Part shown: piece after piece, positions 1 to 64,000 of the stretch | Position numbering within the stretch: the first letter of the stretch is position 1 | Layout: each line of letters starts with the position of its first letter | NCBI RefSeq assembly: GCF_014642835.1 | Contig: NZ_BMJA01000002.1 | Span: 409,713-473,712 of the forward strand | Length of the DNA stretch: 64,000 nt | DNA from: Dyella nitratireducens | GTDB lineage: Bacteria > Pseudomonadota > Gammaproteobacteria > Xanthomonadales > Rhodanobacteraceae | Reading direction: 5' to 3' | The notes under the pieces: generated by a model | What the model was told of the DNA's origin: nothing | The model's database searches: none | What the model saw: only the letters and a program-made list of their open reading frames with translations | Translations under genes and position numbers: made by a program

Positions 1-42
1 GATCTCAAGTTCGAATTGATGGTGAAGGACCTGACGGCATGA
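1..42 (+). CDS. 3' end of an upstream gene (partial)
   Basis: The window opens inside a reading frame that gives 13 residues (DLKFELMVKDLTA) and stops at TGA 40-42. That TGA overlaps the next ATG (39-41) in an ATGA junction, so the two genes are very probably translationally coupled. Too little is left to identify the product. In Xanthomonadales a Rieske ferredoxin like the next gene often closes the suf Fe-S assembly operon, so a Suf component is a guess from context only. Confidence 0.5.
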   Translation, partial: DLKFELMVKDLTA

Positions 43-356
43 GCGAGGCATGGGTGGAAGTCGGTACGCGTTCCGAACTGCTGCCGGGTGAATTCAAAGT
101 CGTGTGGGACGGCGACACCGCCATCGCCGTCTTCAACATCGACGGCGATCTCTATGCGGTCGAGGATATCTGCACGCATGACGGCGGCGAACTTGCCGGC
201 GGCGACATTCATGGCCACGAAGTGGAATGCCCACGTCACGGTGCGCGTTTCGATCTGCGTACCGGCGCGCCTACGTGTCCGCCGGCGTATGAGCCCATTC
301 ACCGTTTTCCCGTCAAGGAAGAGAGCGGACTGATTTGGACGCGCGATGATCGTTGA
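39..356 (+). CDS. Rieske [2Fe-2S] ferredoxin (non-heme iron oxygenase ferredoxin subunit family)
   Basis: This 105-residue soluble protein is a stand-alone Rieske ferredoxin. The cluster motif is complete: C-T-H near residue 45 and C-P-R-H near residue 64, the CxH...CxxH ligand pattern, with the usual GGELAGG loop between. The length matches the family. Such proteins pass single electrons to oxygenases or serve in Fe-S assembly operons. It begins by ATGA overlap with the truncated upstream gene, so it belongs to an operon entering from the left. No oxygenase or reductase is adjacent. Physiological partner unknown; a role next to the SUF machinery is inferred from the usual gene order in relatives. 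Confidence 0.85.
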   Translation: MSEAWVEVGTRSELLPGEFKVVWDGDTAIAVFNIDGDLYAVEDICTHDGGELAGGDIHGHEVECPRHGARFDLRTGAPTCPPAYEPIHRFPVKEESGLIWTRDDR

Positions 357-859
357 GCGCCATGCTCAGTCATCTGTTTGCAACGAATGCACTTGCTTTG
401 TGCCTTGGTTCTCAAAACAAGCACGCGTGTGTGAGCTGTTGACAGATCTTTCATCCATGGATTGCTACACCGCAACATAAGTTTGTTGATGTTCGCAAGT
501 GGAGTGATGTTGCACACGTGGATACGCGCGTGTGTGGCGGAGTAGTCAAGACGCGAGTCGGTCCCCATCGCGTCTCACGTAAGCAGGTCAAGTGGATGAC
601 GTTTGCCGGCTGCGTGCCGGTGACCGTCCTTTTTGCAGCACCCATCGTGCAAGCGTTCCTTTCATGGCTGATATCAGCCGTGACGGCCTGCTTGCGCCAT
701 GAAAAGAGAGCGCAGTCCGATGCGCCGGGAAGCATGTGCTTAGGGGTAACAACGATGAATCACGAGTGCGAGTGCAACGCAGGCGGAGCAGGCACGTGCG
801 AGTGAGAGCGTAAGTCGCCAGCCGGACCTGAGTGTGCGCATTCGCAAGGAGATTGCGCC
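357..859. other. 503-bp non-coding region upstream of the NRPS gene
   Basis: No convincing gene is seen; the short frames here look like chance. A TTGACA hexamer at 439-444 is followed 17 bases later by a poor -10 (TTGCTA, 462-467). A perfect 14-bp palindrome, GGCTGATATCAGCC, sits at 666-679. The NRPS ribosome binding site AAGGAG is at 846-851, eight bases before the ATG at 860. The long leader suggests that the NRPS has its own promoter here, but none is firmly visible. Confidence 0.4.
666..679. promoter_or_regulatory. Perfect palindrome upstream of the NRPS (possible operator)
   Basis: GGCTGATATCAGCC is a perfect 14-bp inverted repeat about 180 bp before the NRPS start. It resembles the symmetric half-sites bound by dimeric repressors, but no regulator gene is adjacent and the palindrome could be chance. 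Confidence 0.2.
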
Positions 860-3800
860 ATGAGTCACGAGTCACCTGTGTCGCTGCCGTTGACGACTGC
901 CCAGCGTGGATTGTGGGTAGGCCAGAAGATCGGCGCGGCAGATGCCACCTTGAACATCGCCGAGATGCTGGAAATTTGTGGACCTGTGCAGCCAGATTTG
1001 TTCATCCGTGCGTTATGGCAGATCACTCGCGAAGCCGAAACGCTGCGCGTTAGCGTGGTCGAACATCAAGGCCGTCCACGGCAGATCGTGCGGCCGGTCT
1101 ATGCCGGTGAGTTTCCCTATCTGGATGTCAGCCAGGAAACCGATCCACGCGCAGCAGCCGAAGCGTGGATGATGGAAGAACTGTGCCGACCTGTGGATCT
1201 GGCCAACGATCCCCTGTGGGTGAGTGCGCTGTTCAAAGCGGCGGACGATCGCTACTACTGGTACCAGCGCGCGCATCATGTGATTTACGACGGTTACAGC
1301 GGCGGGGTGGTCGCGCGCAGACTGGCCGAGCTCTATAACGCCTATGTGGAAGGGCGCGAACCGGAAGCATGCGATTTCGGTTCCTTGCAGGAATTGATCG
1401 AGGCCGAAGCCGCCTATCGCGATTCGGATCGGCTGCGGCGCGATCGGGATTACTGGAAGGAAAAACTCAGCGACTTGCCTGAAGCCGGCTCGTTGTCGCG
1501 CCTTGGACCACACAGCAGCATGGGTGGCCTGCGGCGCAGTACCGGACATTTATCCATCGACACCGTGCAGCGGTTGCGCGAACTGGGCAAGCAGACCTCG
1601 ACCAGCTTGCCGCAAATCCTGATCGCTCTGGTGGCTGCGTACTATCACCGTGCCACCGGTGCACATGACCTGGTCATCGGCATGCCGGTCTCCGGGCGCA
1701 TCAATGCAACCTTGCGCAAGACGCCGGGCATGGTCGCCAATATCGTGGCCATTCGCTTGCGCTTTACACCCGAAACGACGGCGGTCGATTTGTTCACCCA
1801 AGTGGCGCAGGTGGTCAGGCAAACGTTGCGCCACCAGCAATATCGTTATGAGGATCTGCGCCGCGATCTCGGCATGATCGGGCAGGGCAAGCACATCGCC
1901 TGGCTGGGCGTGAATATCGAACCGTTCGACTATCAGCTGACGTTCGCCGGTGCCCGCGTGATTTCGCACAACGTGTCGAACGGTTCCGGCGAAGACCTTA
2001 CCGTGTTCGTCTACGACCGCGGCGACGGCAGCGAGTTACGCTTCGACTTCGATGCCAATCCAGTGCTGTACAGCATGGCCGATCTGGATGAGCATCGCCG
2101 CCGCCTGGGCACGCTGGTGGATGGCGTGCTGGCGGAACCGAACCGTCCCCTTGGTGAGATCGATATCCTCGGCATCGAGGAACGTCGGCGCTTGCTGTAC
2201 CAATGGAACGACACGGCTGCGCCTATCGCACTGGAAAGCTTGCCGGCACTCGTGGCACGGCATGCAACGTTAACGCCGGATGCGCCGGCCGTATTTTTTG
2301 AAGACCTTGTCGTGACCTATCGCGAACTGCACGAGCGCAGCGTGCGGCAGGCGCGGCAATGGATCGCCGATGGCGTGCTGCCCGGTGACATGGTGGCCGT
2401 GATGCTTCCGCGCAACGAGCAATGGCTGGTTGTGCTGCTGGCGATCATGCGCACGGGAGCCACCTTTCTGCCGCTCGATCCGGATGGGCCGCCGGAGCGC
2501 ATTGCGATGATGCTGGACGATGCCTCGCCCATCGCCCTGATCGCCACGCCCGCACTGTGCGAGCGCTTCGGTCTGGGCGGCATGCTGCTGCTGCACCCGG
2601 AGGATCTGGATATCGCGTTGGAGGGGAATACCGAAGAACCGGATTTGTCGCGGTCTGACGGTACGGCTTATGTGCTCTATACCTCCGGCTCGACCGGACG
2701 TCCCAAAGGTGTGGAGGTCACGCATCGCAATCTGTGCAATCTGCTGCAAGGCATGCGCACGCAGCTTGTGCTTGCCCCAGGCGATCGTTTTCTGGCCATC
2801 GCGACCATGGTGTTCGACATCGCCTTGCTGGAGCGCTTCCTGCCGTTGACGGCGGGTGCAAGCGTGGTGATCGCAGGTGGCGAAACGGTGCGTCATCCGC
2901 CCAGCTTGCTGCGTCTGCTGCAGCGTCAGCGTGCGACGCACATGTGGGCGACGCCTTCGCTCTGGCGTGTACTGCTGGCTGGTGCGGATGCCCATCTCGA
3001 CGATTTGCACGTGCTCATAGGCGGTGAAGCCTTGAGCGCGGAGCTGGCCAAGCAGCTGTTGCAGCGCGCTGGACGCGTGACGCAGCTTTATGGTCCGACG
3101 GAAACCACCGTTTTATCCACCGCCATTGAGTTGAAGGAGGTGAGTTCCAAAGCGCCGCCGATCGGCCGCCCCATTCTCAACACACGGTTGTATGTGCTGG
3201 ATCAGCATCAGCAGATCGTGCAGACGGGCGCTATCGGTGAGCTCTACATCGCCGGTGCGGGTGTTGCGAAAGGCTATCTCAACCATCATCAGCTGACGGA
3301 GGCGCGGTTCCTGGCAGATCCGTTCGCGGACGATGGCAGCCGCATGTATCGCACCGGCGATCTGGTGTACTGGGACAACCACGGTGTGCTGCATTTCGTT
3401 GGACGCGCCGATGGTCAAGTGAAGATCCGTGGCCATCGCGTCGAACTGGGGGAGATCGAATGCCAGTTGGTCCGGCACCCTGCGGTGGCCGAAGCGGCGG
3501 TTGCGGCGCATCGCGAGGAAGATGGCACCCTGGCGTTGGCGGGCTACGTGGTGATGCGCGAAGGCCAGTCAAGGATGGCCGATGAGCTGCGCAGCTACCT
3601 GGCCAAGTTTCTGCCCGACTACATGCTCCCCGCGCACTTCGTGGAACTGGATGGCTTGCCGCTGACACCCACCGGCAAGCTGGACCGCAAAGCGTTGCCG
3701 GCACCCGTGCGTACGCAGCGCGTCGCCTACGCCGAACCTGTCTCGGATGTGGAAAAGAAACTTGCCGCGCTATGGCAGCAGGTTTTGGGCGTGGAACGCG

Positions 3801-4864
3801 TCGGCCTGCACGACAATTTCTTCCAGTTGGGTGGTGATTCTTTGAGTGCTGCGGAAATGATTGCGCGCTTTCCGGAGTATTTCGGCATGGAGCTGCCGCT
3901 GGCCAGCCTGTTCGAAGCGTCGACCATCGCGGGCCTTGCTGCGTATTTGCAGCGTGCCGAAAGCAAGAGCGATCCATTGGGCATCGTGCTGCCATTGCGC
4001 ATATCGCATCGCGAACGCCCCTTGTTCTGCCTTCACCCGGCCGTGGGCCTCGGCTGGGGGTATACCGGTTTGTTGCGCTATCTCGATGACAAGGTGCCGG
4101 TGTACGGCCTGCAGTCGAGCGGATTGCGCGGCGGTGTGCCGCTACCCGGCAATATTGCGCACATGGCCGCCGACTATCTCGCGCAGATTCGGCGCATTCA
4201 ACCGGAAGGCCCTTACCGGTTGCTCGGCTGGTCACTGGGTGGACTGATCGCACACGAGATCACCGCGCAGCTGCAGGCAGATGAGCAGGCAGTGGAATTC
4301 CTTGCCTTGCTGGATGCCTATCCGTTCGTGGTGGATGGCACGCCATCACATGCCGATTCGAGGGAGGAAATCAGGGCAATCTTGCGATTCCTGGGCTTCC
4401 ATCGCCATGCAGAACATCCGCCTGCCGATCTGGCTGCATTGACCGATCTGCTGTGCAGGGAATACGGCGTATTCACGATGCCGCTGGTGCAGGAGATCTC
4501 TCGCCATAATCCGCAACTGGTCGAGCACGTTTCCGCCGTTACGCTCAATAACCTGCGTCTGGCACGCAAACACGTACCGCGGCAGATCGATGCCGATGTG
4601 ATGTTCTTCCGTGCCGCGCAGAAGGAGGCGGTCGACCTCAGTGCGCAGTTGTACGACCGGCCCGAAGCCTGGCGTCCCTATGTCGATGGTCGGCTGGAGA
4701 TACATGAGATTGCGTGCCACCACCAAAGCATGCTGGATGCGGCACCGGCTGCCGAGATCGGGCGTCTGGTTACGCAGCGGCTGCACGGGTTGCAGACGAT
4801 TCGTGGGCGATCCACTCAAGCCGTCCGGAATGCGCCTGCAGGGAGCATGGCCGCGTATGCCTGA
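860..4864 (+). CDS. Single-module nonribosomal peptide synthetase (C-A-T-TE)
   Basis: This 1334-residue protein is a complete one-module NRPS. Domains in order: condensation (1 to ~440, active HHVIYDG at ~138-144); adenylation (~450-950, A3 core YTSGSTGRPKG near 606, LYGPTETT, TGKLDRK); carrier protein with the phosphopantetheine serine in LGGDSLSA (Ser994); thioesterase with GWSLGG (Ser1125), an aspartate in LLDAYP and a histidine in CHHQSML. The layout matches EntF and the one-module serrawettin W1 synthetase SwrW. A hand alignment to GrsA gives the specificity code DILALGLVLK, closest to the glycine-type code but uncertain. A strong AAGGAG lies eight bases before the ATG. The gene overlaps the glycosyltransferase start by eight bases. 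No DHB genes, MbtH or second module are nearby, so an N-acyl amino acid or small cyclic (depsi)peptide is the likely product. Confidence 0.93.
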   Translation: MSHESPVSLPLTTAQRGLWVGQKIGAADATLNIAEMLEICGPVQPDLFIRALWQITREAETLRVSVVEHQGRPRQIVRPVYAGEFPYLDVSQETDPRAAAEAWMMEELCRPVDLANDPLWVSALFKAADDRYYWYQRAHHVIYDGYSGGVVARRLAELYNAYVEGREPEACDFGSLQELIEAEAAYRDSDRLRRDRDYWKEKLSDLPEAGSLSRLGPHSSMGGLRRSTGHLSIDTVQRLRELGKQTSTSLPQILIALVAAYYHRATGAHDLVIGMPVSGRINATLRKTPGMVANIVAIRLRFTPETTAVDLFTQVAQVVRQTLRHQQYRYEDLRRDLGMIGQGKHIAWLGVNIEPFDYQLTFAGARVISHNVSNGSGEDLTVFVYDRGDGSELRFDFDANPVLYSMADLDEHRRRLGTLVDGVLAEPNRPLGEIDILGIEERRRLLYQWNDTAAPIALESLPALVARHATLTPDAPAVFFEDLVVTYRELHERSVRQARQWIADGVLPGDMVAVMLPRNEQWLVVLLAIMRTGATFLPLDPDGPPERIAMMLDDASPIALIATPALCERFGLGGMLLLHPEDLDIALEGNTEEPDLSRSDGTAYVLYTSGSTGRPKGVEVTHRNLCNLLQGMRTQLVLAPGDRFLAIATMVFDIALLERFLPLTAGASVVIAGGETVRHPPSLLRLLQRQRATHMWATPSLWRVLLAGADAHLDDLHVLIGGEALSAELAKQLLQRAGRVTQLYGPTETTVLSTAIELKEVSSKAPPIGRPILNTRLYVLDQHQQIVQTGAIGELYIAGAGVAKGYLNHHQLTEARFLADPFADDGSRMYRTGDLVYWDNHGVLHFVGRADGQVKIRGHRVELGEIECQLVRHPAVAEAAVAAHREEDGTLALAGYVVMREGQSRMADELRSYLAKFLPDYMLPAHFVELDGLPLTPTGKLDRKALPAPVRTQRVAYAEPVSDVEKKLAALWQQVLGVERVGLHDNFFQLGGDSLSAAEMIARFPEYFGMELPLASLFEASTIAGLAAYLQRAESKSDPLGIVLPLRISHRERPLFCLHPAVGLGWGYTGLLRYLDDKVPVYGLQSSGLRGGVPLPGNIAHMAADYLAQIRRIQPEGPYRLLGWSLGGLIAHEITAQLQADEQAVEFLALLDAYPFVVDGTPSHADSREEIRAILRFLGFHRHAEHPPADLAALTDLLCREYGVFTMPLVQEISRHNPQLVEHVSAVTLNNLRLARKHVPRQIDADVMFFRAAQKEAVDLSAQLYDRPEAWRPYVDGRLEIHEIACHHQSMLDAAPAAEIGRLVTQRLHGLQTIRGRSTQAVRNAPAGSMAAYA

Positions 4865-6167
4865 GTCCAACGCACCGATTGCGATCTTCACCATCGGCAC
4901 GCAAGGCGATATTCGCCCTTGCGTCGCCCTGGGTGTTGGCCTGCAGCGTGCGGGTTACCCGGTGCGGATCGTCACCAGCGACAACTTCGAAGGCATGGTG
5001 CGTGCGGCGGGGTTGGCCTTTTTTCCGCTGACGGCGAATTTCCAGACGCTACTCGATTCCAATCGCGAGATCGCCGACAAGGGATTGGACATGTCGGCGA
5101 TGGCGCGCATCTCCCGCCACTTTTACAGCGAGTGGGCCACGCATTGGGCACGCGAAGGCATGGCGGCAGCGCAAGGCGCAGGCTTGCTGATAGGCGTCGC
5201 CAACAGCACCTTGCTGGCCAAGGCCGTTGCCGAGGCACAGGGCATTCCCTTCGTGGGCGCGCAGTTGCAACCGCTGACGCCGTCACGCTACATGTCGCCG
5301 CTGGTGCTGGTCGGCGGACGCAAGCTGCCGCCTGCCTTGAACATGGCGGCGTACAACGTATTGCGGCTGCTGGTGTGGCACGTGATGAAACCGGCCATCA
5401 ACGACATCGTGCGTCCGCAACTCGGTTTGCCGAAATATCCGTGGTACGGGCCGTATTTCAAGAATCGGCATCATCGGGTGCTTTACGGCTTCAGCCATCA
5501 CGTCGTGCCAAGACCGGTCGACTGGCCGGATACCGCGCAGATCACCGGTTACTGGTTTCTCCGCCAGCCGGATTGGCAGCCGCCGGATGCGCTGCGTGCC
5601 TTTCTTGATGCAGGACCCAAGCCGATCTACGTGGGTTTTGGCAGCATGGTGAGTACGCGTGCCGAGTCGTTCACCGCGATCGTGCTGGATGCCGTCCGGC
5701 GCAGTGGGCAGCGCGCCGTGCTTGCGACGGGCTGGGGTGGTTTGGCCGGTGAAGATGGTACGCAGGATGGACAGATTTTCTTTACGCGCGGCGCGCCGCA
5801 CGACTGGCTGTTTCCGCGCATGGCAGCTGCCGTTCACCACGGTGGCGCCGGCACCACGGCGGCGGCGGTTCGCGCAGGGATTCCTTCGGTGATCGTGCCG
5901 TTCTTTGGCGATCAGCCGTTCTGGGCGCGTTGTTTGCAGCGGGAAGGCGCGGCACCGCCGATCGTGGAGCGGCGTTCCATGCGTGCGGATACCTTGCTTG
6001 CAGCGATCGATGCGGCGCTGAAGCCATCCATGCGCAAGGCAGCTGCGTCGCTAGGGACGAAAGTGCGTGCGGAGGATGGGGTCACGGAAGCAATAGTGTG
6101 TCTGCGCAACTGGGGCGTATTGAAGCCAGTGCACGATGAGGAACTGGTGTTTGCGTTGGCAAGGTGA
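4857..6167 (+). CDS. GT1-family (GT-B fold) glycosyltransferase
   Basis: The product has 436 residues. The true start is the ATG at 4857, inside the last codons of the NRPS; the frame stays open further upstream only because it shadows the NRPS. The N-terminal FTIGTQGDIRPCVALG motif and the C-terminal donor-binding VHHGGAGTTAAAVRAG and PFFGDQPFWA motifs mark the UGT/sterol glucosyltransferase/vancomycin Gtf/RhlB superfamily, which moves a sugar from a nucleotide donor to a small lipophilic acceptor. Length fits (400-450). No signal peptide, so it is cytoplasmic. The overlap with the NRPS implies coupled translation and suggests that it glycosylates the NRPS product. Sugar donor and acceptor cannot be read from sequence. 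Confidence 0.88.
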   Translation: MPESNAPIAIFTIGTQGDIRPCVALGVGLQRAGYPVRIVTSDNFEGMVRAAGLAFFPLTANFQTLLDSNREIADKGLDMSAMARISRHFYSEWATHWAREGMAAAQGAGLLIGVANSTLLAKAVAEAQGIPFVGAQLQPLTPSRYMSPLVLVGGRKLPPALNMAAYNVLRLLVWHVMKPAINDIVRPQLGLPKYPWYGPYFKNRHHRVLYGFSHHVVPRPVDWPDTAQITGYWFLRQPDWQPPDALRAFLDAGPKPIYVGFGSMVSTRAESFTAIVLDAVRRSGQRAVLATGWGGLAGEDGTQDGQIFFTRGAPHDWLFPRMAAAVHHGGAGTTAAAVRAGIPSVIVPFFGDQPFWARCLQREGAAPPIVERRSMRADTLLAAIDAALKPSMRKAAASLGTKVRAEDGVTEAIVCLRNWGVLKPVHDEELVFALAR

Positions 6168-6287
6168 TGTGCAGGCTGTCGAATCCGCATAGCGATCATG
6201 CATCACTTTATCCATGATGTCTCCGGCCCACACCGGAATCACGACGAGACAAGATGGACGCTTATGGCAAGTGTTGCGACAAGCGCA

Positions 6288-7193
6288 TCACTTCGGCGCA
6301 AACCTCACCAGTACGCGCTGGCCGATGCGCAGCGGCATCGACGGCGCCTGATCGAACGTCAGCACGCATTCCACCGAGCGCGTATTGGCACGCACCTGCG
6401 GATCGTCTTCCAGCGTGCTGGCGCCGAACACCTTGCCGATGCGCAGCACGTGCGCCTTCAACGGCGCCATGCCGCTGCCGCTGTCGTCATCCACTTCCGC
6501 GGCCATGCCGTCGTGCACGACGCCGACAAACGACTCGTTGAGCTCGGCGCGCACGATGCGCGGTGAATCGGGCAGCATCACGAAGATGGGACCGCCCGCC
6601 GGCGATACCGTGCTACCGGGCTGCACCATGCGTTGCACGATCTCGCCGTCGGCCGGTGCATGCAGGCTGCGCAGTTCCAACTGGTAATGGGCACCGGCCA
6701 CTTTCTGTGCGGCGAGCGCTGCGTTGGCGCGCGCGTTGGTCAATTCGGTCTGGGCTTGCTGCGCGGCTTCACGAGCATCGTCTGCACTCTGCACGTCGCC
6801 CGCGCCTGCCCTGGCAGCTTGCTGCAGTCGCGAGGCCCGCTGTTCGGCCGACTTGGCGCGCTCCTCCAATGCACCGATCTGCGCAGTGGCTTGCTGCTGT
6901 TCGGCGAGTGCCGTATCCAGGGCGAGCTTGGCAGGTTCCAGGTCGAGCTGCGCCAGCAGCTGTCCTTTGTGCACGTGATCGCCTTCGTGCACGTCGACCA
7001 GCGCGATGACGCCTTCGCTGGGCATGGTGAGCTTGAGCAGACCGCCTTCGATGTCGATACGTCCACGCGCTACCGCTGCATAAGTCTGTGTGGCAGCAGC
7101 GCTGGGTGTCGCCGGAGCATCGTCCTGCGAGCAGCCGGCGAGCAGCGCCGCGGCAAGCAGGGTGAGCGGAAGACGGAGCGGGCGCAGGGTCAT
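6288..7193 (-). CDS. HlyD/MacA-like periplasmic adaptor lipoprotein of an ABC exporter
   Basis: This is a 301-residue membrane-fusion protein. The start is set at the ATG at 7193, which leads directly into a lipoprotein signal peptide ending LLAGC; the longer frame adds residues that would bury that signal. A biotinyl-lipoyl-like region (GVIALVDVHEGDHVHKGQLLAQ) is followed by an alanine/glutamine-rich coiled-coil hairpin (~80-170), then the second lipoyl half (LHAPADGEIVQRMVQPG) and a beta-barrel. It would link the inner-membrane ABC transporter to the outer-membrane factor. It is the last gene of a four-gene minus-strand operon, ten bases after the ATPase. The operon converges on the NRPS/glycosyltransferase pair. 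Confidence 0.87.
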   Translation of the reverse strand: MTLRPLRLPLTLLAAALLAGCSQDDAPATPSAAATQTYAAVARGRIDIEGGLLKLTMPSEGVIALVDVHEGDHVHKGQLLAQLDLEPAKLALDTALAEQQQATAQIGALEERAKSAEQRASRLQQAARAGAGDVQSADDAREAAQQAQTELTNARANAALAAQKVAGAHYQLELRSLHAPADGEIVQRMVQPGSTVSPAGGPIFVMLPDSPRIVRAELNESFVGVVHDGMAAEVDDDSGSGMAPLKAHVLRIGKVFGASTLEDDPQVRANTRSVECVLTFDQAPSMPLRIGQRVLVRFAPK

Positions 7194-7203
7194 GCTTGGG
7201 TTC

Positions 7204-7959
7204 TCAGCGGGGCTCAGTGGCGGTGGCAAGTGGCGAGGGTGGAACATGGTCGCTCAGAATGCGGCCGTCTTCCATCGCCAGTACTCGGTCGGCGTGGTGG
7301 ACCAGGCGCGGGTCGTGGCTGACGCATAGCACCGTGGTGCCGTGCGTGCGGGCAATGCGGTGCAGGATATCGATCACGATCTGCCCGTTGGCGGCGTCCA
7401 GTGCGCTGGTGGGTTCGTCGGCGAAGAGCAGTTCCGGCTCTTTGGCGAGTGCGCGGGCGATAGCGACACGCTGCTTTTCACCGCCGGACAATTCGGATGG
7501 CAATAACCGCATGCGCGGACCGAGGCCGACTTCCTCCAGCGAATCCACCGCACGCTTGCGTACCACGTCCTTGGCCAGCCCCATGTAGCTCAGCGGCAGT
7601 TCTACTTGCTCCAGCGCGGTCAGTGCCGGAAACAGATTGAAACCCTGGAACACGAAACCGGTGTGCTGCAGGCGGAAGCTTTCCAGTGCGCGCGCGCTCA
7701 GGCCGCTCAGATCATGGCCGAGTGCGTGCACCTGGCCCGAGTCGGCGCTTTGAAGGCCACTCAAGATAGCCAGCAGCGTGCTCTTGCCGCAGCCGGAAGG
7801 ACCGGAAATCAGGGTGAGTGCACCGGCTTGCACATCCAGCGTGAGATCGTGCAGCACGGTGCTTTCGATGCGGCCGGAAACGAACGTCTTGCGCACGCTG
7901 CGGGCGTGCAGCGTGACCGTGTTGGTGGCAGTGGTTGGAGCCGATAGGGACATGCTCAT
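7204..7959 (-). CDS. ABC transporter ATP-binding protein (MacB/LolD-type)
   Basis: This 251-residue ATPase has Walker A GPSGCGKST, signature LSGGEKQRVAIARAL, Walker B LLFADEPTSALD and a switch histidine in CVSHD. It resembles the stand-alone ATPases of the MacB/LolD/DevA group that serve FtsX-like permeases. The start at 7959 makes an ATGA overlap with the permease stop; the frame is open upstream but runs through the permease gene. A second in-frame ATG lies two codons later (7953). The neighbours (permease before, adaptor after, outer-membrane factor first) define a tripartite exporter. Confidence 0.92.
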   Translation of the reverse strand: MSMSLSAPTTATNTVTLHARSVRKTFVSGRIESTVLHDLTLDVQAGALTLISGPSGCGKSTLLAILSGLQSADSGQVHALGHDLSGLSARALESFRLQHTGFVFQGFNLFPALTALEQVELPLSYMGLAKDVVRKRAVDSLEEVGLGPRMRLLPSELSGGEKQRVAIARALAKEPELLFADEPTSALDAANGQIVIDILHRIARTHGTTVLCVSHDPRLVHHADRVLAMEDGRILSDHVPPSPLATATEPR

Positions 7960-9089
7960 CTCAGCAGGCTCGCCGGATCGGCACGGCGCAAGGTGCGCAC
8001 TGCGGCCAGGCCGGAAACGATGGCGAGCGCCATGCTCAACGCCAGGCAGGTGATGGCCGTGATCGGATGCAATTCCATCGGCACACTGCGGTTTTTCGCG
8101 ATGACCAGCAAAATCAATCCGATCACGATGCTGCACACCAATCCCAGTGCTCCCACCCAGAAGGCTTGCTCCATCACCACCTTGCGCAGCGAGCCACGGC
8201 CGACGCCCAGTGCATTCAAGGTGGCGTATTCGCGGATCGAGCCGATGACCGCGGCGATCAGCGTCTGGCTGGTGATCACCGAGCCGACCAGGAACACGAT
8301 GCCGGCGAGGAATAGCACACCCGCGCCCGCGCCCGTGTCGAACATCCAATACAGGCTCGATTCGCGCGCGAACGCATTGGCCGTCCAAACGGTATAAGGC
8401 CCGAACGCATTGGAGCCGTTCAAGCGTTTCGCCACGATCCGTGGTTTCACGCCGGGGCGCACCTTGGCGATGAAGTAGGTCATCATGCCGGCATCGTCGG
8501 GCGAGACGTCCAGTACGCGAGCCGTTTCCAGCGATGCGACGATGTTGACGCCACCCAGTGCGCGCAGCCCCTTGCTTACGCCGACTACTTTTACGCGCTG
8601 ACCATTGATGGCGGCAGTGCCGCCGATGCTTACACCTAGGCTGTCCAAATCCGCTTCATCCACGATCACCGCGCCGGGCTCGCTCAGGCGTGCGCGTAGC
8701 GCGGGAGGAAGCACGCGCGAGAACATCATGCCGTCGGGGCGCGCGTCGATGCCGGATACGAACACCGACACGCCGCCGGTATCGCTGGGGCCGCGCCAGT
8801 CGGCATCCACCCAGCGAAACGGTTCCACTTTCACCACATCCGGGTCCATGCGCAGGCGCATCGCCACGTCTTCGCTGATCGGCCGGCCGAGATTGACGCT
8901 CTGCGTGCCCGGATAACCGGCCCACAGGTCAGCGGAGGAACGGGTGATGTACACGCTCGCGCTGCCGAAGATGCCCATCACCAGCGCGGCCTGCAGCAAC
9001 TGCAGCAAGCTGGCGAAACCCACGGCAAGAATCGCCGGCAGAAAACGGCGCCATTCATAGATCAGGGTTTTGCGTGCCAGCGCCACCAT
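7956..9089 (-). CDS. FtsX/MacB-like ABC transporter permease
   Basis: The 377-residue protein has one N-terminal membrane segment (~15-45), a large periplasmic region (~45-250) and three C-terminal segments (~255-285, 305-335, 345-370). This is the four-helix FtsX/MacB/DevC architecture, in which the permease drives export by mechanotransmission through a periplasmic adaptor rather than by a classical channel. The start overlaps the outer-membrane-factor stop by one base (TAATG) and the stop overlaps the ATPase start (ATGA), so all four genes are tightly coupled. Substrate unknown; the glycosylated NRPS product next door is the obvious candidate. Confidence 0.87.
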   Translation of the reverse strand: MVALARKTLIYEWRRFLPAILAVGFASLLQLLQAALVMGIFGSASVYITRSSADLWAGYPGTQSVNLGRPISEDVAMRLRMDPDVVKVEPFRWVDADWRGPSDTGGVSVFVSGIDARPDGMMFSRVLPPALRARLSEPGAVIVDEADLDSLGVSIGGTAAINGQRVKVVGVSKGLRALGGVNIVASLETARVLDVSPDDAGMMTYFIAKVRPGVKPRIVAKRLNGSNAFGPYTVWTANAFARESSLYWMFDTGAGAGVLFLAGIVFLVGSVITSQTLIAAVIGSIREYATLNALGVGRGSLRKVVMEQAFWVGALGLVCSIVIGLILLVIAKNRSVPMELHPITAITCLALSMALAIVSGLAAVRTLRRADPASLLR

Positions 9090-10582
9090 TACTTGGGCCC
9101 TTGCTTGTTGCCGAGCGCCTTGTAGTCGGCGGTGACATTGACCGGCGGCAACGGTGCGCCGCCCAATGCCTTGTACAGCGACACGTAAGCGAGGTCGCGT
9201 TCGGCACGCGCGGATACCAGTGCGAGCTGTGCGTTCTGCTGTGCGATCACGGCATCTTGCAGATCGAGCGTGCTGGAAAGGCCAAGGCTGCGGCGCTTGT
9301 TCAGCGCGGTCACGTTGTCGTCGAGCGCCTGTGCAGCCTGCTGGGCCGAGTTCTCGCGCTGATGCGCCTGCTGCAGATCGCCCATCGCGGTTTCGGTTTC
9401 GGCGACGCCTTGCAGTACCGCCTGACGATAGGCGTACACCGCGGCGAGCAGTTCATGTTTCTGCGAGTGCGCCTTGGCGACGCGCATGCCCCAGTCGAAC
9501 AGCGGCACGTCCATCACCGGGCCGGCTGAGAAAATGCCGTCACCGGAACGAATGAAGTTGTGATGGCTGAGCAGGTTCACCGACCAGTCCAGCGAGGCGC
9601 CCAGTCCGATGTGCGGATAGATGTCCGCCCGGGCAATACCCGCTTGCCCAGCCGCACGCAGCACCTCGGCCTCCGCCGCAGCGATCTCGGGACGCGTGCG
9701 CAGCAGCTCGGCCGGCGCGTGCGTCATCTGCCAATCGCCCAGTTGTGGTTGGGTGCCACCGTCCAGCCACGCTGGATCCGGCTCGCTTTGGCCGAGCAGC
9801 ACGGCCAATTGCTGCGCATTGGCATTGATGGCCCGTTGCGGATCGATCAGCGCCATGTCAGAACGCGCCAGTTCTGCTTTGGCCGAGGCGACCTCGGTGG
9901 GAGAGGCGAGCTTCAAACGCTCGCGCACTTCAAGCAGATGCAGTTTCTCGCGGTTCGCGTCGCGCGAAGCGGTCAGCAAGCTTGCCTGTTGCTGCGCCGA
10001 GCGCAGCGAAATCCAACAGCGCGCCACTTCGGCTACGAGCGTGACGTAAGCGCTCTGCAAGTTTGCCCGGGCTGCATCGAGATTGCCGGCGGCGAGCCGG
10101 TGCGTACTTTTCAATGCGCCGAAAAGCGGCAGTTCCCACAACGCATCGAAGCCCACGATGAAGTAGGAGGCGCTGGCGTCGGGCTCGATCACCTGGTTGG
10201 TGTCCAGACGCAGGTTGGGCAGGAACGGGTCGTTGGTGTGTCGATACAGCGTGCGCACCGCTTGCAGTCGCTCGGTGGCAGCCTTGATGTCCAGGTTATT
10301 GCCCAGCGCGCGCTTCTCCAGCGCGTCCAGCTCAGGGTCGTTGAAGGCCTGCCACCAATACCTGAGGTCCGGTTGAGCGGGGCTTGGGGCATTGACCACT
10401 GGCGCGTTGCGCCATGTTTGCGGTACCGGCGGCTTCAGGGCCGGCAAGGGGGCCGCGGCGCAGCCCGCCAGCGCAGTCAGCACCAGCGCGGCGAACAGGC
10501 TTAGAGCAGAGGAGGCATGACGCGGTGCGGGATCGAGCACGGGCTGGGAACCGTCGATGAAAGGCGTGCAAAAGCTAAGCAT
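9089..10582 (-). CDS. TolC-family outer-membrane efflux lipoprotein (NodT/OprM type)
   Basis: A 497-residue outer-membrane factor. The N-terminus carries a lipobox (VLTALAGC, Cys ~41), followed by two outer-membrane-efflux repeats with long alanine-rich helices, including YWWQAFNDPELDALEKRAL and the second-repeat LDLQDAVIAQQNAQLALVSARA. This trimeric channel would give the ABC exporter an exit through the outer membrane. It is the first gene of the minus-strand operon and its start faces the HAD phosphatase, so the space between 10583 and 10754 should hold two divergent promoters. A TonB-independent drug-efflux role is equally possible. Confidence 0.9.
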   Translation of the reverse strand: MLSFCTPFIDGSQPVLDPAPRHASSALSLFAALVLTALAGCAAAPLPALKPPVPQTWRNAPVVNAPSPAQPDLRYWWQAFNDPELDALEKRALGNNLDIKAATERLQAVRTLYRHTNDPFLPNLRLDTNQVIEPDASASYFIVGFDALWELPLFGALKSTHRLAAGNLDAARANLQSAYVTLVAEVARCWISLRSAQQQASLLTASRDANREKLHLLEVRERLKLASPTEVASAKAELARSDMALIDPQRAINANAQQLAVLLGQSEPDPAWLDGGTQPQLGDWQMTHAPAELLRTRPEIAAAEAEVLRAAGQAGIARADIYPHIGLGASLDWSVNLLSHHNFIRSGDGIFSAGPVMDVPLFDWGMRVAKAHSQKHELLAAVYAYRQAVLQGVAETETAMGDLQQAHQRENSAQQAAQALDDNVTALNKRRSLGLSSTLDLQDAVIAQQNAQLALVSARAERDLAYVSLYKALGGAPLPPVNVTADYKALGNKQGPK

Positions 10583-10754
10583 ACCGGCTCAGCCTAAGAT
10601 TTGGCTTATTCCTGTACGCGTCGGTTTCGTTTCTGTCTTGTCCTTCGCCAGGCCGGCCGGCGTTGACAAGGCAAGGAACGGGAAAATGATGGAAAGGAGA
10701 CCGAAAGGGGGGGCTCGTCAAGATGCACTTTGTCTTGTGTGGGAGTGGGTGCGA

Positions 10755-11456
10755 GTGGCTGCTTGGAACATCCTGTGCGATTTCGACGGAACCATCTCCG
10801 TCGAAGACGTGATCGATTCGCTGCTGGATCGTTTCGGCCGCCCTGGCTGGGAAGCGTTGGAGCAGGATTGGCGTGCTGGCCGCATCGGTTCGCGCGAATG
10901 CATGAGCGGCCAGGTGGCCTTGCTCGACGTGGGCCGCGAAGACCTGGATACCCATCTGGACGGCTTGTGGATCGATCACGCATTCCCCGCTTTCGTGGCG
11001 CGCACGGTCGAGCTCGGCACGCCGATGCGTATCGTGAGCGATGGCCTCGACTACGCCATCCACCGCATTCTTGGGCGCTACGGTCTGGATAATCTCCCGC
11101 TGGCCGCGAATCACCTGGCGCCGGGTGTCCCGCCGCGTCAATGGCAGCTCACCTCACCGTTCCAGAGCGAAGGTTGCCGCAGCGGCACCTGCAAGTGCGC
11201 ATGCGTGGCGCAAGCGCGCGAGGGCGGCGGCAAGACGTTGTTGATCGGCGATGGCGCATCGGATTTCTGCGCGGCTGATCGTGTGGATTTTGTGTTCGCC
11301 AAACACCGCTTGATCGAGCATTGCCGCGCTTCCGGCATTCCGTATGTGCCGATCACCGGTTTTGAAGATGCGCTGGAACTGCTGCCGCGTTTGCTGGATG
11401 GCAGTTTGCTGGCCGAGCACATGCCGCGGGTATTGCCGGCGGTTTCCAATTTTTGA
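10755..11456 (+). CDS. HAD-IB phosphatase, MtnX/PHOSPHO-like
   Basis: A 233-residue haloacid-dehalogenase phosphatase. Motif I is CDFDGTIS (nucleophile and acid/base aspartates), motif II is the serine in RIVSDG, and motif IV is GDGASDFCAA. A cysteine-rich loop, GCRSGTCKCAC, falls where MtnX-type enzymes carry a CGxCK loop and may bind metal. GTG 10755 was chosen because motif I normally lies within ten residues of the N-terminus and GGGAG precedes it by nine bases; the longer frame from 10557 would overlap the divergent efflux gene. The aminotransferase follows about 250 bp later, separated by a repeat. A small phosphorylated metabolite is the likely substrate, identity unknown. Confidence 0.8.
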   Translation: MAAWNILCDFDGTISVEDVIDSLLDRFGRPGWEALEQDWRAGRIGSRECMSGQVALLDVGREDLDTHLDGLWIDHAFPAFVARTVELGTPMRIVSDGLDYAIHRILGRYGLDNLPLAANHLAPGVPPRQWQLTSPFQSEGCRSGTCKCACVAQAREGGGKTLLIGDGASDFCAADRVDFVFAKHRLIEHCRASGIPYVPITGFEDALELLPRLLDGSLLAEHMPRVLPAVSNF

Positions 11457-11530
11457 TCATGAAGAACGATGTGCTCTTTTCTGTTTGAGCGTAGAAATTC
11501 GTTTCTTCGTGATGTTCGATTTTTCCGCAC

Positions 11531-11648
11531 CGTCATTCCGGCGAAGGCCGGAATCCAGTTTCAATAAACCGTGCGAAGCACTCAAAGCCGGTTTTGTGTC
11601 CTTCGGACAACGTGTTTCAACTGGATTCCGGCCTTCGCCGGAATGACG
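11531..11648. repeat. Structured palindromic repeat, family B, copy 1
   Basis: Outer arms beginning GTCATTCCGGCGAAGGCCGG pair over nearly 30 bases with the reverse complement at the far end. Inside are two mini-hairpins, GTGC-GAA-GCAC and TGTCC-TTC-GGACA, separated by a TCAAA-containing spacer. Further copies are at 38062, 46673 and (short) 50476. No ORF inside. The position between the phosphatase and aminotransferase genes suggests a transcript-processing or termination element, or simply a MITE. Confidence 0.85.
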
Positions 11649-11704
11649 ACAAGGCGAGAGCAGATGTCGCCGAACCGCTTTCCATCCATTCCTTTTTCTC
11701 TTGC

Positions 11705-13114
11705 ATGAATACCTACGATCCCAACGCCGCCTCCTACGTCATTCCCGACGACGAACTTCTCGCCGACGAAGCGCAATACAGCTCCTTCGGCGATACCGTG
11801 CACTACGTCGATCCGCCGAAGATTTTCCGCCACGGCCAGGGCAGTTACATGTACGACACGGCCGGCGTGCCGTTCCTGGATCTGCAGATGTGGTATTCGG
11901 CGGTCAACTTCGGCTATAGCAACAAGCGCCTCAATGACACGTTGAAGCACCAGATCGACGTGCTGCCGCAAGTCGCCAGCCAGTATCTGCACCAGACGCG
12001 CATTGAGTTGGCCAAGACCATTGCGGTGGATGCGCAGAAAAAATTCGGATTGAAGGGCCGCGTGCACTTCAACGTCGGCGGTGCGCAGGCGGTGGAAGAC
12101 TCGCTCAAGCTCGTGCGCAACTACAAGAACGGCAAAAGCCTGATGTTCGCCTTTGAAGGTGGTTATCATGGCCGTACGCTGGGTGCGTCATCCATCACGT
12201 CCAGCTATCGCTATCGCCGCCGCTTCGGCCACTTTGGCGAGCGCGCGATGTTCATTCCGTTCCCGTATCCGTTCCGTCGCCCGAAAGGCATGACGCCGGA
12301 AGAATATTCCGATCATTGCGTGCGCCAGTTCGCGCGCTTGTTCGAAACCGAATACAACGGCGTGTGGGATCCAAAGGTCAGTCAGGCTGAATACGCTGCT
12401 TTCTACGTGGAGCCCATCCAGGGCACCGGCGGCTACGTCGTGCCGCCGCGCAATTTCTTCAAGGATCTGAAGAAGGTGCTGGATCAATACGGCATCCTGA
12501 TGGTGGTGGACGAAATCCAGATGGGTTTCTGGCGCACCGGCAAGCTATGGTCGATCGAGCATTTCGGCGTGACGCCAGACGTGATCGTATTCGGCAAGGC
12601 GCTTACCAATGGTTTGAATCCGCTCTCCGGTTTGTGGGCGCGCGAGGAGATGATCAATCCGACCATCTTCCCGCCTGGTTCCACCCACTCCACGTTCAAT
12701 TCCAACCCGCTCGGCACGTCGCTGGGCCTGGAAGTGATCAAGATGGGCTACGAGCTGGATTACGAAAAAACCGTGCCGGAAAAGGGCGCTTATTTCCTCG
12801 AAGGTCTGAAGGACCTGCAGAAGCGCCACAAGGAAATCGGCGATGTGGACGGTTTGGGCCTGGCGCTGCGTGCCGAGATCTGCACTGACGACGGTTTCAC
12901 GCCGAACAAGGCACTGTTGGACAAGATGGTCGACATCGGCCTGGCAGGGGACCTGGAGCACAACGGCAAGAAGATCGGCCTCGTGCTGGACGTGGGCGGC
13001 TGGTACAAGAACGTGATTACGTTCGCGCCGTCGTTGGACATCAGCTACGAAGAGATCGATCTGGCCATGGCGCTGCTCGATCAGTTGCTCACGAAGGCGA
13101 AGAAGGCGATGTGA
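11705..13114 (+). CDS. Class III (PLP-dependent) aminotransferase
   Basis: A 469-residue fold-type I aminotransferase. Visible family marks are the FNVGGAQAVEDSLKLVR helix, FEGGYHGRTLGASS (PLP phosphate region), VVDEIQMGFWRTG (the conserved aspartate binding the PLP nitrogen; families usually have DEVQTGFGRTG) and VIVFGKALTNG with the Schiff-base lysine. Start ATG 11705 (MNTYDPNAASYV); the open frame upstream runs into the repeat. No clear Shine-Dalgarno. A strong hairpin terminator follows. Class III enzymes act on omega- or alpha-amino groups (ornithine, GABA, diaminobutyrate and others); the substrate cannot be told here. Its pairing with the HAD phosphatase may mean one pathway. Confidence 0.88.
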   Translation: MNTYDPNAASYVIPDDELLADEAQYSSFGDTVHYVDPPKIFRHGQGSYMYDTAGVPFLDLQMWYSAVNFGYSNKRLNDTLKHQIDVLPQVASQYLHQTRIELAKTIAVDAQKKFGLKGRVHFNVGGAQAVEDSLKLVRNYKNGKSLMFAFEGGYHGRTLGASSITSSYRYRRRFGHFGERAMFIPFPYPFRRPKGMTPEEYSDHCVRQFARLFETEYNGVWDPKVSQAEYAAFYVEPIQGTGGYVVPPRNFFKDLKKVLDQYGILMVVDEIQMGFWRTGKLWSIEHFGVTPDVIVFGKALTNGLNPLSGLWAREEMINPTIFPPGSTHSTFNSNPLGTSLGLEVIKMGYELDYEKTVPEKGAYFLEGLKDLQKRHKEIGDVDGLGLALRAEICTDDGFTPNKALLDKMVDIGLAGDLEHNGKKIGLVLDVGGWYKNVITFAPSLDISYEEIDLAMALLDQLLTKAKKAM

Positions 13115-13269
13115 CGCTTTCACTCCTGCTCATCTTCGATGGGGGAGTGAAGAGTAATCTCGCTGCGCAGCATGTTTATGGCCGTCATGCCGCTTTTGCA
13201 GGAATGGCGGCATCAAAACAAAGATCAGGTTTTTGTCGATGTTCCCATGCAGGGGAAGCTGACAAACAC

Positions 13270-13295
13270 GGCGGCGCTCAGCGCCGCCTTTTTTT
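13270..13295 (+). terminator. Rho-independent terminator after the aminotransferase
   Basis: GGCGGCGCTCAGCGCCGCC forms a GC-rich hairpin followed by seven T residues. The T tract overlaps the stop codon of the converging sensor kinase (13294-13296), so the kinase gene ends inside its neighbour's terminator. Confidence 0.9.
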
Positions 13296-14679
13296 AGGTT
13301 TGGTCCGCTGCGGGGAAAATGATTTCCACGCGCAAGCCGCGTCCGTCGCTGCCGCTGCGATAACGCACGCGCGCCTCATGCCACTCCGCAATCCGTTGCA
13401 CGATCGCCAGCCCTAGTCCGCTGCCTTGCTCCTCGCTGCCGGGTACGCGGAAGAAGCGTTCGCCCAGGCGCTCGATCCATGAGGGCGGCACACCGGGGCC
13501 GTTGTCTTCCACCGCAAGGCAGATGTGTCTGTTTTCGCGATCAAGCGATACGGTCATGACGCTGCCGCGGCCGGCATAGCGCAAACTGTTGTCGATCAGG
13601 TTGTCGAGCAGCTCCTGCAGCCGATGGCGGTCGCCGTCGATATGCAGCGGACCGGCGGGGCCTTCGTAGCCCAGGTCGATATGGGCGGCCAGCGCTTCGT
13701 GTACGCGCTGGCCGACCAGTTCGGGAATCAACGTGGCCAGATCCAGCCGCTCGGTATCACCCGCCTCGTGCTCCGCGGTTTGCGCACGCGTCAGTGCGAG
13801 CAGTTGGCTTGAGGTGCGGTTGGCGCGCAGGATCAGGCGCTGGATGTGATTGAGTGCATCTTTGATGGTGGTTGGATCGGAGCTGGCTTGTGCGCGTTCC
13901 GCATGCACGCTCAAACCTGCCAACGGCGTGCGTAATTGATGCGCGGCGTCGGCGATAAAGCGTTCGTGCAAGGCGAGCATGCCGCGCAGGCGCGCGAACA
14001 GGCCATCGATGGTGCGTGTAAGCGGGAGGATTTCCACCGGCACGTCGGCGTCACCGATAGGTGCCAGGCCGTGCTCACGGTTGGCCAGCTGATTGGTGAG
14101 CGGTTCGAGCTGGCGCAAGCTCGTACTCACACCCAACCAAACCAGCAGAAATGCCGCAACAATCAGCAGCGCCTGCGCGGGAATGCTCAGAAGCAAGATT
14201 TGCCGCGCTTCCTGGTGCCGGTCGTGCAGGGTTTCAGCGATGGTCACCTCCAGCTGGTCATCCGGTTCGCGCGGATTGACCATCTGGATGCTGGCCGCGC
14301 GCAGCGCATGTCTTTCGATCTGGATGTCGTAGAGCTGCGGTGCATGCCCATCGGCGAACAAGCCACGGGGAGGCTTAAGCACGGGGTTGCCGGCGATCAG
14401 TCCGTGATGTTCGCTAAACACGCTGAAGTAATTGCGTCCTTCCGGCTCGTATTCCAGCAGGAACTGGGCTTGCGGCGTGACTTGGCCATCCGGGCTTTTG
14501 TTGGTCATCAGCTGCACCAGGGTCAGCGTGTCGTTGACCAGATTCACATCGTGCACGTGGTTGGCGTAGATCAGCGCACCCAGGTAGGTGATCAAGCTGT
14601 TCAACAGCAGCAGTGCGGTGAGCGGGACCAGCAGCGTGGTCAGCAGGCGCCTGCGCAGGCTTTGGCGTCTAGCCCGCAT
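13294..14679 (-). CDS. Two-component sensor histidine kinase (TctE/QseC-like)
   Basis: A 461-residue membrane kinase. Two transmembrane helices (~13-38 and ~165-190) flank a periplasmic sensor of the 2CSK_N type; a HAMP-like linker follows, then the phosphoacceptor motif ADAAHQLRTPLAG, the N box LLDNLIDNSLRYAG, the G1 box VEDNGPGVP and the G2 box GSGLGLAIVQRI. It would autophosphorylate the H-box histidine and pass phosphate to the response regulator encoded 95 bp upstream on the same strand. The signal is unknown; TctE- and QseC-like sensors answer carboxylates, metals or envelope cues. The stop codon lies within the terminator of the converging aminotransferase gene. Confidence 0.92.
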   Translation of the reverse strand: MRARRQSLRRRLLTTLLVPLTALLLLNSLITYLGALIYANHVHDVNLVNDTLTLVQLMTNKSPDGQVTPQAQFLLEYEPEGRNYFSVFSEHHGLIAGNPVLKPPRGLFADGHAPQLYDIQIERHALRAASIQMVNPREPDDQLEVTIAETLHDRHQEARQILLLSIPAQALLIVAAFLLVWLGVSTSLRQLEPLTNQLANREHGLAPIGDADVPVEILPLTRTIDGLFARLRGMLALHERFIADAAHQLRTPLAGLSVHAERAQASSDPTTIKDALNHIQRLILRANRTSSQLLALTRAQTAEHEAGDTERLDLATLIPELVGQRVHEALAAHIDLGYEGPAGPLHIDGDRHRLQELLDNLIDNSLRYAGRGSVMTVSLDRENRHICLAVEDNGPGVPPSWIERLGERFFRVPGSEEQGSGLGLAIVQRIAEWHEARVRYRSGSDGRGLRVEIIFPAADQT

Positions 14680-14681
14680 GT

Positions 14682-14740
14682 CTCACACTGCTCCTGCTGC
14701 GGCAGCCGGCCTACTCGCCCTCGCTACGGAAGAGTGTGAG
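14682..14740. promoter_or_regulatory. Inverted repeat between response regulator and kinase genes
   Basis: CTCACACT (14682-14689) and AGTGTGAG (14733-14740) are exact reverse complements 43 bases apart, in the 95-bp gap just before the kinase start. They could fold in the mRNA or form a looped operator. No function is known. Confidence 0.25.
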
Positions 14741-14774
14741 AAAGACGGGCTGTGGTGGCGCCACCGGCGCTGGC

Positions 14775-15449
14775 TCATGCTTCCTTGACCTCTTCCAGCA
14801 GATAGCCCAGTCCACGGATGGTGCGTACCTGCGTGCCGGAATCGGTGAGCTTGCGGCGCAGGCGATAGATGGCGATATCCAGACCGTTGTCAGTGAGTTC
14901 CTGATCCCAGCTGCACAAGGCTTCGATCAGTTGCGCGCGGCTGGTGACGCGATCCGGGCGAGCAGCGAGCGCTTCGAGCAGGCCGAATTCGCGTGCGGTG
15001 AGTTCCAGCGGCTTGTCGTCCACCCAGGCGCGATGGCCGGGCAGATCCAGGCGCAGGCGGCCGATGGTGATTTCCGGCGCACCCTGGGTGGTGTAGCGCC
15101 GCAACAAGGCGCGTACACGTGCTTCGAATTCGGCCAGGGCGAAGGGCTTCACCAGGTAATCGTCAGCGCCCAGATCCAGTACGCGTACGCGCTCACGCAG
15201 GCCTTCGCGCGCGGTGATCACCAGCACCGGCAAGCTGCTGCCGCGTTTGCGTACACGCTGCAATACTTCGCTGCCATCCAGCCCCGGCAGGCCAAGATCG
15301 AGCACGAGCAGGTCATAAGGTGTGTCTTTCAGTGCTGCGTCTGCACGCACCCCGTCGACCACGTGATCGACCGCATGGCCGCCCTGACGCAGCGCCGCGC
15401 TGACGCCGGCGGCAATGGAGGGGTCGTCTTCGGCAATCAGGATGCGCAT
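14775..15449 (-). CDS. OmpR/PhoB-family response regulator
   Basis: A 224-residue regulator. The receiver domain (1-~115) has the acidic pair in IAEDDP, the phosphoacceptor aspartate in LLVLDLGLPG (~Asp51), the threonine in VLVITAR and the lysine in DYLVKPFALAE. The C-terminal winged helix carries the LTAREFGLLEAL and IYRLRRKLTDSG elements of OmpR-type DNA binding. It lies directly upstream of the kinase gene on the same strand and forms a two-component pair with it. Closest named relatives are TctD/QseB. Targets are unknown; the neighbouring secreted peptidase gene across the divergent gap is one candidate. Confidence 0.93.
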   Translation of the reverse strand: MRILIAEDDPSIAAGVSAALRQGGHAVDHVVDGVRADAALKDTPYDLLVLDLGLPGLDGSEVLQRVRKRGSSLPVLVITAREGLRERVRVLDLGADDYLVKPFALAEFEARVRALLRRYTTQGAPEITIGRLRLDLPGHRAWVDDKPLELTAREFGLLEALAARPDRVTSRAQLIEALCSWDQELTDNGLDIAIYRLRRKLTDSGTQVRTIRGLGYLLEEVKEA

Positions 15450-15686
15450 GGTCGAAGGGCTCCGGCAGGCCTTGAGTGTTGCAATATGGCCATGATTTTC
15501 AGCGAGTTCCGGTCGAGTTGGCTGAACAGTTGGATAGGTTGGGTTAGCGCAGCGTAACCCAACAAAGCCGCATCGAACACGTTGGGTTACGCTGCGCTAA
15601 CCCAACCTACGCCATGACGTTTGGCGGATGTCTTGGTTGTCGCGTTTGGCGCACGCTCGTTCTTCAACGTGTAGGGGAGACCATCG
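15450..15686. other. Divergent intergenic region holding a REPIN
   Basis: This gap separates the minus-strand two-component operon from the plus-strand peptidase gene and contains the REPIN at 15535-15610. The peptidase ribosome binding site (AGGGGAGA, ending near 15680) is at its right edge. No convincing promoter hexamers were picked out. Confidence 0.4.
15535..15610. repeat. REPIN copy 1
   Basis: Two inverted REP units (core TAGGTTGGGTTAGCG) flank an unrelated spacer of about 17 bases. Each unit holds its own inner palindrome (GGGTTA...TAACCC). It is one of five such elements in the window. Confidence 0.9.
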
Positions 15687-17909
15687 ATGAGCTTTGCAAT
15701 GGGCAGTAGCGGGCGATGGCTCGCGGCTTGCGTCATGCTGTGGTCGTGCCAGGCGATGGCGCAGACCACGGCACCCGTCGCGCCACAGACCAGCGCAGCA
15801 TCGGCGGCGACGGCACAAGAAATTCCGTTTGCGCCTGCGCACGACACCATCATCACCACGCAGAGTGCACCGAATGCATGGGGCGGCGAGCGCACCGGCA
15901 ACGAACCGACGCTATCCGATCGCGTGGTCAGCTACACCATCGACGCGGACCTGGATGCTGCCAAGCATGCTGTCACCGGCACGGAGCACATGACGTGGCG
16001 CAATCGCAGCGATCGCGAGGTGCATAGCGTTTATTTCCACCTTTACCTCAATGCTTTCCAGAATGAAGGCAGCACGTTCTTCACCGAGCGCAAGGTGCTT
16101 ACCGCACACGGCAGCTCGCGCGGCAATGCGGAGCTGGAGAAAGGCCAGTGGGGTTGGGTTCGCCTGCAGAGCGTGCAACAGAACGGCACGCCGGTGACGT
16201 GGAGCTTCGTGCATCCGGACGGTGGTCCGTCGACGGATGAAACGGTCGTGCGCATCGATCTGGCACAGCCGGTGCCGGCGGGTGGCACGCTGGCGCTGGA
16301 TATCGATTTTCTCAGCCAGCTGCCGCGCGTGGTGGAACGCACCGGATGGTGGGGTGATTTCAATCTGGTGGGCCAATGGTTCCCGAAGATCGGCGTGCTT
16401 GAGTTGCCCGGCGAGCGCGGTGCCACGGAGGTGCGCTGGAACGTGCACGAGTTTCATTTCGAAAGCGAGTTCTATGCGGATTTCGGCTTGTATGACGTGC
16501 ATCTGACGGTGCCCAGCGATTACACCGTGGGTGCGGTCGGCAAGCTGCAGGGCACGCCGGAGCAGAAGAACGGCAAGACCACCTATCACTTCGTGCAAGG
16601 GGATGTGCACGATTTTGCATGGGTGGCCGCTAAAGGCTTCAAGACGATGGACGGCACGTATGAAGGGCCAGGCAGCCCGAAAGTGGCGGTGCGCGTGATT
16701 TACCCTGCGGAATACGAAGCGAGTGCAGCACCTACGCTGAAATCGACCATCGATGCGCTCGGTTATTTCTCGCGCACGCTGGGCGCTTATCCGTATGAAA
16801 CGGTCACGGCGGTTATTCCGCCCTATAACGCGGATGAAGCAGGTGGCATGGAGTATCCAACCTTCTTCACTTCCGAGGGCTATAAAGTGGTCGAGCCCGA
16901 TACGGCGTATCAGATGCTCAGCGATTTCGTGAATATCCACGAATTCGGCCACGGTTATTTCTACGGCATTCTCGCGTCCAATGAATTCGAGGAGCCGATC
17001 CTGGACGAAGGGCTCAACGAATATTGGGACAACCGCATGCTGCGTGAGCGCAAGCAGGACCTGGTGCTGGCCACACCCTTCACCAAGTCATTGGGCATCA
17101 CGCCGCGCATCAGCGGCTTTGCTTTCGAACGTGCGACCGCGACGCTGTTCCATCCCGCCGATCCGCTCGCGCAGAACAGCTGGGATCGTCTCTCCGGTAC
17201 CAGCTACGGCACCGTTTATTCACGCACGGCCACGGCCATGCATGATCTCGAGGAGCGCCTTGGCCGGCCGGCATTGGAGAAAGCCTTCAAGCTCTACTAC
17301 CAGCGCTGGCACTTCCGTCATCCCTCGGTTGCGGATTTCCGTGCTGCGCTGATCGATAGCTCCGGTAATGCCAAGGATGTGGATGCCATTTTCAATGAGT
17401 ACGTCTATGGGACGGCTTTCATCGACGACAAGGTGGCCGACATCGACAGCTACGAAGTGCAGCCGCAGGCGGGCGTGACCTGGAAGGATGGCAAGCAGAC
17501 CGAAGTCGATGCCGAGGAGCTCGACAAGCAAATCGACAAGCAGCGCAGTGACTGGGAAAAGGCGCACAAGGACGCCAAACCGGGTGCGCCTGGCCCGTTC
17601 CCCTGGCACAGCACGGTGACGGTGACACGCGATGGTGCGTCTGCACCAGAGTTGCTGCGCGTGACCTTTGAGGATGGTACGCACGAGGACGTCACGTGGA
17701 ACGATGACCGACGCTGGGCACGCTTCGAGTTCGTCAAGCCAAGCAAAGTCGTATCGGCAGAGCTTGATCCAGACCAGCACGACTTGTTGGATCGCGGCCG
17801 GCTCAACAATAGCCAGACCACGGAGCCGGATGGTGCCGCATCGCGACGCTGGACGGCCGATGCCGCCGCGTTGATGCAAAGTATCTCCGCCTTGCTGACA
17901 ACCTTGTGA
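15687..17909 (+). CDS. Secreted M1-family (gluzincin) metallopeptidase
   Basis: A 740-residue protein with an N-terminal signal peptide (cleavage probably after AMAQ, ~26). The zinc site HEFGH is followed after exactly 18 residues by the third ligand glutamate in LDEGLNEYWDN, the HEXXH-X18-E pattern of M1 aminopeptidases. An N-terminal beta-saddle domain begins near DRVVSYTIDADLDAAKHAVTG. The canonical GAMEN motif is replaced by EAGGMEYPTF, as in many bacterial M1-like proteins, so substrate choice may differ. Good ribosome binding site (AGGGGAGA). The membrane-protein gene follows with near-overlapping start. Likely a periplasmic peptidase for peptide nutrition. Confidence 0.87.
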   Translation: MSFAMGSSGRWLAACVMLWSCQAMAQTTAPVAPQTSAASAATAQEIPFAPAHDTIITTQSAPNAWGGERTGNEPTLSDRVVSYTIDADLDAAKHAVTGTEHMTWRNRSDREVHSVYFHLYLNAFQNEGSTFFTERKVLTAHGSSRGNAELEKGQWGWVRLQSVQQNGTPVTWSFVHPDGGPSTDETVVRIDLAQPVPAGGTLALDIDFLSQLPRVVERTGWWGDFNLVGQWFPKIGVLELPGERGATEVRWNVHEFHFESEFYADFGLYDVHLTVPSDYTVGAVGKLQGTPEQKNGKTTYHFVQGDVHDFAWVAAKGFKTMDGTYEGPGSPKVAVRVIYPAEYEASAAPTLKSTIDALGYFSRTLGAYPYETVTAVIPPYNADEAGGMEYPTFFTSEGYKVVEPDTAYQMLSDFVNIHEFGHGYFYGILASNEFEEPILDEGLNEYWDNRMLRERKQDLVLATPFTKSLGITPRISGFAFERATATLFHPADPLAQNSWDRLSGTSYGTVYSRTATAMHDLEERLGRPALEKAFKLYYQRWHFRHPSVADFRAALIDSSGNAKDVDAIFNEYVYGTAFIDDKVADIDSYEVQPQAGVTWKDGKQTEVDAEELDKQIDKQRSDWEKAHKDAKPGAPGPFPWHSTVTVTRDGASAPELLRVTFEDGTHEDVTWNDDRRWARFEFVKPSKVVSAELDPDQHDLLDRGRLNNSQTTEPDGAASRRWTADAAALMQSISALLTTL

Positions 17910-17920
17910 GGGCCGCCATC

Positions 17921-18805
17921 ATGTCTCGTTCCGTAAGCTTTGCGGCGCTGTGGTCCGGCATGCGCGCTGCCGTGCAGTGGCGATTGTTGTTGCTGTGGCT
18001 GCTGATCATGCTGATTCCCGCCACGCTGTTCGTCTTGCCGCTGTGGAAGATGCTGGGCGGGTTGCTCGATACCTCGGTACATTCGGCCGAATGGGCGCAA
18101 CAGTTCAATGCCATCATGTTCACCGACGTGGTCACCAGCTTTTTCGATCACCCGCAATGGCTGGCGACGGGCTTCGTCGTTGCATTGGTCTGCAGCGTGT
18201 TGCTGTCGCCATTTCTGGCCGGCATGGTGATCGGCAGCGGCCGGGCAGGGCGAGTGCTGGGCTTTGGGCCTTTGCTGCAGAGCGGCCTGGTGGAATACGG
18301 CCGCATGTTCCGTTTGTTGCTGTGGTCGCTGATTCCCTACGGCGTGGCGATCGGCGTGCACTTGTTGGGTACGCACCTGGCGGATAAGCATGCAGAACAA
18401 GCCGTGCTGGAATCGCAGGCAGATCGGTATGCCCACGTGGCGCAATGGATATTCTTGATCGTGTTCGTGCTGATGCAATCGATCGTGGAATCGGCGCGGG
18501 CGGCGTTCATTGCCGATACCTCGCTGCGTTCGGCAACACGTGCGATGTGGCGCGGCATCAAGCAGCTGTTCAAGCAGCCGGTGAAGACCTTGCTGTTCTA
18601 TTTGGCGGTCACGTTAGTGGGGCTGATACTGGCGTCCGTGTTTGGCTTGCTGCGCATCCATGTGACGGCCGTAGGCGTGGGTGGATTTGTGCTGGCTTTG
18701 TTGCTTGGTCAGCTGATCGTGCTTGCCGCCGGCTGGATGCGTACGGCACGATTGTTTGCACTGGCGGAAGTGGCGCGTGTCGTCATGCCAGCGCGAATTG
18801 CATAG
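17921..18805 (+). CDS. Multi-pass inner-membrane protein of unknown function
   Basis: About 294 residues with some six hydrophobic segments: ~22-48, ~80-105, ~130-155, ~170-190, ~225-250 and ~255-285. No catalytic motif was recognised. The ATG at 17921 has GAGGG eight bases before it; a GTG at 17906 in the same frame would give a GTGA overlap with the peptidase stop. Either way the gene is coupled to the M1 peptidase, so a shared envelope role or peptide-product transport is possible but unsupported. A REPIN follows immediately. Confidence 0.7.
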   Translation: MSRSVSFAALWSGMRAAVQWRLLLLWLLIMLIPATLFVLPLWKMLGGLLDTSVHSAEWAQQFNAIMFTDVVTSFFDHPQWLATGFVVALVCSVLLSPFLAGMVIGSGRAGRVLGFGPLLQSGLVEYGRMFRLLLWSLIPYGVAIGVHLLGTHLADKHAEQAVLESQADRYAHVAQWIFLIVFVLMQSIVESARAAFIADTSLRSATRAMWRGIKQLFKQPVKTLLFYLAVTLVGLILASVFGLLRIHVTAVGVGGFVLALLLGQLIVLAAGWMRTARLFALAEVARVVMPARIA

Positions 18806-18811
18806 TAGCGG

Positions 18812-18889
18812 CGTAGGTTGGGTTAGCGAAGCGTAACCCAACATTTCAGAGCGACATTGTTGGGTTACGCTTTGCTAACCCAACCTACG
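18812..18889. repeat. REPIN copy 2 (left flank of the RAYT gene)
   Basis: Paired inverted REPs with the core TAGGTTGGGTTAGCG. The right-hand unit contains the stop codon of the minus-strand RAYT gene (CTA at 18885-18887), so transposase gene and repeat physically overlap. The inner sequence shows small changes (AGCGAAGCG and GCTTTGC) compared with the other copies. Confidence 0.92.
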
Positions 18890-19427
18890 TTTTACCGCAT
18901 TGCTTCACCTTTCTGGCCAGCATCATCAGGATCGCACGCCCAATTAAGGGTGATAAGCCCTCGCCGTATATGTATCGGTGTATGGATGAGTAGGGCCAAT
19001 CACTTGCTCTGGCTACGTGGCCGTGTTTGACGGGATTGATGTGTACGTAATCAACATGGCTCTGCAAATCGCTTTCGTCCCGTATCTGATGTTCCCAAAA
19101 ACGGCGCTGCCAGATTTCGCGTTCACCCTTGTGTTGTCTTGAAGAACGGATCACCTCTTCTCGTTCGACGGACTTTGAAAAATGCTGCTTTATTAGTCGC
19201 CAGCGTTTTGAATAGTCAGGATCATGGTCCGGCATGCTCCAGATGGCATGCATATGCTCGGGGAGTACGACCCAGGCGATGATATGGAAGGGATGGTGTG
19301 TTTTTACGTGTCTAACTGCTTGTCGGAGAGTATCGATTCGATCAATAAGCAGTGAGCTGGTGCGATTTGCGAGATTGACGGTAAAAAAGTAGGCGGCACC
19401 TGGCGCTTTGATGCGTCTGTAGCGCAT
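18885..19427 (-). mobile_element. REP-associated tyrosine transposase (RAYT, Y1_Tnp)
   Basis: A 180-residue single-domain Y1 transposase of the IS200-like TnpA_REP group. The metal-binding HUH motif is PEHMHAIW (~60-67) and the catalytic tyrosine lies in HVDYVHINPVKHG (~133), the hallmark of RAYTs; WEHQIRDESDLQ precedes it as usual. RAYTs nick and join single-stranded DNA at REP hairpins and are thought to spread REPINs. Here REPINs sit on both sides (18812-18889 and 19460-19540), the expected arrangement for a RAYT and its cognate repeats. Reading frame and motifs are intact, so the enzyme may be active. RAYTs are usually single-copy and vertically inherited. Confidence 0.93.
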
Positions 19428-19459
19428 TCGTCTCTCCTTAGACGTTGTTGTACGTAGGT

Positions 19460-19540
19460 GTAGGTTGGGTTAGCGCAGCGTAACCCAACGTTGCTTCGAT
19501 CGAAGATTTGTTGGGTTACGCTTCGCTAACCCAACCTACG
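19460..19540. repeat. REPIN copy 3 (right flank of the RAYT gene)
   Basis: Paired inverted REPs with core TAGGTTGGGTTAGCG and a spacer of about 20 bases. It lies about 30 bp upstream of the RAYT start and four bases from the stop codon of the converging GNAT gene at 19544. Confidence 0.92.
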
Positions 19541-19543
19541 TAC

Positions 19544-20086
19544 TCACGCAAAGGCGTGGCGCCGGAAGTCGCGGTGCGGTGGGTAGTAGGCAAAAACATG
19601 GTTGTCGCTACCGAAGAAATCGATGTCTTCGATGTGTTCGCCACCGAGCCGTTCGGCGACGCGATCAGAGGCTTCATTACCGACACGCACCAGACTGATC
19701 ACGCGCTGCAACTGCAAGTGGTTCCAGGCGTAATCCAGGATGGTGGTGCCCGCCTCGGTGGCGTAGCCATGGTGGCGATGGTCGGGTTTGAGCATCCAGC
19801 CCATTTCCACGTCCGGCCAGCCCTCCGGATGCAGCAGTCCTGCGCGGCCGATGAATTCGCCGGTGGCTTTCAGTTCCAACGCCCACATGCCGTAGCCGCG
19901 CAATTGCCAGTGACCAATCAACATGGCTAGCGAACGCCATGCATTGGTGCGGTCCAGCGGCAGGCCATCGCCGATCCAGCGTGTGCTCTCCGGATCGGCA
20001 AGCATCGCGGCGTAGTCGTCAAAGTGGCGTTCGGTCAGCGCGCTAAGGCGGAGGCGTTCGGTCTCAAGGGTGGGAATCTCGATCAT
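19544..20086 (-). CDS. GNAT acetyltransferase (RimJ/RimL type)
   Basis: A 180-residue GNAT protein. It opens with the typical LETERLRLSALTERHFDDYAAM, and the acetyl-CoA-binding motif A appears around PDHRHHGYATEAGTTILDYAW (arginine/glycine loop plus helix), with RVISLVRVGNEASDRVAERLGG as motif B. RimJ/RimL-like enzymes acetylate N-terminal amines of ribosomal proteins or small amines; the true substrate is unknown. Its ATG overlaps the stop of the SET-domain gene (ATGA), making a two-gene operon of protein- or amine-modifying enzymes. The stop lies four bases from a REPIN. Confidence 0.9.
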   Translation of the reverse strand: MIEIPTLETERLRLSALTERHFDDYAAMLADPESTRWIGDGLPLDRTNAWRSLAMLIGHWQLRGYGMWALELKATGEFIGRAGLLHPEGWPDVEMGWMLKPDHRHHGYATEAGTTILDYAWNHLQLQRVISLVRVGNEASDRVAERLGGEHIEDIDFFGSDNHVFAYYPPHRDFRRHAFA

Positions 20087-20562
20087 TGCTGGTCAATCGC
20101 CAAGCTCGCACTATCCAGCACTCTGGCCAGGGCACGGGTGCTGGTCATCAGGCTCTCGTCCCAGGGCAGACCCACAATTTTCTCACCGGTGGCGGTGTCG
20201 ATGAAGTCTTCCTCCTGCCCGGGCGGCAGCAGGTGACGGTAATCCACGGTGATCTCGCTGCCGGCGGGCAGGTCGTGCAGGGCGAATACAAAGCCCAGGT
20301 GCCATAGGCCCGTCGGGGCAAAGCTGTGATTGATGTAGCACTCGTCCGGCCACTCCGGTGACAGCGTGTAGCGGTCTTCGAACCAGCGGGCGCTGGCGTA
20401 CATCTGGTCGGGTTTAGCCAGCAGTTCATCCAGCCGGTAAGTGCGCTCGATGGTGTCCGGCGCGGTGATGATGCGCCCAGTTTCCACGTCTTCTTCCAGA
20501 AACAACCCCTTGCCCGCACCACGGATCGTGGAGGCATCAATGCGATAGCGGGGCAGGATCAT
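20083..20562 (-). CDS. SET-domain protein (putative lysine methyltransferase)
   Basis: A 159-residue protein consisting of little more than a SET domain. Visible are the N-terminal GAGKGLFLEEDVETGRII, the pseudoknot-forming INHSFAPTG (the NHS motif of SET enzymes) and EITVDY (the ExxxDY catalytic tyrosine). The start was set at ATG 20562 (MILPRYRIDA); the open frame upstream shadows the next gene. SET proteins use S-adenosylmethionine to methylate lysines, mostly on histones in eukaryotes; bacterial targets are largely unknown. Pre- and post-SET cysteines are absent. It is translationally coupled to the GNAT gene. Confidence 0.83.
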   Translation of the reverse strand: MILPRYRIDASTIRGAGKGLFLEEDVETGRIITAPDTIERTYRLDELLAKPDQMYASARWFEDRYTLSPEWPDECYINHSFAPTGLWHLGFVFALHDLPAGSEITVDYRHLLPPGQEEDFIDTATGEKIVGLPWDESLMTSTRALARVLDSASLAIDQQ

Positions 20563-20668
20563 GGTTGGTTGGCGGCGGCGGATAAGGTTTCGGCGCGGCG
20601 GAGTGTAGCGCAAGCGATGCATGAAGATACGACCCGCGCAAGCGGGCCGTATCGAGGTTTCCGAGCGA

Positions 20669-21022
20669 TTAGTCCTGAGTGGCCTCTGCCGTGGCCGCTT
20701 TGGACTTTTTGGCGTGTTTGGGCTTGGCCGGTGCATCGGCGGGCGCCTTCGCACCCTCGCCACTGAGCAGGATCGCGTCGTGATTGCGCTCCAGCGTGGC
20801 AGGGCCGATGCCCTTTACCTGCGACAATTCGTCCGCGCTCTTGAACGGGCCGTGCTCGTCGCGGAAGGCGACGATGGCTTTCGCCTTGGCCAGGCCGATG
20901 CCGTCCAGCGACTTGGCAATGGTCTCGGCGTCCGCGGTGTTGATGTTGACCGGCGTTGCAGCGAAAGCGGGCAGCGCGAGCGACAAGGCCAAGCCGGCGA
21001 TGGCGGCGAGTTTTTTCAGCAT
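20669..21022 (-). CDS. Secreted helix-hairpin-helix (ComEA-like) protein
   Basis: A 117-residue protein with a signal peptide (MLKKLAAIAGLALSLALPAFA) and one ComEA-type double HhH domain: VNINTADAETIAKSLDGIGLAKAKAIVAFR and the second hairpin VKGIGPATLERN. The tail is rich in Lys/Ala/Pro. ComEA-like proteins bind double-stranded DNA in the periplasm during natural transformation; short relatives are also found as general HhH proteins. The ATG at 21022 is preceded by AGGGAGA, and the longer frame would bury the signal peptide. The pil genes elsewhere in the window are compatible with DNA uptake but are not linked to it. Confidence 0.87.
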   Translation of the reverse strand: MLKKLAAIAGLALSLALPAFAATPVNINTADAETIAKSLDGIGLAKAKAIVAFRDEHGPFKSADELSQVKGIGPATLERNHDAILLSGEGAKAPADAPAKPKHAKKSKAATAEATQD

Positions 21023-21286
21023 GATGGTTCTCCCTGAGGTATGAGTGAGCGGCTTTTTCCTGCCGCGCATTCACTTTGCGTTGTTGCATACGTGGGAGCC
21101 CAGTCGGTGAAGCGCGTACCGAAATAGCTGAGTTGCGCCCCTGTGAGTGTCATCCAGACACTGTCAAGGTTGTGAGCGCGGATATCGCACCGTTGTGACG
21201 AAGCGGTGCGGCATGTTCTCCTGCAGCAAGAGTTGCGATGCTCCGCGCTGTTAAAATCGCGCTTTCCTTTACCTCATGGAGTCCGT
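21023..21286. promoter_or_regulatory. Divergent promoter region (HhH gene / M20 peptidase)
   Basis: This 264-bp gap must hold both promoters. A hairpin CGCACCG...CGGTGCG lies at 21186-21210. TTAAAAT at 21251-21257 is a possible -10 for the M20 gene. No clear -35 could be assigned. Confidence 0.3.
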
Positions 21287-22704
<1,418 letters not shown>

Positions 22705-22708
<4 letters not shown>

Positions 22709-23400
22709 GCGATATCGCCGCCAATTGGGCTGCGGTGCGCCGGCGGGTAGACGCGGCTTGCCGCGAGGCGGGCCGCAACCCGGCGGAAGTATCCGTACTG
22801 CCAGTGAGCAAAACCTTCGGCGCGGATGTGGTCCGGGCCGCACTGGGGCTGGGCCTGTATCGCTTCGGCGAAAACAAAGTGCAGGAAATTCGCGAGAAGG
22901 CGGCTGCCTTGGCTGGCGAGACGATCGACTGGGTGGTGATCGGCCACCTGCAAACCAACAAGGCCAGGGACGTGGCGCGGCTGGCCAGCGAGGTGCAATC
23001 GCTGGACCGGCTGGAGCTGGCCGAGGCGCTGCAGCACCGCCTGGACGTTGAAAATCGTAGCCTCGACGTGCTGGTGCAGGTCAAGACCGCCCGCGAGGAG
23101 ACCAAGCAGGGTCTACCCGCGGACGCATTACCGGACTTCCTCCAGCAACTGCGCGCCTTCCCCAGGCTGCGTGTGAAGGGCCTGATGACACTGGCAACTC
23201 TTTCCGAGGATACGGGGGAGGTGCGGGCGTGCTTCCGCCAACTGCGTGAATGGCGCGACCGCTGTGCTGCGGAAGGGTACGAGCTCCCGAAGCTTTCCAT
23301 GGGCATGAGCGGCGATTTCCCGCTGGCGATTGCCGAAGGCGCCACCGAGGTGCGGATCGGAACCGCTATTTTTGGTAGCCGTTCGTACGCCTCTGCATGA
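22705..23400 (+). CDS. yggS: YggS-family PLP homeostasis protein
   Basis: A 231-residue protein of the alanine-racemase N-terminal fold. The PLP lysine is in LPVSKTF (~36); other marks are RFGENKVQEI, WVVIGHLQTNKAR, LMTLATLSED, LSMGMSGDFPLAI and VRIGTAIFG. YggS/PLPBP binds PLP without being an enzyme and keeps free PLP and amino/keto-acid pools balanced. In many gammaproteobacteria the gene lies near pilT or proC; here it overlaps the M20 peptidase by ATGA (start ATG 22705). The frame is open far upstream only as a shadow of the peptidase gene. Confidence 0.93.
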
Positions 23401-23656
23401 GACTTCGCCCGCAAAATCCGTAAATGTTCCGAAAAATTTTTGAGCGAGCGCTTACAGGTAAACCTAAGTTTCTTCTGATAAGCCTTGTAAATCAAATGGT
23501 TGAAGTGATTCAAAACGGAAATTCGACTTTCCAAACGATAGGGTTCAGTTAACCTGATCCGAACAAGTCGCCGATAGGGCTTTGTTACCTTCACTGCTTC
23601 GTCACGGCCGCCGCAGGGGGCGACGGCCGGACTGGTAACCGCCCAGAGATCACCGA
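23401..23656. promoter_or_regulatory. Candidate structured 5' leader of the NlpC/P60 gene
   Basis: The 256-bp gap is AT-richer on its left side and then shows nested complementary segments right before the NlpC/P60 ATG. GTTACC (23584-23589) can pair with GGTAAC (23634-23639), enclosing GTC-A-CGGCCG (23601-23610) that pairs with CGGCCGGAC (23624-23632) around a 13-base loop CCGCAGGGGGCGA. It does not match any riboswitch that I can recall well (not GEMM-I). It could sequester the start region or mark a protein-binding leader. Confidence 0.4.
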
Positions 23657-24391
23657 ATGCCAAACACGCGACTTGTACTCGCCGCGCTTGCCACGGCTAT
23701 GTGCTTTTCAGGCACCGCTTTCGCCGCCGACACGAGCAGCAGCATTCAGGCCCAGGTTTCCGGAAAGTTTTCCTCCGTCTTGATGAGCCCGCTGGCCGCC
23801 TTCACGCCCGCCGCGGCAATGGCCCAGTCCACGCTTCCCACCCAGCTTCCCTTCACCACGGTGACGTCTGCCAAGGACATTACCGCCGGCAATGCCGCTG
23901 CCAAGGCGGATGATGGCGACGACGCTGCGCAGTTCAGCGATGCCAAGACCAGCCAAGGCCTGCGCGACATGCTGATCGGTTTGGCGATGGAGCTGCGCCA
24001 CGTGCGCTACGTGCGCGGTGGCCGTGATCCTTCCACCGGTTTCGATTGCAGCGGCTTCGTCCGTTACGTGTTTGAACGTGCCATCGGCCTGCAGTTGCCA
24101 AGCAATTCGGCCTCGCAGTATCTGGTCGGCAAGATCATTCACCGCGACGACATGCAGCCGGGCGACTTGGTGTTCTTCCGCAACACCACCACCAGTCGCC
24201 ATGGCCGTAGCAAGGGCGGCATCTCGCACGTGGCGATCTACATTGGCCAAGGCCGCTTTATCCATTCTCCGCGCCGCGGCGAGTCCGTGCGCGTGGACAA
24301 TCTCTCCGACAGCTACTGGGCCAAGCGCTTTGCCGGCGCCCGCCGCCCGGAAGCCATGGCCCAGATCGATGCGGGCGCGCACAACGGTTGA
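23657..24391 (+). CDS. Secreted NlpC/P60 cell-wall endopeptidase
   Basis: A 244-residue protein with a signal peptide (cleaved after TAFAA, ~24), a low-complexity Ala/Thr linker (~25-100) and a C-terminal NlpC/P60 domain. The catalytic cysteine is in STGFDCSGFVRYVF (~Cys132) and the histidine in GGISHVAIYIG; QPGDLVFF is also typical. Such enzymes cut the gamma-D-Glu-diaminopimelate bond in peptidoglycan peptides. It is a monocistronic unit: a structured leader precedes it and a strong terminator follows. Confidence 0.92.
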   Translation: MPNTRLVLAALATAMCFSGTAFAADTSSSIQAQVSGKFSSVLMSPLAAFTPAAAMAQSTLPTQLPFTTVTSAKDITAGNAAAKADDGDDAAQFSDAKTSQGLRDMLIGLAMELRHVRYVRGGRDPSTGFDCSGFVRYVFERAIGLQLPSNSASQYLVGKIIHRDDMQPGDLVFFRNTTTSRHGRSKGGISHVAIYIGQGRFIHSPRRGESVRVDNLSDSYWAKRFAGARRPEAMAQIDAGAHNG

Positions 24392-24416
24392 TTTTCCGGT
24401 AATGACGCTTGTGAAA

Positions 24417-24443
24417 GGCCACCCTCATGGGTGGCCTTTTTTT
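24417..24443 (+). terminator. Rho-independent terminator after the NlpC/P60 gene
   Basis: GGCCACCCTCATGGGTGGCC forms an eight-base-pair stem with a tetraloop and is followed by seven T residues. Confidence 0.93.
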
Positions 24444-24466
24444 GTTTGTTGTGCGCGTCGCGACGC

Positions 24467-24578
24467 GTAGGTTGGGTTAGCGCAGCGTAACCCAACAAGT
24501 CCCAGTCAAAGCAGTTGTTGAGCTATGCGGTGCTGGCGCCAGCATTGGTTGGGTTACGCTGCGCGAACCCAACCTACG
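24467..24578. repeat. REPIN copy 4 (long spacer)
   Basis: Inverted REP pair with a spacer of about 50 bases, the longest in the window. The spacer contains its own hairpin (TGCTGGCGCCAGCA). The right unit has a GCGCGAACCC change from the usual GCGCTAACCC. Confidence 0.9.
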
Positions 24579-24609
24579 TGCTCATTACAAACCTAGAAAA
24601 CTCGCCCTT

Positions 24610-25263
24610 ATGCCCACCCGTCTTCCACCCGTCACGCTTTATCTGCTTATCGCCAACATCGTGGTGTTCCTGCTGCAGCAAGTGATGCACGACACCTTGG
24701 TCGCGCATTTCGCGCTATGGCCATGGGGGCCGGACCAGGTGGCGCAGTTATCAGACGGCAGCATCACGGCGATCGGCTTCCGGCCGTGGCAACTCGTTAC
24801 CTATGCTTTTATGCATGGCAGCATCCAACACATCTTTTTCAACATGTTTGCGCTGTACATGTTCGGCGGTGCCATCGAGCAGACCTTCGGTGCCCGCCCT
24901 TTCACGCTTTATTACTTCGTGTGCCTGATCACCGCCGCGCTGACGCAGCTGCTGGTGGTGAAGTACTTCACGCACGGCTTCGAGCCTACGCTCGGCGCAT
25001 CCGGCGCCATCTTCGGGCTGCTGCTGGCGTTCGGCATGCTTTACCCGCACGAGCGCCTGATGCTGATCTTCCTGCCGATACCCATTCCTGCATGGCTGTT
25101 TGTGATCGGCTATGGCGCCGTGGAGCTGGTGCTGGGCGTGGGTGGATGGCAGGCGAACGTTGCGCATTTCGCCCACCTTGGCGGTATGCTGGGCGGCTTC
25201 TTGATGATCGAGTATTGGCGCGGCAAGTTTCCAATTAAACCCAAACGCCGTTTGATGCGCTGA
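24610..25263 (+). CDS. Rhomboid-family intramembrane serine protease
   Basis: A 217-residue membrane protein with about six helices. The catalytic serine is in LGASGAIFGLLLAF (GxSG, helix 4) and the histidine in FAHLGGMLGG (helix 6). The HGSIQHIFFNMFALYMFG segment is the rhomboid L1/helix 2 signature. Such proteases cut other proteins' transmembrane segments; targets are unknown. The ATG at 24610 follows a REPIN, and the amino-acid permease begins 25 bases after the stop, so the two may be co-transcribed. Confidence 0.92.
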   Translation: MPTRLPPVTLYLLIANIVVFLLQQVMHDTLVAHFALWPWGPDQVAQLSDGSITAIGFRPWQLVTYAFMHGSIQHIFFNMFALYMFGGAIEQTFGARPFTLYYFVCLITAALTQLLVVKYFTHGFEPTLGASGAIFGLLLAFGMLYPHERLMLIFLPIPIPAWLFVIGYGAVELVLGVGGWQANVAHFAHLGGMLGGFLMIEYWRGKFPIKPKRRLMR

Positions 25264-25288
25264 ACCATTTCCATAGGGCGGGAAAACC

Positions 25289-26656
25289 ATGACGCAACAC
25301 TTGCAGCGCCGGCTGATGCCGCGCCACATCACCTTCATGGCGCTGGGCATGGCCATTGGCACGGGCCTGTTCCTCGGCTCGGCCAGCACCATCCAGCTGG
25401 CCGGCCCTTCGGTGTTGTTCGCGTATATGTTTGGCGGCCTGATGATCTTCATCATCATGCGCGCGCTGGGCGAAATGGCCGTGCATGATCCGGTCGCCGG
25501 TTCGTTCAGCAGCTACGCGCATCGTTACCTGGGGCCGTTCGCCGGCTACGTCACCGGTTGGAACTACTGGTTGCTGATGGTGGGCGTAGGCATGGCCGAA
25601 AGCACCGGTGTCGGTATCTACATGAGGCAGTGGTTTCCCGACTTGCCGCAATGGATCTGGGTGCTCGGCAGCGTGGTGATGATCGGTTCGTTGAATCTCA
25701 TGGCGGTGAAGGTGTACGGCGAGATGGAATTCTGGTTCACCATGATCAAAGTGGTGACCGTGGTGCTGATGATTCTGGGTGGCGCCGGCATGATCTGGCT
25801 GGGTTGGGGCAATGGCGGACACCCGGTGGGCCTTTCCAACCTGTGGAGCCATGGCGGGTGGTTCCCTCATGGATTCGTGGGCATGGTGTTGGCGTTGCCC
25901 GTGGTGGTGTTCTCGTTCGGTGGCATTGAAACGGTCGGCATGGCAGCGGGCGAAGCTTCGCAGCCGGAACGCACCATTCCGCGTGCCGTCAATTCAGTGT
26001 TGTGGCGCATCCTGATTTTCTACGTGGGTGCGCTGTTCGTCATCATGGCGATCTATCCTTGGAACCAGATCGGCACCCAGGGCAGCCCGTTCGTTACCAC
26101 CTTCGACAAACTCGGTATAGCGCAGGCGGCGGGTGTGATCAATTTCGTGCTGATCACTGCCGCGTTGTCCGGCTTCAACAGCACGACTTTTAGCGGCAGC
26201 CGCATGCTCTACAGCCTGGCCAACAAGGGGCAGGCGCCGGCCTTCCTGGCCAAGGTGAGTACACATGGCGTGCCAACCCGCGGCGTATTGGTCTCGCTGG
26301 CGTGCCTGCTGATCGGCGTGGTGCTCAACTACGAGCTGCCCAAGCGCATTTTCGAGACGATGATGTCGATCCTCTCGTTCAATACCGTGTGGACGTGGTC
26401 GATGGTGCTGATTGCGCACTTCAGCTTCCGCCGCCGCTTTGGCAAGACCGCGTTTCCGCTGCGTGGCTGGCCGATCACGAGCGCCATCTGCTTGGCGTTC
26501 CTGATGTTCGTGCTGGTGATGTTGGGCTATCACCCGGACACGCGCGTAGCGTTGTACGTGGGCGCGGCGTGGGTGGTGTTGCTCACGGTGGCGTATTTTG
26601 TATTCGGCATCGGGAAGCGGATGGCGGTCGCTGCAGTGGATGCGAATGCGGCTTGA
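25289..26656 (+). CDS. Amino-acid permease, AAT family (ProY-like)
   Basis: A 455-residue APC-superfamily transporter with twelve predicted membrane helices. MALGMAIGTGLFLGSA is the unwound helix 1 substrate site, and SFGGIETVGMAAGEA is the conserved helix 6 region. The whole sequence follows E. coli ProY closely by eye (for example FYVGALFVIMAIYPWNQIGTQGSPF), so proton-coupled uptake of proline or another neutral amino acid is likely, though specificity cannot be fixed. It ends before a hairpin that separates it from the converging rapA gene. Confidence 0.88.
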   Translation: MTQHLQRRLMPRHITFMALGMAIGTGLFLGSASTIQLAGPSVLFAYMFGGLMIFIIMRALGEMAVHDPVAGSFSSYAHRYLGPFAGYVTGWNYWLLMVGVGMAESTGVGIYMRQWFPDLPQWIWVLGSVVMIGSLNLMAVKVYGEMEFWFTMIKVVTVVLMILGGAGMIWLGWGNGGHPVGLSNLWSHGGWFPHGFVGMVLALPVVVFSFGGIETVGMAAGEASQPERTIPRAVNSVLWRILIFYVGALFVIMAIYPWNQIGTQGSPFVTTFDKLGIAQAAGVINFVLITAALSGFNSTTFSGSRMLYSLANKGQAPAFLAKVSTHGVPTRGVLVSLACLLIGVVLNYELPKRIFETMMSILSFNTVWTWSMVLIAHFSFRRRFGKTAFPLRGWPITSAICLAFLMFVLVMLGYHPDTRVALYVGAAWVVLLTVAYFVFGIGKRMAVAAVDANAA

Positions 26657-26695
26657 TGGCTGCGTGATTTATTCTTCTCCGTGGAAATTTACCAA

Positions 26696-26735
26696 TATGG
26701 CCGCCATTCCCGCTCTGGCGGAAATGGCGGCCATA
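26696..26735. terminator. Hairpin between converging permease and rapA genes
   Basis: TATGGCCGCCATT and its exact reverse complement form a 13-bp stem with a 14-base loop that itself can pair (CCGC/GCGG). There is no T tract on either side, so it is a bidirectional stem that may stabilise or end both transcripts. Confidence 0.55.
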
Positions 26736-26771
26736 AGGAAACAGAAAGTTCTTGGTCCGGAGCAGAACGGC

Positions 26772-29612
26772 TTATCGCAACGCCAGAAAATCCGGACTCA
26801 CCACGAACCGCACCGCATCCAAGCGCAAACGCGCCTGCGGTAGTGCTTCGAGCAGCGCCGAGCGCTCCTCTTCCACACGCACTATTTCCGCTTCGCTGAT
26901 CGACGGATTCACCGCACGCAACGCGTGCAAGCGCGCCAATTCCGCATCCAGCGTTTCCCTGGCTTCCGTCACGGCAGCGGCAATACTGCTTTGCGCACGC
27001 AAGCTTGCCGCAGCCTCCGATTTTTCCAGCATTGGCGGCACCAGCTTGGCGAGGAATTTGCGGTAGCGAGGTACTTCGATCGTACGATCGCCCGCTTTGC
27101 GCACGGCCATATCGCTGGGCTGAAAGCTTGGCCGTTCGGTGAGCTTGGTATCGATGGTGGCCATGATCGGCTGCGTGGGCAGGAAACGCTCCGCATCCAG
27201 GCTACGTTCTGCCACGCATTCCAGCACGTATACGGCCTGCAATAGCGCATTGCGTGGCGGCAGCGCGTCGTCCACCATGAAAGTTGCATTGCCTCGCTCG
27301 TTGGAAAGCACCAAGTCGATGGCGCCGGCGATCATCGGATGATCCAGGCGCAACAGCGGCAATTCTTCGCGCGAGAGCGCGGTATCGCGGGAGAACGTCA
27401 CCGAGACCGGGCCTTCGGCAAAACCGGGCAGGGCATCGGTGGAAAGGTATTGCGGATCGAGCAGCAGCACGTTGGCGCTGAGTTCTTCCGCGTGGATGCC
27501 GAAGGACTCCAACAAGCGCTGCTGGAAAGCATCGCGCGACGGATCATCATCTTCACGGCGGAATGCCTGCGCCAGTTCGTCCGAATGCAAATCGCGGCTT
27601 GCCGCCAACTCAAGCAAATGATCGCGACCGGCACGCATCAGCTCGGCCATCTGCTCGTGCGCAGCGCGCGTTTCGGCGAGCAGCACATCCAACTCCTGAT
27701 CGCGTTGATCGTCTCCGCGTGCATGTTCTTCAGCAAGCTTCGCCAGGGTTTCACCGAAACGGCGCAGCAATTCGCGGCCGTCGGCAGGGCTGGTGCGGAA
27801 GGCATCGATGCCTTCGTCATACCAGCGCGCCAGCACATGTTGTGCGCTATCGGCCGCGGCAATGATATGGATGCTGATGTCCTGCTTCTGCCCAATGCGA
27901 TCGAGACGACCGATGCGTTGCTCGAGCAGATCCGGATCCAGCGGCAGATCCCACAACACCAGGCGATGCGCGAACTGGAAATTGCGTCCTTCCGAACCGA
28001 TCTCCGAGCAGATCAGCAGGCGCGCGCCATCCGGTTGAGCAAAATAGGCGGCATTACGGTCGCGCTGCACTATTCCCAAGCCTTCATGGAAACGCGCAAT
28101 GCCAGCGCCAGTACGCGTACGCAGCGCTTCTTCCAATGCCAGTACCTTGGGCTGGCTGCGGCAGATCAGAAGGAATTTGTCTTGCGGATGGCGCTCGAGC
28201 AAAGCTACCAGTGTGTCAATGCGCGGGTCGTTGGCGTAATCCACTTCGAGCACCGGTGGCGGTTGCTGGATGTCTGCGTGGAATTCGACAAGTAGTGCCT
28301 GACGTGCGGTTTCATCCAGACGCTCGGCATCGACCAGTTCCCACACCGGCACGCGTTTCGGAAAGCCACCAATGCTGGCGCGGCGATTGCGGAACATCGA
28401 ACGGCCGGTGCCATGGCGATCGATCAATGCCGCCAGCAGTTCGCGGCTGTGCTCTGGCTTGGTGGTATCGGCAAGGCAGGCTTGCAGCGCTGCATCGCCC
28501 TCGAAGGCTTTGCGCAACTGAGCCAGCTCGGAAGTTTCAAGTGCTGTGCGTGCCAGCAATTTGTCGGCGATGTGTGAAAGTGCCTGGAAGTGTTCCGACT
28601 CGGCGAGATAAGCGTTCAAATCGTGATAGCGCTGCGGATCGAGCAAGCGCAAACGGGCGAAGTGGCCGCTGCGGCCGAGTTGCTCCGGCGTGGCGGTCAG
28701 CAGAATCACACCGGGTGTTGCTATGGCCAATTGCTCCACCAGGGTATAGCGCGGACTGGCGCTTTCCGGTGTCCACGCCAGATGGTGTGCTTCGTCCACC
28801 ACCAGCAAATCCCAACTTGCGTCCAATAGCTGCGCAGCGCGCTTAGGATTGTGTTCCAGGAAGCCGAAGTCGGCGATGACCAGTTGCTCATCTTCAAAAG
28901 GATTGGCGTCGCTGCCTGATTGCTCCAACGCCTCGCAGCGCTCTTCGTCGTAGATCGCAAAGCTCAGATTGAAACGGCGCAGCAGCTCCACGAACCACTG
29001 ATACACCAGCGTATCCGGCAGCAGCACCAGCACCCGCGATGCGCGGCCGGCTGCAATCTGGCGCGCAATGATCATGCCCGCCTCGATCGTCTTGCCCAGG
29101 CCTACTTCGTCCGCCAGCAACACGCGTGGCGGACGACGTGCCGCGGCAATGCCCGCCACCCGCAGCTGATGCGGTACCAGTCCGATCCGCGCAGAAGTCA
29201 GGCCCCAGCTTGGCGAACGCCGGGCCTCTGCCCGGCGCTTCAGGCTCTCCAAGCGCAATTCGAAATGAGGCACCGGGTCGGTACGCCCGCCAATCAGCCG
29301 ATCATCCGCCTGGCTGACACTCTGCTCATCATCCAGCTGTCCCTCGTGCAGCTCGCGCCCTTCGCCGCGATAGACCAGCAACCCCTCGCGCTCCTCGACC
29401 CGCTCCACGAGAAAGGCAATCCCCTTGCCAGCCACCCGCTGCCCGGCCCGAAACTCCGCCCGCACCAGCGGCGCGGAATCCACTGCATAAGGGCGTAACA
29501 CCCCCGACTTGGCAAACAACACCTGTACCCCGCGCCCTTCGACGCGCAGTACGGTGCCCAGGCCGAGCTCAGGCTCGGCGGTGGAGATCCAGCGTTGACC
29601 GGGTGTGAACAT
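26772..29612 (-). CDS. rapA: RNA polymerase-associated ATPase RapA (HepA)
   Basis: A 946-residue Swi2/Snf2 ATPase. N-terminal Tudor-like domains (1-~110) resemble RapA's start (FTPGQRWISTAEPELGLGTV). Motor motifs: Walker A LADEVGLGKTIEAG (~170), DEAHHLAW (~280), LLTATPEQLGRSGHF, and in the second lobe GSEGRNFQFAHRLVLWDLP and QRIGRLDRIGQ. The length matches E. coli RapA (968). RapA binds RNA polymerase and frees it from post-termination or stalled complexes, especially at high salt. It has a clear ATG at 29612. It stands downstream of the pil operon on the same strand but is functionally unrelated to it. Confidence 0.96.
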   Translation of the reverse strand: MFTPGQRWISTAEPELGLGTVLRVEGRGVQVLFAKSGVLRPYAVDSAPLVRAEFRAGQRVAGKGIAFLVERVEEREGLLVYRGEGRELHEGQLDDEQSVSQADDRLIGGRTDPVPHFELRLESLKRRAEARRSPSWGLTSARIGLVPHQLRVAGIAAARRPPRVLLADEVGLGKTIEAGMIIARQIAAGRASRVLVLLPDTLVYQWFVELLRRFNLSFAIYDEERCEALEQSGSDANPFEDEQLVIADFGFLEHNPKRAAQLLDASWDLLVVDEAHHLAWTPESASPRYTLVEQLAIATPGVILLTATPEQLGRSGHFARLRLLDPQRYHDLNAYLAESEHFQALSHIADKLLARTALETSELAQLRKAFEGDAALQACLADTTKPEHSRELLAALIDRHGTGRSMFRNRRASIGGFPKRVPVWELVDAERLDETARQALLVEFHADIQQPPPVLEVDYANDPRIDTLVALLERHPQDKFLLICRSQPKVLALEEALRTRTGAGIARFHEGLGIVQRDRNAAYFAQPDGARLLICSEIGSEGRNFQFAHRLVLWDLPLDPDLLEQRIGRLDRIGQKQDISIHIIAAADSAQHVLARWYDEGIDAFRTSPADGRELLRRFGETLAKLAEEHARGDDQRDQELDVLLAETRAAHEQMAELMRAGRDHLLELAASRDLHSDELAQAFRREDDDPSRDAFQQRLLESFGIHAEELSANVLLLDPQYLSTDALPGFAEGPVSVTFSRDTALSREELPLLRLDHPMIAGAIDLVLSNERGNATFMVDDALPPRNALLQAVYVLECVAERSLDAERFLPTQPIMATIDTKLTERPSFQPSDMAVRKAGDRTIEVPRYRKFLAKLVPPMLEKSEAAASLRAQSSIAAAVTEARETLDAELARLHALRAVNPSISEAEIVRVEEERSALLEALPQARLRLDAVRFVVSPDFLALR

Positions 29613-29704
29613 CAGCCTGCATTGCGTGGTTTCGAGGGGTGTCGATTATCCGCGCAACGCTTCATGCTGGCTATGCCTCGTTGTAACAGAGGCGGTATTG
29701 GACA

Positions 29705-29727
29705 GGGAGGCTTGTTCAAAGCCCCCC
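29705..29727 (-). terminator. Weak hairpin after pilE
   Basis: On the minus strand GGGGGGCTT pairs with AAGCCTCCC (one G-U pair) around a five-base loop, about 10-35 bases after the pilE stop. No T tract follows, so termination may be inefficient or factor-dependent. Confidence 0.4.
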
Positions 29728-29738
29728 AAGTTTCTTGC

Positions 29739-30257
29739 TTACCAACAACTGGTCCCGCCGCTACCAGTCGCGGTTGCTCCGGTGTTTGTCTGATTGCCGA
29801 GGTAGTCGATCTGGTAAGTCCCGCATACATCACCGGCCTGGGTGCTGGTCGATACCGGCGTTGCCGTGGCGGTGTAAGTTGAAGCGGTGGTACCACCGGA
29901 GGCAGGGGCAGTGATCGTCACGCTGTAGTAGTCCTCACCGGTGTTGTTGGGGACTTGGATGGTGTTGCTGGTCACGTTTGAATAGCCAAGCGTAGCCATC
30001 TCAGCGGTGTAATAGTTATTGGTGGAATAGAACGTTTCTTCACGCCGCGCCAGGTCGAGCAATGCCGACTTGGCGGACGATTCGCGCGATTGCTGGATCT
30101 GCTTTTTGTAAGCAGGAATGGCAATCGCAGCGAGAATGCCAACGATTGCCACCACAATCATCAGTTCAATCAACGAGAAGCCATCGTAATCGCGCCACAT
30201 TACGCGTGTGGCGCGACGATGACTGGGTGCTTTGTCGAATGTCTTAGCCATTGCCAT
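29739..30257 (-). CDS. pilE: Type IV pilin (PilE-like)
   Basis: A prepilin of 172 residues. The cleavage site and hydrophobic N-helix are DG|FSLIELMIVVAIVGILAA with the conserved Glu5. The rest is a small beta-rich pilin head with a C-terminal disulfide pair (DVCGTY and SCW). ATG 30257 has AAGGTG just before it and gives a leader of about 28 residues; the ATG at 30200 would give a classical seven-residue leader (MWRDYDG) but has no visible ribosome binding site. It is the last gene of the fimT-pilVWXY1-pilE operon. In such operons PilE is a minor pilin; the major pilin gene is usually elsewhere. Confidence 0.88.
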   Translation of the reverse strand: MAMAKTFDKAPSHRRATRVMWRDYDGFSLIELMIVVAIVGILAAIAIPAYKKQIQQSRESSAKSALLDLARREETFYSTNNYYTAEMATLGYSNVTSNTIQVPNNTGEDYYSVTITAPASGGTTASTYTATATPVSTSTQAGDVCGTYQIDYLGNQTNTGATATGSGGTSCW

Positions 30258-30268
30258 ATCACCTTGTC

Positions 30269-33200
30269 TCAGCGCAATTGCAGCCACGTCAACCGCTGCC
30301 CGGTTTGTCCGCCGGGGGGGTTGATCTGATTGACGGTACCAACACCCGAAACGGTCTGATTGACCAGATAAGGTTGGCCTTTCGCCGTCACTACTGACGG
30401 ACTGCCTACCGCACTGAGTGCGATGCCGCTAATGGAGCCGCTGATCACAACGCCCGTGGTATCGGAGAAGAAGGAGTTGGTGAAGCCGCCGCCCGTTGCC
30501 GGATTCAACGCCATCGTCCAGCCCGCCGTTGTCACCACGGTGCAGCTCAGCGGGGAGTTGTTCGCCGGAATCGTCGTATTCACGATAAAGGCACCTTCGG
30601 ATTCGATCGGGCTGTAGATGACCTGTTCGGTCTGATTACTGCCGCCCACCCAGGACACGCCGTTATAAGCAGGCAGGTTCAGATACCAACCGAACTGGCT
30701 ACCGGCTACGTTAACGAGGTTACCGCTCGAATTGGTCGTTGCGCACGTTGAGCCTTCCATGCATACGGTGTTCTCGCTCACCGTGCGATAGCCCAGGATG
30801 GTGGAAGTGGAGCTGCTTGATGTCGTGGTGCTGGTTATCGTCTGTTGTTCCAGGTTGCTTTGCGTAATAGGCGAAGATGCCGTGGGTGTACCTGTCGAGC
30901 CGACACTCAGGCCGGCATAGCCTGCGCCTGCTGTACCTGCCACCCCCATGCCCCAGTCCCAAATGCCGTATAGCGTTTGCGGTCCGCCCGAATAGGTGGC
31001 GCTGGACGTTACGGATTGCGGCTGGATGGAGCCAGTGCCGAATTCCACCAATACGTAAGGTGTATTGGAGCTTGAACTCGGCTCCGTCGTTGCGACCACG
31101 ACCAACTGGGTGGTAATCGGCTGCGGACTGATCACCGTGTAAGTGGTGGTGTTGCCACTCGTCGTACTGGTGGTGCCGTATGCATAGGTGGATTGTTGCG
31201 ACGGTGCCACCGGCGACAGAACGGTAATCGTCGGTGTCGATGTGGTGGTGGTCGTGGTACCGCCGCTGGTTGTCGTGGTGGTGGTGTACACCGTCTTGAT
31301 CGGCGGCGTGGTGAACAATGGTGTGGCTGAGCTGTTCCCGTAGCTGGAAACCCCCCAGTTGGCAGGGTTGCTGCTGGTCAGGTCAAAACGCCAGATATTG
31401 CCGTACGCGTCGCCTGCATAAACGTAGTCGGCAATGTGGTCGCCATCGAGGTCGACGGCGGAGACATAACCAATGCCGTTGGGATTGCTCGCACTGCCCA
31501 CACCCGTATCCAGGAAATAGACGGTCGACGAGGTTTGGCTGCTAGCGCTGATGGCACCGTTGCCGTTGATCAACATGACATAGATGCCGGCATGGCCTGT
31601 GACGCTGTTGAAGCCGTTACCGAAGATGATCGCCCACCCGCCATTGTGCAGGCGGCGGATCTCCGGCGTGCCGACGGTCTGGCCTAGCGACTTGCCGCAC
31701 ACGCTGCTGGATGTATCGGTCTTGCATACGAGTGTAGTGGCGACCGAACTGCCTGTAACGGCCGTACTCCACTCGCCAATCACGCTGCCGGTGCCGAAAG
31801 CGTTGGTACCGAGATCCGTGATATCAAGCGCGAAGATGGCATTGCCGCCGACACCCAGTCCACTTACCAGCCAGGTGTGCCAGGCGTTGCCGTAGAACAG
31901 GTCGCCGGTACCCGGTGTGGCATCCATGTAGAAGTTGTGCGCGTAGTTGACGGAGGAGTAATCCAGCGTCGAGGTGGCAGCGTTGTGGATCGTCGACAGT
32001 ACTGCGCCCGGGATATAGGCAAGCACTTCCTTGCCGTCGTTCGCGGTGCCGTTGGCGCAAAGGTTATAGATGCCGTTGGTGTTTTGGCTTGCACATGCAT
32101 AGGTACCGTCGGTGTTGTAGTAGCCGGACTCAAAACCATGCATGAAACCGTCGTTCGAACCCACATAGACCACGTTCAAGCGCTTGGCTTCGCCGTTGGT
32201 GCCGCCGCCGGCGAAGGTTCCATAAGTAATGGCGCCAGTTGCGTTCTCAGCCATCGTTTGTGTGGGGTAAAGCAGGTCCGACCAGGTGTTCGGATAAGGC
32301 GACAATGGTGGTCCCACCCAAACGGGGCTGGAGTCGATGATGTCGCCCAGCACGCTGGTACGCGCACGGAAATTGTCGTAAGACCCCGCCGCATTGACCA
32401 CCGACTTGCCTGATTGGGTCACTTCGTTGGTGCGATCGCCACCCAGGTAGGCGACGCGGTCCTGCGCCACCTGACTGGCGTTTGTGACGCCACTGTCATT
32501 GGAGCCCAGCCAGCTTTGTTCGTTCGTGGTCAGGCGACCCCAGCTAAAGGGCGCAGCGCCCGCGCTGGAGGCATTGTCATTCGGGCCGCCAGTCCAGGTC
32601 ACCATGTTGCGACTGCCAGTCCCTTGTGCCGTCATGCCGGTTTGACCGGTTGCCGTACAGCTACCACCGGTGAGGACACATGAAGCGTCCCAGTTCGCCG
32701 CGCTTGAAATCGATACCGTGCCAGTGGTGGCGTTGTAGACGAGATTCTGCGAATCCAGCTCGCCCCACCAGTTGTTGGGATGGTAGTAAGCCAGGTACAC
32801 CTGCGTACCGGTTTGCACTTGGCCGGTCTGCTGGGTGTTGATACCGGCCGAGCTGGCCGATACGTTCGCCGGCGTGGCCTGGAAGCAGGTGATCTCGTGA
32901 ACGTTTTGGCTGCCGCCGGTGGAGCCACCGAAGCCAAACAGGAAATTCGCCGGCATGGCGCCATTGGACGAAGAAATATCTTGTGAGGTCAGCACGGGCA
33001 CATAGTTGCCGCCGTTGTAGCTGTACCACAGGCTTAGCAGACCGGTCTGAGTGATTTGCAGCTTGTACGCGATAGGTGTGGCGGTAGCACGCGTCAATGC
33101 GTTTTCGTTGGCGATCGGTGTTGTACTGGGCAGATTGATGTAAGCGTTAGGAATCGCCGGATAGTCGGGAATGGTCGCTACGTTGGTGTTAGTTGTTGTT

Positions 33201-34495
33201 GGAGTGACGCTAACGGGATAGTAAGAACCACTGATCAGTGCGAACGGGGTGCCTGTGCCGGTGTAGTTGTCGTTTTGGGCTTGCGTAGTCGATGCCAACG
33301 TTGAGCCCGCAGTCGCATAGCTATAGGTTGTCGTCGTTACGGTCCCCGAAATACTGCAGACTGTCCCATCGTTAGGGTCGGTATAGGTAGAAGGCGTTGG
33401 CGTAAACTTCTGGCTCGATACTGATTGATTCTGCTGATATAGCTGTGTTCCTGCCGATAGCAGGATCTGACTTCCGGTCAACGGGCCCGCTCCACCCGTT
33501 GATGTGGGTGCGGGTTGATCGTTGCTGCAAGTACTTCTGTGGCCACTCACCTTGGTATAGGTGTAAGAAGTGGTAACCAGATTGGTGTATGCGTTGTTGG
33601 TCAGGTAAGAGTACGTATACGTGTAATAAGCGGGGCCGTAACGGTAAGTGCCACCATTCAAGCACGTAGCCTGCACATCTGATTCGCTGGCCTGCGAGTT
33701 ATAAGTCTGTAATGTCGTGAGGTTGACGTTGCCGTAGCCGCGCAAGCCAATGCGTTGAGGCTGATACTGCACGCCATTGCCGCCATTGCTATTGGTTGCC
33801 TGCTGGCCGGTCGCTGTGTTGTCACCGTTATAGGTATAGCCAAGGCCGGTCACCGAACCGTTGAGATAGTTGCCGTACTCATCCATGCCCAGGCCGATAT
33901 ACCCGCCCACCATACCGTCATAGGGGTTGTTGACGTTCGAACAGCTATAGCCAAGGCTGCCGCCGAATGCGCCAATTTGGGGGGCGTAGGTCTTGGTGCC
34001 ATTGCTGGTTGTGGATGAAACCTTGGAGGCATCCAGCAGGTAAAAACCGATACCGTCAGCACCATCGCCTGCGCCACCGCCCCCGTTGCCGGTGTAGGCG
34101 TAGGTGGTAAAGGTGACCTGGATGCCTTGGCTCGACGAAAACGGTGTGTTCGAAATAATGGCGCCGTTCTGGCTGCCATAGCAGTTGCCACCCGGACCGC
34201 CCACGCAACCGTTGGTCAGTCGCAGTGCACCGCTGCCTGCGCTGTCGACATTGTTGGTCAGGCCCGCCTGGGTTTGACCGCTGTAATAGCTAAGTCCATT
34301 GCAGGCAGGAATAGTGCCAGTACCGTTGCCAGCGGTCAGGCAAGCTCCGTTGGAGGGAATCCAGTTCAGGGCGGCTGACGTGCCGGTAAAGCTGTCCTGC
34401 ACGACATTGGTAGAAGTTTGTGCATGGGCCGCGGGCCACGCTGCCGCAAGACCGATAAGTGCGAGCCAGCTTGCGAATATCCGAATGGTTTTCAT
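30269..34495 (-). CDS. pilY1: PilY1-type pilus tip adhesin with N-terminal lectin-like domain
   Basis: A 1408-residue secreted protein, longer than Pseudomonas PilY1 (about 1160). The signal peptide ends AAHAQ (~26). The N-terminal third looks like an L-type (legume) lectin fold: ADGIGFYLLDAS, FGGSLGYSCSN and GYIGLGMDEYGNYLNG. The C-terminal part is the PilY1 beta-propeller, starting near VVYVGSNDGFMHGFESG (~770), with a calcium-loop VDLDGDHIADYVYAGD (~1013) followed by GNIWRFDLTSS. A Thr/Ser/Gly low-complexity stretch follows. ATG 34495 precedes the signal peptide. PilY1 primes type IV pilus assembly and acts as tip adhesin and surface sensor. The codon use is AT- and Thr/Asn/Ser-richer than the flanks. 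Confidence 0.9.
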   Translation of the reverse strand: MKTIRIFASWLALIGLAAAWPAAHAQTSTNVVQDSFTGTSAALNWIPSNGACLTAGNGTGTIPACNGLSYYSGQTQAGLTNNVDSAGSGALRLTNGCVGGPGGNCYGSQNGAIISNTPFSSSQGIQVTFTTYAYTGNGGGGAGDGADGIGFYLLDASKVSSTTSNGTKTYAPQIGAFGGSLGYSCSNVNNPYDGMVGGYIGLGMDEYGNYLNGSVTGLGYTYNGDNTATGQQATNSNGGNGVQYQPQRIGLRGYGNVNLTTLQTYNSQASESDVQATCLNGGTYRYGPAYYTYTYSYLTNNAYTNLVTTSYTYTKVSGHRSTCSNDQPAPTSTGGAGPLTGSQILLSAGTQLYQQNQSVSSQKFTPTPSTYTDPNDGTVCSISGTVTTTTYSYATAGSTLASTTQAQNDNYTGTGTPFALISGSYYPVSVTPTTTNTNVATIPDYPAIPNAYINLPSTTPIANENALTRATATPIAYKLQITQTGLLSLWYSYNGGNYVPVLTSQDISSSNGAMPANFLFGFGGSTGGSQNVHEITCFQATPANVSASSAGINTQQTGQVQTGTQVYLAYYHPNNWWGELDSQNLVYNATTGTVSISSAANWDASCVLTGGSCTATGQTGMTAQGTGSRNMVTWTGGPNDNASSAGAAPFSWGRLTTNEQSWLGSNDSGVTNASQVAQDRVAYLGGDRTNEVTQSGKSVVNAAGSYDNFRARTSVLGDIIDSSPVWVGPPLSPYPNTWSDLLYPTQTMAENATGAITYGTFAGGGTNGEAKRLNVVYVGSNDGFMHGFESGYYNTDGTYACASQNTNGIYNLCANGTANDGKEVLAYIPGAVLSTIHNAATSTLDYSSVNYAHNFYMDATPGTGDLFYGNAWHTWLVSGLGVGGNAIFALDITDLGTNAFGTGSVIGEWSTAVTGSSVATTLVCKTDTSSSVCGKSLGQTVGTPEIRRLHNGGWAIIFGNGFNSVTGHAGIYVMLINGNGAISASSQTSSTVYFLDTGVGSASNPNGIGYVSAVDLDGDHIADYVYAGDAYGNIWRFDLTSSNPANWGVSSYGNSSATPLFTTPPIKTVYTTTTTTSGGTTTTTTSTPTITVLSPVAPSQQSTYAYGTTSTTSGNTTTYTVISPQPITTQLVVVATTEPSSSSNTPYVLVEFGTGSIQPQSVTSSATYSGGPQTLYGIWDWGMGVAGTAGAGYAGLSVGSTGTPTASSPITQSNLEQQTITSTTTSSSSTSTILGYRTVSENTVCMEGSTCATTNSSGNLVNVAGSQFGWYLNLPAYNGVSWVGGSNQTEQVIYSPIESEGAFIVNTTIPANNSPLSCTVVTTAGWTMALNPATGGGFTNSFFSDTTGVVISGSISGIALSAVGSPSVVTAKGQPYLVNQTVSGVGTVNQINPPGGQTGQRLTWLQLR

Positions 34496-34512
34496 GTGAT
34501 TCGACCCTGTAT

Positions 34513-35091
34513 TTATGGTCCGCAAGACAAGCACTTGGTATTGGTCGACAACTCATACGTGCTCTGCACCACCGCAATGGCACTGGGCGTGCTGCCATAG
34601 CTCAGGGCGGTGACTTGATAGATCTGGCCGGCACCACCCGGTGCCGCACCGAGGTACTGGTAGTAGTACTGCGGGTTGGCGTAATACGAGTTGTTGCTGC
34701 TCGTCGTCGATACGGTGATAGCCGGTTGCATGCTGGTGTACGCCTGGTAAGCGGCCAGTGTGGTGACGCCAGTTGCCGACGTGGGGTTTGTAATGCTGTA
34801 TGCGTTCGTGCAGATCGTCAGCGTGGTGAACACCGTGCCTGATGCACAACTGGTCGATGAAGGCAGGCTCGCTGCGTTATGTACCAATACGTATTCGGCG
34901 TACTGCAGCGTGCTTTGCGCAAGTTGGAATGAACGCCCCTTTTCCTTGGTGTTCGAAGCAACGTTTTCCTGCAGGGTGAAATTGTGATACATGCTGACAG
35001 CCAGCAACGTCATCACGATCAGCATCAACAGGCTGGCGATCAGCACGAAGCCGCCTTCTTTTTGTGCTCTGGTTTTGAGGGTGCTTGGCAT
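34513..35091 (-). CDS. pilX: Minor pilin PilX
   Basis: A 192-residue prepilin-like protein. It begins with a basic leader and the glycine followed by FVLIASLLMLIVMTLLAVSMYHNFTLQENVASN, the PilX signature in which Glu5 is replaced. The C-terminal half is Ser/Thr/Tyr rich with a CLSC pair. The ATG at 35091 gives a short leader; a GTG at 35124 overlaps the pilW stop and is a possible alternative. PilX joins FimU/PilV/PilW in the minor-pilin complex that primes pilus assembly together with PilY1, whose gene follows 17 bases later. Confidence 0.83.
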   Translation of the reverse strand: MPSTLKTRAQKEGGFVLIASLLMLIVMTLLAVSMYHNFTLQENVASNTKEKGRSFQLAQSTLQYAEYVLVHNAASLPSSTSCASGTVFTTLTICTNAYSITNPTSATGVTTLAAYQAYTSMQPAITVSTTSSNNSYYANPQYYYQYLGAAPGGAGQIYQVTALSYGSTPSAIAVVQSTYELSTNTKCLSCGP

Positions 35092-35120
35092 GGAAGTTCT
35101 CTTGATCGTCACAGCGGCAA

Positions 35121-35870
35121 TCACTTCGCCTGCTGTGGCAGCGAAACGATTCGACTAATCACCGGTAGCGTCGATGACGTTTGGCCGGCTTGGCCAGGTA
35201 GCCCGTATAACGGGTTTACAAAGGTGAGTTGCAAGTTGACTGACTGTACATAGCCCCACTGAGCAGAGGACATCTGGTCGGCAGTCAGGTATTCAACGAC
35301 CGAATTGTCTTGTTGCGAGCTGGATACGCCGTAGTACACCTCGAAGCCCTTGACACCCGTAACGATCGTTTGTGCCGTATTGCTGTTGACGGAGCAGGTC
35401 AAATTGTTATTAGTGATCTGAAAGGTGTTGGTGACTACCGTTTGTGCGGTATCGGTCTGGCCCAGGCAATCAAGCGTATTGCCCGAGGTCGGATCAGCCA
35501 TGAAACGCAGCGCCAGCGTGTCGTTAGTCGGGTTCGAGCTCGAATGGGTGCCGTAAATCACCTGTCCCGCGGTGGCGAATGTGCTGTTGGTAATAAAAAC
35601 GTTGGTCTGTGTGTAGGGCGTGCTGGGTGGGCTGGTACCGTAGTTCGCCGCTACGGGGTAATAGCCAGCCGTTTGCACGGCGTTACCCAGAATGATCAGC
35701 GCCATGCGCTGGTTGTCCTGCACCTGCGCCAACTGACTTTGTGCCGAGAACGTTTGGCGCGTCTGAAACCATACGGCGAACAGGCCGGCGAGCAGGAATG
35801 TGCCGATGAGCAGTGCGATCATCAGCGAGATCAAACTCAAGCCGCGCTGGTTATGACGATGCATATTCAT
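35121..35870 (-). CDS. pilW: Minor pilin PilW
   Basis: A 249-residue prepilin-like protein. The N-terminus is HNQRG|LSLISLMIALLIGTFLLAGLFAVW, a class III-like cleavage site and transmembrane helix, followed by RQTFSAQSQLAQVQDNQRMALIIL, which matches the PilW family. Two cysteines near the middle (TLDCLG and LTCSV) probably form a disulfide. It sits three bases after pilV and before pilX. It is part of the minor-pilin priming complex at the pilus tip. A second in-frame ATG is two codons later. Confidence 0.83.
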   Translation of the reverse strand: MNMHRHNQRGLSLISLMIALLIGTFLLAGLFAVWFQTRQTFSAQSQLAQVQDNQRMALIILGNAVQTAGYYPVAANYGTSPPSTPYTQTNVFITNSTFATAGQVIYGTHSSSNPTNDTLALRFMADPTSGNTLDCLGQTDTAQTVVTNTFQITNNNLTCSVNSNTAQTIVTGVKGFEVYYGVSSSQQDNSVVEYLTADQMSSAQWGYVQSVNLQLTFVNPLYGLPGQAGQTSSTLPVISRIVSLPQQAK

Positions 35871-35873
35871 GGC

Positions 35874-36422
35874 TCAGATCTGGTTGACCAGCGTGTAGGA
35901 CATGGGTATCGACGTAGCAGTGGTGGCGTTTTTGGTGCCACTGTTGAGTGCCGCCGCGGACTTCTCTGACCAGGTGATGTTGATGCTGCAACCTACTGGT
36001 GCGCTCGATTTGCACGTGATGGTGGCGCTTGCACCGGGTACCTGCCCGAGCAATTGATTTGCCCATTGCTGCACGTCATAGCCAGCCAGAGTGGTGGCTG
36101 TACAAGTGGTGTTGAGGCAACCGCCAGATGGCGCGGAGGGGGCGTTGCTACTAATGACCGGCGTCGTAGGGCTGCTGGAGGAAGGGGTGATGGTGAAAGT
36201 AGGTGAATTGTTGGCCCAATAATCAGGGTTGGCACTCATGGCATCGGCCAGGCTACGCGCCTGGATCGCCACCAGCGATTCAAGTTGCGAGCCGTGCGTA
36301 CTGGATAGCGCCGAAGCCTGCATGGCAGCAATGCCAATCAGGCCGATGGAGAGAACCACTAGCGCAACCAGCACTTCCAGCAGACTGAAGCCGCGCGCCC
36401 GATGGCGATCAAGATGGATCAT
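35874..36422 (-). CDS. pilV: Minor pilin PilV
   Basis: A 182-residue prepilin. The cleavage site is ARG|FSLLEVLVALVVLSIGLIGIAAMQASAL with Glu5 present, followed by the PilV-type ARSLADAMSANPDYW. A conserved Cys pattern (GGCLNTTC, ATITCKSS, VGCSI) lies in the head. The ATG at 36422 overlaps the fimT stop (ATGA); a TTG two codons earlier is less likely. It helps to form the minor-pilin complex that starts type IV pilus assembly and displays PilY1. Confidence 0.86.
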   Translation of the reverse strand: MIHLDRHRARGFSLLEVLVALVVLSIGLIGIAAMQASALSSTHGSQLESLVAIQARSLADAMSANPDYWANNSPTFTITPSSSSPTTPVISSNAPSAPSGGCLNTTCTATTLAGYDVQQWANQLLGQVPGASATITCKSSAPVGCSINITWSEKSAAALNSGTKNATTATSIPMSYTLVNQI

Positions 36423-37033
36423 GGGCAAGCCCCCTGCTGGCTATTCTGTTCGGAATCCACAGTGATGTTGCCGGCCTCGGACAAGATCACACAGCGGCGC
36501 CAGGTCGCGTTGTTGGTGGCGTCGTGCAAGGTCAGCGTGCCGGTATTGCCGAAATTGGTCGCGGTACCGAAGCTGTTTGTGCCGCCCATGCGGTTGAAGG
36601 TGATGCCAGTCGTCGTGCCCGCCGTTGAGGAATACACCAGGGTATCGCTACCGGTGAAGGGGCCATGGATGCGCAGCAGCGTGTCACCGCTGGTGGTGAA
36701 GGTTTGATTGTTGGCGGTATCGATAAAAACGATCCAGCCAGTGTTCCACTCGGTGCTGTTGGCGCAGGCAGGGGTCGTGGTTGACGGTGTGGCGGTAGGG
36801 TTGGCCGAAGGACAGATGGTTACTGTCAAGCCTTGCTTGATCGCTGCAGAACGCGCCAATTCGATGCTGGTGGCCAGATCATTGATCTCGCCAGCCATCC
36901 TGCCTTGCGTTGTAACGCTCTTATAGGAAGGAATGGCAAGAGCAAGCACAACGGCGATGATCGCTATCACCACCATCAACTCGACGATGGTGAACCCTTC
37001 CGTCGGCCTGCGATGCGCCCGCATCGTACTCAT
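36419..37033 (-). CDS. fimT: Pseudopilin FimT/FimU (GspH-like)
   Basis: A 204-residue GspH/FimT-family minor pilin. The leader MSTMRAHRRPTEG is followed by FTIVELMVVIAIIAVVLALAIPSY with Glu5, then LATSIELARSAAIKQGLTVTICPSA, the FimT/FimU signature. Paired cysteines occur at TICPS/PACANS and RRCVILS/GACP. FimU and FimT start minor pilus assembly; FimT in Xanthomonadales relatives also binds DNA during transformation. It heads the operon; its ATG (37033) follows a ~270-bp gap that holds a promoter candidate. Confidence 0.86.
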   Translation of the reverse strand: MSTMRAHRRPTEGFTIVELMVVIAIIAVVLALAIPSYKSVTTQGRMAGEINDLATSIELARSAAIKQGLTVTICPSANPTATPSTTTPACANSTEWNTGWIVFIDTANNQTFTTSGDTLLRIHGPFTGSDTLVYSSTAGTTTGITFNRMGGTNSFGTATNFGNTGTLTLHDATNNATWRRCVILSEAGNITVDSEQNSQQGACP

Positions 37034-37310
37034 TGACCGCCCCTGTATCGCGTTGGCTAGCGCTCGTTTGTATTTACCGGACGAGGTCCGGTCCCCTGTT
37101 TACCCTGGCGGGCCTGCCGGCTATGTGCCAGGCGTTGTCACCAAGGGCTAAGCATGTAAGTCTCGGGACAATTATCTTGTAGGGGTGCACTGAATTGAAC
37201 GACCGCTGGTCGGGGGAAAAGCGCCGCCTGTCGCCGAAATGTTGACGCACATCAAAAAGACACGGCGCTGGGATGCGTCAAAGGGCCAGCGCGGAGCTGG
37301 TCGCAGGCGT
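37034..37310 (-). promoter_or_regulatory. Promoter region of the minor-pilin operon
   Basis: On the minus strand TTCAAT (37199-37194) and GATAAT (37176-37171) are separated by 17 bases and form a sigma70-like promoter with a good -10, implying a leader of about 130 bases. No sigma54 (GG-N10-GC) site was seen. A small hairpin (GGCCAGC/GCTGGTC, 37284-37302) just after piuC could end that upstream transcript. Confidence 0.4.
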
Positions 37311-37997
37311 TCAGACGTCTGACCACATCCGCAGCAGGTTGTGATAGACCCCGGTAAGTCGCACACGCGCAGCATCATCCGCATTCGTCGCAGCAAGCCG
37401 CTGTATCGCGTTATCCATGTCGAACAGCATCGTGCGCTGCCCATCATCACGCACCATGCTTTGCACCCAGAAAAAACAAGCTAATCGCGTGCCTCGTGTG
37501 ACGGGATTCACGCGATGCAGGCTGCTGGCCGGATAAAGAATCATGTCGCCGGCAGGGAGTTTTACGGTCTGCGTGCCGTAGGTATCTTCGATCAGCAGTT
37601 CGCCGCCGTCATAGCTGTCGGGTGATGCCAGGAAGAGGGTGGCGGAGAGATCGGTGCGGATTTTTTGGCCGGTGCCTGGGAGGAGGCGAATGGAGCCGTC
37701 GACGTGGTTGCCGAAGTGCATGCCGCCTTGGTAGCGGTTGAACATCGGTGGATAGATGCGGTTGGGTAGTGCTGCGCTGATGAAGAGCGGGTGGCGTTCC
37801 AGTGAGGCGAGCACGATGTTGCCGAGTTCGATGGCGAGCGGAGAGCCTTCGGCGAGTTGTTGGTTTTGTTTGACGTGGACGCCCTGGTGGCCGGCGGTGA
37901 TGCGGCCGTCGGTCCAGGGGGCGTCGGTGGCGTCGAGGCGTTGGCGGAAGTGGGCGACTTGGTTGGTGGCGAGCAGAGTGGGGATGTGGACCAGCAT
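37311..37997 (-). CDS. piuC: PKHD-type Fe(II)/2-oxoglutarate hydroxylase PiuC (YbiX)
   Basis: A 228-residue non-heme iron dioxygenase. The iron-binding facial triad is visible: the HVD of [14 protein letters not shown] (~97-103) and the distal histidine in [14 protein letters not shown], with the arginine of TRGTR for 2-oxoglutarate. Length equals E. coli YbiX (225). PiuC genes sit beside catecholate receptors (fiu-ybiX, piuA-piuC), as here, and are induced by iron starvation; the biochemical target is not settled. It lies downstream of the TonB receptor on the same strand with a family B repeat between them. Confidence 0.93.
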
Positions 37998-38061
37998 GTT
38001 GAAGTCCTTGTAAATATCGACTCTGAATTTAGGGCTAGCTGAAAGGCACCAAGTTGCCTGA

Positions 38062-38180
38062 CGTCATTCCGGCGAAGGCCGGAATCCAGTTTTAATAGGT
38101 TGTGCGAAGCACTCAAAACCTTTATGTCGTGCGCTACGCACGTCATTCTTGACTGGATTCCGGCTTTCGCCGGAATGACG
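38062..38180. repeat. Structured palindromic repeat, family B, copy 2
   Basis: The same outer arms as copy 1. Internal hairpins are GTGC-GAA-GCAC and CGTGCG-CTA-CGCACG: the second differs in sequence from copies 1 and 3 but keeps pairing. It lies between the receptor and piuC genes. Confidence 0.85.
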
Positions 38181-38246
38181 ATTCGCTCTGACATAGCATG
38201 GATGAGGATATTAAGTCCGGAGCCATTGTCAGCGCTGTAAGAGACG

Positions 38247-40409
38247 TTAAAACTTATAAGTAAACATTGCCAACGCCGTACGCCCAATCCCCGGTACCGC
38301 ACGCCCACCATCCGACGGAATCAACGCATCGAAATAATGCTTGTTGGCGAGGTTCAACAGATTGAGCCGAATGTCGTAGGTCGGTTGATGGTACGCCACC
38401 ATGGCATCCCAGCGCGTGTAGCCGCCTACGCTGGTCTTGTCCGTATTGGCGGCAAAGCGTTGCGACATGTAAGTGGGGCCGCCACCGGCTTCCCAGTGCT
38501 GCGCGAAGGTATAGGTGGTCCATGTGGTGAAGGTATGGCGTGGCGTGTTGGCGGGCACGTTGCCCTGGGTGCCATCCAATGCCTTCACGATTTTGCCGTC
38601 CATGTAGCTGTACCCGGAGAATATCTGCCAGTGGTCGGTGACATGCCCAACGGCGCTGAGTTCTGCACCGCGCACGCGGATGTTGCCGTCCAGCGTGTAC
38701 TCCCCCGACGATGTCTGCGTGCGCGCGTTGGTCTGGTCCAGGTTATAGAGCGCAGCGGTAAGGCCCAGCATGTCATCCGCCAGGTTCCACTTGCCGCCGA
38801 TTTCGTAGGAACGATTCTTGGTGGGCGCAAGGTTCTGCGTGCCGCTGGTGAGCGTGAGCTGTTCAAGTACCGGATCGAACGAGGTGCCGTATGACACATA
38901 GTAAGACTGCTTTTCGCTAGGCTGATAGATCACGCCGCCGCGCACGCTGGTGAAATACACCGTCTGCTGCGCGTATGCAGGCGCGGAAATCGTGTTGCTG
39001 ATGTGCGCATCGAAGCGGTCACGGCGCACGCCAGCCACGACCATCCAGTGATCGTTGAACTTGATGGTGTCGTTGGCGTAAACGGCAGCTGTTTTACCGA
39101 CCGATTGCGCATAGTTGCCTACCGTGGTGGTGACGTTGGAAGGCGTGGCTTCTTGCACGGGATCCAGCAAGGAAAGCAATGGCAGACCATTCCGCGTGTA
39201 AGCCTGGTTGTTGTAGGTTTCGCGCGCCAGCTCCATGCCCGTGACCAGCGTGTGCTCCCACGTACCTGTGGAGAATTTGGTAGTCAGGTCAGTCTGGCTG
39301 TCCAACAGTTTGTCGTGAATGACGCGATCGTGGCTGGCAAGCTGCGCGTACAAATCCTGCAGCGGCAGGTTGGTGGGATTGCCGAGCGTCTTGTTGAGCG
39401 TCACGCCGCTGGCAGTAACGATGCTGTTGGCGGCGGTTTCACGCGCATCGGTGCGGTAATCGCTGTATTGCAGCTGCGTGCGCAGGCTGATGCTGTCGGA
39501 GAACGTGTGTTCCAGGCGTGCATTGAAGGCGTTGACGCTCTGCACGGTGCGGTCATCGGTGAGGCCGTACCAGTTTTTGGGGTTCACATGCGCCGGACGT
39601 CCATTGATCGGCGGCAGGCCGTAGTCGGGCATGTCGTGGTTGCGCTGAATCAAGGCCGATAGCGTGATTTGCGTCGGTGTGCCGATGCCAAAGCGCACCG
39701 CGGGCGCAATGCCGCCGTCGCGATTGTTCAACACGTCGCGCGTGGTGTGCATGTCTTGCCCGTAAATGTTCAAGCGTGCGGCAGCGGTGTCCGACAGCGG
39801 TTGATTGATGTCACCCGTCAGGCGGTAGCGATCGCTGGTGCCCACGGTTGCGCTGATTTCTCCAAAGGGTTTCAGCTCCGGCTCCTTGGTCACCTGGTTG
39901 ATCACGCCACCGGTGGAGCCGCGGCCAAACAGCATGGAAGAGGGGCCTTTCAGCACTTCGACGGCGTCGAGATCGAACACATCGCGGTAATACTGGCCAG
40001 GGTCGCGGAAACCATCCAGATAGATGTCCGTACGCGCAGTAAAACCGCGCAGATTGATGTTGTTGCCGATCTGTCCGCCTTCCGCGGCGCCGATGGTGAT
40101 GCCGGGAACATTGCGTAACGCATCCTGCAGCGACGTGGCGCCTTGCGCTTCCATTAGATCGCGATTCACTACCACCACGGTCTGCGGGATATCGCGCAGC
40201 GATGTCGGCATTTTGGCGCCCACGCTGGATGTGTCGGTGGTGTAGTCGTTACCGATAACGCTGCCGGTAACGTGCACCGGCTTCAGGGTTCGCGAATCGG
40301 GCGGCGTGTCGCTGGAGGAAGGGGTAGTTTGCGCGTGGGCGGCAACGGGAAGGCTCAGGGCCAGCAGCAGGGCGGTTTGCAGGGGTGAAGTGCGGAAGTT
40401 AGCGGGCAT
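38247..40409 (-). CDS. TonB-dependent siderophore receptor (Fiu/catecholate type)
   Basis: A 720-residue outer-membrane receptor. The signal peptide ends VAAHAQ (~26). A TonB-box-like segment (LKPVHVTGS) is followed by the plug domain (TSLRDIPQTVVVVNRDLM, NVPGITIGAAEGGQ, RGFTARTDIYLDGFRD, LKGPSSMLFGRGSTGGVINQVTKEP) and a 22-strand barrel that ends with the usual aromatic residue (FTYKF). It resembles Fiu/PiuA catecholate receptors. The ATG at 40409 is the first ATG; the frame's earlier start is TTG. A Fur-box candidate lies about 120 bp upstream. Together with PiuC it would import a ferric siderophore under iron limitation. Confidence 0.92.
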   Translation of the reverse strand: MPANFRTSPLQTALLLALSLPVAAHAQTTPSSSDTPPDSRTLKPVHVTGSVIGNDYTTDTSSVGAKMPTSLRDIPQTVVVVNRDLMEAQGATSLQDALRNVPGITIGAAEGGQIGNNINLRGFTARTDIYLDGFRDPGQYYRDVFDLDAVEVLKGPSSMLFGRGSTGGVINQVTKEPELKPFGEISATVGTSDRYRLTGDINQPLSDTAAARLNIYGQDMHTTRDVLNNRDGGIAPAVRFGIGTPTQITLSALIQRNHDMPDYGLPPINGRPAHVNPKNWYGLTDDRTVQSVNAFNARLEHTFSDSISLRTQLQYSDYRTDARETAANSIVTASGVTLNKTLGNPTNLPLQDLYAQLASHDRVIHDKLLDSQTDLTTKFSTGTWEHTLVTGMELARETYNNQAYTRNGLPLLSLLDPVQEATPSNVTTTVGNYAQSVGKTAAVYANDTIKFNDHWMVVAGVRRDRFDAHISNTISAPAYAQQTVYFTSVRGGVIYQPSEKQSYYVSYGTSFDPVLEQLTLTSGTQNLAPTKNRSYEIGGKWNLADDMLGLTAALYNLDQTNARTQTSSGEYTLDGNIRVRGAELSAVGHVTDHWQIFSGYSYMDGKIVKALDGTQGNVPANTPRHTFTTWTTYTFAQHWEAGGGPTYMSQRFAANTDKTSVGGYTRWDAMVAYHQPTYDIRLNLLNLANKHYFDALIPSDGGRAVPGIGRTALAMFTYKF

Positions 40410-40828
40410 GGGCAACGATGTCGGCAAGGTGGGAAGGAGCAGAACCGGCTTGGCTGGCTGCTTGAGTGCGCTGCGGCGAATGCCTTTGACGCGTCTCAAT
40501 CCCGCTTGCCGCCACGAAAGGCGTTCTGCAAATGCGAATCGTTACTATTCTTACATGCGGTTAGATAGATGTGAAGCGGTTTGTAGGCCCTCACCGGAAT
40601 GGAGGGGCTGTTCAAAGAAGGCGAGTAAGTGGCTATACGCGAAGAAAAAAACATCCGCCACGCTTGGAGGTGGCGGCGCTGAGGCTAATGCGTATGTTTG
40701 CTGGTGCCGGACGGGGGCGGCAGCAATCAGCGGCGCAAGCGTCTATTCGGCTGGCGAAAGTCGAGGGGGCGGTGATGGCCAGAGACCCCGGAGACCCCGG
40801 CGTCGCCGGAGTCTCTGGTCCTAAAGCC
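40410..40828. other. 419-bp non-coding region upstream of the TonB receptor
   Basis: This contains the Fur-box candidate at 40531-40549. At its right end, a hairpin CCAGAGAC/GTCTCTGG (40779-40818) with an inner CCGG/CCGG pair lies 10 bases after the stop of the binding-protein gene. It has no T tract. The short open frames here look like chance. Confidence 0.5.
40531..40549. promoter_or_regulatory. Fur-box candidate
   Basis: AATGCGAATCGTTACTATT resembles the 19-bp Fur consensus (GATAATGATAATCATTATC) in its AAT...ATT ends and TAA/CGATT centre, and resembles the AATGATAATnATTCGCATT type boxes of gammaproteobacterial receptors. It lies about 120 bp before the receptor start. Together with the fiu-piuC gene pair it supports iron control. 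Confidence 0.6.
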
Positions 40829-41671
40829 TCACTGCATCAATTGCACCCAAACCGCATGGTGGATCCAGAAATCCTCGCGTGACCGAATCCAGCCGGAGGC
40901 CTGCTGGTAAATCAGCCATGCATTGATCACGTCGAGCAGATCGTCATCGCTGCGGCGTACGGCGAATCCATGGGCTGTCCTGCCATACGTCTGCACGTCG
41001 AGCGTACGCAACTGGTTTGCATAGGTTTTCGCCAAAGCAGTCGGCACCGGTTCTTCGGCCATGAATCCATCCAGCTTGCCGTTGCGCAGATCCTTGATGG
41101 CCTGTGCTTCGTCCTGCACTTCGACGATTTTGCTTTGTCCGAAATAATCTTTGGTGGTGGCTGCGGTTACCGTTCCCGACAACACACCGATGGTGTGCGA
41201 GCTGCCGCTTTGCAGCTTGGTGGCATCGTCCATGCCGATGGCTTGCCGGTTCACCACCATGCCCAAGGCATAGTCGCCATAGGGATGGCTGAATTTCAAC
41301 AGCAGCGCGCGTTGAGGTGTGATGCTCAACCCCGAACTCAATAGATCGAAGCGATGTGCGCGCAAGTCATCAATCGCGTGCTCCCAGGTGGTGGGAACGA
41401 ATTCGAGCTTCCAGTTCATGTCTTGTGCAAGCTGCCTGAGCAAGTCGATTTCCAGGCCGCTCCATTGCCCGCTGCTATCGCGGAATACCCAGGGTGCATT
41501 GATGGCGACACCTGCTCTCAGAACACCGCTCTTCTGGATGGCGGCCAGGCTGTTTTCTTGCGCCTGGGATGCGGCCGGGTGATCCGCGGCCAATGTCGTG
41601 CAAGAAATGTGAAAGAGCCCGAGTGCAACAACAAACAACATCAACCGCCGACATGCACCAAGTAAGTTCAT
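40829..41671 (-). CDS. Periplasmic amino-acid-type substrate-binding protein
   Basis: A 280-residue SBP_bac_3 (family 3) protein. The signal peptide (~1-29) contains TTLAAD at its end. The fold's marks are AIQKSGVLRAGVAINAPWVFRD, GLEIDLLRQLAQDM, FDLLSSGLSITPQRALLLKFSHPY and the hinge GKLDGFMAEEPV. No ABC permease or ATPase is adjacent, so it may be an orphan receptor that feeds a distant transporter or a sensor. The stop is followed by a hairpin at 40779-40818. Ligand likely an amino acid or similar small acid. Confidence 0.87.
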   Translation of the reverse strand: MNLLGACRRLMLFVVALGLFHISCTTLAADHPAASQAQENSLAAIQKSGVLRAGVAINAPWVFRDSSGQWSGLEIDLLRQLAQDMNWKLEFVPTTWEHAIDDLRAHRFDLLSSGLSITPQRALLLKFSHPYGDYALGMVVNRQAIGMDDATKLQSGSSHTIGVLSGTVTAATTKDYFGQSKIVEVQDEAQAIKDLRNGKLDGFMAEEPVPTALAKTYANQLRTLDVQTYGRTAHGFAVRRSDDDLLDVINAWLIYQQASGWIRSREDFWIHHAVWVQLMQ

Positions 41672-41772
41672 GGCGAAATCTCGCTATGGTGGGTAGGGAT
41701 GTGATGGATCGTGTAGCGGCTTGATGATTGAGCGATGGCGGAGTGAACGCAAGCGGGCCGCGTTTGACGATT

Positions 41773-41847
41773 GTAGGTTGGGTTAGCGCAGCGTAGCCCA
41801 ACGGTCGAGGCGGCATCGTTGGGTTACGCTGCGCTAACCCAACCTAC
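41773..41847. repeat. REPIN copy 5
   Basis: Inverted REP pair with a spacer of about 15 bases. The left unit has AGCGTAGCCC instead of AGCGTAACCC. It sits between the binding-protein gene's start and the M13 terminator. Confidence 0.9.
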
Positions 41848-41850
41848 AGC

Positions 41851-41886
41851 TAAAGAAAAAGCCCTGCATTTGCGTGCAGGGCTTTA
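41851..41886 (-). terminator. Rho-independent terminator after the M13 peptidase gene
   Basis: On the minus strand an 11-bp stem AAAGCCCTGCA/TGCAGGGCTTT is followed by a T-rich tract (TTTTTCTTT). It follows the M13 stop at 41912 by about 25 bases. Confidence 0.87.
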
Positions 41887-41911
41887 GTTTCTAGTTCGAA
41901 GATCGCGCGAC

Positions 41912-44038
41912 TTACCAGATCTTCACCTGCTTGTCGCCATCGCGAACCATGGCATCGCCAGTCTTGCACTGGAACGCTTCCGAAAACGCTGCCATGTTCG
42001 ATGGTGCGCCAATAGCGCGCAGCGAAGCAGGTGCATGCGGATCGATGTTGAGGTACAGCTCGGCCTGCTTTTCACGTGTGTTGTTGCGCCACACGCGTGC
42101 CCAGCTCAGGAAGAAGCGCTGATCCTGGGTGTAGCCGTCGATCTTGTCCTGTGCCTCGCTCGGGTTCTTCTTCAGCGCATCCTGCAGTGCGTCGTAAGCC
42201 ACATTCAGGCCGCCGAGGTCGGCGATGTTTTCGCCCAGGGTCAGTTGGCCGTTGACGTGCAGGTCCGGCTTGTCCTTGAGCGGTGCATAGCCGTTGAACT
42301 GGTCGACCAGCTTGCCGGTGCGTGACTTGAACTGCGCCTTGTCCTGCGCCGTCCACCAATCGGCCTTGTTGCCGTCGCCATCGAACTGCGAACCCTGGTC
42401 GTCGAAGCCGTGGCTGGATTCGTGGCCGATCACCGCGCCGATGCCGCCGTAGTTGATCGCGTCGTCGCCGCTGGCATAGAAGAACGGCGGCTGCAGGATC
42501 GCGGCCGGGAAGTTGATGGTGTTGGTGCTGGGGTCGTAGTAGGCATTCACCGTTTGCGGCGTCATGCCCCACTCGGTGCGGTCGGTGGGCTTGCCGATGT
42601 GGCCGATGTCGTACTGGTAGTTGAATTTGGCGGCGGCCTGCACGTCGCCGTAGTAGTCGCCCTGCTTGATGTCCAGGCCATCCCAGCTACGCCAGTGGTC
42701 CGGATAGCCGATCTTGGGCAGGAACTTGCCCCATTTGTCCAACGCCTTCTGCTTGGTGGCATCGCTCATCCAATCCAGATGCTGGATGCGATCCTTCAGT
42801 GCGTCACGCACGTTGGTCACCAAGACCTCGGCACGCTGCTTGGCTTCCGGCGTGAACTCCTTGGCCACATACAGCTGGCCCAGTGCTTCACCCATGGAAG
42901 CGTTCACGGCGCCCAGCACGCGCTTCCACAGCGGCTTCTGTTCCGGCTGGCCGGACAGCGTCTTGCCGTAGAAGTCGAAGCGGTTGTCCTGGAAGGCGGT
43001 GCTCAGGTACGGCGACGCACCGCTGATGGCATGGAAGCGCAGGTAAGCCTGCCACTGCGAGATCGGTGCGGTGGTCATCAGCTTGTCGAATGCGGCGAAG
43101 AACTTCGGCTGCGACAGCGAGAAGCCCTTGTCGATGGTCACGCCCTGAGCCTTGAAGAAATCGCCCCAGTTGAAGTGCGGGGTGATCTTGTCCGCTTCGG
43201 CCACGCTCACGAAGTGGTATTGGTTGTCCAGGTCGCGCATTTCCGTGGGCGAGAGCGAGGCTTGCGCCAGCTTGGTCTCGAACGCCAGCACGTCATCGGC
43301 CTGCTTCTTGGCATCCGCTTCGGACACGCCGGTCAGCGCCAGCGACTTGGCGATATAGCCTTTGTAAGCGTCGCGGATGTCCGCGTATTTCTTGTCGGTG
43401 TAGTAGTCCCGTGTGGGCAGGCCCAGGCCATCCTGGTTGGCGTAGCCGATCTGGATCTTGGCATCCTTGAAGTCGGCGCCAGAGCCGAAGTCGAATACCT
43501 GGTTGTCGCCCTCGGCGAAACGGTCGGTGATGTACTTGGCCAAGTCGCTCGGCGTCTTCAGCGCATCGATCTGCGCCAGCTGCGGCTTGATCGGGTCGTA
43601 GCCGAGCTTGTTGACGGTGTCCTGGTCCATGCCGGCCTGGTACAGGTAGCCAATCTTCTGCTCGATCGAACCCGACTTGGCCTGTGAGGCATTCTTGGCT
43701 GCGGAGTCAACGATGTCGTGCTGGGTGTTCAGGCTCTTCTCGGCCAGCGCGTCGAACGCGCCCCAGCGGGTGCGGTCCTGCGGAATGGGATTGGCGGCGA
43801 TCCACTTGGCATTGACGAAGCTGTTGAAGTCCTGGCACGCGTTGATGGCGGTATCCAGTTCGCTGGCATCGAACACGCTGACCGGCTTGGCGGCGCTGGC
43901 GGTGGTGGATGCAGCGGCGGGCGCGGTGGACGCCGGGGCAGGGGCCGGTGCCTGGGCTTGTTCCTGCTTGCCGCAGGCGGCCAGGGCAAAGGCGACGCTG
44001 GCGGCCAGCAACAGTGGCTTCAAATGCTTGATGGTCAT
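41912..44038 (-). CDS. M13-family (neprilysin/PepO) zinc metallopeptidase lipoprotein
   Basis: A 708-residue secreted lipoprotein. The lipobox is FALAACG (Cys22), followed by an Ala/Pro-rich linker (~25-50). Catalytic motifs of M13 are intact: VIGHESSHGFDDQG (HEXXH zinc site, ~505) and GENIADLGGLNVAY with the third ligand glutamate, plus NAYYDPSTNTINFPAAIL preceding. M13 enzymes cut peptides under about 40 residues. A good AGAGGGA site precedes the ATG at 44038. The gene has its own terminator and its promoter region shows a palindrome with flanking direct repeats (44150-44182). It is a monocistronic periplasmic or outer-membrane-anchored peptidase. Confidence 0.94.
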   Translation of the reverse strand: MTIKHLKPLLLAASVAFALAACGKQEQAQAPAPAPASTAPAAASTTASAAKPVSVFDASELDTAINACQDFNSFVNAKWIAANPIPQDRTRWGAFDALAEKSLNTQHDIVDSAAKNASQAKSGSIEQKIGYLYQAGMDQDTVNKLGYDPIKPQLAQIDALKTPSDLAKYITDRFAEGDNQVFDFGSGADFKDAKIQIGYANQDGLGLPTRDYYTDKKYADIRDAYKGYIAKSLALTGVSEADAKKQADDVLAFETKLAQASLSPTEMRDLDNQYHFVSVAEADKITPHFNWGDFFKAQGVTIDKGFSLSQPKFFAAFDKLMTTAPISQWQAYLRFHAISGASPYLSTAFQDNRFDFYGKTLSGQPEQKPLWKRVLGAVNASMGEALGQLYVAKEFTPEAKQRAEVLVTNVRDALKDRIQHLDWMSDATKQKALDKWGKFLPKIGYPDHWRSWDGLDIKQGDYYGDVQAAAKFNYQYDIGHIGKPTDRTEWGMTPQTVNAYYDPSTNTINFPAAILQPPFFYASGDDAINYGGIGAVIGHESSHGFDDQGSQFDGDGNKADWWTAQDKAQFKSRTGKLVDQFNGYAPLKDKPDLHVNGQLTLGENIADLGGLNVAYDALQDALKKNPSEAQDKIDGYTQDQRFFLSWARVWRNNTREKQAELYLNIDPHAPASLRAIGAPSNMAAFSEAFQCKTGDAMVRDGDKQVKIW

Positions 44039-44636
44039 GTATATCCCTCTGTAAAGAGTCGAATGATTCGCCCGCAGGCGGTCCCAGCTATGGCTGGCCG
44101 CGCAGTGGACGTTCCCCGGGTATCGCGGCCATGACTCTCCAAGCTAGGCCAAAGGTCACGGGGGACACAGTGTCAAAGGTCAGGGTAGGGGTGTAGGTAC
44201 AGGCAACGACTATTTGTACGTCATGGCTATGAGTTGCCGGCGAACAAGCAAGCGAGCCCAGAGCTCTTGCACCGTGTTACGGGCAATTAACTGCGATTTC
44301 GGTAAAGTTGCCGACCGGGAACGACGCATGCGCAAATCACAGGTGGGAGCAAAGGCCTACACAGCCCTCGCGCATTCGTGTTTATCCCGGTAGATCGCCG
44401 CAGCAACGAGGGGGCCTGAGCGCGTAGCAGGGTTTTTGCTTCAGGTTTTTGGGAACGCACGGCTGGCGTTCTCATGAGAGCGATCGTGGTTTGTGGGCGT
44501 TGCGTACTGCAACAAGCACCACGTACGTCACGCGCGATGCAAAGCTCTGTACGGTCTTCACATGCAATGCCAGCGGCCGCTCGCGATGCGAACGGCCATC
44601 CATCGCGATTCCAGTGAATCAGTAAGGAGAATGGCC
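44039..44636. other. 598-bp region between the M13 gene and a small ORF
   Basis: The left end should hold the M13 promoter: a TTGACA on the minus strand (44176-44171) has no good -10 at normal spacing. Around it lie the palindrome and direct repeats at 44150-44182. A perfect GTTGC/GCAAC inverted repeat with a five-base loop is at 44499-44513. The rest shows no convincing gene; the right end holds the AAGGAG site (44624-44629) of the small ORF. Confidence 0.4.
44150..44182. promoter_or_regulatory. Palindrome flanked by direct repeats (possible operator)
   Basis: CAAAGGTCA occurs at 44150-44158 and again at 44174-44182. Between them lies the perfect palindrome GACACAGTGTC (44164-44174). The cluster sits about 110-145 bp upstream of the M13 peptidase start. 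No known regulator site is recognised. Confidence 0.35.
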
Positions 44637-44828
44637 ATGCTTAATGACGAAGAGCAGCTGTTAGCCCCTTATCTCGTACTTCTCCTCGGGAAGTTGACGG
44701 GATGGAACTATCCAACCGGTGATGGCGGCGATCCGGTCACTTCAGCGATTGAGCGGCTGCCCCGCCCGGAATACATCGCTCCTAACTCGAGCAAATCCTT
44801 TATTTCTCCACATCATTGCCTGGGATAA
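44637..44828 (+). CDS. Small hypothetical protein (63 residues)
   Basis: A small ORF starting at ATG 44637 with AAGGAG seven to eight bases upstream, one of the best ribosome binding sites in the window. The product (starting MLNDEEQLLAPYLVLLLGK) is acidic at the front, has one short hydrophobic stretch and is not recognised. An ATG two codons earlier is too close to the Shine-Dalgarno. It lies about 150 bases upstream of the first phosphoesterase gene on the same strand and could be a leader peptide or a stand-alone small protein. Confidence 0.4.
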   Translation: MLNDEEQLLAPYLVLLLGKLTGWNYPTGDGGDPVTSAIERLPRPEYIAPNSSKSFISPHHCLG

Positions 44829-44975
44829 AGCGGGGATCGCCATACCCACGTGCGCTGTTGATTCAACAGCACCCGGGTGTCGTCGCATCGTTGTTATGAG
44901 GCTGTCATCGCCACTGCCTATGGTCGCGCATCACGCTGAGGAGAGCGTGCCCATCGATCGTTATCGGAGCCTGCC

Positions 44976-46619
44976 TTGCGTTTACGTCCTGCCGTTTGTC
45001 TTGCTGCTTGTTCGCTTGTTGTCTTTTCGGCTCTCGCGTTGGCTGCTCCGGAGTCCGTGGCCGATGTTCATTCGCGGCATACGCATAAGCCCACATCCAC
45101 GGCCACGCCGATCAAGCACCTGGTGGTGATCTATCAGGAGAACGTCTCCTTCGATCATTACTTCGGCACCTATCCGCATGCCGCGAACGCGTCGGGCGAG
45201 CCACCGTTTTATGCGGAGCCGGATACGCCGAAGGTCAATGGCTTCACCAAGGAACTGCTCAACAACAACCCCAACGCCAACAACGCGGCCAACGGCAAGG
45301 GCGCGATCAATCCATTCCGCCTGTCGCGTGCACAAGCTGCAACGGCGGACCAGGATCACGACTACATGCCGGAGCAGCAAGCGTTCAACAACGGCGCGAT
45401 GGATCTGTTCCCGAAATACACCGGTTCCGGCGAAACCCTGCCTGGCGGCACGCCTGAGCAGAACAGTACCGGCCAGGTGATGGGTTATTACGACGGCAAC
45501 ACCGTCACTGCGCTGTGGCATTACGCACAGCATTTCGCGATGAGCGACAACAGCTATGGCACCACGTTTGGTCCATCCACGCCGGGGGCGATCAACCTGG
45601 TTTCCGGCCAGACCAACGGCGTTAGTGATCAGCTTGCCGCCGCCGGTGATGTCGTGGCGGATGGCCAGGGCGGTTACACGTTGATCAGCGATGCCGACCC
45701 GATCGACGACGTATGCTCTCCCTCCAGCGGCTCGCGTGTACGCTTGAGCGGCAAGAACGTAGGCGATCTGCTCAGTGCCAAGAGCATCACCTGGGGTTTC
45801 TTCGAAGGCGGCTTCGATCTCACGGCCGTGAATGCGAACGGCACCACGGGCTGCAAGCGCAGCACCACCTCTACCGTTACGCAGGTAACGAAGGTGGATT
45901 ACATCCCGCATCACCAGCCATTCCAGTACTACGCCAACACTGCCAATCCGACGCATGCGCGTCCGACGTCGGTGGCGATGATCGGCCACAACGGTGACGC
46001 GGCCCATCACCAGTACGACATCAACGATTTCTACGCCGCGGTGGAAGCGGGCAACATGCCGGCGGTGAGTTTTCTCAAGGCACCGGGCTACCAGGACGGT
46101 CATGCCGGCTATTCCGATCCGCTGGACGAACAGCAGTTCGTCGTGCATGTGCTGAACTTTTTGCAGAAGCGCCCGGAATGGCGCGATACCGCGGTGGTGA
46201 TCGCCTATGACGATTCCGACGGCTGGTACGACCATCAGACCGCGCCACAGGTGAATGCATCGCATAGCAGCCAGGATGCGCTCAATGCCCTGGGCGTATG
46301 CAACGGTCGCAGCACGTTGCCGGGCGTGAATACCACCGAGCCGGTGCAGGGACGTTGCGGTTACGGCCCACGTCTGCCGCTGCTGGTGATTTCACCGTGG
46401 GCACGTCGCAACTATGTGGATCACACCATCACCGATCAAACCTCCATCACGCGCTTTATCGAGGACAACTGGCTCGGCGGCCGGCGCATGGGTGGTGGTT
46501 CGTTCGATGCAATGGCCGGCAAGCTGGACGCCATGTTCGATTTCAGCCATTCATCTTTGGAAAGTCGCCGTTTGCTTCTTGATGAGACGACCGGCGAACC
46601 TGTTGGTGCAAGTCGCTAA
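44976..46619 (+). CDS. Secreted phosphoesterase (phospholipase C / acid phosphatase AcpA family), paralogue 1
   Basis: A 547-residue protein of the alkaline-phosphatase-like phosphoesterase family (PF04185 type). The signal peptide is ~1-24 (ending ALALAA). The active-site region VIYQENVSFDHYFGTYP matches the ENxSFDHYFG hallmark; downstream metal-binding segments are MSDNSYGTTFGPSTPGAINL, AYDDSDGWYDHQ and GYGPRLPLLVISPWARRNYVDH. It starts with TTG at 44976, with GGAG six bases before. Members hydrolyse phosphomonoesters or phospholipids outside the cytoplasm, supplying phosphate or lipids. A close paralogue follows at 46995, so the pair arose by tandem duplication. Confidence 0.88.
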   Translation: MRLRPAVCLAACSLVVFSALALAAPESVADVHSRHTHKPTSTATPIKHLVVIYQENVSFDHYFGTYPHAANASGEPPFYAEPDTPKVNGFTKELLNNNPNANNAANGKGAINPFRLSRAQAATADQDHDYMPEQQAFNNGAMDLFPKYTGSGETLPGGTPEQNSTGQVMGYYDGNTVTALWHYAQHFAMSDNSYGTTFGPSTPGAINLVSGQTNGVSDQLAAAGDVVADGQGGYTLISDADPIDDVCSPSSGSRVRLSGKNVGDLLSAKSITWGFFEGGFDLTAVNANGTTGCKRSTTSTVTQVTKVDYIPHHQPFQYYANTANPTHARPTSVAMIGHNGDAAHHQYDINDFYAAVEAGNMPAVSFLKAPGYQDGHAGYSDPLDEQQFVVHVLNFLQKRPEWRDTAVVIAYDDSDGWYDHQTAPQVNASHSSQDALNALGVCNGRSTLPGVNTTEPVQGRCGYGPRLPLLVISPWARRNYVDHTITDQTSITRFIEDNWLGGRRMGGGSFDAMAGKLDAMFDFSHSSLESRRLLLDETTGEPVGASR

Positions 46620-46994
46620 GGATTTTGGGGCGGAGTTATTTCTTCTCCCCTTCATGGAGATAAATCTACGCTGTCATTCCGGCGAGAGCCGGAATCCAGT
46701 TTAAGTATGGCGCGCGAAGCGCACAAAACCTCTTTATGTTGAGTGCTTCGCACAACATGTTTGTACTGGATTCCGGCCTTCGCCGGAATGACGAGCATGC
46801 AAGATGTCGTCTCGCGGCGAACCGCGGGTCTGTGGGTAGGGAATCAAGCGTCGGCAGTGAATGTTTCTTATGCCGATTGTCAGCGTGCGCTGATTTTGTG
46901 TCAGTGCGCTGCGCTTTGTTACCGCATTGTCACACCGGCTGCCTAAGGTCATCGGCGCGCGCTGATGGAGCGTGTCGACCACTAAGGAGGTCTC
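46620..46994. other. 375-bp gap between the two phosphoesterase genes
   Basis: It holds the family B repeat at 46673-46793, then about 200 bases with no recognisable gene, and ends with the AAGGAGGT site of the next gene (46984-46991). A separate promoter for the second gene is possible but not identified. Confidence 0.5.
46673..46793. repeat. Structured palindromic repeat, family B, copy 3
   Basis: The same outer arms (GTCATTCCGGCGAGAGCCGG on the left). Internal hairpins are GCGC-GAA-GCGC and GTGC-TTC-GCAC, the latter extended by TGTT/AACA. Compared with copy 1, paired positions change together in the first hairpin. Confidence 0.85.
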
Positions 46995-48677
46995 ATGCGC
47001 AGTCGTCTTTCCATTTGTCTTGCTGTTGCCTTGCTCGCGTTATCCACGGGTTGTTCGGCACTGCAAAACACGCCAACGAGGCTGCAGGCCGATAGCGGCC
47101 CGCTGCTGTACAAGGTCAATCCCATCAGAGGACCCAGCATCGGCGTGCAGGATACTGCCACCCCCATCAAGCACCTGGTCGTGATCTTTCAAGAGAACGT
47201 GTCCTTCGATCATTATTTCGGCACGTATCCCAATGCGGTGAATACATCTGGCGAACCAGCATTCCATGCTGCACCGGGCACACCCATGATCAACGGGCTG
47301 ACACAGGCGTTGCTGACCAACAACCCGAACGCGAACAACACGGCCAATGGCAATGCAGCGATCAATCCCTTCCGCCTGTCGCGTGCGCAGGCCGCCACCT
47401 CCAGTCAGGACCACGATTACACCGACGAGCAGCGCGCCTTCAACAACGGCGCGATGGATCTCTTCCCCAAATACACCGGTGCCGGCCAAACCTTGCCCGG
47501 CGGCACACCCGAACAGAACGGCAAAGGCCAGGTGATGGGCTACTACGACGGCAATACCGTCACCGCCATGTGGCATTACGCGCAGCACTTCGCAATGAGT
47601 GACAACAGCTACGGCACCAATTTCGGGCCCTCCAGCGTGGGTGCGATCAATCTGATTTCAGGACAGACCAACGGCGTCACCGAATCACTCAGTGCCGGTG
47701 GCACGATCGTGGCTGATGGTTTGGGCGGCTATACCTTGATTGGCGATGCGCTGCCGCTGGGTGACGTATGTACGTCCTCCAACGCCCCGCAGGCGCACCT
47801 GGGTGGCCGCAATATTGGCGACCTGCTCAACGAAAAGAACATCACCTGGGGTTTCTTCCAGGGCGGTTTCGACCTGACAGTGGTCAATGTCAACGGTACG
47901 ACCGGGTGTCAACGCAGTACGTACTCCAGCGTCACGCAATCAACCAAAGCCGATTACGTGCCGCATCATCAACCATTCCAGTATTACACCAGCACTGCCA
48001 ACCTCGCCCATGCGCGACCCACTTCTGTGGCGACGATCGGGCGCAGTGGCGATGACGCCAACCATCAATACGATGTCAACGATTTCTTCGCCGCGGTCGA
48101 CGCCGGCAATATGCCTGCGGTGAGTTATCTGAAGGCCGCGGCTTATCAGGATGGTCATGCCGGCTATTCCGACCCGCTGGACGAGCAGCAGTTCGTGGTG
48201 CGTGTGATCAATTTTTTGCAGCAGCGTCCAGAGTGGGCTAGCACCGCGGTGGTGATTGCCTATGATGACTCGGACGGCTGGTATGACCATCAAGCCTCGC
48301 CGCGCGTCAACGCCTCATACACCGGCGCCGATGCCTTGACCGGCGCGAATGGCTGCGACGCGCGCGATAGCTTGCCCGGCATCGCTCCCAACAGCCAGCA
48401 CGCGCAAGGTCGTTGCGGTTTCGGCCCGCGTTTGCCCTTGCTGGTGATTTCGCCGTGGGCACGCAAAAATTATGTTGATCACACGCTTACCGATCAGAGT
48501 TCGATCATGCGTTTCATCGAGGACAACTGGTTGAACGGCAAACGCCTGGGTGGCGGTTCGTTTGACGCCCTGGCCGGCACTATCGAGAGCATGTTTGACT
48601 TCAGTCAGGCCAATACGGCTGGCCGCCGCTTGATTCTGGACGAGCAAACCGGTGAAGTGGTCGAAGCGTCGCCTTGA
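46995..48677 (+). CDS. Lipoprotein phosphoesterase (phospholipase C / acid phosphatase AcpA family), paralogue 2
   Basis: A 560-residue paralogue of the preceding gene, alike over nearly the whole length (ENVSFDHYFGTYP, DLFPKYTG, MSDNSYGTNFGPSSVGAINLISGQ, AYDDSDGWYDHQ, RLPLLVISPWARKNYVDH). It differs in its N-terminus, which is a lipoprotein signal with lipobox LLALSTGC (~Cys20), so this copy is membrane-anchored while its neighbour has a plain signal peptide. The Shine-Dalgarno AAGGAGGT is perfect. The two may share substrates but act in different compartments. Phosphate-starvation control is typical of the family, but no Pho box was identified. Confidence 0.9.
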   Translation: MRSRLSICLAVALLALSTGCSALQNTPTRLQADSGPLLYKVNPIRGPSIGVQDTATPIKHLVVIFQENVSFDHYFGTYPNAVNTSGEPAFHAAPGTPMINGLTQALLTNNPNANNTANGNAAINPFRLSRAQAATSSQDHDYTDEQRAFNNGAMDLFPKYTGAGQTLPGGTPEQNGKGQVMGYYDGNTVTAMWHYAQHFAMSDNSYGTNFGPSSVGAINLISGQTNGVTESLSAGGTIVADGLGGYTLIGDALPLGDVCTSSNAPQAHLGGRNIGDLLNEKNITWGFFQGGFDLTVVNVNGTTGCQRSTYSSVTQSTKADYVPHHQPFQYYTSTANLAHARPTSVATIGRSGDDANHQYDVNDFFAAVDAGNMPAVSYLKAAAYQDGHAGYSDPLDEQQFVVRVINFLQQRPEWASTAVVIAYDDSDGWYDHQASPRVNASYTGADALTGANGCDARDSLPGIAPNSQHAQGRCGFGPRLPLLVISPWARKNYVDHTLTDQSSIMRFIEDNWLNGKRLGGGSFDALAGTIESMFDFSQANTAGRRLILDEQTGEVVEASP

Positions 48678-48764
48678 TGCAAGCCTCGAATGGGATTGTT
48701 TCGCGCACCGCTCGAAAGACGGGCGGAACGCGACGGCACACGCCATGATGTGTAAGCAACACAA

Positions 48765-50393
48765 ATGGAAAAGAGCATGCCGTCGTCTCGCCGTCAATTC
48801 CTGAAATGGTCCGCGTTGGGGCTCGGTGCGGGCCTGTGGCCGTATCGCCTGCAGGCTCATGACATGACGTCCATGCCGAAGATGGGTGGTGGCGAGTTGT
48901 GCAAGCACATGGTGGTCGATGACCATCATGTGGTGCCGCGTCTCATCGACCCAGGCCAATTGAAGCCATTTGTCGATACTCTGCCGCTGCCTTCGGTACT
49001 GCGTGCAGATGGCAAGCCTCTGCGCATTGATATGCGCGAAACCGAGCAGCGTTTGCATCGCGATTTGCCCCCTACACGGGTGTGGACTTACGGCGGCTGC
49101 ATGCCCGGTTCGACGATTGAAGCTCAAAGCGGCAAGACTCTGCGCATCGATTGGCGCAATGAACTGCCTGGCAAGCACTTCCTGCCGATCGATCATCGTA
49201 TTCATGGTGCCGAGGCGGACAATCCCGAGGTGCGTGCAATCGTGCACGTGCACGGCGCCTGCGTGCCGACGGATAGCGATGGCTATCCCGATGATTGGTA
49301 CGTGCCTGGTCAATCCCGCCTGCACACTTACCCCAACAAGCAGGATGCTGCGGCGCTCTGGTATCACGATCATGCGATGGGCATCAATCGCCTGAATATT
49401 TACGCGGGCATGTTTGGCCTTTATCTGTTGCGTGACGAGCACGAACTATCGCTCGGGCTGCCGCATGGCGAACAGGAGATTCCGCTGGTATTGAGCGATC
49501 GCCTGCTCACCCATGACGCGCAGCTTTACTACCCGGTATCGGGCAACAGCCAGGCGCCGTGGGTGCCGGAAGTGTTCGGCAATGCCATGCTGATCAACGG
49601 CGCGTTGCTACCGTATCTCGACGTCGAACCACGCCGTTACCGCTTCCGCGTGCTCAATGCGGCCAATGCACGCTTCTTCAACCTCAAGCTGCGGGATGGG
49701 CGGCCTTTTCTGCAGATCGGCAGTGACCAGGGTTTGCTCGCCGCGCCTGTTACCCAGCGCAACCTCTTCGTCGCGCCGGGCGAACGTGCCGACCTTATCG
49801 TCGATTTCGCGCCGCTGGCGGGGCAGCAGATCGAATGGTTCAATGACGCGCTGCCGATCATGCAGATCCGCGTTGGCAGTGGGCGCGTGCGTGATACCAG
49901 CAAAGTGCCTGCCGTGCTGCGCGACCTGCCACGCATGCCTGAATCAGCCGCTGTACGCGAACGCTTGCTTACCCTCGATGCCTATCAGGATTGCGTGGCC
50001 GAGCCGATGCTGATGCTGCTCAATGGCAAGCGCTGGCACGAACCGGTGACGGAAAAGCCGGTGCTGGGCAGCACCGAGATCTGGAGCCTGGTCAACCTTA
50101 CCGACGATTCGCATCCCATCCATTTGCACCTGGTGCGTTTCCAGATTCTGGATCGCCGGCCTTTCGATGGGGGTGAGTGGATGGATTCCCAGACTGTTCG
50201 TTATACGGGGCCTGCGCAAGCACCGTCAGCTGGTGAAGCCGGATGGAAGGATGTCGTGCAAGCGTGGCCAGGGATGATCACGCGCATCATCGTGCACTTT
50301 GATGGTTATGCAGGGCGTTACGCGTGGCATTGCCATTTGTTGGAGCATGAGGCGAACGAGATGATGCGGCCGTTTGAGGTGGTACCTGCGTAG
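48765..50393 (+). CDS. Tat-exported multicopper oxidase (CotA/bilirubin-oxidase-like)
   Basis: A 542-residue multicopper oxidase. A twin-arginine signal (SSRRQFLKWSALGLGAGLW) directs folded export. All four copper-binding motifs are present: HVHG (~161), WYHDHAMG (~203), HPIHLHLV (~446) and WHCHLLEHEANEMM (~517), the last holding the type 1 copper ligands with Met. The long spacing and the DGYPDDWYVPGQ loop recall spore-coat CotA and bilirubin oxidases rather than CueO. Such enzymes oxidise phenols, bilirubin-like pigments or Mn/Cu with reduction of O2 to water. The stop codon TAG lies inside a REP-like CGTAGGTTGG. No copper-resistance genes are adjacent. Confidence 0.92.
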   Translation: MEKSMPSSRRQFLKWSALGLGAGLWPYRLQAHDMTSMPKMGGGELCKHMVVDDHHVVPRLIDPGQLKPFVDTLPLPSVLRADGKPLRIDMRETEQRLHRDLPPTRVWTYGGCMPGSTIEAQSGKTLRIDWRNELPGKHFLPIDHRIHGAEADNPEVRAIVHVHGACVPTDSDGYPDDWYVPGQSRLHTYPNKQDAAALWYHDHAMGINRLNIYAGMFGLYLLRDEHELSLGLPHGEQEIPLVLSDRLLTHDAQLYYPVSGNSQAPWVPEVFGNAMLINGALLPYLDVEPRRYRFRVLNAANARFFNLKLRDGRPFLQIGSDQGLLAAPVTQRNLFVAPGERADLIVDFAPLAGQQIEWFNDALPIMQIRVGSGRVRDTSKVPAVLRDLPRMPESAAVRERLLTLDAYQDCVAEPMLMLLNGKRWHEPVTEKPVLGSTEIWSLVNLTDDSHPIHLHLVRFQILDRRPFDGGEWMDSQTVRYTGPAQAPSAGEAGWKDVVQAWPGMITRIIVHFDGYAGRYAWHCHLLEHEANEMMRPFEVVPA

Positions 50394-50475
50394 GTTGGCG
50401 TTTGCACCCTGATATATCCCAACGTTTTTTGCCTTCGAATCGTCGTTCGTCGAAAGAAAATCAGTCTTGCCTCGA

Positions 50476-50547
50476 CGTCATTCCGGCGAAGGCCGGAATC
50501 CATGCTTCGTACTGGCGATGGATTCCGGCCTTCGCCGGAATGACGAC
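50476..50547. repeat. Structured palindromic repeat, family B, short copy
   Basis: Outer arms identical to the other copies (GTCATTCCGGCGAAGGCCGG and its complement) but with only about 14 bases in the loop; the two internal hairpins are missing. It looks like a deleted derivative or the minimal unit. Confidence 0.85.
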
Positions 50548-50645
50548 TCGCTCTGAAAAAGTATTAACAAGAACTGCGGCTCTTGCCGGAATGAAGGAAA
50601 AACGTGGGGTACATCAGGATTTTCATCCAACCTTGCGAGCTTTGC

Positions 50646-52451
50646 TTATTTGGTGGCGATATTCGCCAACTGCCCCGCATCCACTCGCAGCACCGGATAA
50701 GCCCCCACACGCTGTACCGTGTACCACGGCGATCGCATGAAGAAGAAGTCCAGCCGCTCCCTACCATTCGCCGCAAACGCCGGATCATCATGCAGCTTCT
50801 GCTCGAACTCCGCCTTCAGCTTTGGGTCCTTCGCCATCATGTCGCGAGCCAGCTTCTCCAGCACACGCGGCTCGCCGAATTCCTTGGCTTCAAAGATTGC
50901 ATTGAGATAACCCCAGTGCAGCAGTGAATCCGGCGCCTGCGGTTCCAGCAATTCCATGGCGACGTTCGCGGCGCGCTGATTCATCGGCACAATCACCGAG
51001 CCGGCCGGCAGCGTCACTTCCACCGGGTGCGCGTGCAGCGTAAAGCTTTGCAGCATCAGATGCCCTTCAAACGGCTCGCTTGCCCATTGAGGTTGATCGA
51101 TCTGATACGCGGTGGCTTCCACGTCTTTCATCGGATGGCCGATACGCCGATAGGCGATACCATGCGCATCCAATTTGTCGATGATGGTTTTCCATTCACC
51201 CGGTACGACGTAAGCAACCGGTGGCGTCGTCGATACGTCGGGCAACAGGCCGTTCCAGTTCTCGATGTGATAGGTGACAGGTTTGCTCGGGTCGTACTGA
51301 ATCCAGGTGTCGTTGGAAATGTCGCTATGCGTTTGCGTAAAGGCATAGCCCTTCAGCTCGAACGGCGTCGATGTGGGATCGGGCTTGAAGGTCAGCGGTA
51401 CGTGTGCGTGCACATCATTGGCGCGAGCGATAGTGTCGGCTTCGGCCCGGCTAGTAGCTGCCAGCAAGGCGGCGGGATCACGATCGATCTCGTCCAGCAC
51501 GACACGCAGTAGGTCATAAACCGCATGTACGCGCACTGCGTAGGATTTCAGCATATGCGTTTCGATCAGCAACGCCGGGCGATTCTGCAAGGCTGCATAG
51601 CCGGTCGAGAAGCGCGGCCCGGAACCAAAGTTCTCGATACCTTTGCGTGGATCGCGGCCATCCTTGAATTCCAGATAGATAGACGCCAGATGGCCGAGGT
51701 TTTCATAAGCCGGTATGGCCTGTTCCACCATCAGCTTGTGCTGCCAGGTGGCGACCACCGGGTCGAGCTTGTGCGGGTCCTCGGTGTACCAAGTGAGGTC
51801 GTACTGGTAGTCCGCGCCGTCGGTGGTGTGCACGTCGATCAGGAAATCCGGCCGCCATGTCTGCCACAGCTTCAGCCACGCCAGCGTTTCCGGCGCATCG
51901 GCCTTGATGTAGTCGCGATTGAGATTGAGGTACTGCGCCTGGCCGCGAAAGCCCATGCTTTCCGGACCATTCTGGTTGATGCGATTGTAGGGCGAGCTGT
52001 ATTCATGCCCATCCACGCTGTAGACCGGGATATAGACCAGCACCACGTGATCGAGCAGGTGCGGGTACTTGCCGGTGACAGCGATATCGCGCAACAGCAT
52101 CAGGCCGGCATCCTTGCCTTCGATTTCGCCGGGATGGATGCCGGCCTGCACCAGCACGACAGGTTTATGTGCGGCACGCGCAGCGTCGGGAGTGAACGTG
52201 CCGTCGCTGCTCGCAATCACCGCCGTCATAGGACGGCCCTGTGGCGTGATGCCAAACGTTTCGAGCTTGAGCTTGCCCGGGGCGGCTTGCTGCAGATGTT
52301 GCAGATACGCCAGCGTCTGCGCGTAGCTGGGCGTGGTGCGGAACTGCGAGGCTTCCGCGGGTGTGATCCAGTTGCCTTGAGCGTCGGCGGCGTGCGTGCT
52401 CATGGCCATCGCGCCCAATAAAAATGCCAGCCCGGCGCGACGCATGCTCAT
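50646..52451 (-). CDS. Secreted M14-family metallocarboxypeptidase
   Basis: A 601-residue protein with a signal peptide (MSMRRAGLAFLLGAMAMSTHAADA). Zinc ligands of M14: HPGEIEGK (HxxE, ~107) and the histidine of LIDVHTTDGADYQYD; the catalytic glutamate is probably in ALLIETHMLKSYAVRV. A long C-terminal beta-rich extension (~350-600) follows. Family members trim C-terminal amino acids from peptides or peptidoglycan. The ATG at 52451 overlaps the DUF502 stop (ATGA), so the two genes are co-translated. It adds to the large secreted-peptidase set in this window. Confidence 0.9.
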   Translation of the reverse strand: MSMRRAGLAFLLGAMAMSTHAADAQGNWITPAEASQFRTTPSYAQTLAYLQHLQQAAPGKLKLETFGITPQGRPMTAVIASSDGTFTPDAARAAHKPVVLVQAGIHPGEIEGKDAGLMLLRDIAVTGKYPHLLDHVVLVYIPVYSVDGHEYSSPYNRINQNGPESMGFRGQAQYLNLNRDYIKADAPETLAWLKLWQTWRPDFLIDVHTTDGADYQYDLTWYTEDPHKLDPVVATWQHKLMVEQAIPAYENLGHLASIYLEFKDGRDPRKGIENFGSGPRFSTGYAALQNRPALLIETHMLKSYAVRVHAVYDLLRVVLDEIDRDPAALLAATSRAEADTIARANDVHAHVPLTFKPDPTSTPFELKGYAFTQTHSDISNDTWIQYDPSKPVTYHIENWNGLLPDVSTTPPVAYVVPGEWKTIIDKLDAHGIAYRRIGHPMKDVEATAYQIDQPQWASEPFEGHLMLQSFTLHAHPVEVTLPAGSVIVPMNQRAANVAMELLEPQAPDSLLHWGYLNAIFEAKEFGEPRVLEKLARDMMAKDPKLKAEFEQKLHDDPAFAANGRERLDFFFMRSPWYTVQRVGAYPVLRVDAGQLANIATK

Positions 52452-53116
52452 GAATGGCTCTCGGTCGGCAAGGCAGTCGATGCTGCGGGCAAGGTATCCG
52501 GCGCCACTGCGCCGCCGGAAATAATGAAAGCCATGGCCTGGTCCATGGTCCAGTCGGTAGGTGTCAGCTCATCCAGGGGCACCACTTCCAGATAGCCGCC
52601 GGTGGGATTGGGTGTGGTTGGGATGTATACCGCCGCCATATCGCGACCGGTGCCTTCTTCCTGCATCACCCGCGTGACGAAGCCGACCACTTTCATGCCC
52701 TTGCGTGGAAAATCCACCAGCACAACGCGTTGCGCACCGCTGGGTTTGTTCTGCAGCACCGTCATCAACTTCTTGGTGCCGCCATAGATGGTCTGCACCA
52801 GCGGAATGCGCTGCAAAACACTATCGAACGCGTGCAACAGACGCTGACCGATCATGCGGTTGGCGAGGAAGCCGAGCAGATACAACGTGATCAAGGTGAG
52901 CAGCAACGCCAGTACGTAGGTCACCCAACCGTGGCTGAGTTGGTTGGCCGCCTGGGGCGATACCCAACCCAGCGCACCCACGAACGCAGCCACCAACGGC
53001 GCGCCCAGATCGGCCAGAAAGCCAACGATAAATTTGAAGACCAGCCAGGTCACCCACAGCGGCATGAAGGTAAGCAGGCCGGTGATGAGATAGCGTTTGA
53101 GGCGCAACGGGGGCAT
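52448..53116 (-). CDS. DUF502-family membrane protein
   Basis: A 222-residue protein with two N-terminal membrane helices (~10-35 and ~60-85) and a soluble beta domain. Signatures of DUF502 are LRLKRYLITGLLTFMPLWVTWLVF, IPLVQTIYGGTKKLM and VLVDFPRKGMKVVGFVT. Plant relatives (COV1/LCV) are linked to membrane trafficking; the bacterial role is unknown. The ATG at 53116 is taken because the conserved core starts there; the longer frame adds a basic stretch. It overlaps the M14 gene and is divergent from the sigma-factor gene 104 bp away. Confidence 0.85.
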   Translation of the reverse strand: MPPLRLKRYLITGLLTFMPLWVTWLVFKFIVGFLADLGAPLVAAFVGALGWVSPQAANQLSHGWVTYVLALLLTLITLYLLGFLANRMIGQRLLHAFDSVLQRIPLVQTIYGGTKKLMTVLQNKPSGAQRVVLVDFPRKGMKVVGFVTRVMQEEGTGRDMAAVYIPTTPNPTGGYLEVVPLDELTPTDWTMDQAMAFIISGGAVAPDTLPAASTALPTESHS

Positions 53117-53220
53117 GAAGGGGGCTCGGGGCGGGGAGGGCGTCTTATTGTAGGGCTGATTGCCGGGCTGTGATTTTTTTGCGCGTGTCGCGAATAACAA
53201 GGTAACTACGGGGACAGGTC

Positions 53221-53745
53221 ATGCGCGGACGGGAACAACAGCGGGCATTCGAGACATTGCTGCGGGAGCACCAGCGCATTGTGTTCAAGGTGGTGTCGGT
53301 ATATGCCCGTCATCCGGAAGATCGCCGTGATTTGACGCAGGAAATTTGTGTGCAGTTGTGGCGCTCGTTTCCCCGCTTTGACGAGAAGCGCGCGCGGTTT
53401 TCAACCTGGATGTATCGGGTGGCGCTTAACGTCGCCATCTCTCAGATGCGCCGTCCATCACGGCAGGATGAGCGGTTTGAGAGGCTCGATCAGCAGCAAA
53501 TCGATGCAGCAGGAGGCACGGTCGGCATATTCGAGCCGGATGAGCGCCTGGAAGTGTTGTATCGCTTTATCGATGAGCTCGACCCGCTCAATCGTGCGTT
53601 GATCCTGCTGTATCTGGAAGATCGCAGTTACGCGGAGATCGCCGAGATTCTCGGTATCAGCGAAACCAGCGTTGCTACCAAGATCAGCCGTATCAAACAG
53701 AAACTTCGTTATCAGATGACGGGCGCCATGCCTGTGGGAGCTTAA
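53221..53745 (+). CDS. ECF-type RNA polymerase sigma factor
   Basis: A 174-residue sigma factor with region 2 (~25-90: FETLLREHQRIVFKVVS, DRRDLTQEICVQLWRSFPRFDEKRARFSTWMYRVALNVAI) and region 4 (~120-165: LDPLNRALILLYLEDRSYAEIAEILGISETSVATKISRIKQKLR). Region 3 is missing, as in ECF factors. The next gene starts three bases after the stop and encodes a membrane protein, in the position usually taken by an anti-sigma factor. No own-promoter match could be assigned in the 104-bp divergent gap. Signal and regulon unknown. Confidence 0.92.
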   Translation: MRGREQQRAFETLLREHQRIVFKVVSVYARHPEDRRDLTQEICVQLWRSFPRFDEKRARFSTWMYRVALNVAISQMRRPSRQDERFERLDQQQIDAAGGTVGIFEPDERLEVLYRFIDELDPLNRALILLYLEDRSYAEIAEILGISETSVATKISRIKQKLRYQMTGAMPVGA

Positions 53746-53747
53746 TT

Positions 53748-54416
53748 ATGGAGCTGGAAGACATGAAAGCCGCCTGGCAAGCGTTGAATCAACAGCTGGC
53801 GCGGCAGCAGGCGTTGAATACCCAGCTGTTCGTGGAAAGTCGGCTGGACAAAGTGCGCCACGGTTTGCGTCCCTTGATCGTAGGACAGTGGATCCAGTTC
53901 GCGTTCGGTGTGGTCTTCATGATATGGGGTATTGCGTTCTGGGTTGTGCGAACCGATGTGTTGCATTGGCTGGTCATAGGTGTACTGGTGCAACTGTTCG
54001 GCATGTCGATGCTGCTGGCTGCTGCACGCAATTTGCACCTGATCCAGCAAGTCGATTACGCCGCGCCTATCGTGGAGATCCAGCAGCGACTTGCTGCGTT
54101 GCGTGCGTGGCGCGTGAAGTTTGAAGCGCCTATCTTTGCAGCGATCGGTTCGTTTGCCTGGATTCCGCTGCTGCTGATGGACATCCAGCAAGATGCCGAG
54201 CCTGTTTCGTCAAAGTTTGATTTGCTTAAGGAGATGCCATCGCTGCTGCCCAACCTCGTTCTTTGCGGATGTGCTTCGCTCGTGCTGGTATTTATCGTTT
54301 ACTGGCTGGTGCGCCGCGTTGGATATCGTCGCTGGCTCGAAAACAATTTCGCCGGTAAGAGCGTGCAGAGAGCAGAAGCCATGCTGGAGCAGATTGCGCA
54401 GTTCAAGCAGGAATAG
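53748..54416 (+). CDS. Membrane protein encoded with the sigma factor (putative regulator)
   Basis: A 222-residue protein, not recognised. An N-terminal cytoplasmic helical region (MELEDMKAAWQALNQQLARQQALN, amphipathic) is followed by four hydrophobic segments (~45-65, ~70-92, ~128-148, ~165-188) and a basic amphipathic tail (RRWLENNFAGKSVQRAEAML). There is no zinc-binding anti-sigma (HxxxCxxC) motif. The start lies two bases after the sigma-factor stop with GGGAG upstream, so they form one operon. A membrane-anchored anti-sigma role is a reasonable inference from position, not from sequence. Confidence 0.65.
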   Translation: MELEDMKAAWQALNQQLARQQALNTQLFVESRLDKVRHGLRPLIVGQWIQFAFGVVFMIWGIAFWVVRTDVLHWLVIGVLVQLFGMSMLLAAARNLHLIQQVDYAAPIVEIQQRLAALRAWRVKFEAPIFAAIGSFAWIPLLLMDIQQDAEPVSSKFDLLKEMPSLLPNLVLCGCASLVLVFIVYWLVRRVGYRRWLENNFAGKSVQRAEAMLEQIAQFKQE

Positions 54417-54473
54417 CTGCGGGCCGCCGAAAGAACTTCGCCATCGTCATCGACTTGCCTGGCAACAACATGC

Positions 54474-54926
54474 TCAGCGATGCCTCGGTTTCAACCGCAC
54501 ATAAAGCTGCTTGCGCACTAACGCAACCACTTCACCTGTCGCTGTCTTGATCGGCACATCAAACCAGCGCAGCACTTTCTCGCCATTCGCAGCGGCAGCA
54601 CGCAGTTCATTGAGCATGCCGGGTTCGAGCTTGAAATGCGCATAGACATCCTCACGGCCCGGTGCAACGAAATCGATGGTTCCTGCCTTGTCCCACACGA
54701 AGTGATCCTTGCCCAGGTGATGCAGGATCAGCAGCATCCAGAACGGATCGGCCATCGCAAACAAGCTGCCGCCAAACTGCGTACGCACGTAGTTCCGATT
54801 CCATGGCCGCAACCGCAACACCACTTGGGCTTCGGTGTAATCGTCATCCAGGCGCAATAGACGAATGCCACTGAATAGGAAGGGCGGCCACAGATTCAGA
54901 AGAAAGCGGAAGGTGGATGCGCGCAT
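54474..54926 (-). CDS. DUF4442 (hotdog-fold, thioesterase-like) protein
   Basis: A 150-residue protein. It follows the DUF4442 pattern: FRFLLNLWPPFLFSGIRLL at the start, then WNRNYVRTQFGGSLFAMADPFWMLLIL (the helix of the hotdog fold) and YAHFKLEP. Such proteins are related to acyl-CoA thioesterases (PaaI-like), but the usual catalytic residues are not certain here and the substrate is unknown. It converges on the sigma-factor operon and lies downstream of the thioredoxin gene on the same strand. Confidence 0.85.
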   Translation of the reverse strand: MRASTFRFLLNLWPPFLFSGIRLLRLDDDYTEAQVVLRLRPWNRNYVRTQFGGSLFAMADPFWMLLILHHLGKDHFVWDKAGTIDFVAPGREDVYAHFKLEPGMLNELRAAAANGEKVLRWFDVPIKTATGEVVALVRKQLYVRLKPRHR

Positions 54927-54988
54927 TGAGAGCTCCGGAAAGAAGCCCTCAATCTACCATACCTGTGCGTATGGAATGCTTTGAAGCC

Positions 54989-55861
54989 TTAGAACAACAG
55001 CGAAGCCATCCGTCGACGATAACGACCCACCAGTTCTGCATCGTCCAACGTATTAAATGCTGCAAGCAGACGCTTCTTCGCCTGACCTTCATTCCAATCG
55101 CGTGCTTTCTCAAGCATCAGCAACCAGTGCTCGAGGCCAGTAGCGGGATCGTTGCCGAGCAAGAGTCGCACGCCGAGCAAATCATGTGCTTCCCAATCCT
55201 GCGGATTGGCATGCACACGCTGCTGCAGCACTTCCATCGCCGGCGTGCCTTCAAGTGAGCGGGCCAGGTCGAGCTGGCTGCGCAGGCGTACGGCGCGGGT
55301 ATCGGCGGCGAGGTTGGCGGGTAGGGCGTTGAGTTCGTTTTCGGCGGCGGCGGCGTGGCCGGCTTGGGCCAGGGCGATGGCCAGGTCGAGCTTGAGTTCG
55401 GGCTGGTTGGGGCTAGCGGCAATTTCTTGCTGCAGGCGGTTGATGGCCTCTTCCGGCGATTCGGGGGCGAGGTCTTCCAGTACTTCTGCTTCTTCTTCGA
55501 GCTCGCCTTCCAGCGGCTGCACGTGGCGTGACAGGAACTGGCGCAACTGGCCTTCGGGCAGGGCGCCGGCGAAGCCGTCGAGGATCTGTCCGTCTTTCAC
55601 CAAGATGACAGTAGGAATGCTGCGAATGCCGAAGATGCCGGCCAGTTCCTGGTTCTTGTCGACGTCAACCTTGCCCAGGCGGAAGGCGCCGTTGTATTCG
55701 ACGGCAAGCTTTTCCAGCATCGGGCCCAGCGACTTGCAGGGACCGCACCATTCGGCCCAGAAATCCACCAGCACGGGCGTCGTGAGCGAGGCTTGCAGCA
55801 CCTCGGTTTCGAAGTTGGCCTGATCGACGTCGAAGATGTGCGGGGAGACGGCGGCGTTCAC
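54989..55861 (-). CDS. cnoX: Thioredoxin/TPR chaperedoxin (CnoX/YbbN-like) with CGPC
   Basis: A 290-residue protein: a thioredoxin domain (~1-110) with an intact WCGPC active site (FWAEWCGPCKSLGPML), then a C-terminal TPR-like region (PEEAINRLQQEIAASPNQPELKLDLAIALAQ, then QDWEAHDLLGVRLL). This is the YbbN/CnoX layout, a holdase that guards substrates against over-oxidation. E. coli YbbN has lost the double cysteine (SxxC), while here CGPC is complete. GTG at 55861 is chosen because GGAG lies six bases before it; a TTG at 55873 is the frame's earliest start. The divergent pqi operon begins 93 bases away. Confidence 0.88.
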   Translation of the reverse strand: MNAAVSPHIFDVDQANFETEVLQASLTTPVLVDFWAEWCGPCKSLGPMLEKLAVEYNGAFRLGKVDVDKNQELAGIFGIRSIPTVILVKDGQILDGFAGALPEGQLRQFLSRHVQPLEGELEEEAEVLEDLAPESPEEAINRLQQEIAASPNQPELKLDLAIALAQAGHAAAAENELNALPANLAADTRAVRLRSQLDLARSLEGTPAMEVLQQRVHANPQDWEAHDLLGVRLLLGNDPATGLEHWLLMLEKARDWNEGQAKKRLLAAFNTLDDAELVGRYRRRMASLLF

Positions 55862-55954
55862 AGTGGACTCCAAGGATTAATCCGAGCAAATCGGGGCGGC
55901 GCGCAGCATATCAAGAGCAGGCGCATTTGCCCCGGATTTGCGAGAATCCCATGC

Positions 55955-56605
55955 ATGAGCACCACGCCCCCCGTCAATGTGGAACACGCGCACAAGGCGA
56001 TCACGTCGGATCTGCTGATCTGCGAGCACTGCGACACGGTCTACCGCCGCCGGCCATTGGCACGTGGCGACGTGGCGCGCTGTGCGCGTTGCCACGCGGT
56101 ATTGGAGCGCCATCAGCGCATCGGCCTGAATGCGATGTTCGCGCTGGTGATCACGGTGATGGTGGTGTTCGTGCAGGCGAACGTGTGGCCGATCATCACG
56201 CTTGGGCTAAACGGTACGGAGATCCATGCCACGCTGTGGGGCATCATCATCATGATGTGGAAGGATCACTCGCAGGTGGTGTCGGTGCTGGCGGCGGCTA
56301 CGCTGTTTTTCTTTCCGCTGTGCAAGATGCTGGTGCTGGGCTGGTTGCTGGTCTATGGCCGCAAGGGGCAGCGCGCCCCCGGCTTCAGGCCGTTGATGGT
56401 GACGCTCCACTACATCGGTCCCTGGACCATGAGCGAGGTGTTCGTGCTTGGCATATTGGTGTCCATCGTCAAGGCACAGCTGTACTTCGACGTCACGCCT
56501 GACATCGGCGTGTTTGCCTATGCGGGACTGGCGATACTGATCACTGTTTTCTCCAGCATCGATATGCGCCAGTTGTGGGACAAGATTCCCGAGTCGTCGA
56601 CATGA
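55955..56605 (+). CDS. pqiA: Paraquat-inducible protein A, first half (PqiA domain protein 1)
   Basis: A 216-residue PqiA-domain membrane protein. A cytoplasmic zinc-ribbon-like N-terminus (CEHC...CARC) is followed by four membrane helices with the PqiA motif QANVWPIITLGLNG and the KMLVLGW segment. In E. coli PqiA is one protein with two such domains; here they are separate genes with an ATGA overlap. PqiA works with PqiB/PqiC in lipid movement between inner and outer membrane. The start is ATG 55955 (MSTTPPVNVEH); an earlier ATG at 55951 is out of frame and the longer open frame shadows the divergent gene. Confidence 0.9.
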   Translation: MSTTPPVNVEHAHKAITSDLLICEHCDTVYRRRPLARGDVARCARCHAVLERHQRIGLNAMFALVITVMVVFVQANVWPIITLGLNGTEIHATLWGIIIMMWKDHSQVVSVLAAATLFFFPLCKMLVLGWLLVYGRKGQRAPGFRPLMVTLHYIGPWTMSEVFVLGILVSIVKAQLYFDVTPDIGVFAYAGLAILITVFSSIDMRQLWDKIPESST

Positions 56606-57225
56606 GTGCACTCCCTCGCGCGCGCGAACTCGGGTTGATCAGTTGCCACGTGTGCGGTCTGGTCTGCCGGGACAATCAGTTGGAAGACCCCGCCTGCCCA
56701 CGCTGCAGCAGCGCGTTGCATCGGCGCAAACCCTACAGTTGTGCGCGCACCTGGGCGCTGCTGATTGCTGCCTTCCTCTTGTACATTCCCGCCAACGTGT
56801 TGCCGATCATGCGCACGGTCAGCCTGGGCGATGTGGACGACAACACCATTCTCAGCGGCGTGATCGAGCTGTGGCAGAAAGGTTCGCCGGATCTGGCGAT
56901 GATCGTGTTCACCGCCAGCATCCTGGTGCCGATGACGAAGTTCCTGGTGATAAGCACTTTGCTGTTGAGCTCGCAGCGGGGTACGCCCTGGGCGCGCCGT
57001 CAACGGGCCATGTTGTACCGGTTGGTAGAGTTCATCGGCTACTGGTCCATGCTGGATGTGTTTGTGGTGGCCTTGCTGACGGCGCTGGTGCAGTTCGGCT
57101 TCTTCAGCGAAGTGGAGCCATTGCCCGGAGTGGTGTATTTCGGCCTCACCGTGGTACTTACCATGCTGGCCTCACAGAGTTTCGACCCCCGCCTGATATG
57201 GGATTGCCAGGACCAAGATGACTGA
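56602..57225 (+). CDS. pqiA: Paraquat-inducible protein A, second half (PqiA domain protein 2)
   Basis: A 207-residue PqiA-domain protein. CHVCGLVC and CPRC provide its two CxxC pairs, followed by helices with the PANVLPIMRTV motif, LWQKGSPDLAMIVFTASILVPMTKF and SMLDVFVVALLTALVQFG. It begins within the last codons of the first PqiA gene (ATGA) and its stop overlaps the pqiB start by eight bases. Together the two proteins would form the inner-membrane part of the Pqi lipid-transfer system. Confidence 0.9.
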   Translation: MSALPRARELGLISCHVCGLVCRDNQLEDPACPRCSSALHRRKPYSCARTWALLIAAFLLYIPANVLPIMRTVSLGDVDDNTILSGVIELWQKGSPDLAMIVFTASILVPMTKFLVISTLLLSSQRGTPWARRQRAMLYRLVEFIGYWSMLDVFVVALLTALVQFGFFSEVEPLPGVVYFGLTVVLTMLASQSFDPRLIWDCQDQDD

Positions 57226-58918
57226 CCAGAACCCTCTCAACGTTGGCGGCAACTTGCCCGAACCGGTGGTCAAGCACCGTCGCGTCAACGCGTCGTGGAT
57301 CTGGCTGGTACCGGCGGTAGCGGCGTTGATCGGCCTGTCGCTGGTGATCAACGCATGGCGGCAACAGGGCCCCACCATCAATATCAGCTTCCAGACCGCG
57401 CAGGGCCTGGAATCGGGCAAGACGGTGGTGAAGTACAAGGATGTGGTGATCGGCAAGGTTGTCGGCATTCGCCTGAGCCAGGATCACAGCAAGGTGATCG
57501 TGAAGGTGGATCTGGAAAAGAGCGCCGGCGATATCGCGGTGTCCGATTCGCGTTTCTGGGTGGTGCGTCCGCGCATCGGGCTGGGTGGTGTGTCGGGTAT
57601 CGATACACTGTTGTCGGGCTCCTTCATTGGCGTGGACGTGGGCAAGTCCACGCAGACGCAGACGGATTTTGTTGGCCAGGAAACCCCGCCTTCGGTGCTG
57701 CACGACTCGCGCGGCAAGAGCTTTACCTTGCACTCCGGCGACCTGGGTTCGCTGGATATCGGCTCGCCGGTGTATTACCGCCGCATCCAGGTCGGCCGCG
57801 TGGCGTCGTACAAGCTGGATGACAATGGCAAGGGCGTCACCATGAAGATCTTCGTGGACAGCCCTTACGATAAATTTGTGAGCAATGAGTCGCGCTTCTG
57901 GAACGCCAGCGGTGTGGACGTGACCATTAGCGCGGACGGTCTGAAGCTCAACACCCAATCGCTGGCCACGGTGCTGGCAGGCGGTGTGGCCTTCAACGAT
58001 GCACCCGGTCCGCATCCGAATGAGAAGGAGGCCGACGAGAACGCCACGTTTACGCTGTTCGATACCGAGTCCAATGCGATGGCACCACCGGATGGCGAGC
58101 CGCGTTACATCGTGATGCGTTTCGACCAGCCGCTGCGCGGCCTGGCCGTAGGGGCACCGGTGGAGTTCCGCGGCATCAATTTCGGCAGTGTCGTATCGGT
58201 TCGCATGGATTACGACGAAAAGACCGGCCACTTCCCGATCTATGTGGGTGCCGTGGTCTACCCCGATCGCCTTGGCCGCGCGCACAAGAAACTGGCCGAG
58301 ATCGCCAAGTCCAAGGGCGACAACGACTACATGTCGTACCTGATCGGTGGCCTGGTGGCGCATGGCCTGCGTGCGGAAGCCAAGACGGGCAATCTGCTCA
58401 CCGGGCAGCTCTATATTTCGATGGATATGGTGCCGAACGCACCGAAGATTGCGTACAACCCCAACGCGCGTCCGCTGGAAATTCCCACGGTGCCGGGTAG
58501 CCTCGACAAGTTGCAGGAGCAGATGGGACAGATCGTCGACAAGCTCAGCAAGATCCCGTTCGATGCCATCGGCAACAACCTCAATCACACGCTGGCCGAT
58601 CTCGATAGCACCATCAAGCAGGTCAATGGCAATGTGCTGCCGGCGTTCCAGGAGACGCTCAAGGGCGCCAACCGGACGCTGAGTACGGCGAACCAGACGC
58701 TGGGCACGGCCAACAGTGCGCTGTCACCCGACTCGCCGCTGCAACAGAACCTTGCCGGCACCCTGCAGGAACTGCAGCGCATGGCTCGTTCACTGCGTAC
58801 CTTGACCGACTACTTGAACGCCCAGCCCAGTTCATTGATCCGCGGACGCAGCAAGGACGCACCGCTGCCCGATAACGGCACGCCCACCGCCCAGCCGCAG
58901 CAAGGGAGCAAGCCATGA
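57218..58918 (+). CDS. pqiB: MCE-domain lipid-transfer protein PqiB
   Basis: A 566-residue protein with one N-terminal membrane helix (SWIWLVPAVAALIGLSLVIN, ~26-45) and three MCE domains: near 50-140 (ISFQTAQGLESGKTVVKYKDVVIGKV), 165-250 (GSLDIGSPVYYRRIQVGRVASY) and 300-400 (PLRGLAVGAPVEFRGINFGSVV). A C-terminal coiled-coil/amphipathic tail (~440-530) follows. PqiB forms a hexameric needle across the periplasm for lipid traffic. The length matches E. coli PqiB (546). The stop overlaps the pqiC start (ATGA). Confidence 0.94.
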   Translation: MTDQNPLNVGGNLPEPVVKHRRVNASWIWLVPAVAALIGLSLVINAWRQQGPTINISFQTAQGLESGKTVVKYKDVVIGKVVGIRLSQDHSKVIVKVDLEKSAGDIAVSDSRFWVVRPRIGLGGVSGIDTLLSGSFIGVDVGKSTQTQTDFVGQETPPSVLHDSRGKSFTLHSGDLGSLDIGSPVYYRRIQVGRVASYKLDDNGKGVTMKIFVDSPYDKFVSNESRFWNASGVDVTISADGLKLNTQSLATVLAGGVAFNDAPGPHPNEKEADENATFTLFDTESNAMAPPDGEPRYIVMRFDQPLRGLAVGAPVEFRGINFGSVVSVRMDYDEKTGHFPIYVGAVVYPDRLGRAHKKLAEIAKSKGDNDYMSYLIGGLVAHGLRAEAKTGNLLTGQLYISMDMVPNAPKIAYNPNARPLEIPTVPGSLDKLQEQMGQIVDKLSKIPFDAIGNNLNHTLADLDSTIKQVNGNVLPAFQETLKGANRTLSTANQTLGTANSALSPDSPLQQNLAGTLQELQRMARSLRTLTDYLNAQPSSLIRGRSKDAPLPDNGTPTAQPQQGSKP

Positions 58919-59526
58919 TTCGTATGCGACACGTCACTGCGGCACTGGGTGCAATAGCGCTGGCGGCTTGCGCCTCGGCACCTGTGAATTACTACACGTT
59001 GATTCCGGCGCCGAGTGGTGAACAGGCCCAATCCCCCGTGACGCCCGCGGATTACCAGTTCGAGCTGATGCCGATAGGCATCCCGGCGCAGGACGATGTG
59101 CCGCAGCTCGTGGTACGCCAGGGTGGTCAGGCAGTGGCTTTGCTCAACGGTGAACGTTGGGTCGCGCCGCTGGCAGATGAAGTGCGTGGTGCCTTGGCGG
59201 TGGAGCTGGTGCGACGTACCCAGGCTCAGGACATCAGCGGCACCACCCCCACGCAAGGCAAGCGAGTTTTGCGTATCAAAGTCGACCTGCGCCGCTTCGA
59301 CTCCTCGCCTGGCAACTACGCACTGATCGAAGCTACCTGGACGATTCGCGAACTCGGCAGCCAGGCCGTACTCACCTGCAGCAGCCGCATCAACGAAAGC
59401 GCGGGGCAGGGCTACGCCGGACTGGTGGCTGGGCATCAACAGGCGTTGGCGACACTTGCTGGGCAGATCGCGAGCGTGGCACCGGCTATGGCCGATGGGC
59501 GCATGCCGGCCTGTCCTGCTGGGTGA
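58915..59526 (+). CDS. pqiC: Outer-membrane lipoprotein PqiC (ABC-type transport auxiliary, DUF330)
   Basis: A 203-residue lipoprotein: the lipobox is IALAACAS (Cys ~19). The typical SAPVNYYTLIP follows, with ERWVAPLADEVRGALAVELVRR in the middle, the signature of the PqiC/YmbA family. It anchors the PqiB needle at the outer membrane. It is the last gene of the pqiA-pqiA-pqiB-pqiC operon; a hairpin (CCCAGGA/TCCTGGG, 59551-59569) lies 25 bases after the stop but is not followed by T residues. Confidence 0.9.
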   Translation: MIRMRHVTAALGAIALAACASAPVNYYTLIPAPSGEQAQSPVTPADYQFELMPIGIPAQDDVPQLVVRQGGQAVALLNGERWVAPLADEVRGALAVELVRRTQAQDISGTTPTQGKRVLRIKVDLRRFDSSPGNYALIEATWTIRELGSQAVLTCSSRINESAGQGYAGLVAGHQQALATLAGQIASVAPAMADGRMPACPAG

Positions 59527-59608
59527 TGCTTTGCAGGAAACTTAAGATTGCCCAGGATCAAGTCCTGGGTAACCCAACTTGCGACTGAAAGTGCGCGGGA
59601 GCGGTGTT

Positions 59609-60574
59609 TCAATCGCGCAGATAGAACTGCATCATCCAGCGACGAAATGCGGCAATGTGCATTTCACCTTGCATAAGTTTCGGATCATTGACATGACGTC
59701 GATGGTTCCAGATTCGGAAATCTTTTCGTATCTCCTTTACGGTCAACCAGTGCATGAGTGCTCCCACCAATGCCTGGGGCGGCCAACGCAGCACGCGTGG
59801 TAGCGCATCGAGCCACCTCACGTGAGTGCTGTCCAGCAGTGTGTATGTCCACTTTAGAGGCGCGATGGGCGTTCCGAATGAATACGATTTCATGAACAGG
59901 CCCCATGCAGGCAGTTCACTTTCGGCATAGGCACACCCAACGCCGTAGTTGATCATTCGCACTTTGATCTGCCATCCGAACCAGGATGCTGTCAGATTGA
60001 CTTCCATCTGGTGTTGCCTGATTTCATGAGACATCGCGACATCGGTCAGATGGTGTACCTGCATGAAATGCGTCGCGTCAGCGGTATTTTCTGGGCCGTA
60101 ATACGAATAACCCTTCAATTCAAAGCAGGCCTCTTGCGCAGCAGAGAACCCAGCCATGTTGCTGTCCGGTACCTCCCAATCTGGCGCTTTTCCCTTGTTA
60201 TGGCGCCACACCAACACAGCGCCTGCGCGTTCTTGCACAAGCCATTCATCCAGTTTCGCCCGCGGCGGCGTTCGGCTACGGCCCGCACCTATACAGACGC
60301 CGTTCGGCCCGAACACCAGGCCGTGAAACGGGCATACAAGATTTTCACCGTCAACCTTTCCGCCGTAACCGAAATGAGCTCCAAGGTGCGGGCAGTGGGG
60401 TTCGATCACACGTACTCGCCCGGAACGTGTTCTGTACACGAGCAACTCATTGCCCATAAAAGCTACGGTGCGCAGCCTGCCGGGCTTGAGGCTGCTGCTT
60501 AGGCATACCGCAAACCAGCCGTTGGGATAAAGCATTGGATCAGCATTCCCCCTATCTGGCCTAGTCATATGCAT
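59609..60574 (-). CDS. Rieske-type non-heme iron oxygenase (alpha-subunit like)
   Basis: A 321-residue Rieske oxygenase. The [2Fe-2S] motif is CPHLGAHFGYGG...CPFHG (~61-84, CxH...CxxH). The mononuclear iron site NTADATHFMQVHH (~165-175) matches N-x2-D-x2-H-x4-H, showing a catalytic oxygenase rather than an electron carrier. It resembles KshA/VanA-like or DAF-36-like single-component enzymes that hydroxylate or desaturate lipophilic rings. No reductase is adjacent, so electrons must come from elsewhere, perhaps a general ferredoxin. ATG 60574 and 60568 are both possible starts. Substrate unknown. Confidence 0.87.
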   Translation of the reverse strand: MHMTRPDRGNADPMLYPNGWFAVCLSSSLKPGRLRTVAFMGNELLVYRTRSGRVRVIEPHCPHLGAHFGYGGKVDGENLVCPFHGLVFGPNGVCIGAGRSRTPPRAKLDEWLVQERAGAVLVWRHNKGKAPDWEVPDSNMAGFSAAQEACFELKGYSYYGPENTADATHFMQVHHLTDVAMSHEIRQHQMEVNLTASWFGWQIKVRMINYGVGCAYAESELPAWGLFMKSYSFGTPIAPLKWTYTLLDSTHVRWLDALPRVLRWPPQALVGALMHWLTVKEIRKDFRIWNHRRHVNDPKLMQGEMHIAAFRRWMMQFYLRD

Positions 60575-63518
<2,944 letters not shown>

Positions 63519-63522
63519 GTTC

Positions 63523-64000
63523 ATGAACCGCATGCTGAAACTGATCGTGCTGCTGCTGCCCGTGCTCGCACTTGCGGGATGCGGTTTCCACCTGCGTGGC
63601 AGCGCGGCCTTGCCCCAGGGCATGCAACGCCTGCACTTGACGGTCGGCGGCGGCGGCGATTTCCAGCGCAAGCTGGCGCGCGCCTTGCTCGCCTCCAACG
63701 TCACGCTGGAAGACAAGCCCGGCCCTGGCATTGCCGAATTGCACGTGCCGGCGCAGAACTTCACGGTGCAATCGCTCACCATCAACGGCGCCGCGCAGGT
63801 GACGGAATTTGCGGTGCGCTTCCACGTGGTGTTCACGGCGACGGATCCCAACGGCAAGGTCATCGCGCCGGATCAAACCATCGATCTGCAACGTGAATTC
63901 AGCTACGACGCCAGCCAGCCGGTGGGTACGCAATCGCAGATGGAACAGATCCAGGGCAGTCTGACCGACGACGCCATCCAGGCCGTGCTGTTCCGACTGC
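63523..64000 (+). CDS. lptE: LPS-assembly lipoprotein LptE (truncated by the window end)
   Basis: An open frame from ATG 63523 that runs off the right edge (159 codons visible). The lipoprotein signal is LIVLLLPVLALAGC, directly followed by the family's GFHLRG. LptE is the plug of the LptD outer-membrane channel that places lipopolysaccharide in the outer leaflet; the gene normally sits between leuS and holA, as it would here. Confidence 0.95.
   Translation, partial: MNRMLKLIVLLLPVLALAGCGFHLRGSAALPQGMQRLHLTVGGGGDFQRKLARALLASNVTLEDKPGPGIAELHVPAQNFTVQSLTINGAAQVTEFAVRFHVVFTATDPNGKVIAPDQTIDLQREFSYDASQPVGTQSQMEQIQGSLTDDAIQAVLFRL

Follow-up and report, generated by a model that had tools for sequence, protein, structure and literature searches.

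A Conserved NRPS–Glycosyltransferase Gene Pair with a Variant Adenylation Pocket beside a Widespread ABC Exporter in Dyella nitratireducens

Results

Genes at the locus

The stretch of Dyella nitratireducens DNA analyzed here, called the window throughout, spans 64,000 nucleotides of a 1.32-Mb contig in a genome of 5.68 Mb. Near its left end, an NRPS gene and a glycosyltransferase (GT) gene on the plus strand converge with a four-gene tripartite ABC exporter operon (10582–6288). The positions and layout that the initial annotation gave for these six genes are confirmed by an open reading frame check and by Pfam.

39..356, plus strand: Rieske-type protein, named from sequence; left edge of the insertion site
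860..4864, plus strand: one-module NRPS, C-A-T-TE, 1334 aa (Pfam domains; motifs and pocket by alignment; dN/dS)
4857..6167, plus strand: GT1-type glycosyltransferase, 436 aa (Pfam, NCBIfam, homologue alignment)
6288..7247, minus strand: HlyD-like periplasmic adaptor, a neighbor not judged a member of the pair (Pfam, NCBIfam)
about 7204..7959, minus strand: exporter ATPase, neighbor (Pfam; in NCBIfam DevA ranks first and LolD second, neither reaching its cut-off)
7956..9089, minus strand: FtsX/MacB-like permease, neighbor (Pfam; sole NCBIfam match DevC, below cut-off)
9089..10582, minus strand: outer membrane factor of the NodT/TolC type, neighbor (Pfam; TIGR01845 above cut-off)

All Pfam domains of the NRPS exceed their cut-offs: Condensation (residues 9–446), AMP-binding (466–807) and its C-terminal part (865–940), PP-binding (967–1030), and Thioesterase (1053–1294). 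They make up the single C-A-PCP-TE module that characterizes the short NRPS–GT pairs in the relevant section of PMC3849588. Alignment shows the motifs HHVIYDG, LGGDSLS, and GWSLGG to be intact. In NCBIfam, the highest-ranking long matches are to MxcG (810.3 bits; cut-off 2300) and EntF (665 bits; cut-off 2400); both scores fall under the cut-off, and assignment to either equivalog was rejected. The genome encodes a phosphopantetheinyl transferase (PPTase), with two matches above the cut-off of the ACPS family, and no PPTase gene was recognized adjoining the pair in the window.

The GT gives Pfam matches above cut-off to Glyco_transf_28, EryCIII-like_C, and UDPGT, and was aligned with 17 homologues of 54–90% identity. 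The gene begins 8 bp before the end of the NRPS gene (4857–4864), an overlap of the kind that the same section of PMC3849588 describes. The dN/dS values against three congeners are 0.10–0.15 for the NRPS and 0.09–0.17 for the GT, ratios that are rough because two of these comparisons have a dS close to 1 or higher; such low values speak for both being maintained genes. MtnX values for L039 and L044 in the same analysis were discarded because their coordinates were out of frame. The solved proteins nearest to the GT by sequence are a sterol 3-beta-glucosyltransferase and then GtfB, which act on sterols and glycopeptides. A penicillin-amidase match inside the GT (5762–5974), found in a search of the window's first 20 kb, was rejected as an artefact because the query frame, from locus L046, began inside that locus's own GT and holds the amidase domain only from residue 203. 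Similar matches at other loci are artefacts too. On the plus strand between 357 and 6320, a sigma-70-like site was not found, and this interval yielded 8 terminator-like hits, where shuffled sequence averages 4.7 (sd 2.6).

Within the exporter, the permease scores 92 bits against DevC (cut-off 290.35) and the ATPase 222.4 bits against DevA (cut-off 295.8). The adaptor matches RND_mfp best (85.1 bits; cut-off 94.9), with DevB third (62.1 bits; cut-off 129). Membership in the DevBCA family was rejected, as the DevC, DevA, and DevB scores are all below cut-off. In MacB, a single protein combines the ATPase and the permease, whereas the exporter encodes them in separate genes (about 7204–7959 and 7956–9089), and identification as MacB was rejected as well. 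No solved structure related to the permease was found at E ≤ 1e-2. The adaptor gene has an inner ATG at about 7193 and, after it, a lipobox-like LLAGC; the protein is probably a lipoprotein made from this inner start.

The NRPS and the GT are conserved together

A GT search of 233 genomes from the window's bacterial family (E ≤ 1e-20) gave matches in 58, and 19 of these, the window's own included, carry a GT of at least 55% identity. The remaining family matches reach at most 38% identity over the full span and 41% over part of it, except for a second fragment at 48% in G083, where the GT is split with stops between the pieces. At every one of the 18 non-self family loci with a GT of at least 55% identity, an NRPS lies next upstream on the same strand (52–83% identity over at least 1309 aligned residues). 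The proposal that the NRPS and GT act as one unit is thus upheld, and the two genes are a conserved two-gene functional unit.

The pair is also present outside the family. In a scan of named genomes, which lists 80 of 584 confirmed loci and is no census, at least 10 loci show a complete NRPS immediately upstream in the same orientation, including loci from Xanthomonas maliensis, Lysobacter, Nitrospirillum, Zhongshania, Rhizobium, and Spongiibacter. Some NRPS match (E ≤ 1e-8) occurs at at least 19 of the loci listed, and in Acetobacter persici (L136) the NRPS is in pieces on the opposite strand. The other listed loci, which have no NRPS upstream, mostly hold distant GTs from cyanobacteria and Chloroflexota. 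Agrobacterium vitis, Marinomonas, and Zavarzinia have GTs of 44–49% identity (L075, L078, L079, L134) with no NRPS upstream, and by these examples the GT by itself is no predictor of the pair outside the family. The nearest named relative among the matches listed is Dyella choica.

The exporter is more widespread than the pair

The permease was detected in 178 of the 233 family genomes (E ≤ 1e-40), including all 16 of the genus. The pair is present in 19 of the 233, and 17 of these also have the permease, so 161 of the 178 permease-bearing genomes are pair-free. Among the pair-bearing genomes, G091 is listed without a permease match and G114 is absent from the permease match list. In seven genomes of the genus, the window's included, the pair fills the gap between the Rieske gene and the exporter. 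In eight of the 16 (G072, G074, G075, G077, G078, G080, G081, and G082), the site is empty: the Rieske gene stands beside the exporter with no pair, and the Rieske-to-adaptor gap measures 24–213 bp by match ends.

Around the 12 pairs found outside the genus, the roughly 20 kb fetched held no exporter match (E ≤ 1e-10) apart from an outer membrane factor match of 27% identity at L045, beside an RND pump. In eight of these 12 pair bearers (G084, G088, G174, G232, G085, G086, G087, and G089), the exporter is located elsewhere in the genome, and those exporter stretches contain no NRPS or GT match. In all, 54 exporter loci were retrieved apart from those at the pair, and each has its genes in the order adaptor, ATPase, permease, outer membrane factor; NRPS sequence is present in one (G073) and a GT match in none. 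The next matched gene past the outer membrane factor is MtnX in 41 of the 54. A sensor kinase like that at 13294–14679 (54–59% identity) comes next in nine, and a tenth locus has a kinase of 29% identity; where MtnX and an aminotransferase intervene, the kinase often follows them. This arrangement hints at a regulatory tie between the exporter and the kinase.

The exception, G073, has an NRPS frame of about 1835 residues beside the Rieske gene, running off the contig and 35% identical to the NRPS of the window, as well as a carrier–thioesterase end beside the exporter with 36% identity. We infer the join at this junction, because the two NRPS ends lie on different contigs; G073 probably holds a different, larger NRPS at the same Rieske–exporter junction. 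Two kinds of NRPS beside one exporter within the genus may reflect a tolerant insertion site or a benefit of proximity to the exporter.

The initial annotation had treated the exporter as the pair's own. The spread of the permease does not bear this out (178 genomes, only 17 with the pair), and the neighborhood comparison that it had called for points the same way, with all 12 non-genus pairs away from the exporter and half of the 16 congeners having the exporter without the pair. The finding that it had named as refuting its proposal, relatives that keep the exporter without the NRPS–GT pair in most genomes, is what was observed. The exporter looks like an older neighbor. It is common across the family and is not reserved for the pair, although it could still carry the pair's product.

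The adenylation pocket and the window's subclade

An alignment of 26 NRPSs supplied the ten pocket letters; the count left out L136, whose NRPS is in pieces on the opposite strand, and L069–L071, which are the same genomes as L039, L048, and L051. A glycine-type code, with a D-I start, Q at the fourth place, and a W-K end, like the glycine signature, is present in 21 of the 26, and the full DILQLGLIWK in four of these (L054, L055, L076, L077). The window's pocket reads DILWLGLVLK and is shared with G071, G070, G076, and G068. It departs from the glycine type by two changes, W for Q and L for W, and because these two positions differ the amino acid may not be glycine. The five genomes with DILWLGLVLK form one clade (support 96/99) next to the glycine-type genomes G069 and G079. 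In the latter two, a GT2 and a condensation-like acyltransferase lie between the GT and the exporter; neither gene is found in the five. G232 and G114 have no extra genes yet keep a glycine-type pocket, so the match between the pocket variant and the missing extra genes is not strict beyond the genus.

Additional genes beside the pair in relatives

Outside the genus, a GT2 stands beside the pair at 10 of the 12 loci (L046–L054 and L056; not L045 or L055). Two condensation/PapA-like acyltransferases accompany it in seven of these ten (L047, L049–L053, L056), and an acylase of the penicillin-amidase family in five (L046, L047, L048, L054, L056); a Bryobacterales MAG has four condensation/PapA-like acyltransferases. 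Against the rhamnosyltransferase model TIGR01556 (cut-off 200.55), the relatives' GT2 reaches 154.3 bits. One type of acyltransferase scores weakly on PapA5 (33.7; cut-off 396) and the other matches only condensation-type models, while the acylase gives a weak PvdQ score (34.1; cut-off 950). In the window's genome, a search run without a positive control gave no GT2 match, and no standalone acyltransferase was found: the search gave just six matches, none above 33% identity and all inside large NRPS frames. The GT2 and acyltransferases of the relatives fit a glycolipid product.

Discussion

What the pair may make

We favor, with some confidence, a reading in which the pair makes an acylated glycine-type amino acid that is glycosylated by the GT. 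The A domain would load glycine, or a similarly small amino acid, onto the carrier domain, and the C domain would acylate it, probably with one 3-hydroxy fatty acid or with a few of them in a chain. Release of the acyl-amino acid by the thioesterase would follow, and the GT would add a sugar, glucose or a deoxyhexose, to the acyl-chain hydroxyl. Near the pair, we identified nothing that would make or join 3-hydroxyacyl chains, which counts against this reading, as do the two altered pocket positions, the GTs outside the family with no NRPS upstream, and the sterol and glycopeptide acceptors of the GT's nearest solved relatives. The earlier idea of a glycosylated aminolipid stands as the best guess for the pair, whereas the accompanying idea of a six-gene make-and-export unit does not, the exporter not being dedicated to it.

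Several alternatives bear on this reading. A single make-and-export system of all six genes, with a DevBCA-like pump dedicated to the NRPS–GT product, would account for the pump lying on the GT side of the pair in all seven pair-bearing genomes of the genus, including G069 and G079, where it is about 3–4 kb from the pair with the GT2 and acyltransferase in between. It would also suit the best matches of the pump's ATPase and permease to DevA and DevC, whose namesake exports a glycolipid, and the different NRPS at probably the same junction in G073, as if the pump attracted NRPS genes. These points are outweighed by the 161 permease genomes that are pair-free, by the eight congeners with the pump at the same place and no pair, and by the 12 non-genus pairs, none of them beside the pump; in eight of those genomes the pump was fetched from elsewhere, with no NRPS or GT match there. 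G091 and G114, with the pair and no listed pump match, count against it as well, and we consider a dedicated pump improbable. Still further from what we expect is a serrawettin-like lipodepsipeptide of the SwrW type, built from serine and later glycosylated. The C-A-T-TE order is the same, and the best long NCBIfam matches, MxcG and EntF, are compatible with it, both below cut-off; however, the serine code is DVWHFSLVDK, and the window's DILWLGLVLK is akin to glycine codes. Judged by these pocket letters, the A domain is not of the serine-activating kind that SwrW has, and the SwrW analogy drawn by the initial annotation is weak.

The pocket raises another possibility, that the window's subclade has switched to a different amino acid, such as alanine or another small one, and makes a distinct glyco-acyl-amino acid. 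The W and L are common to five genomes of one well-supported clade (96/99) that does without the GT2 and acyltransferase of its sister pair, and Alcanivorax is described in part of PMC10684412 as also making a minor alanine form of its lipid. Against this, the two changes could swap bulk across the pocket with glycine retained, and G232 and G114 are likewise without extra genes but glycine type; a switch seems to us rather unlikely. Returning to a glycosylated acyl-amino acid as the product, a broader and tentative proposal brings these observations together. Amino-acid glycolipid clusters would form a widespread family, with the pair as its minimal core. Within the window's bacterial family, this core would have gained a second, RhlC-like GT, one or two acyltransferases of the condensation/PapA-like kind, and in some cases a penicillin-amidase-type acylase, giving acylated di-glycosyl acyl-glycines, and in the window's clade it would have been stripped back and its pocket rebuilt to give a distinct lipid. 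If this proposal is true, the assembly of glycine-glucolipid can be assigned to an NRPS plus a GT.

Comparison with known systems

The exporter resembles DevBCA-TolC, the heterocyst glycolipid exporter, in that its adaptor, permease, and ATPase are separate genes and the latter two match DevC and DevA best. It differs in that all three scores lie below the family cut-offs and in that the exporter is pair-free in 161 of 178 genomes. Rhamnolipid synthesis by RhlA, RhlB, and RhlC, as treated in part of PMC6669457, shares with the locus a GT1-type enzyme and, in the relatives, a GT2 near TIGR01556. The window differs in having an NRPS predicted to join an amino acid and in a GT2 that is unmatched in its genome.

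The architecture of the pair is already known. The initial annotation knew of no described system of exactly this content, a claim that fails for the pair, given that section 7 of PMC3849588 (2013) presents the same architecture: one-module C-A-PCP-TE genes that overlap a GT gene by 4 or 8 bp in Xanthomonas albilineans (XALc_0364/0365 and XALc_1145/1144), with similar genes in other Xanthomonas. That section gives a Gly signature for XALc_0364 and a starter-type C domain for both XALc copies, adds the Alcanivorax borkumensis pair ABO_1784/1783 with the PPTase gene ABO_1782, and calls the function of the pair unknown. The type of sugar-bearing lipid that the pair probably makes had been glimpsed in oil-degrading and plant-associated bacteria, and what is described here is a conserved two-gene unit of that kind with a pocket variant added. 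By the published descriptions, the likeness lies in the single module and the GT overlap, 8 bp in the window and 4 and 8 bp in X. albilineans; the differences are the DILWLGLVLK pocket and the PPTase gene by the Alcanivorax pair, none being recognized there in the window. The link to Alcanivorax likewise comes from the published descriptions.

A separate line of work concerns the Alcanivorax glycine-glucolipid. According to the passages of PMC10710537 (2023) on this lipid, it is a glucose bearing four 3-hydroxy fatty acids, with glycine joined by an amide bond, ABO_1783 and ABO_2215 are potential contributors to it, and its pathway is not elucidated. The same GT candidates, ABO_1783 among them, appear in the corresponding part of PMC6223728. 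In the parts covered of PMC6669457 and PMC12299268, no NRPS is tied to glycine-glucolipid, and our literature search returned no description of the pair in Dyella and no proof of its product. Connecting the NRPS–GT pair with glycine-glucolipid is a step that we infer here, and we found no paper that states it. A structure is published for the Alcanivorax lipid, whereas the product of the window's pair is a prediction. A two-gene version, a natural pocket variant, and gene-rich relatives together make both the function of the pair and the assembly of glycine-glucolipid testable. The likeness lies in the building blocks expected of the two systems: a sugar, 3-hydroxy fatty acids, and, as described for the Alcanivorax lipid, glycine.

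Gene neighborhoods of the pair and exporter

The congener G073, which lacks the pair, carries an NRPS that is larger than, and different from, that of the window (3-5507 of locus L199, contig C40, and 9950-10966 of locus L057). The two ends of this NRPS lie on separate contigs, and it probably occupies the same Rieske-exporter junction as the pair does in the window's genus.

Two regulatory genes lie in the window:

13294-14679, QseC/PmrB-like sensor kinase (matches below cut-offs)
14775-15449, PmrA/QseB-like regulator (matches below cut-offs)

A kinase resembling the former is the next matched gene past the exporter in 9 of the 54 fetched exporter loci. An RhlC-like GT2, condensation/PapA-like acyltransferases, and a penicillin-amidase-type acylase are found around the pair in relatives (L042, L043, L046-L054, and L056, taken as a group of loci), and a two-component system lies upstream of it in many relatives of this group outside the genus. 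At L056 (9732-10833; contig C55 of genome G083), the glycosyltransferase gene is divided over two frames, with stops in between.

The pair is also present, with a GT2 and four acyltransferase matches, on a contig (L072) of a Bryobacterales (Acidobacteriota) MAG. The NRPS of this contig is placed within the NRPS clade of the window's bacterial family, a position that reflects either transfer or mis-binning.

Other features of the window and its genome

30272-34534, PilY1-domain protein, 1421 aa

This protein likely belongs to a type IV pilus region. Elsewhere in the same genome, contig C3 carries very large NRPS open frames of 4956, 8611, and 11957 residues (about 31000-156000).
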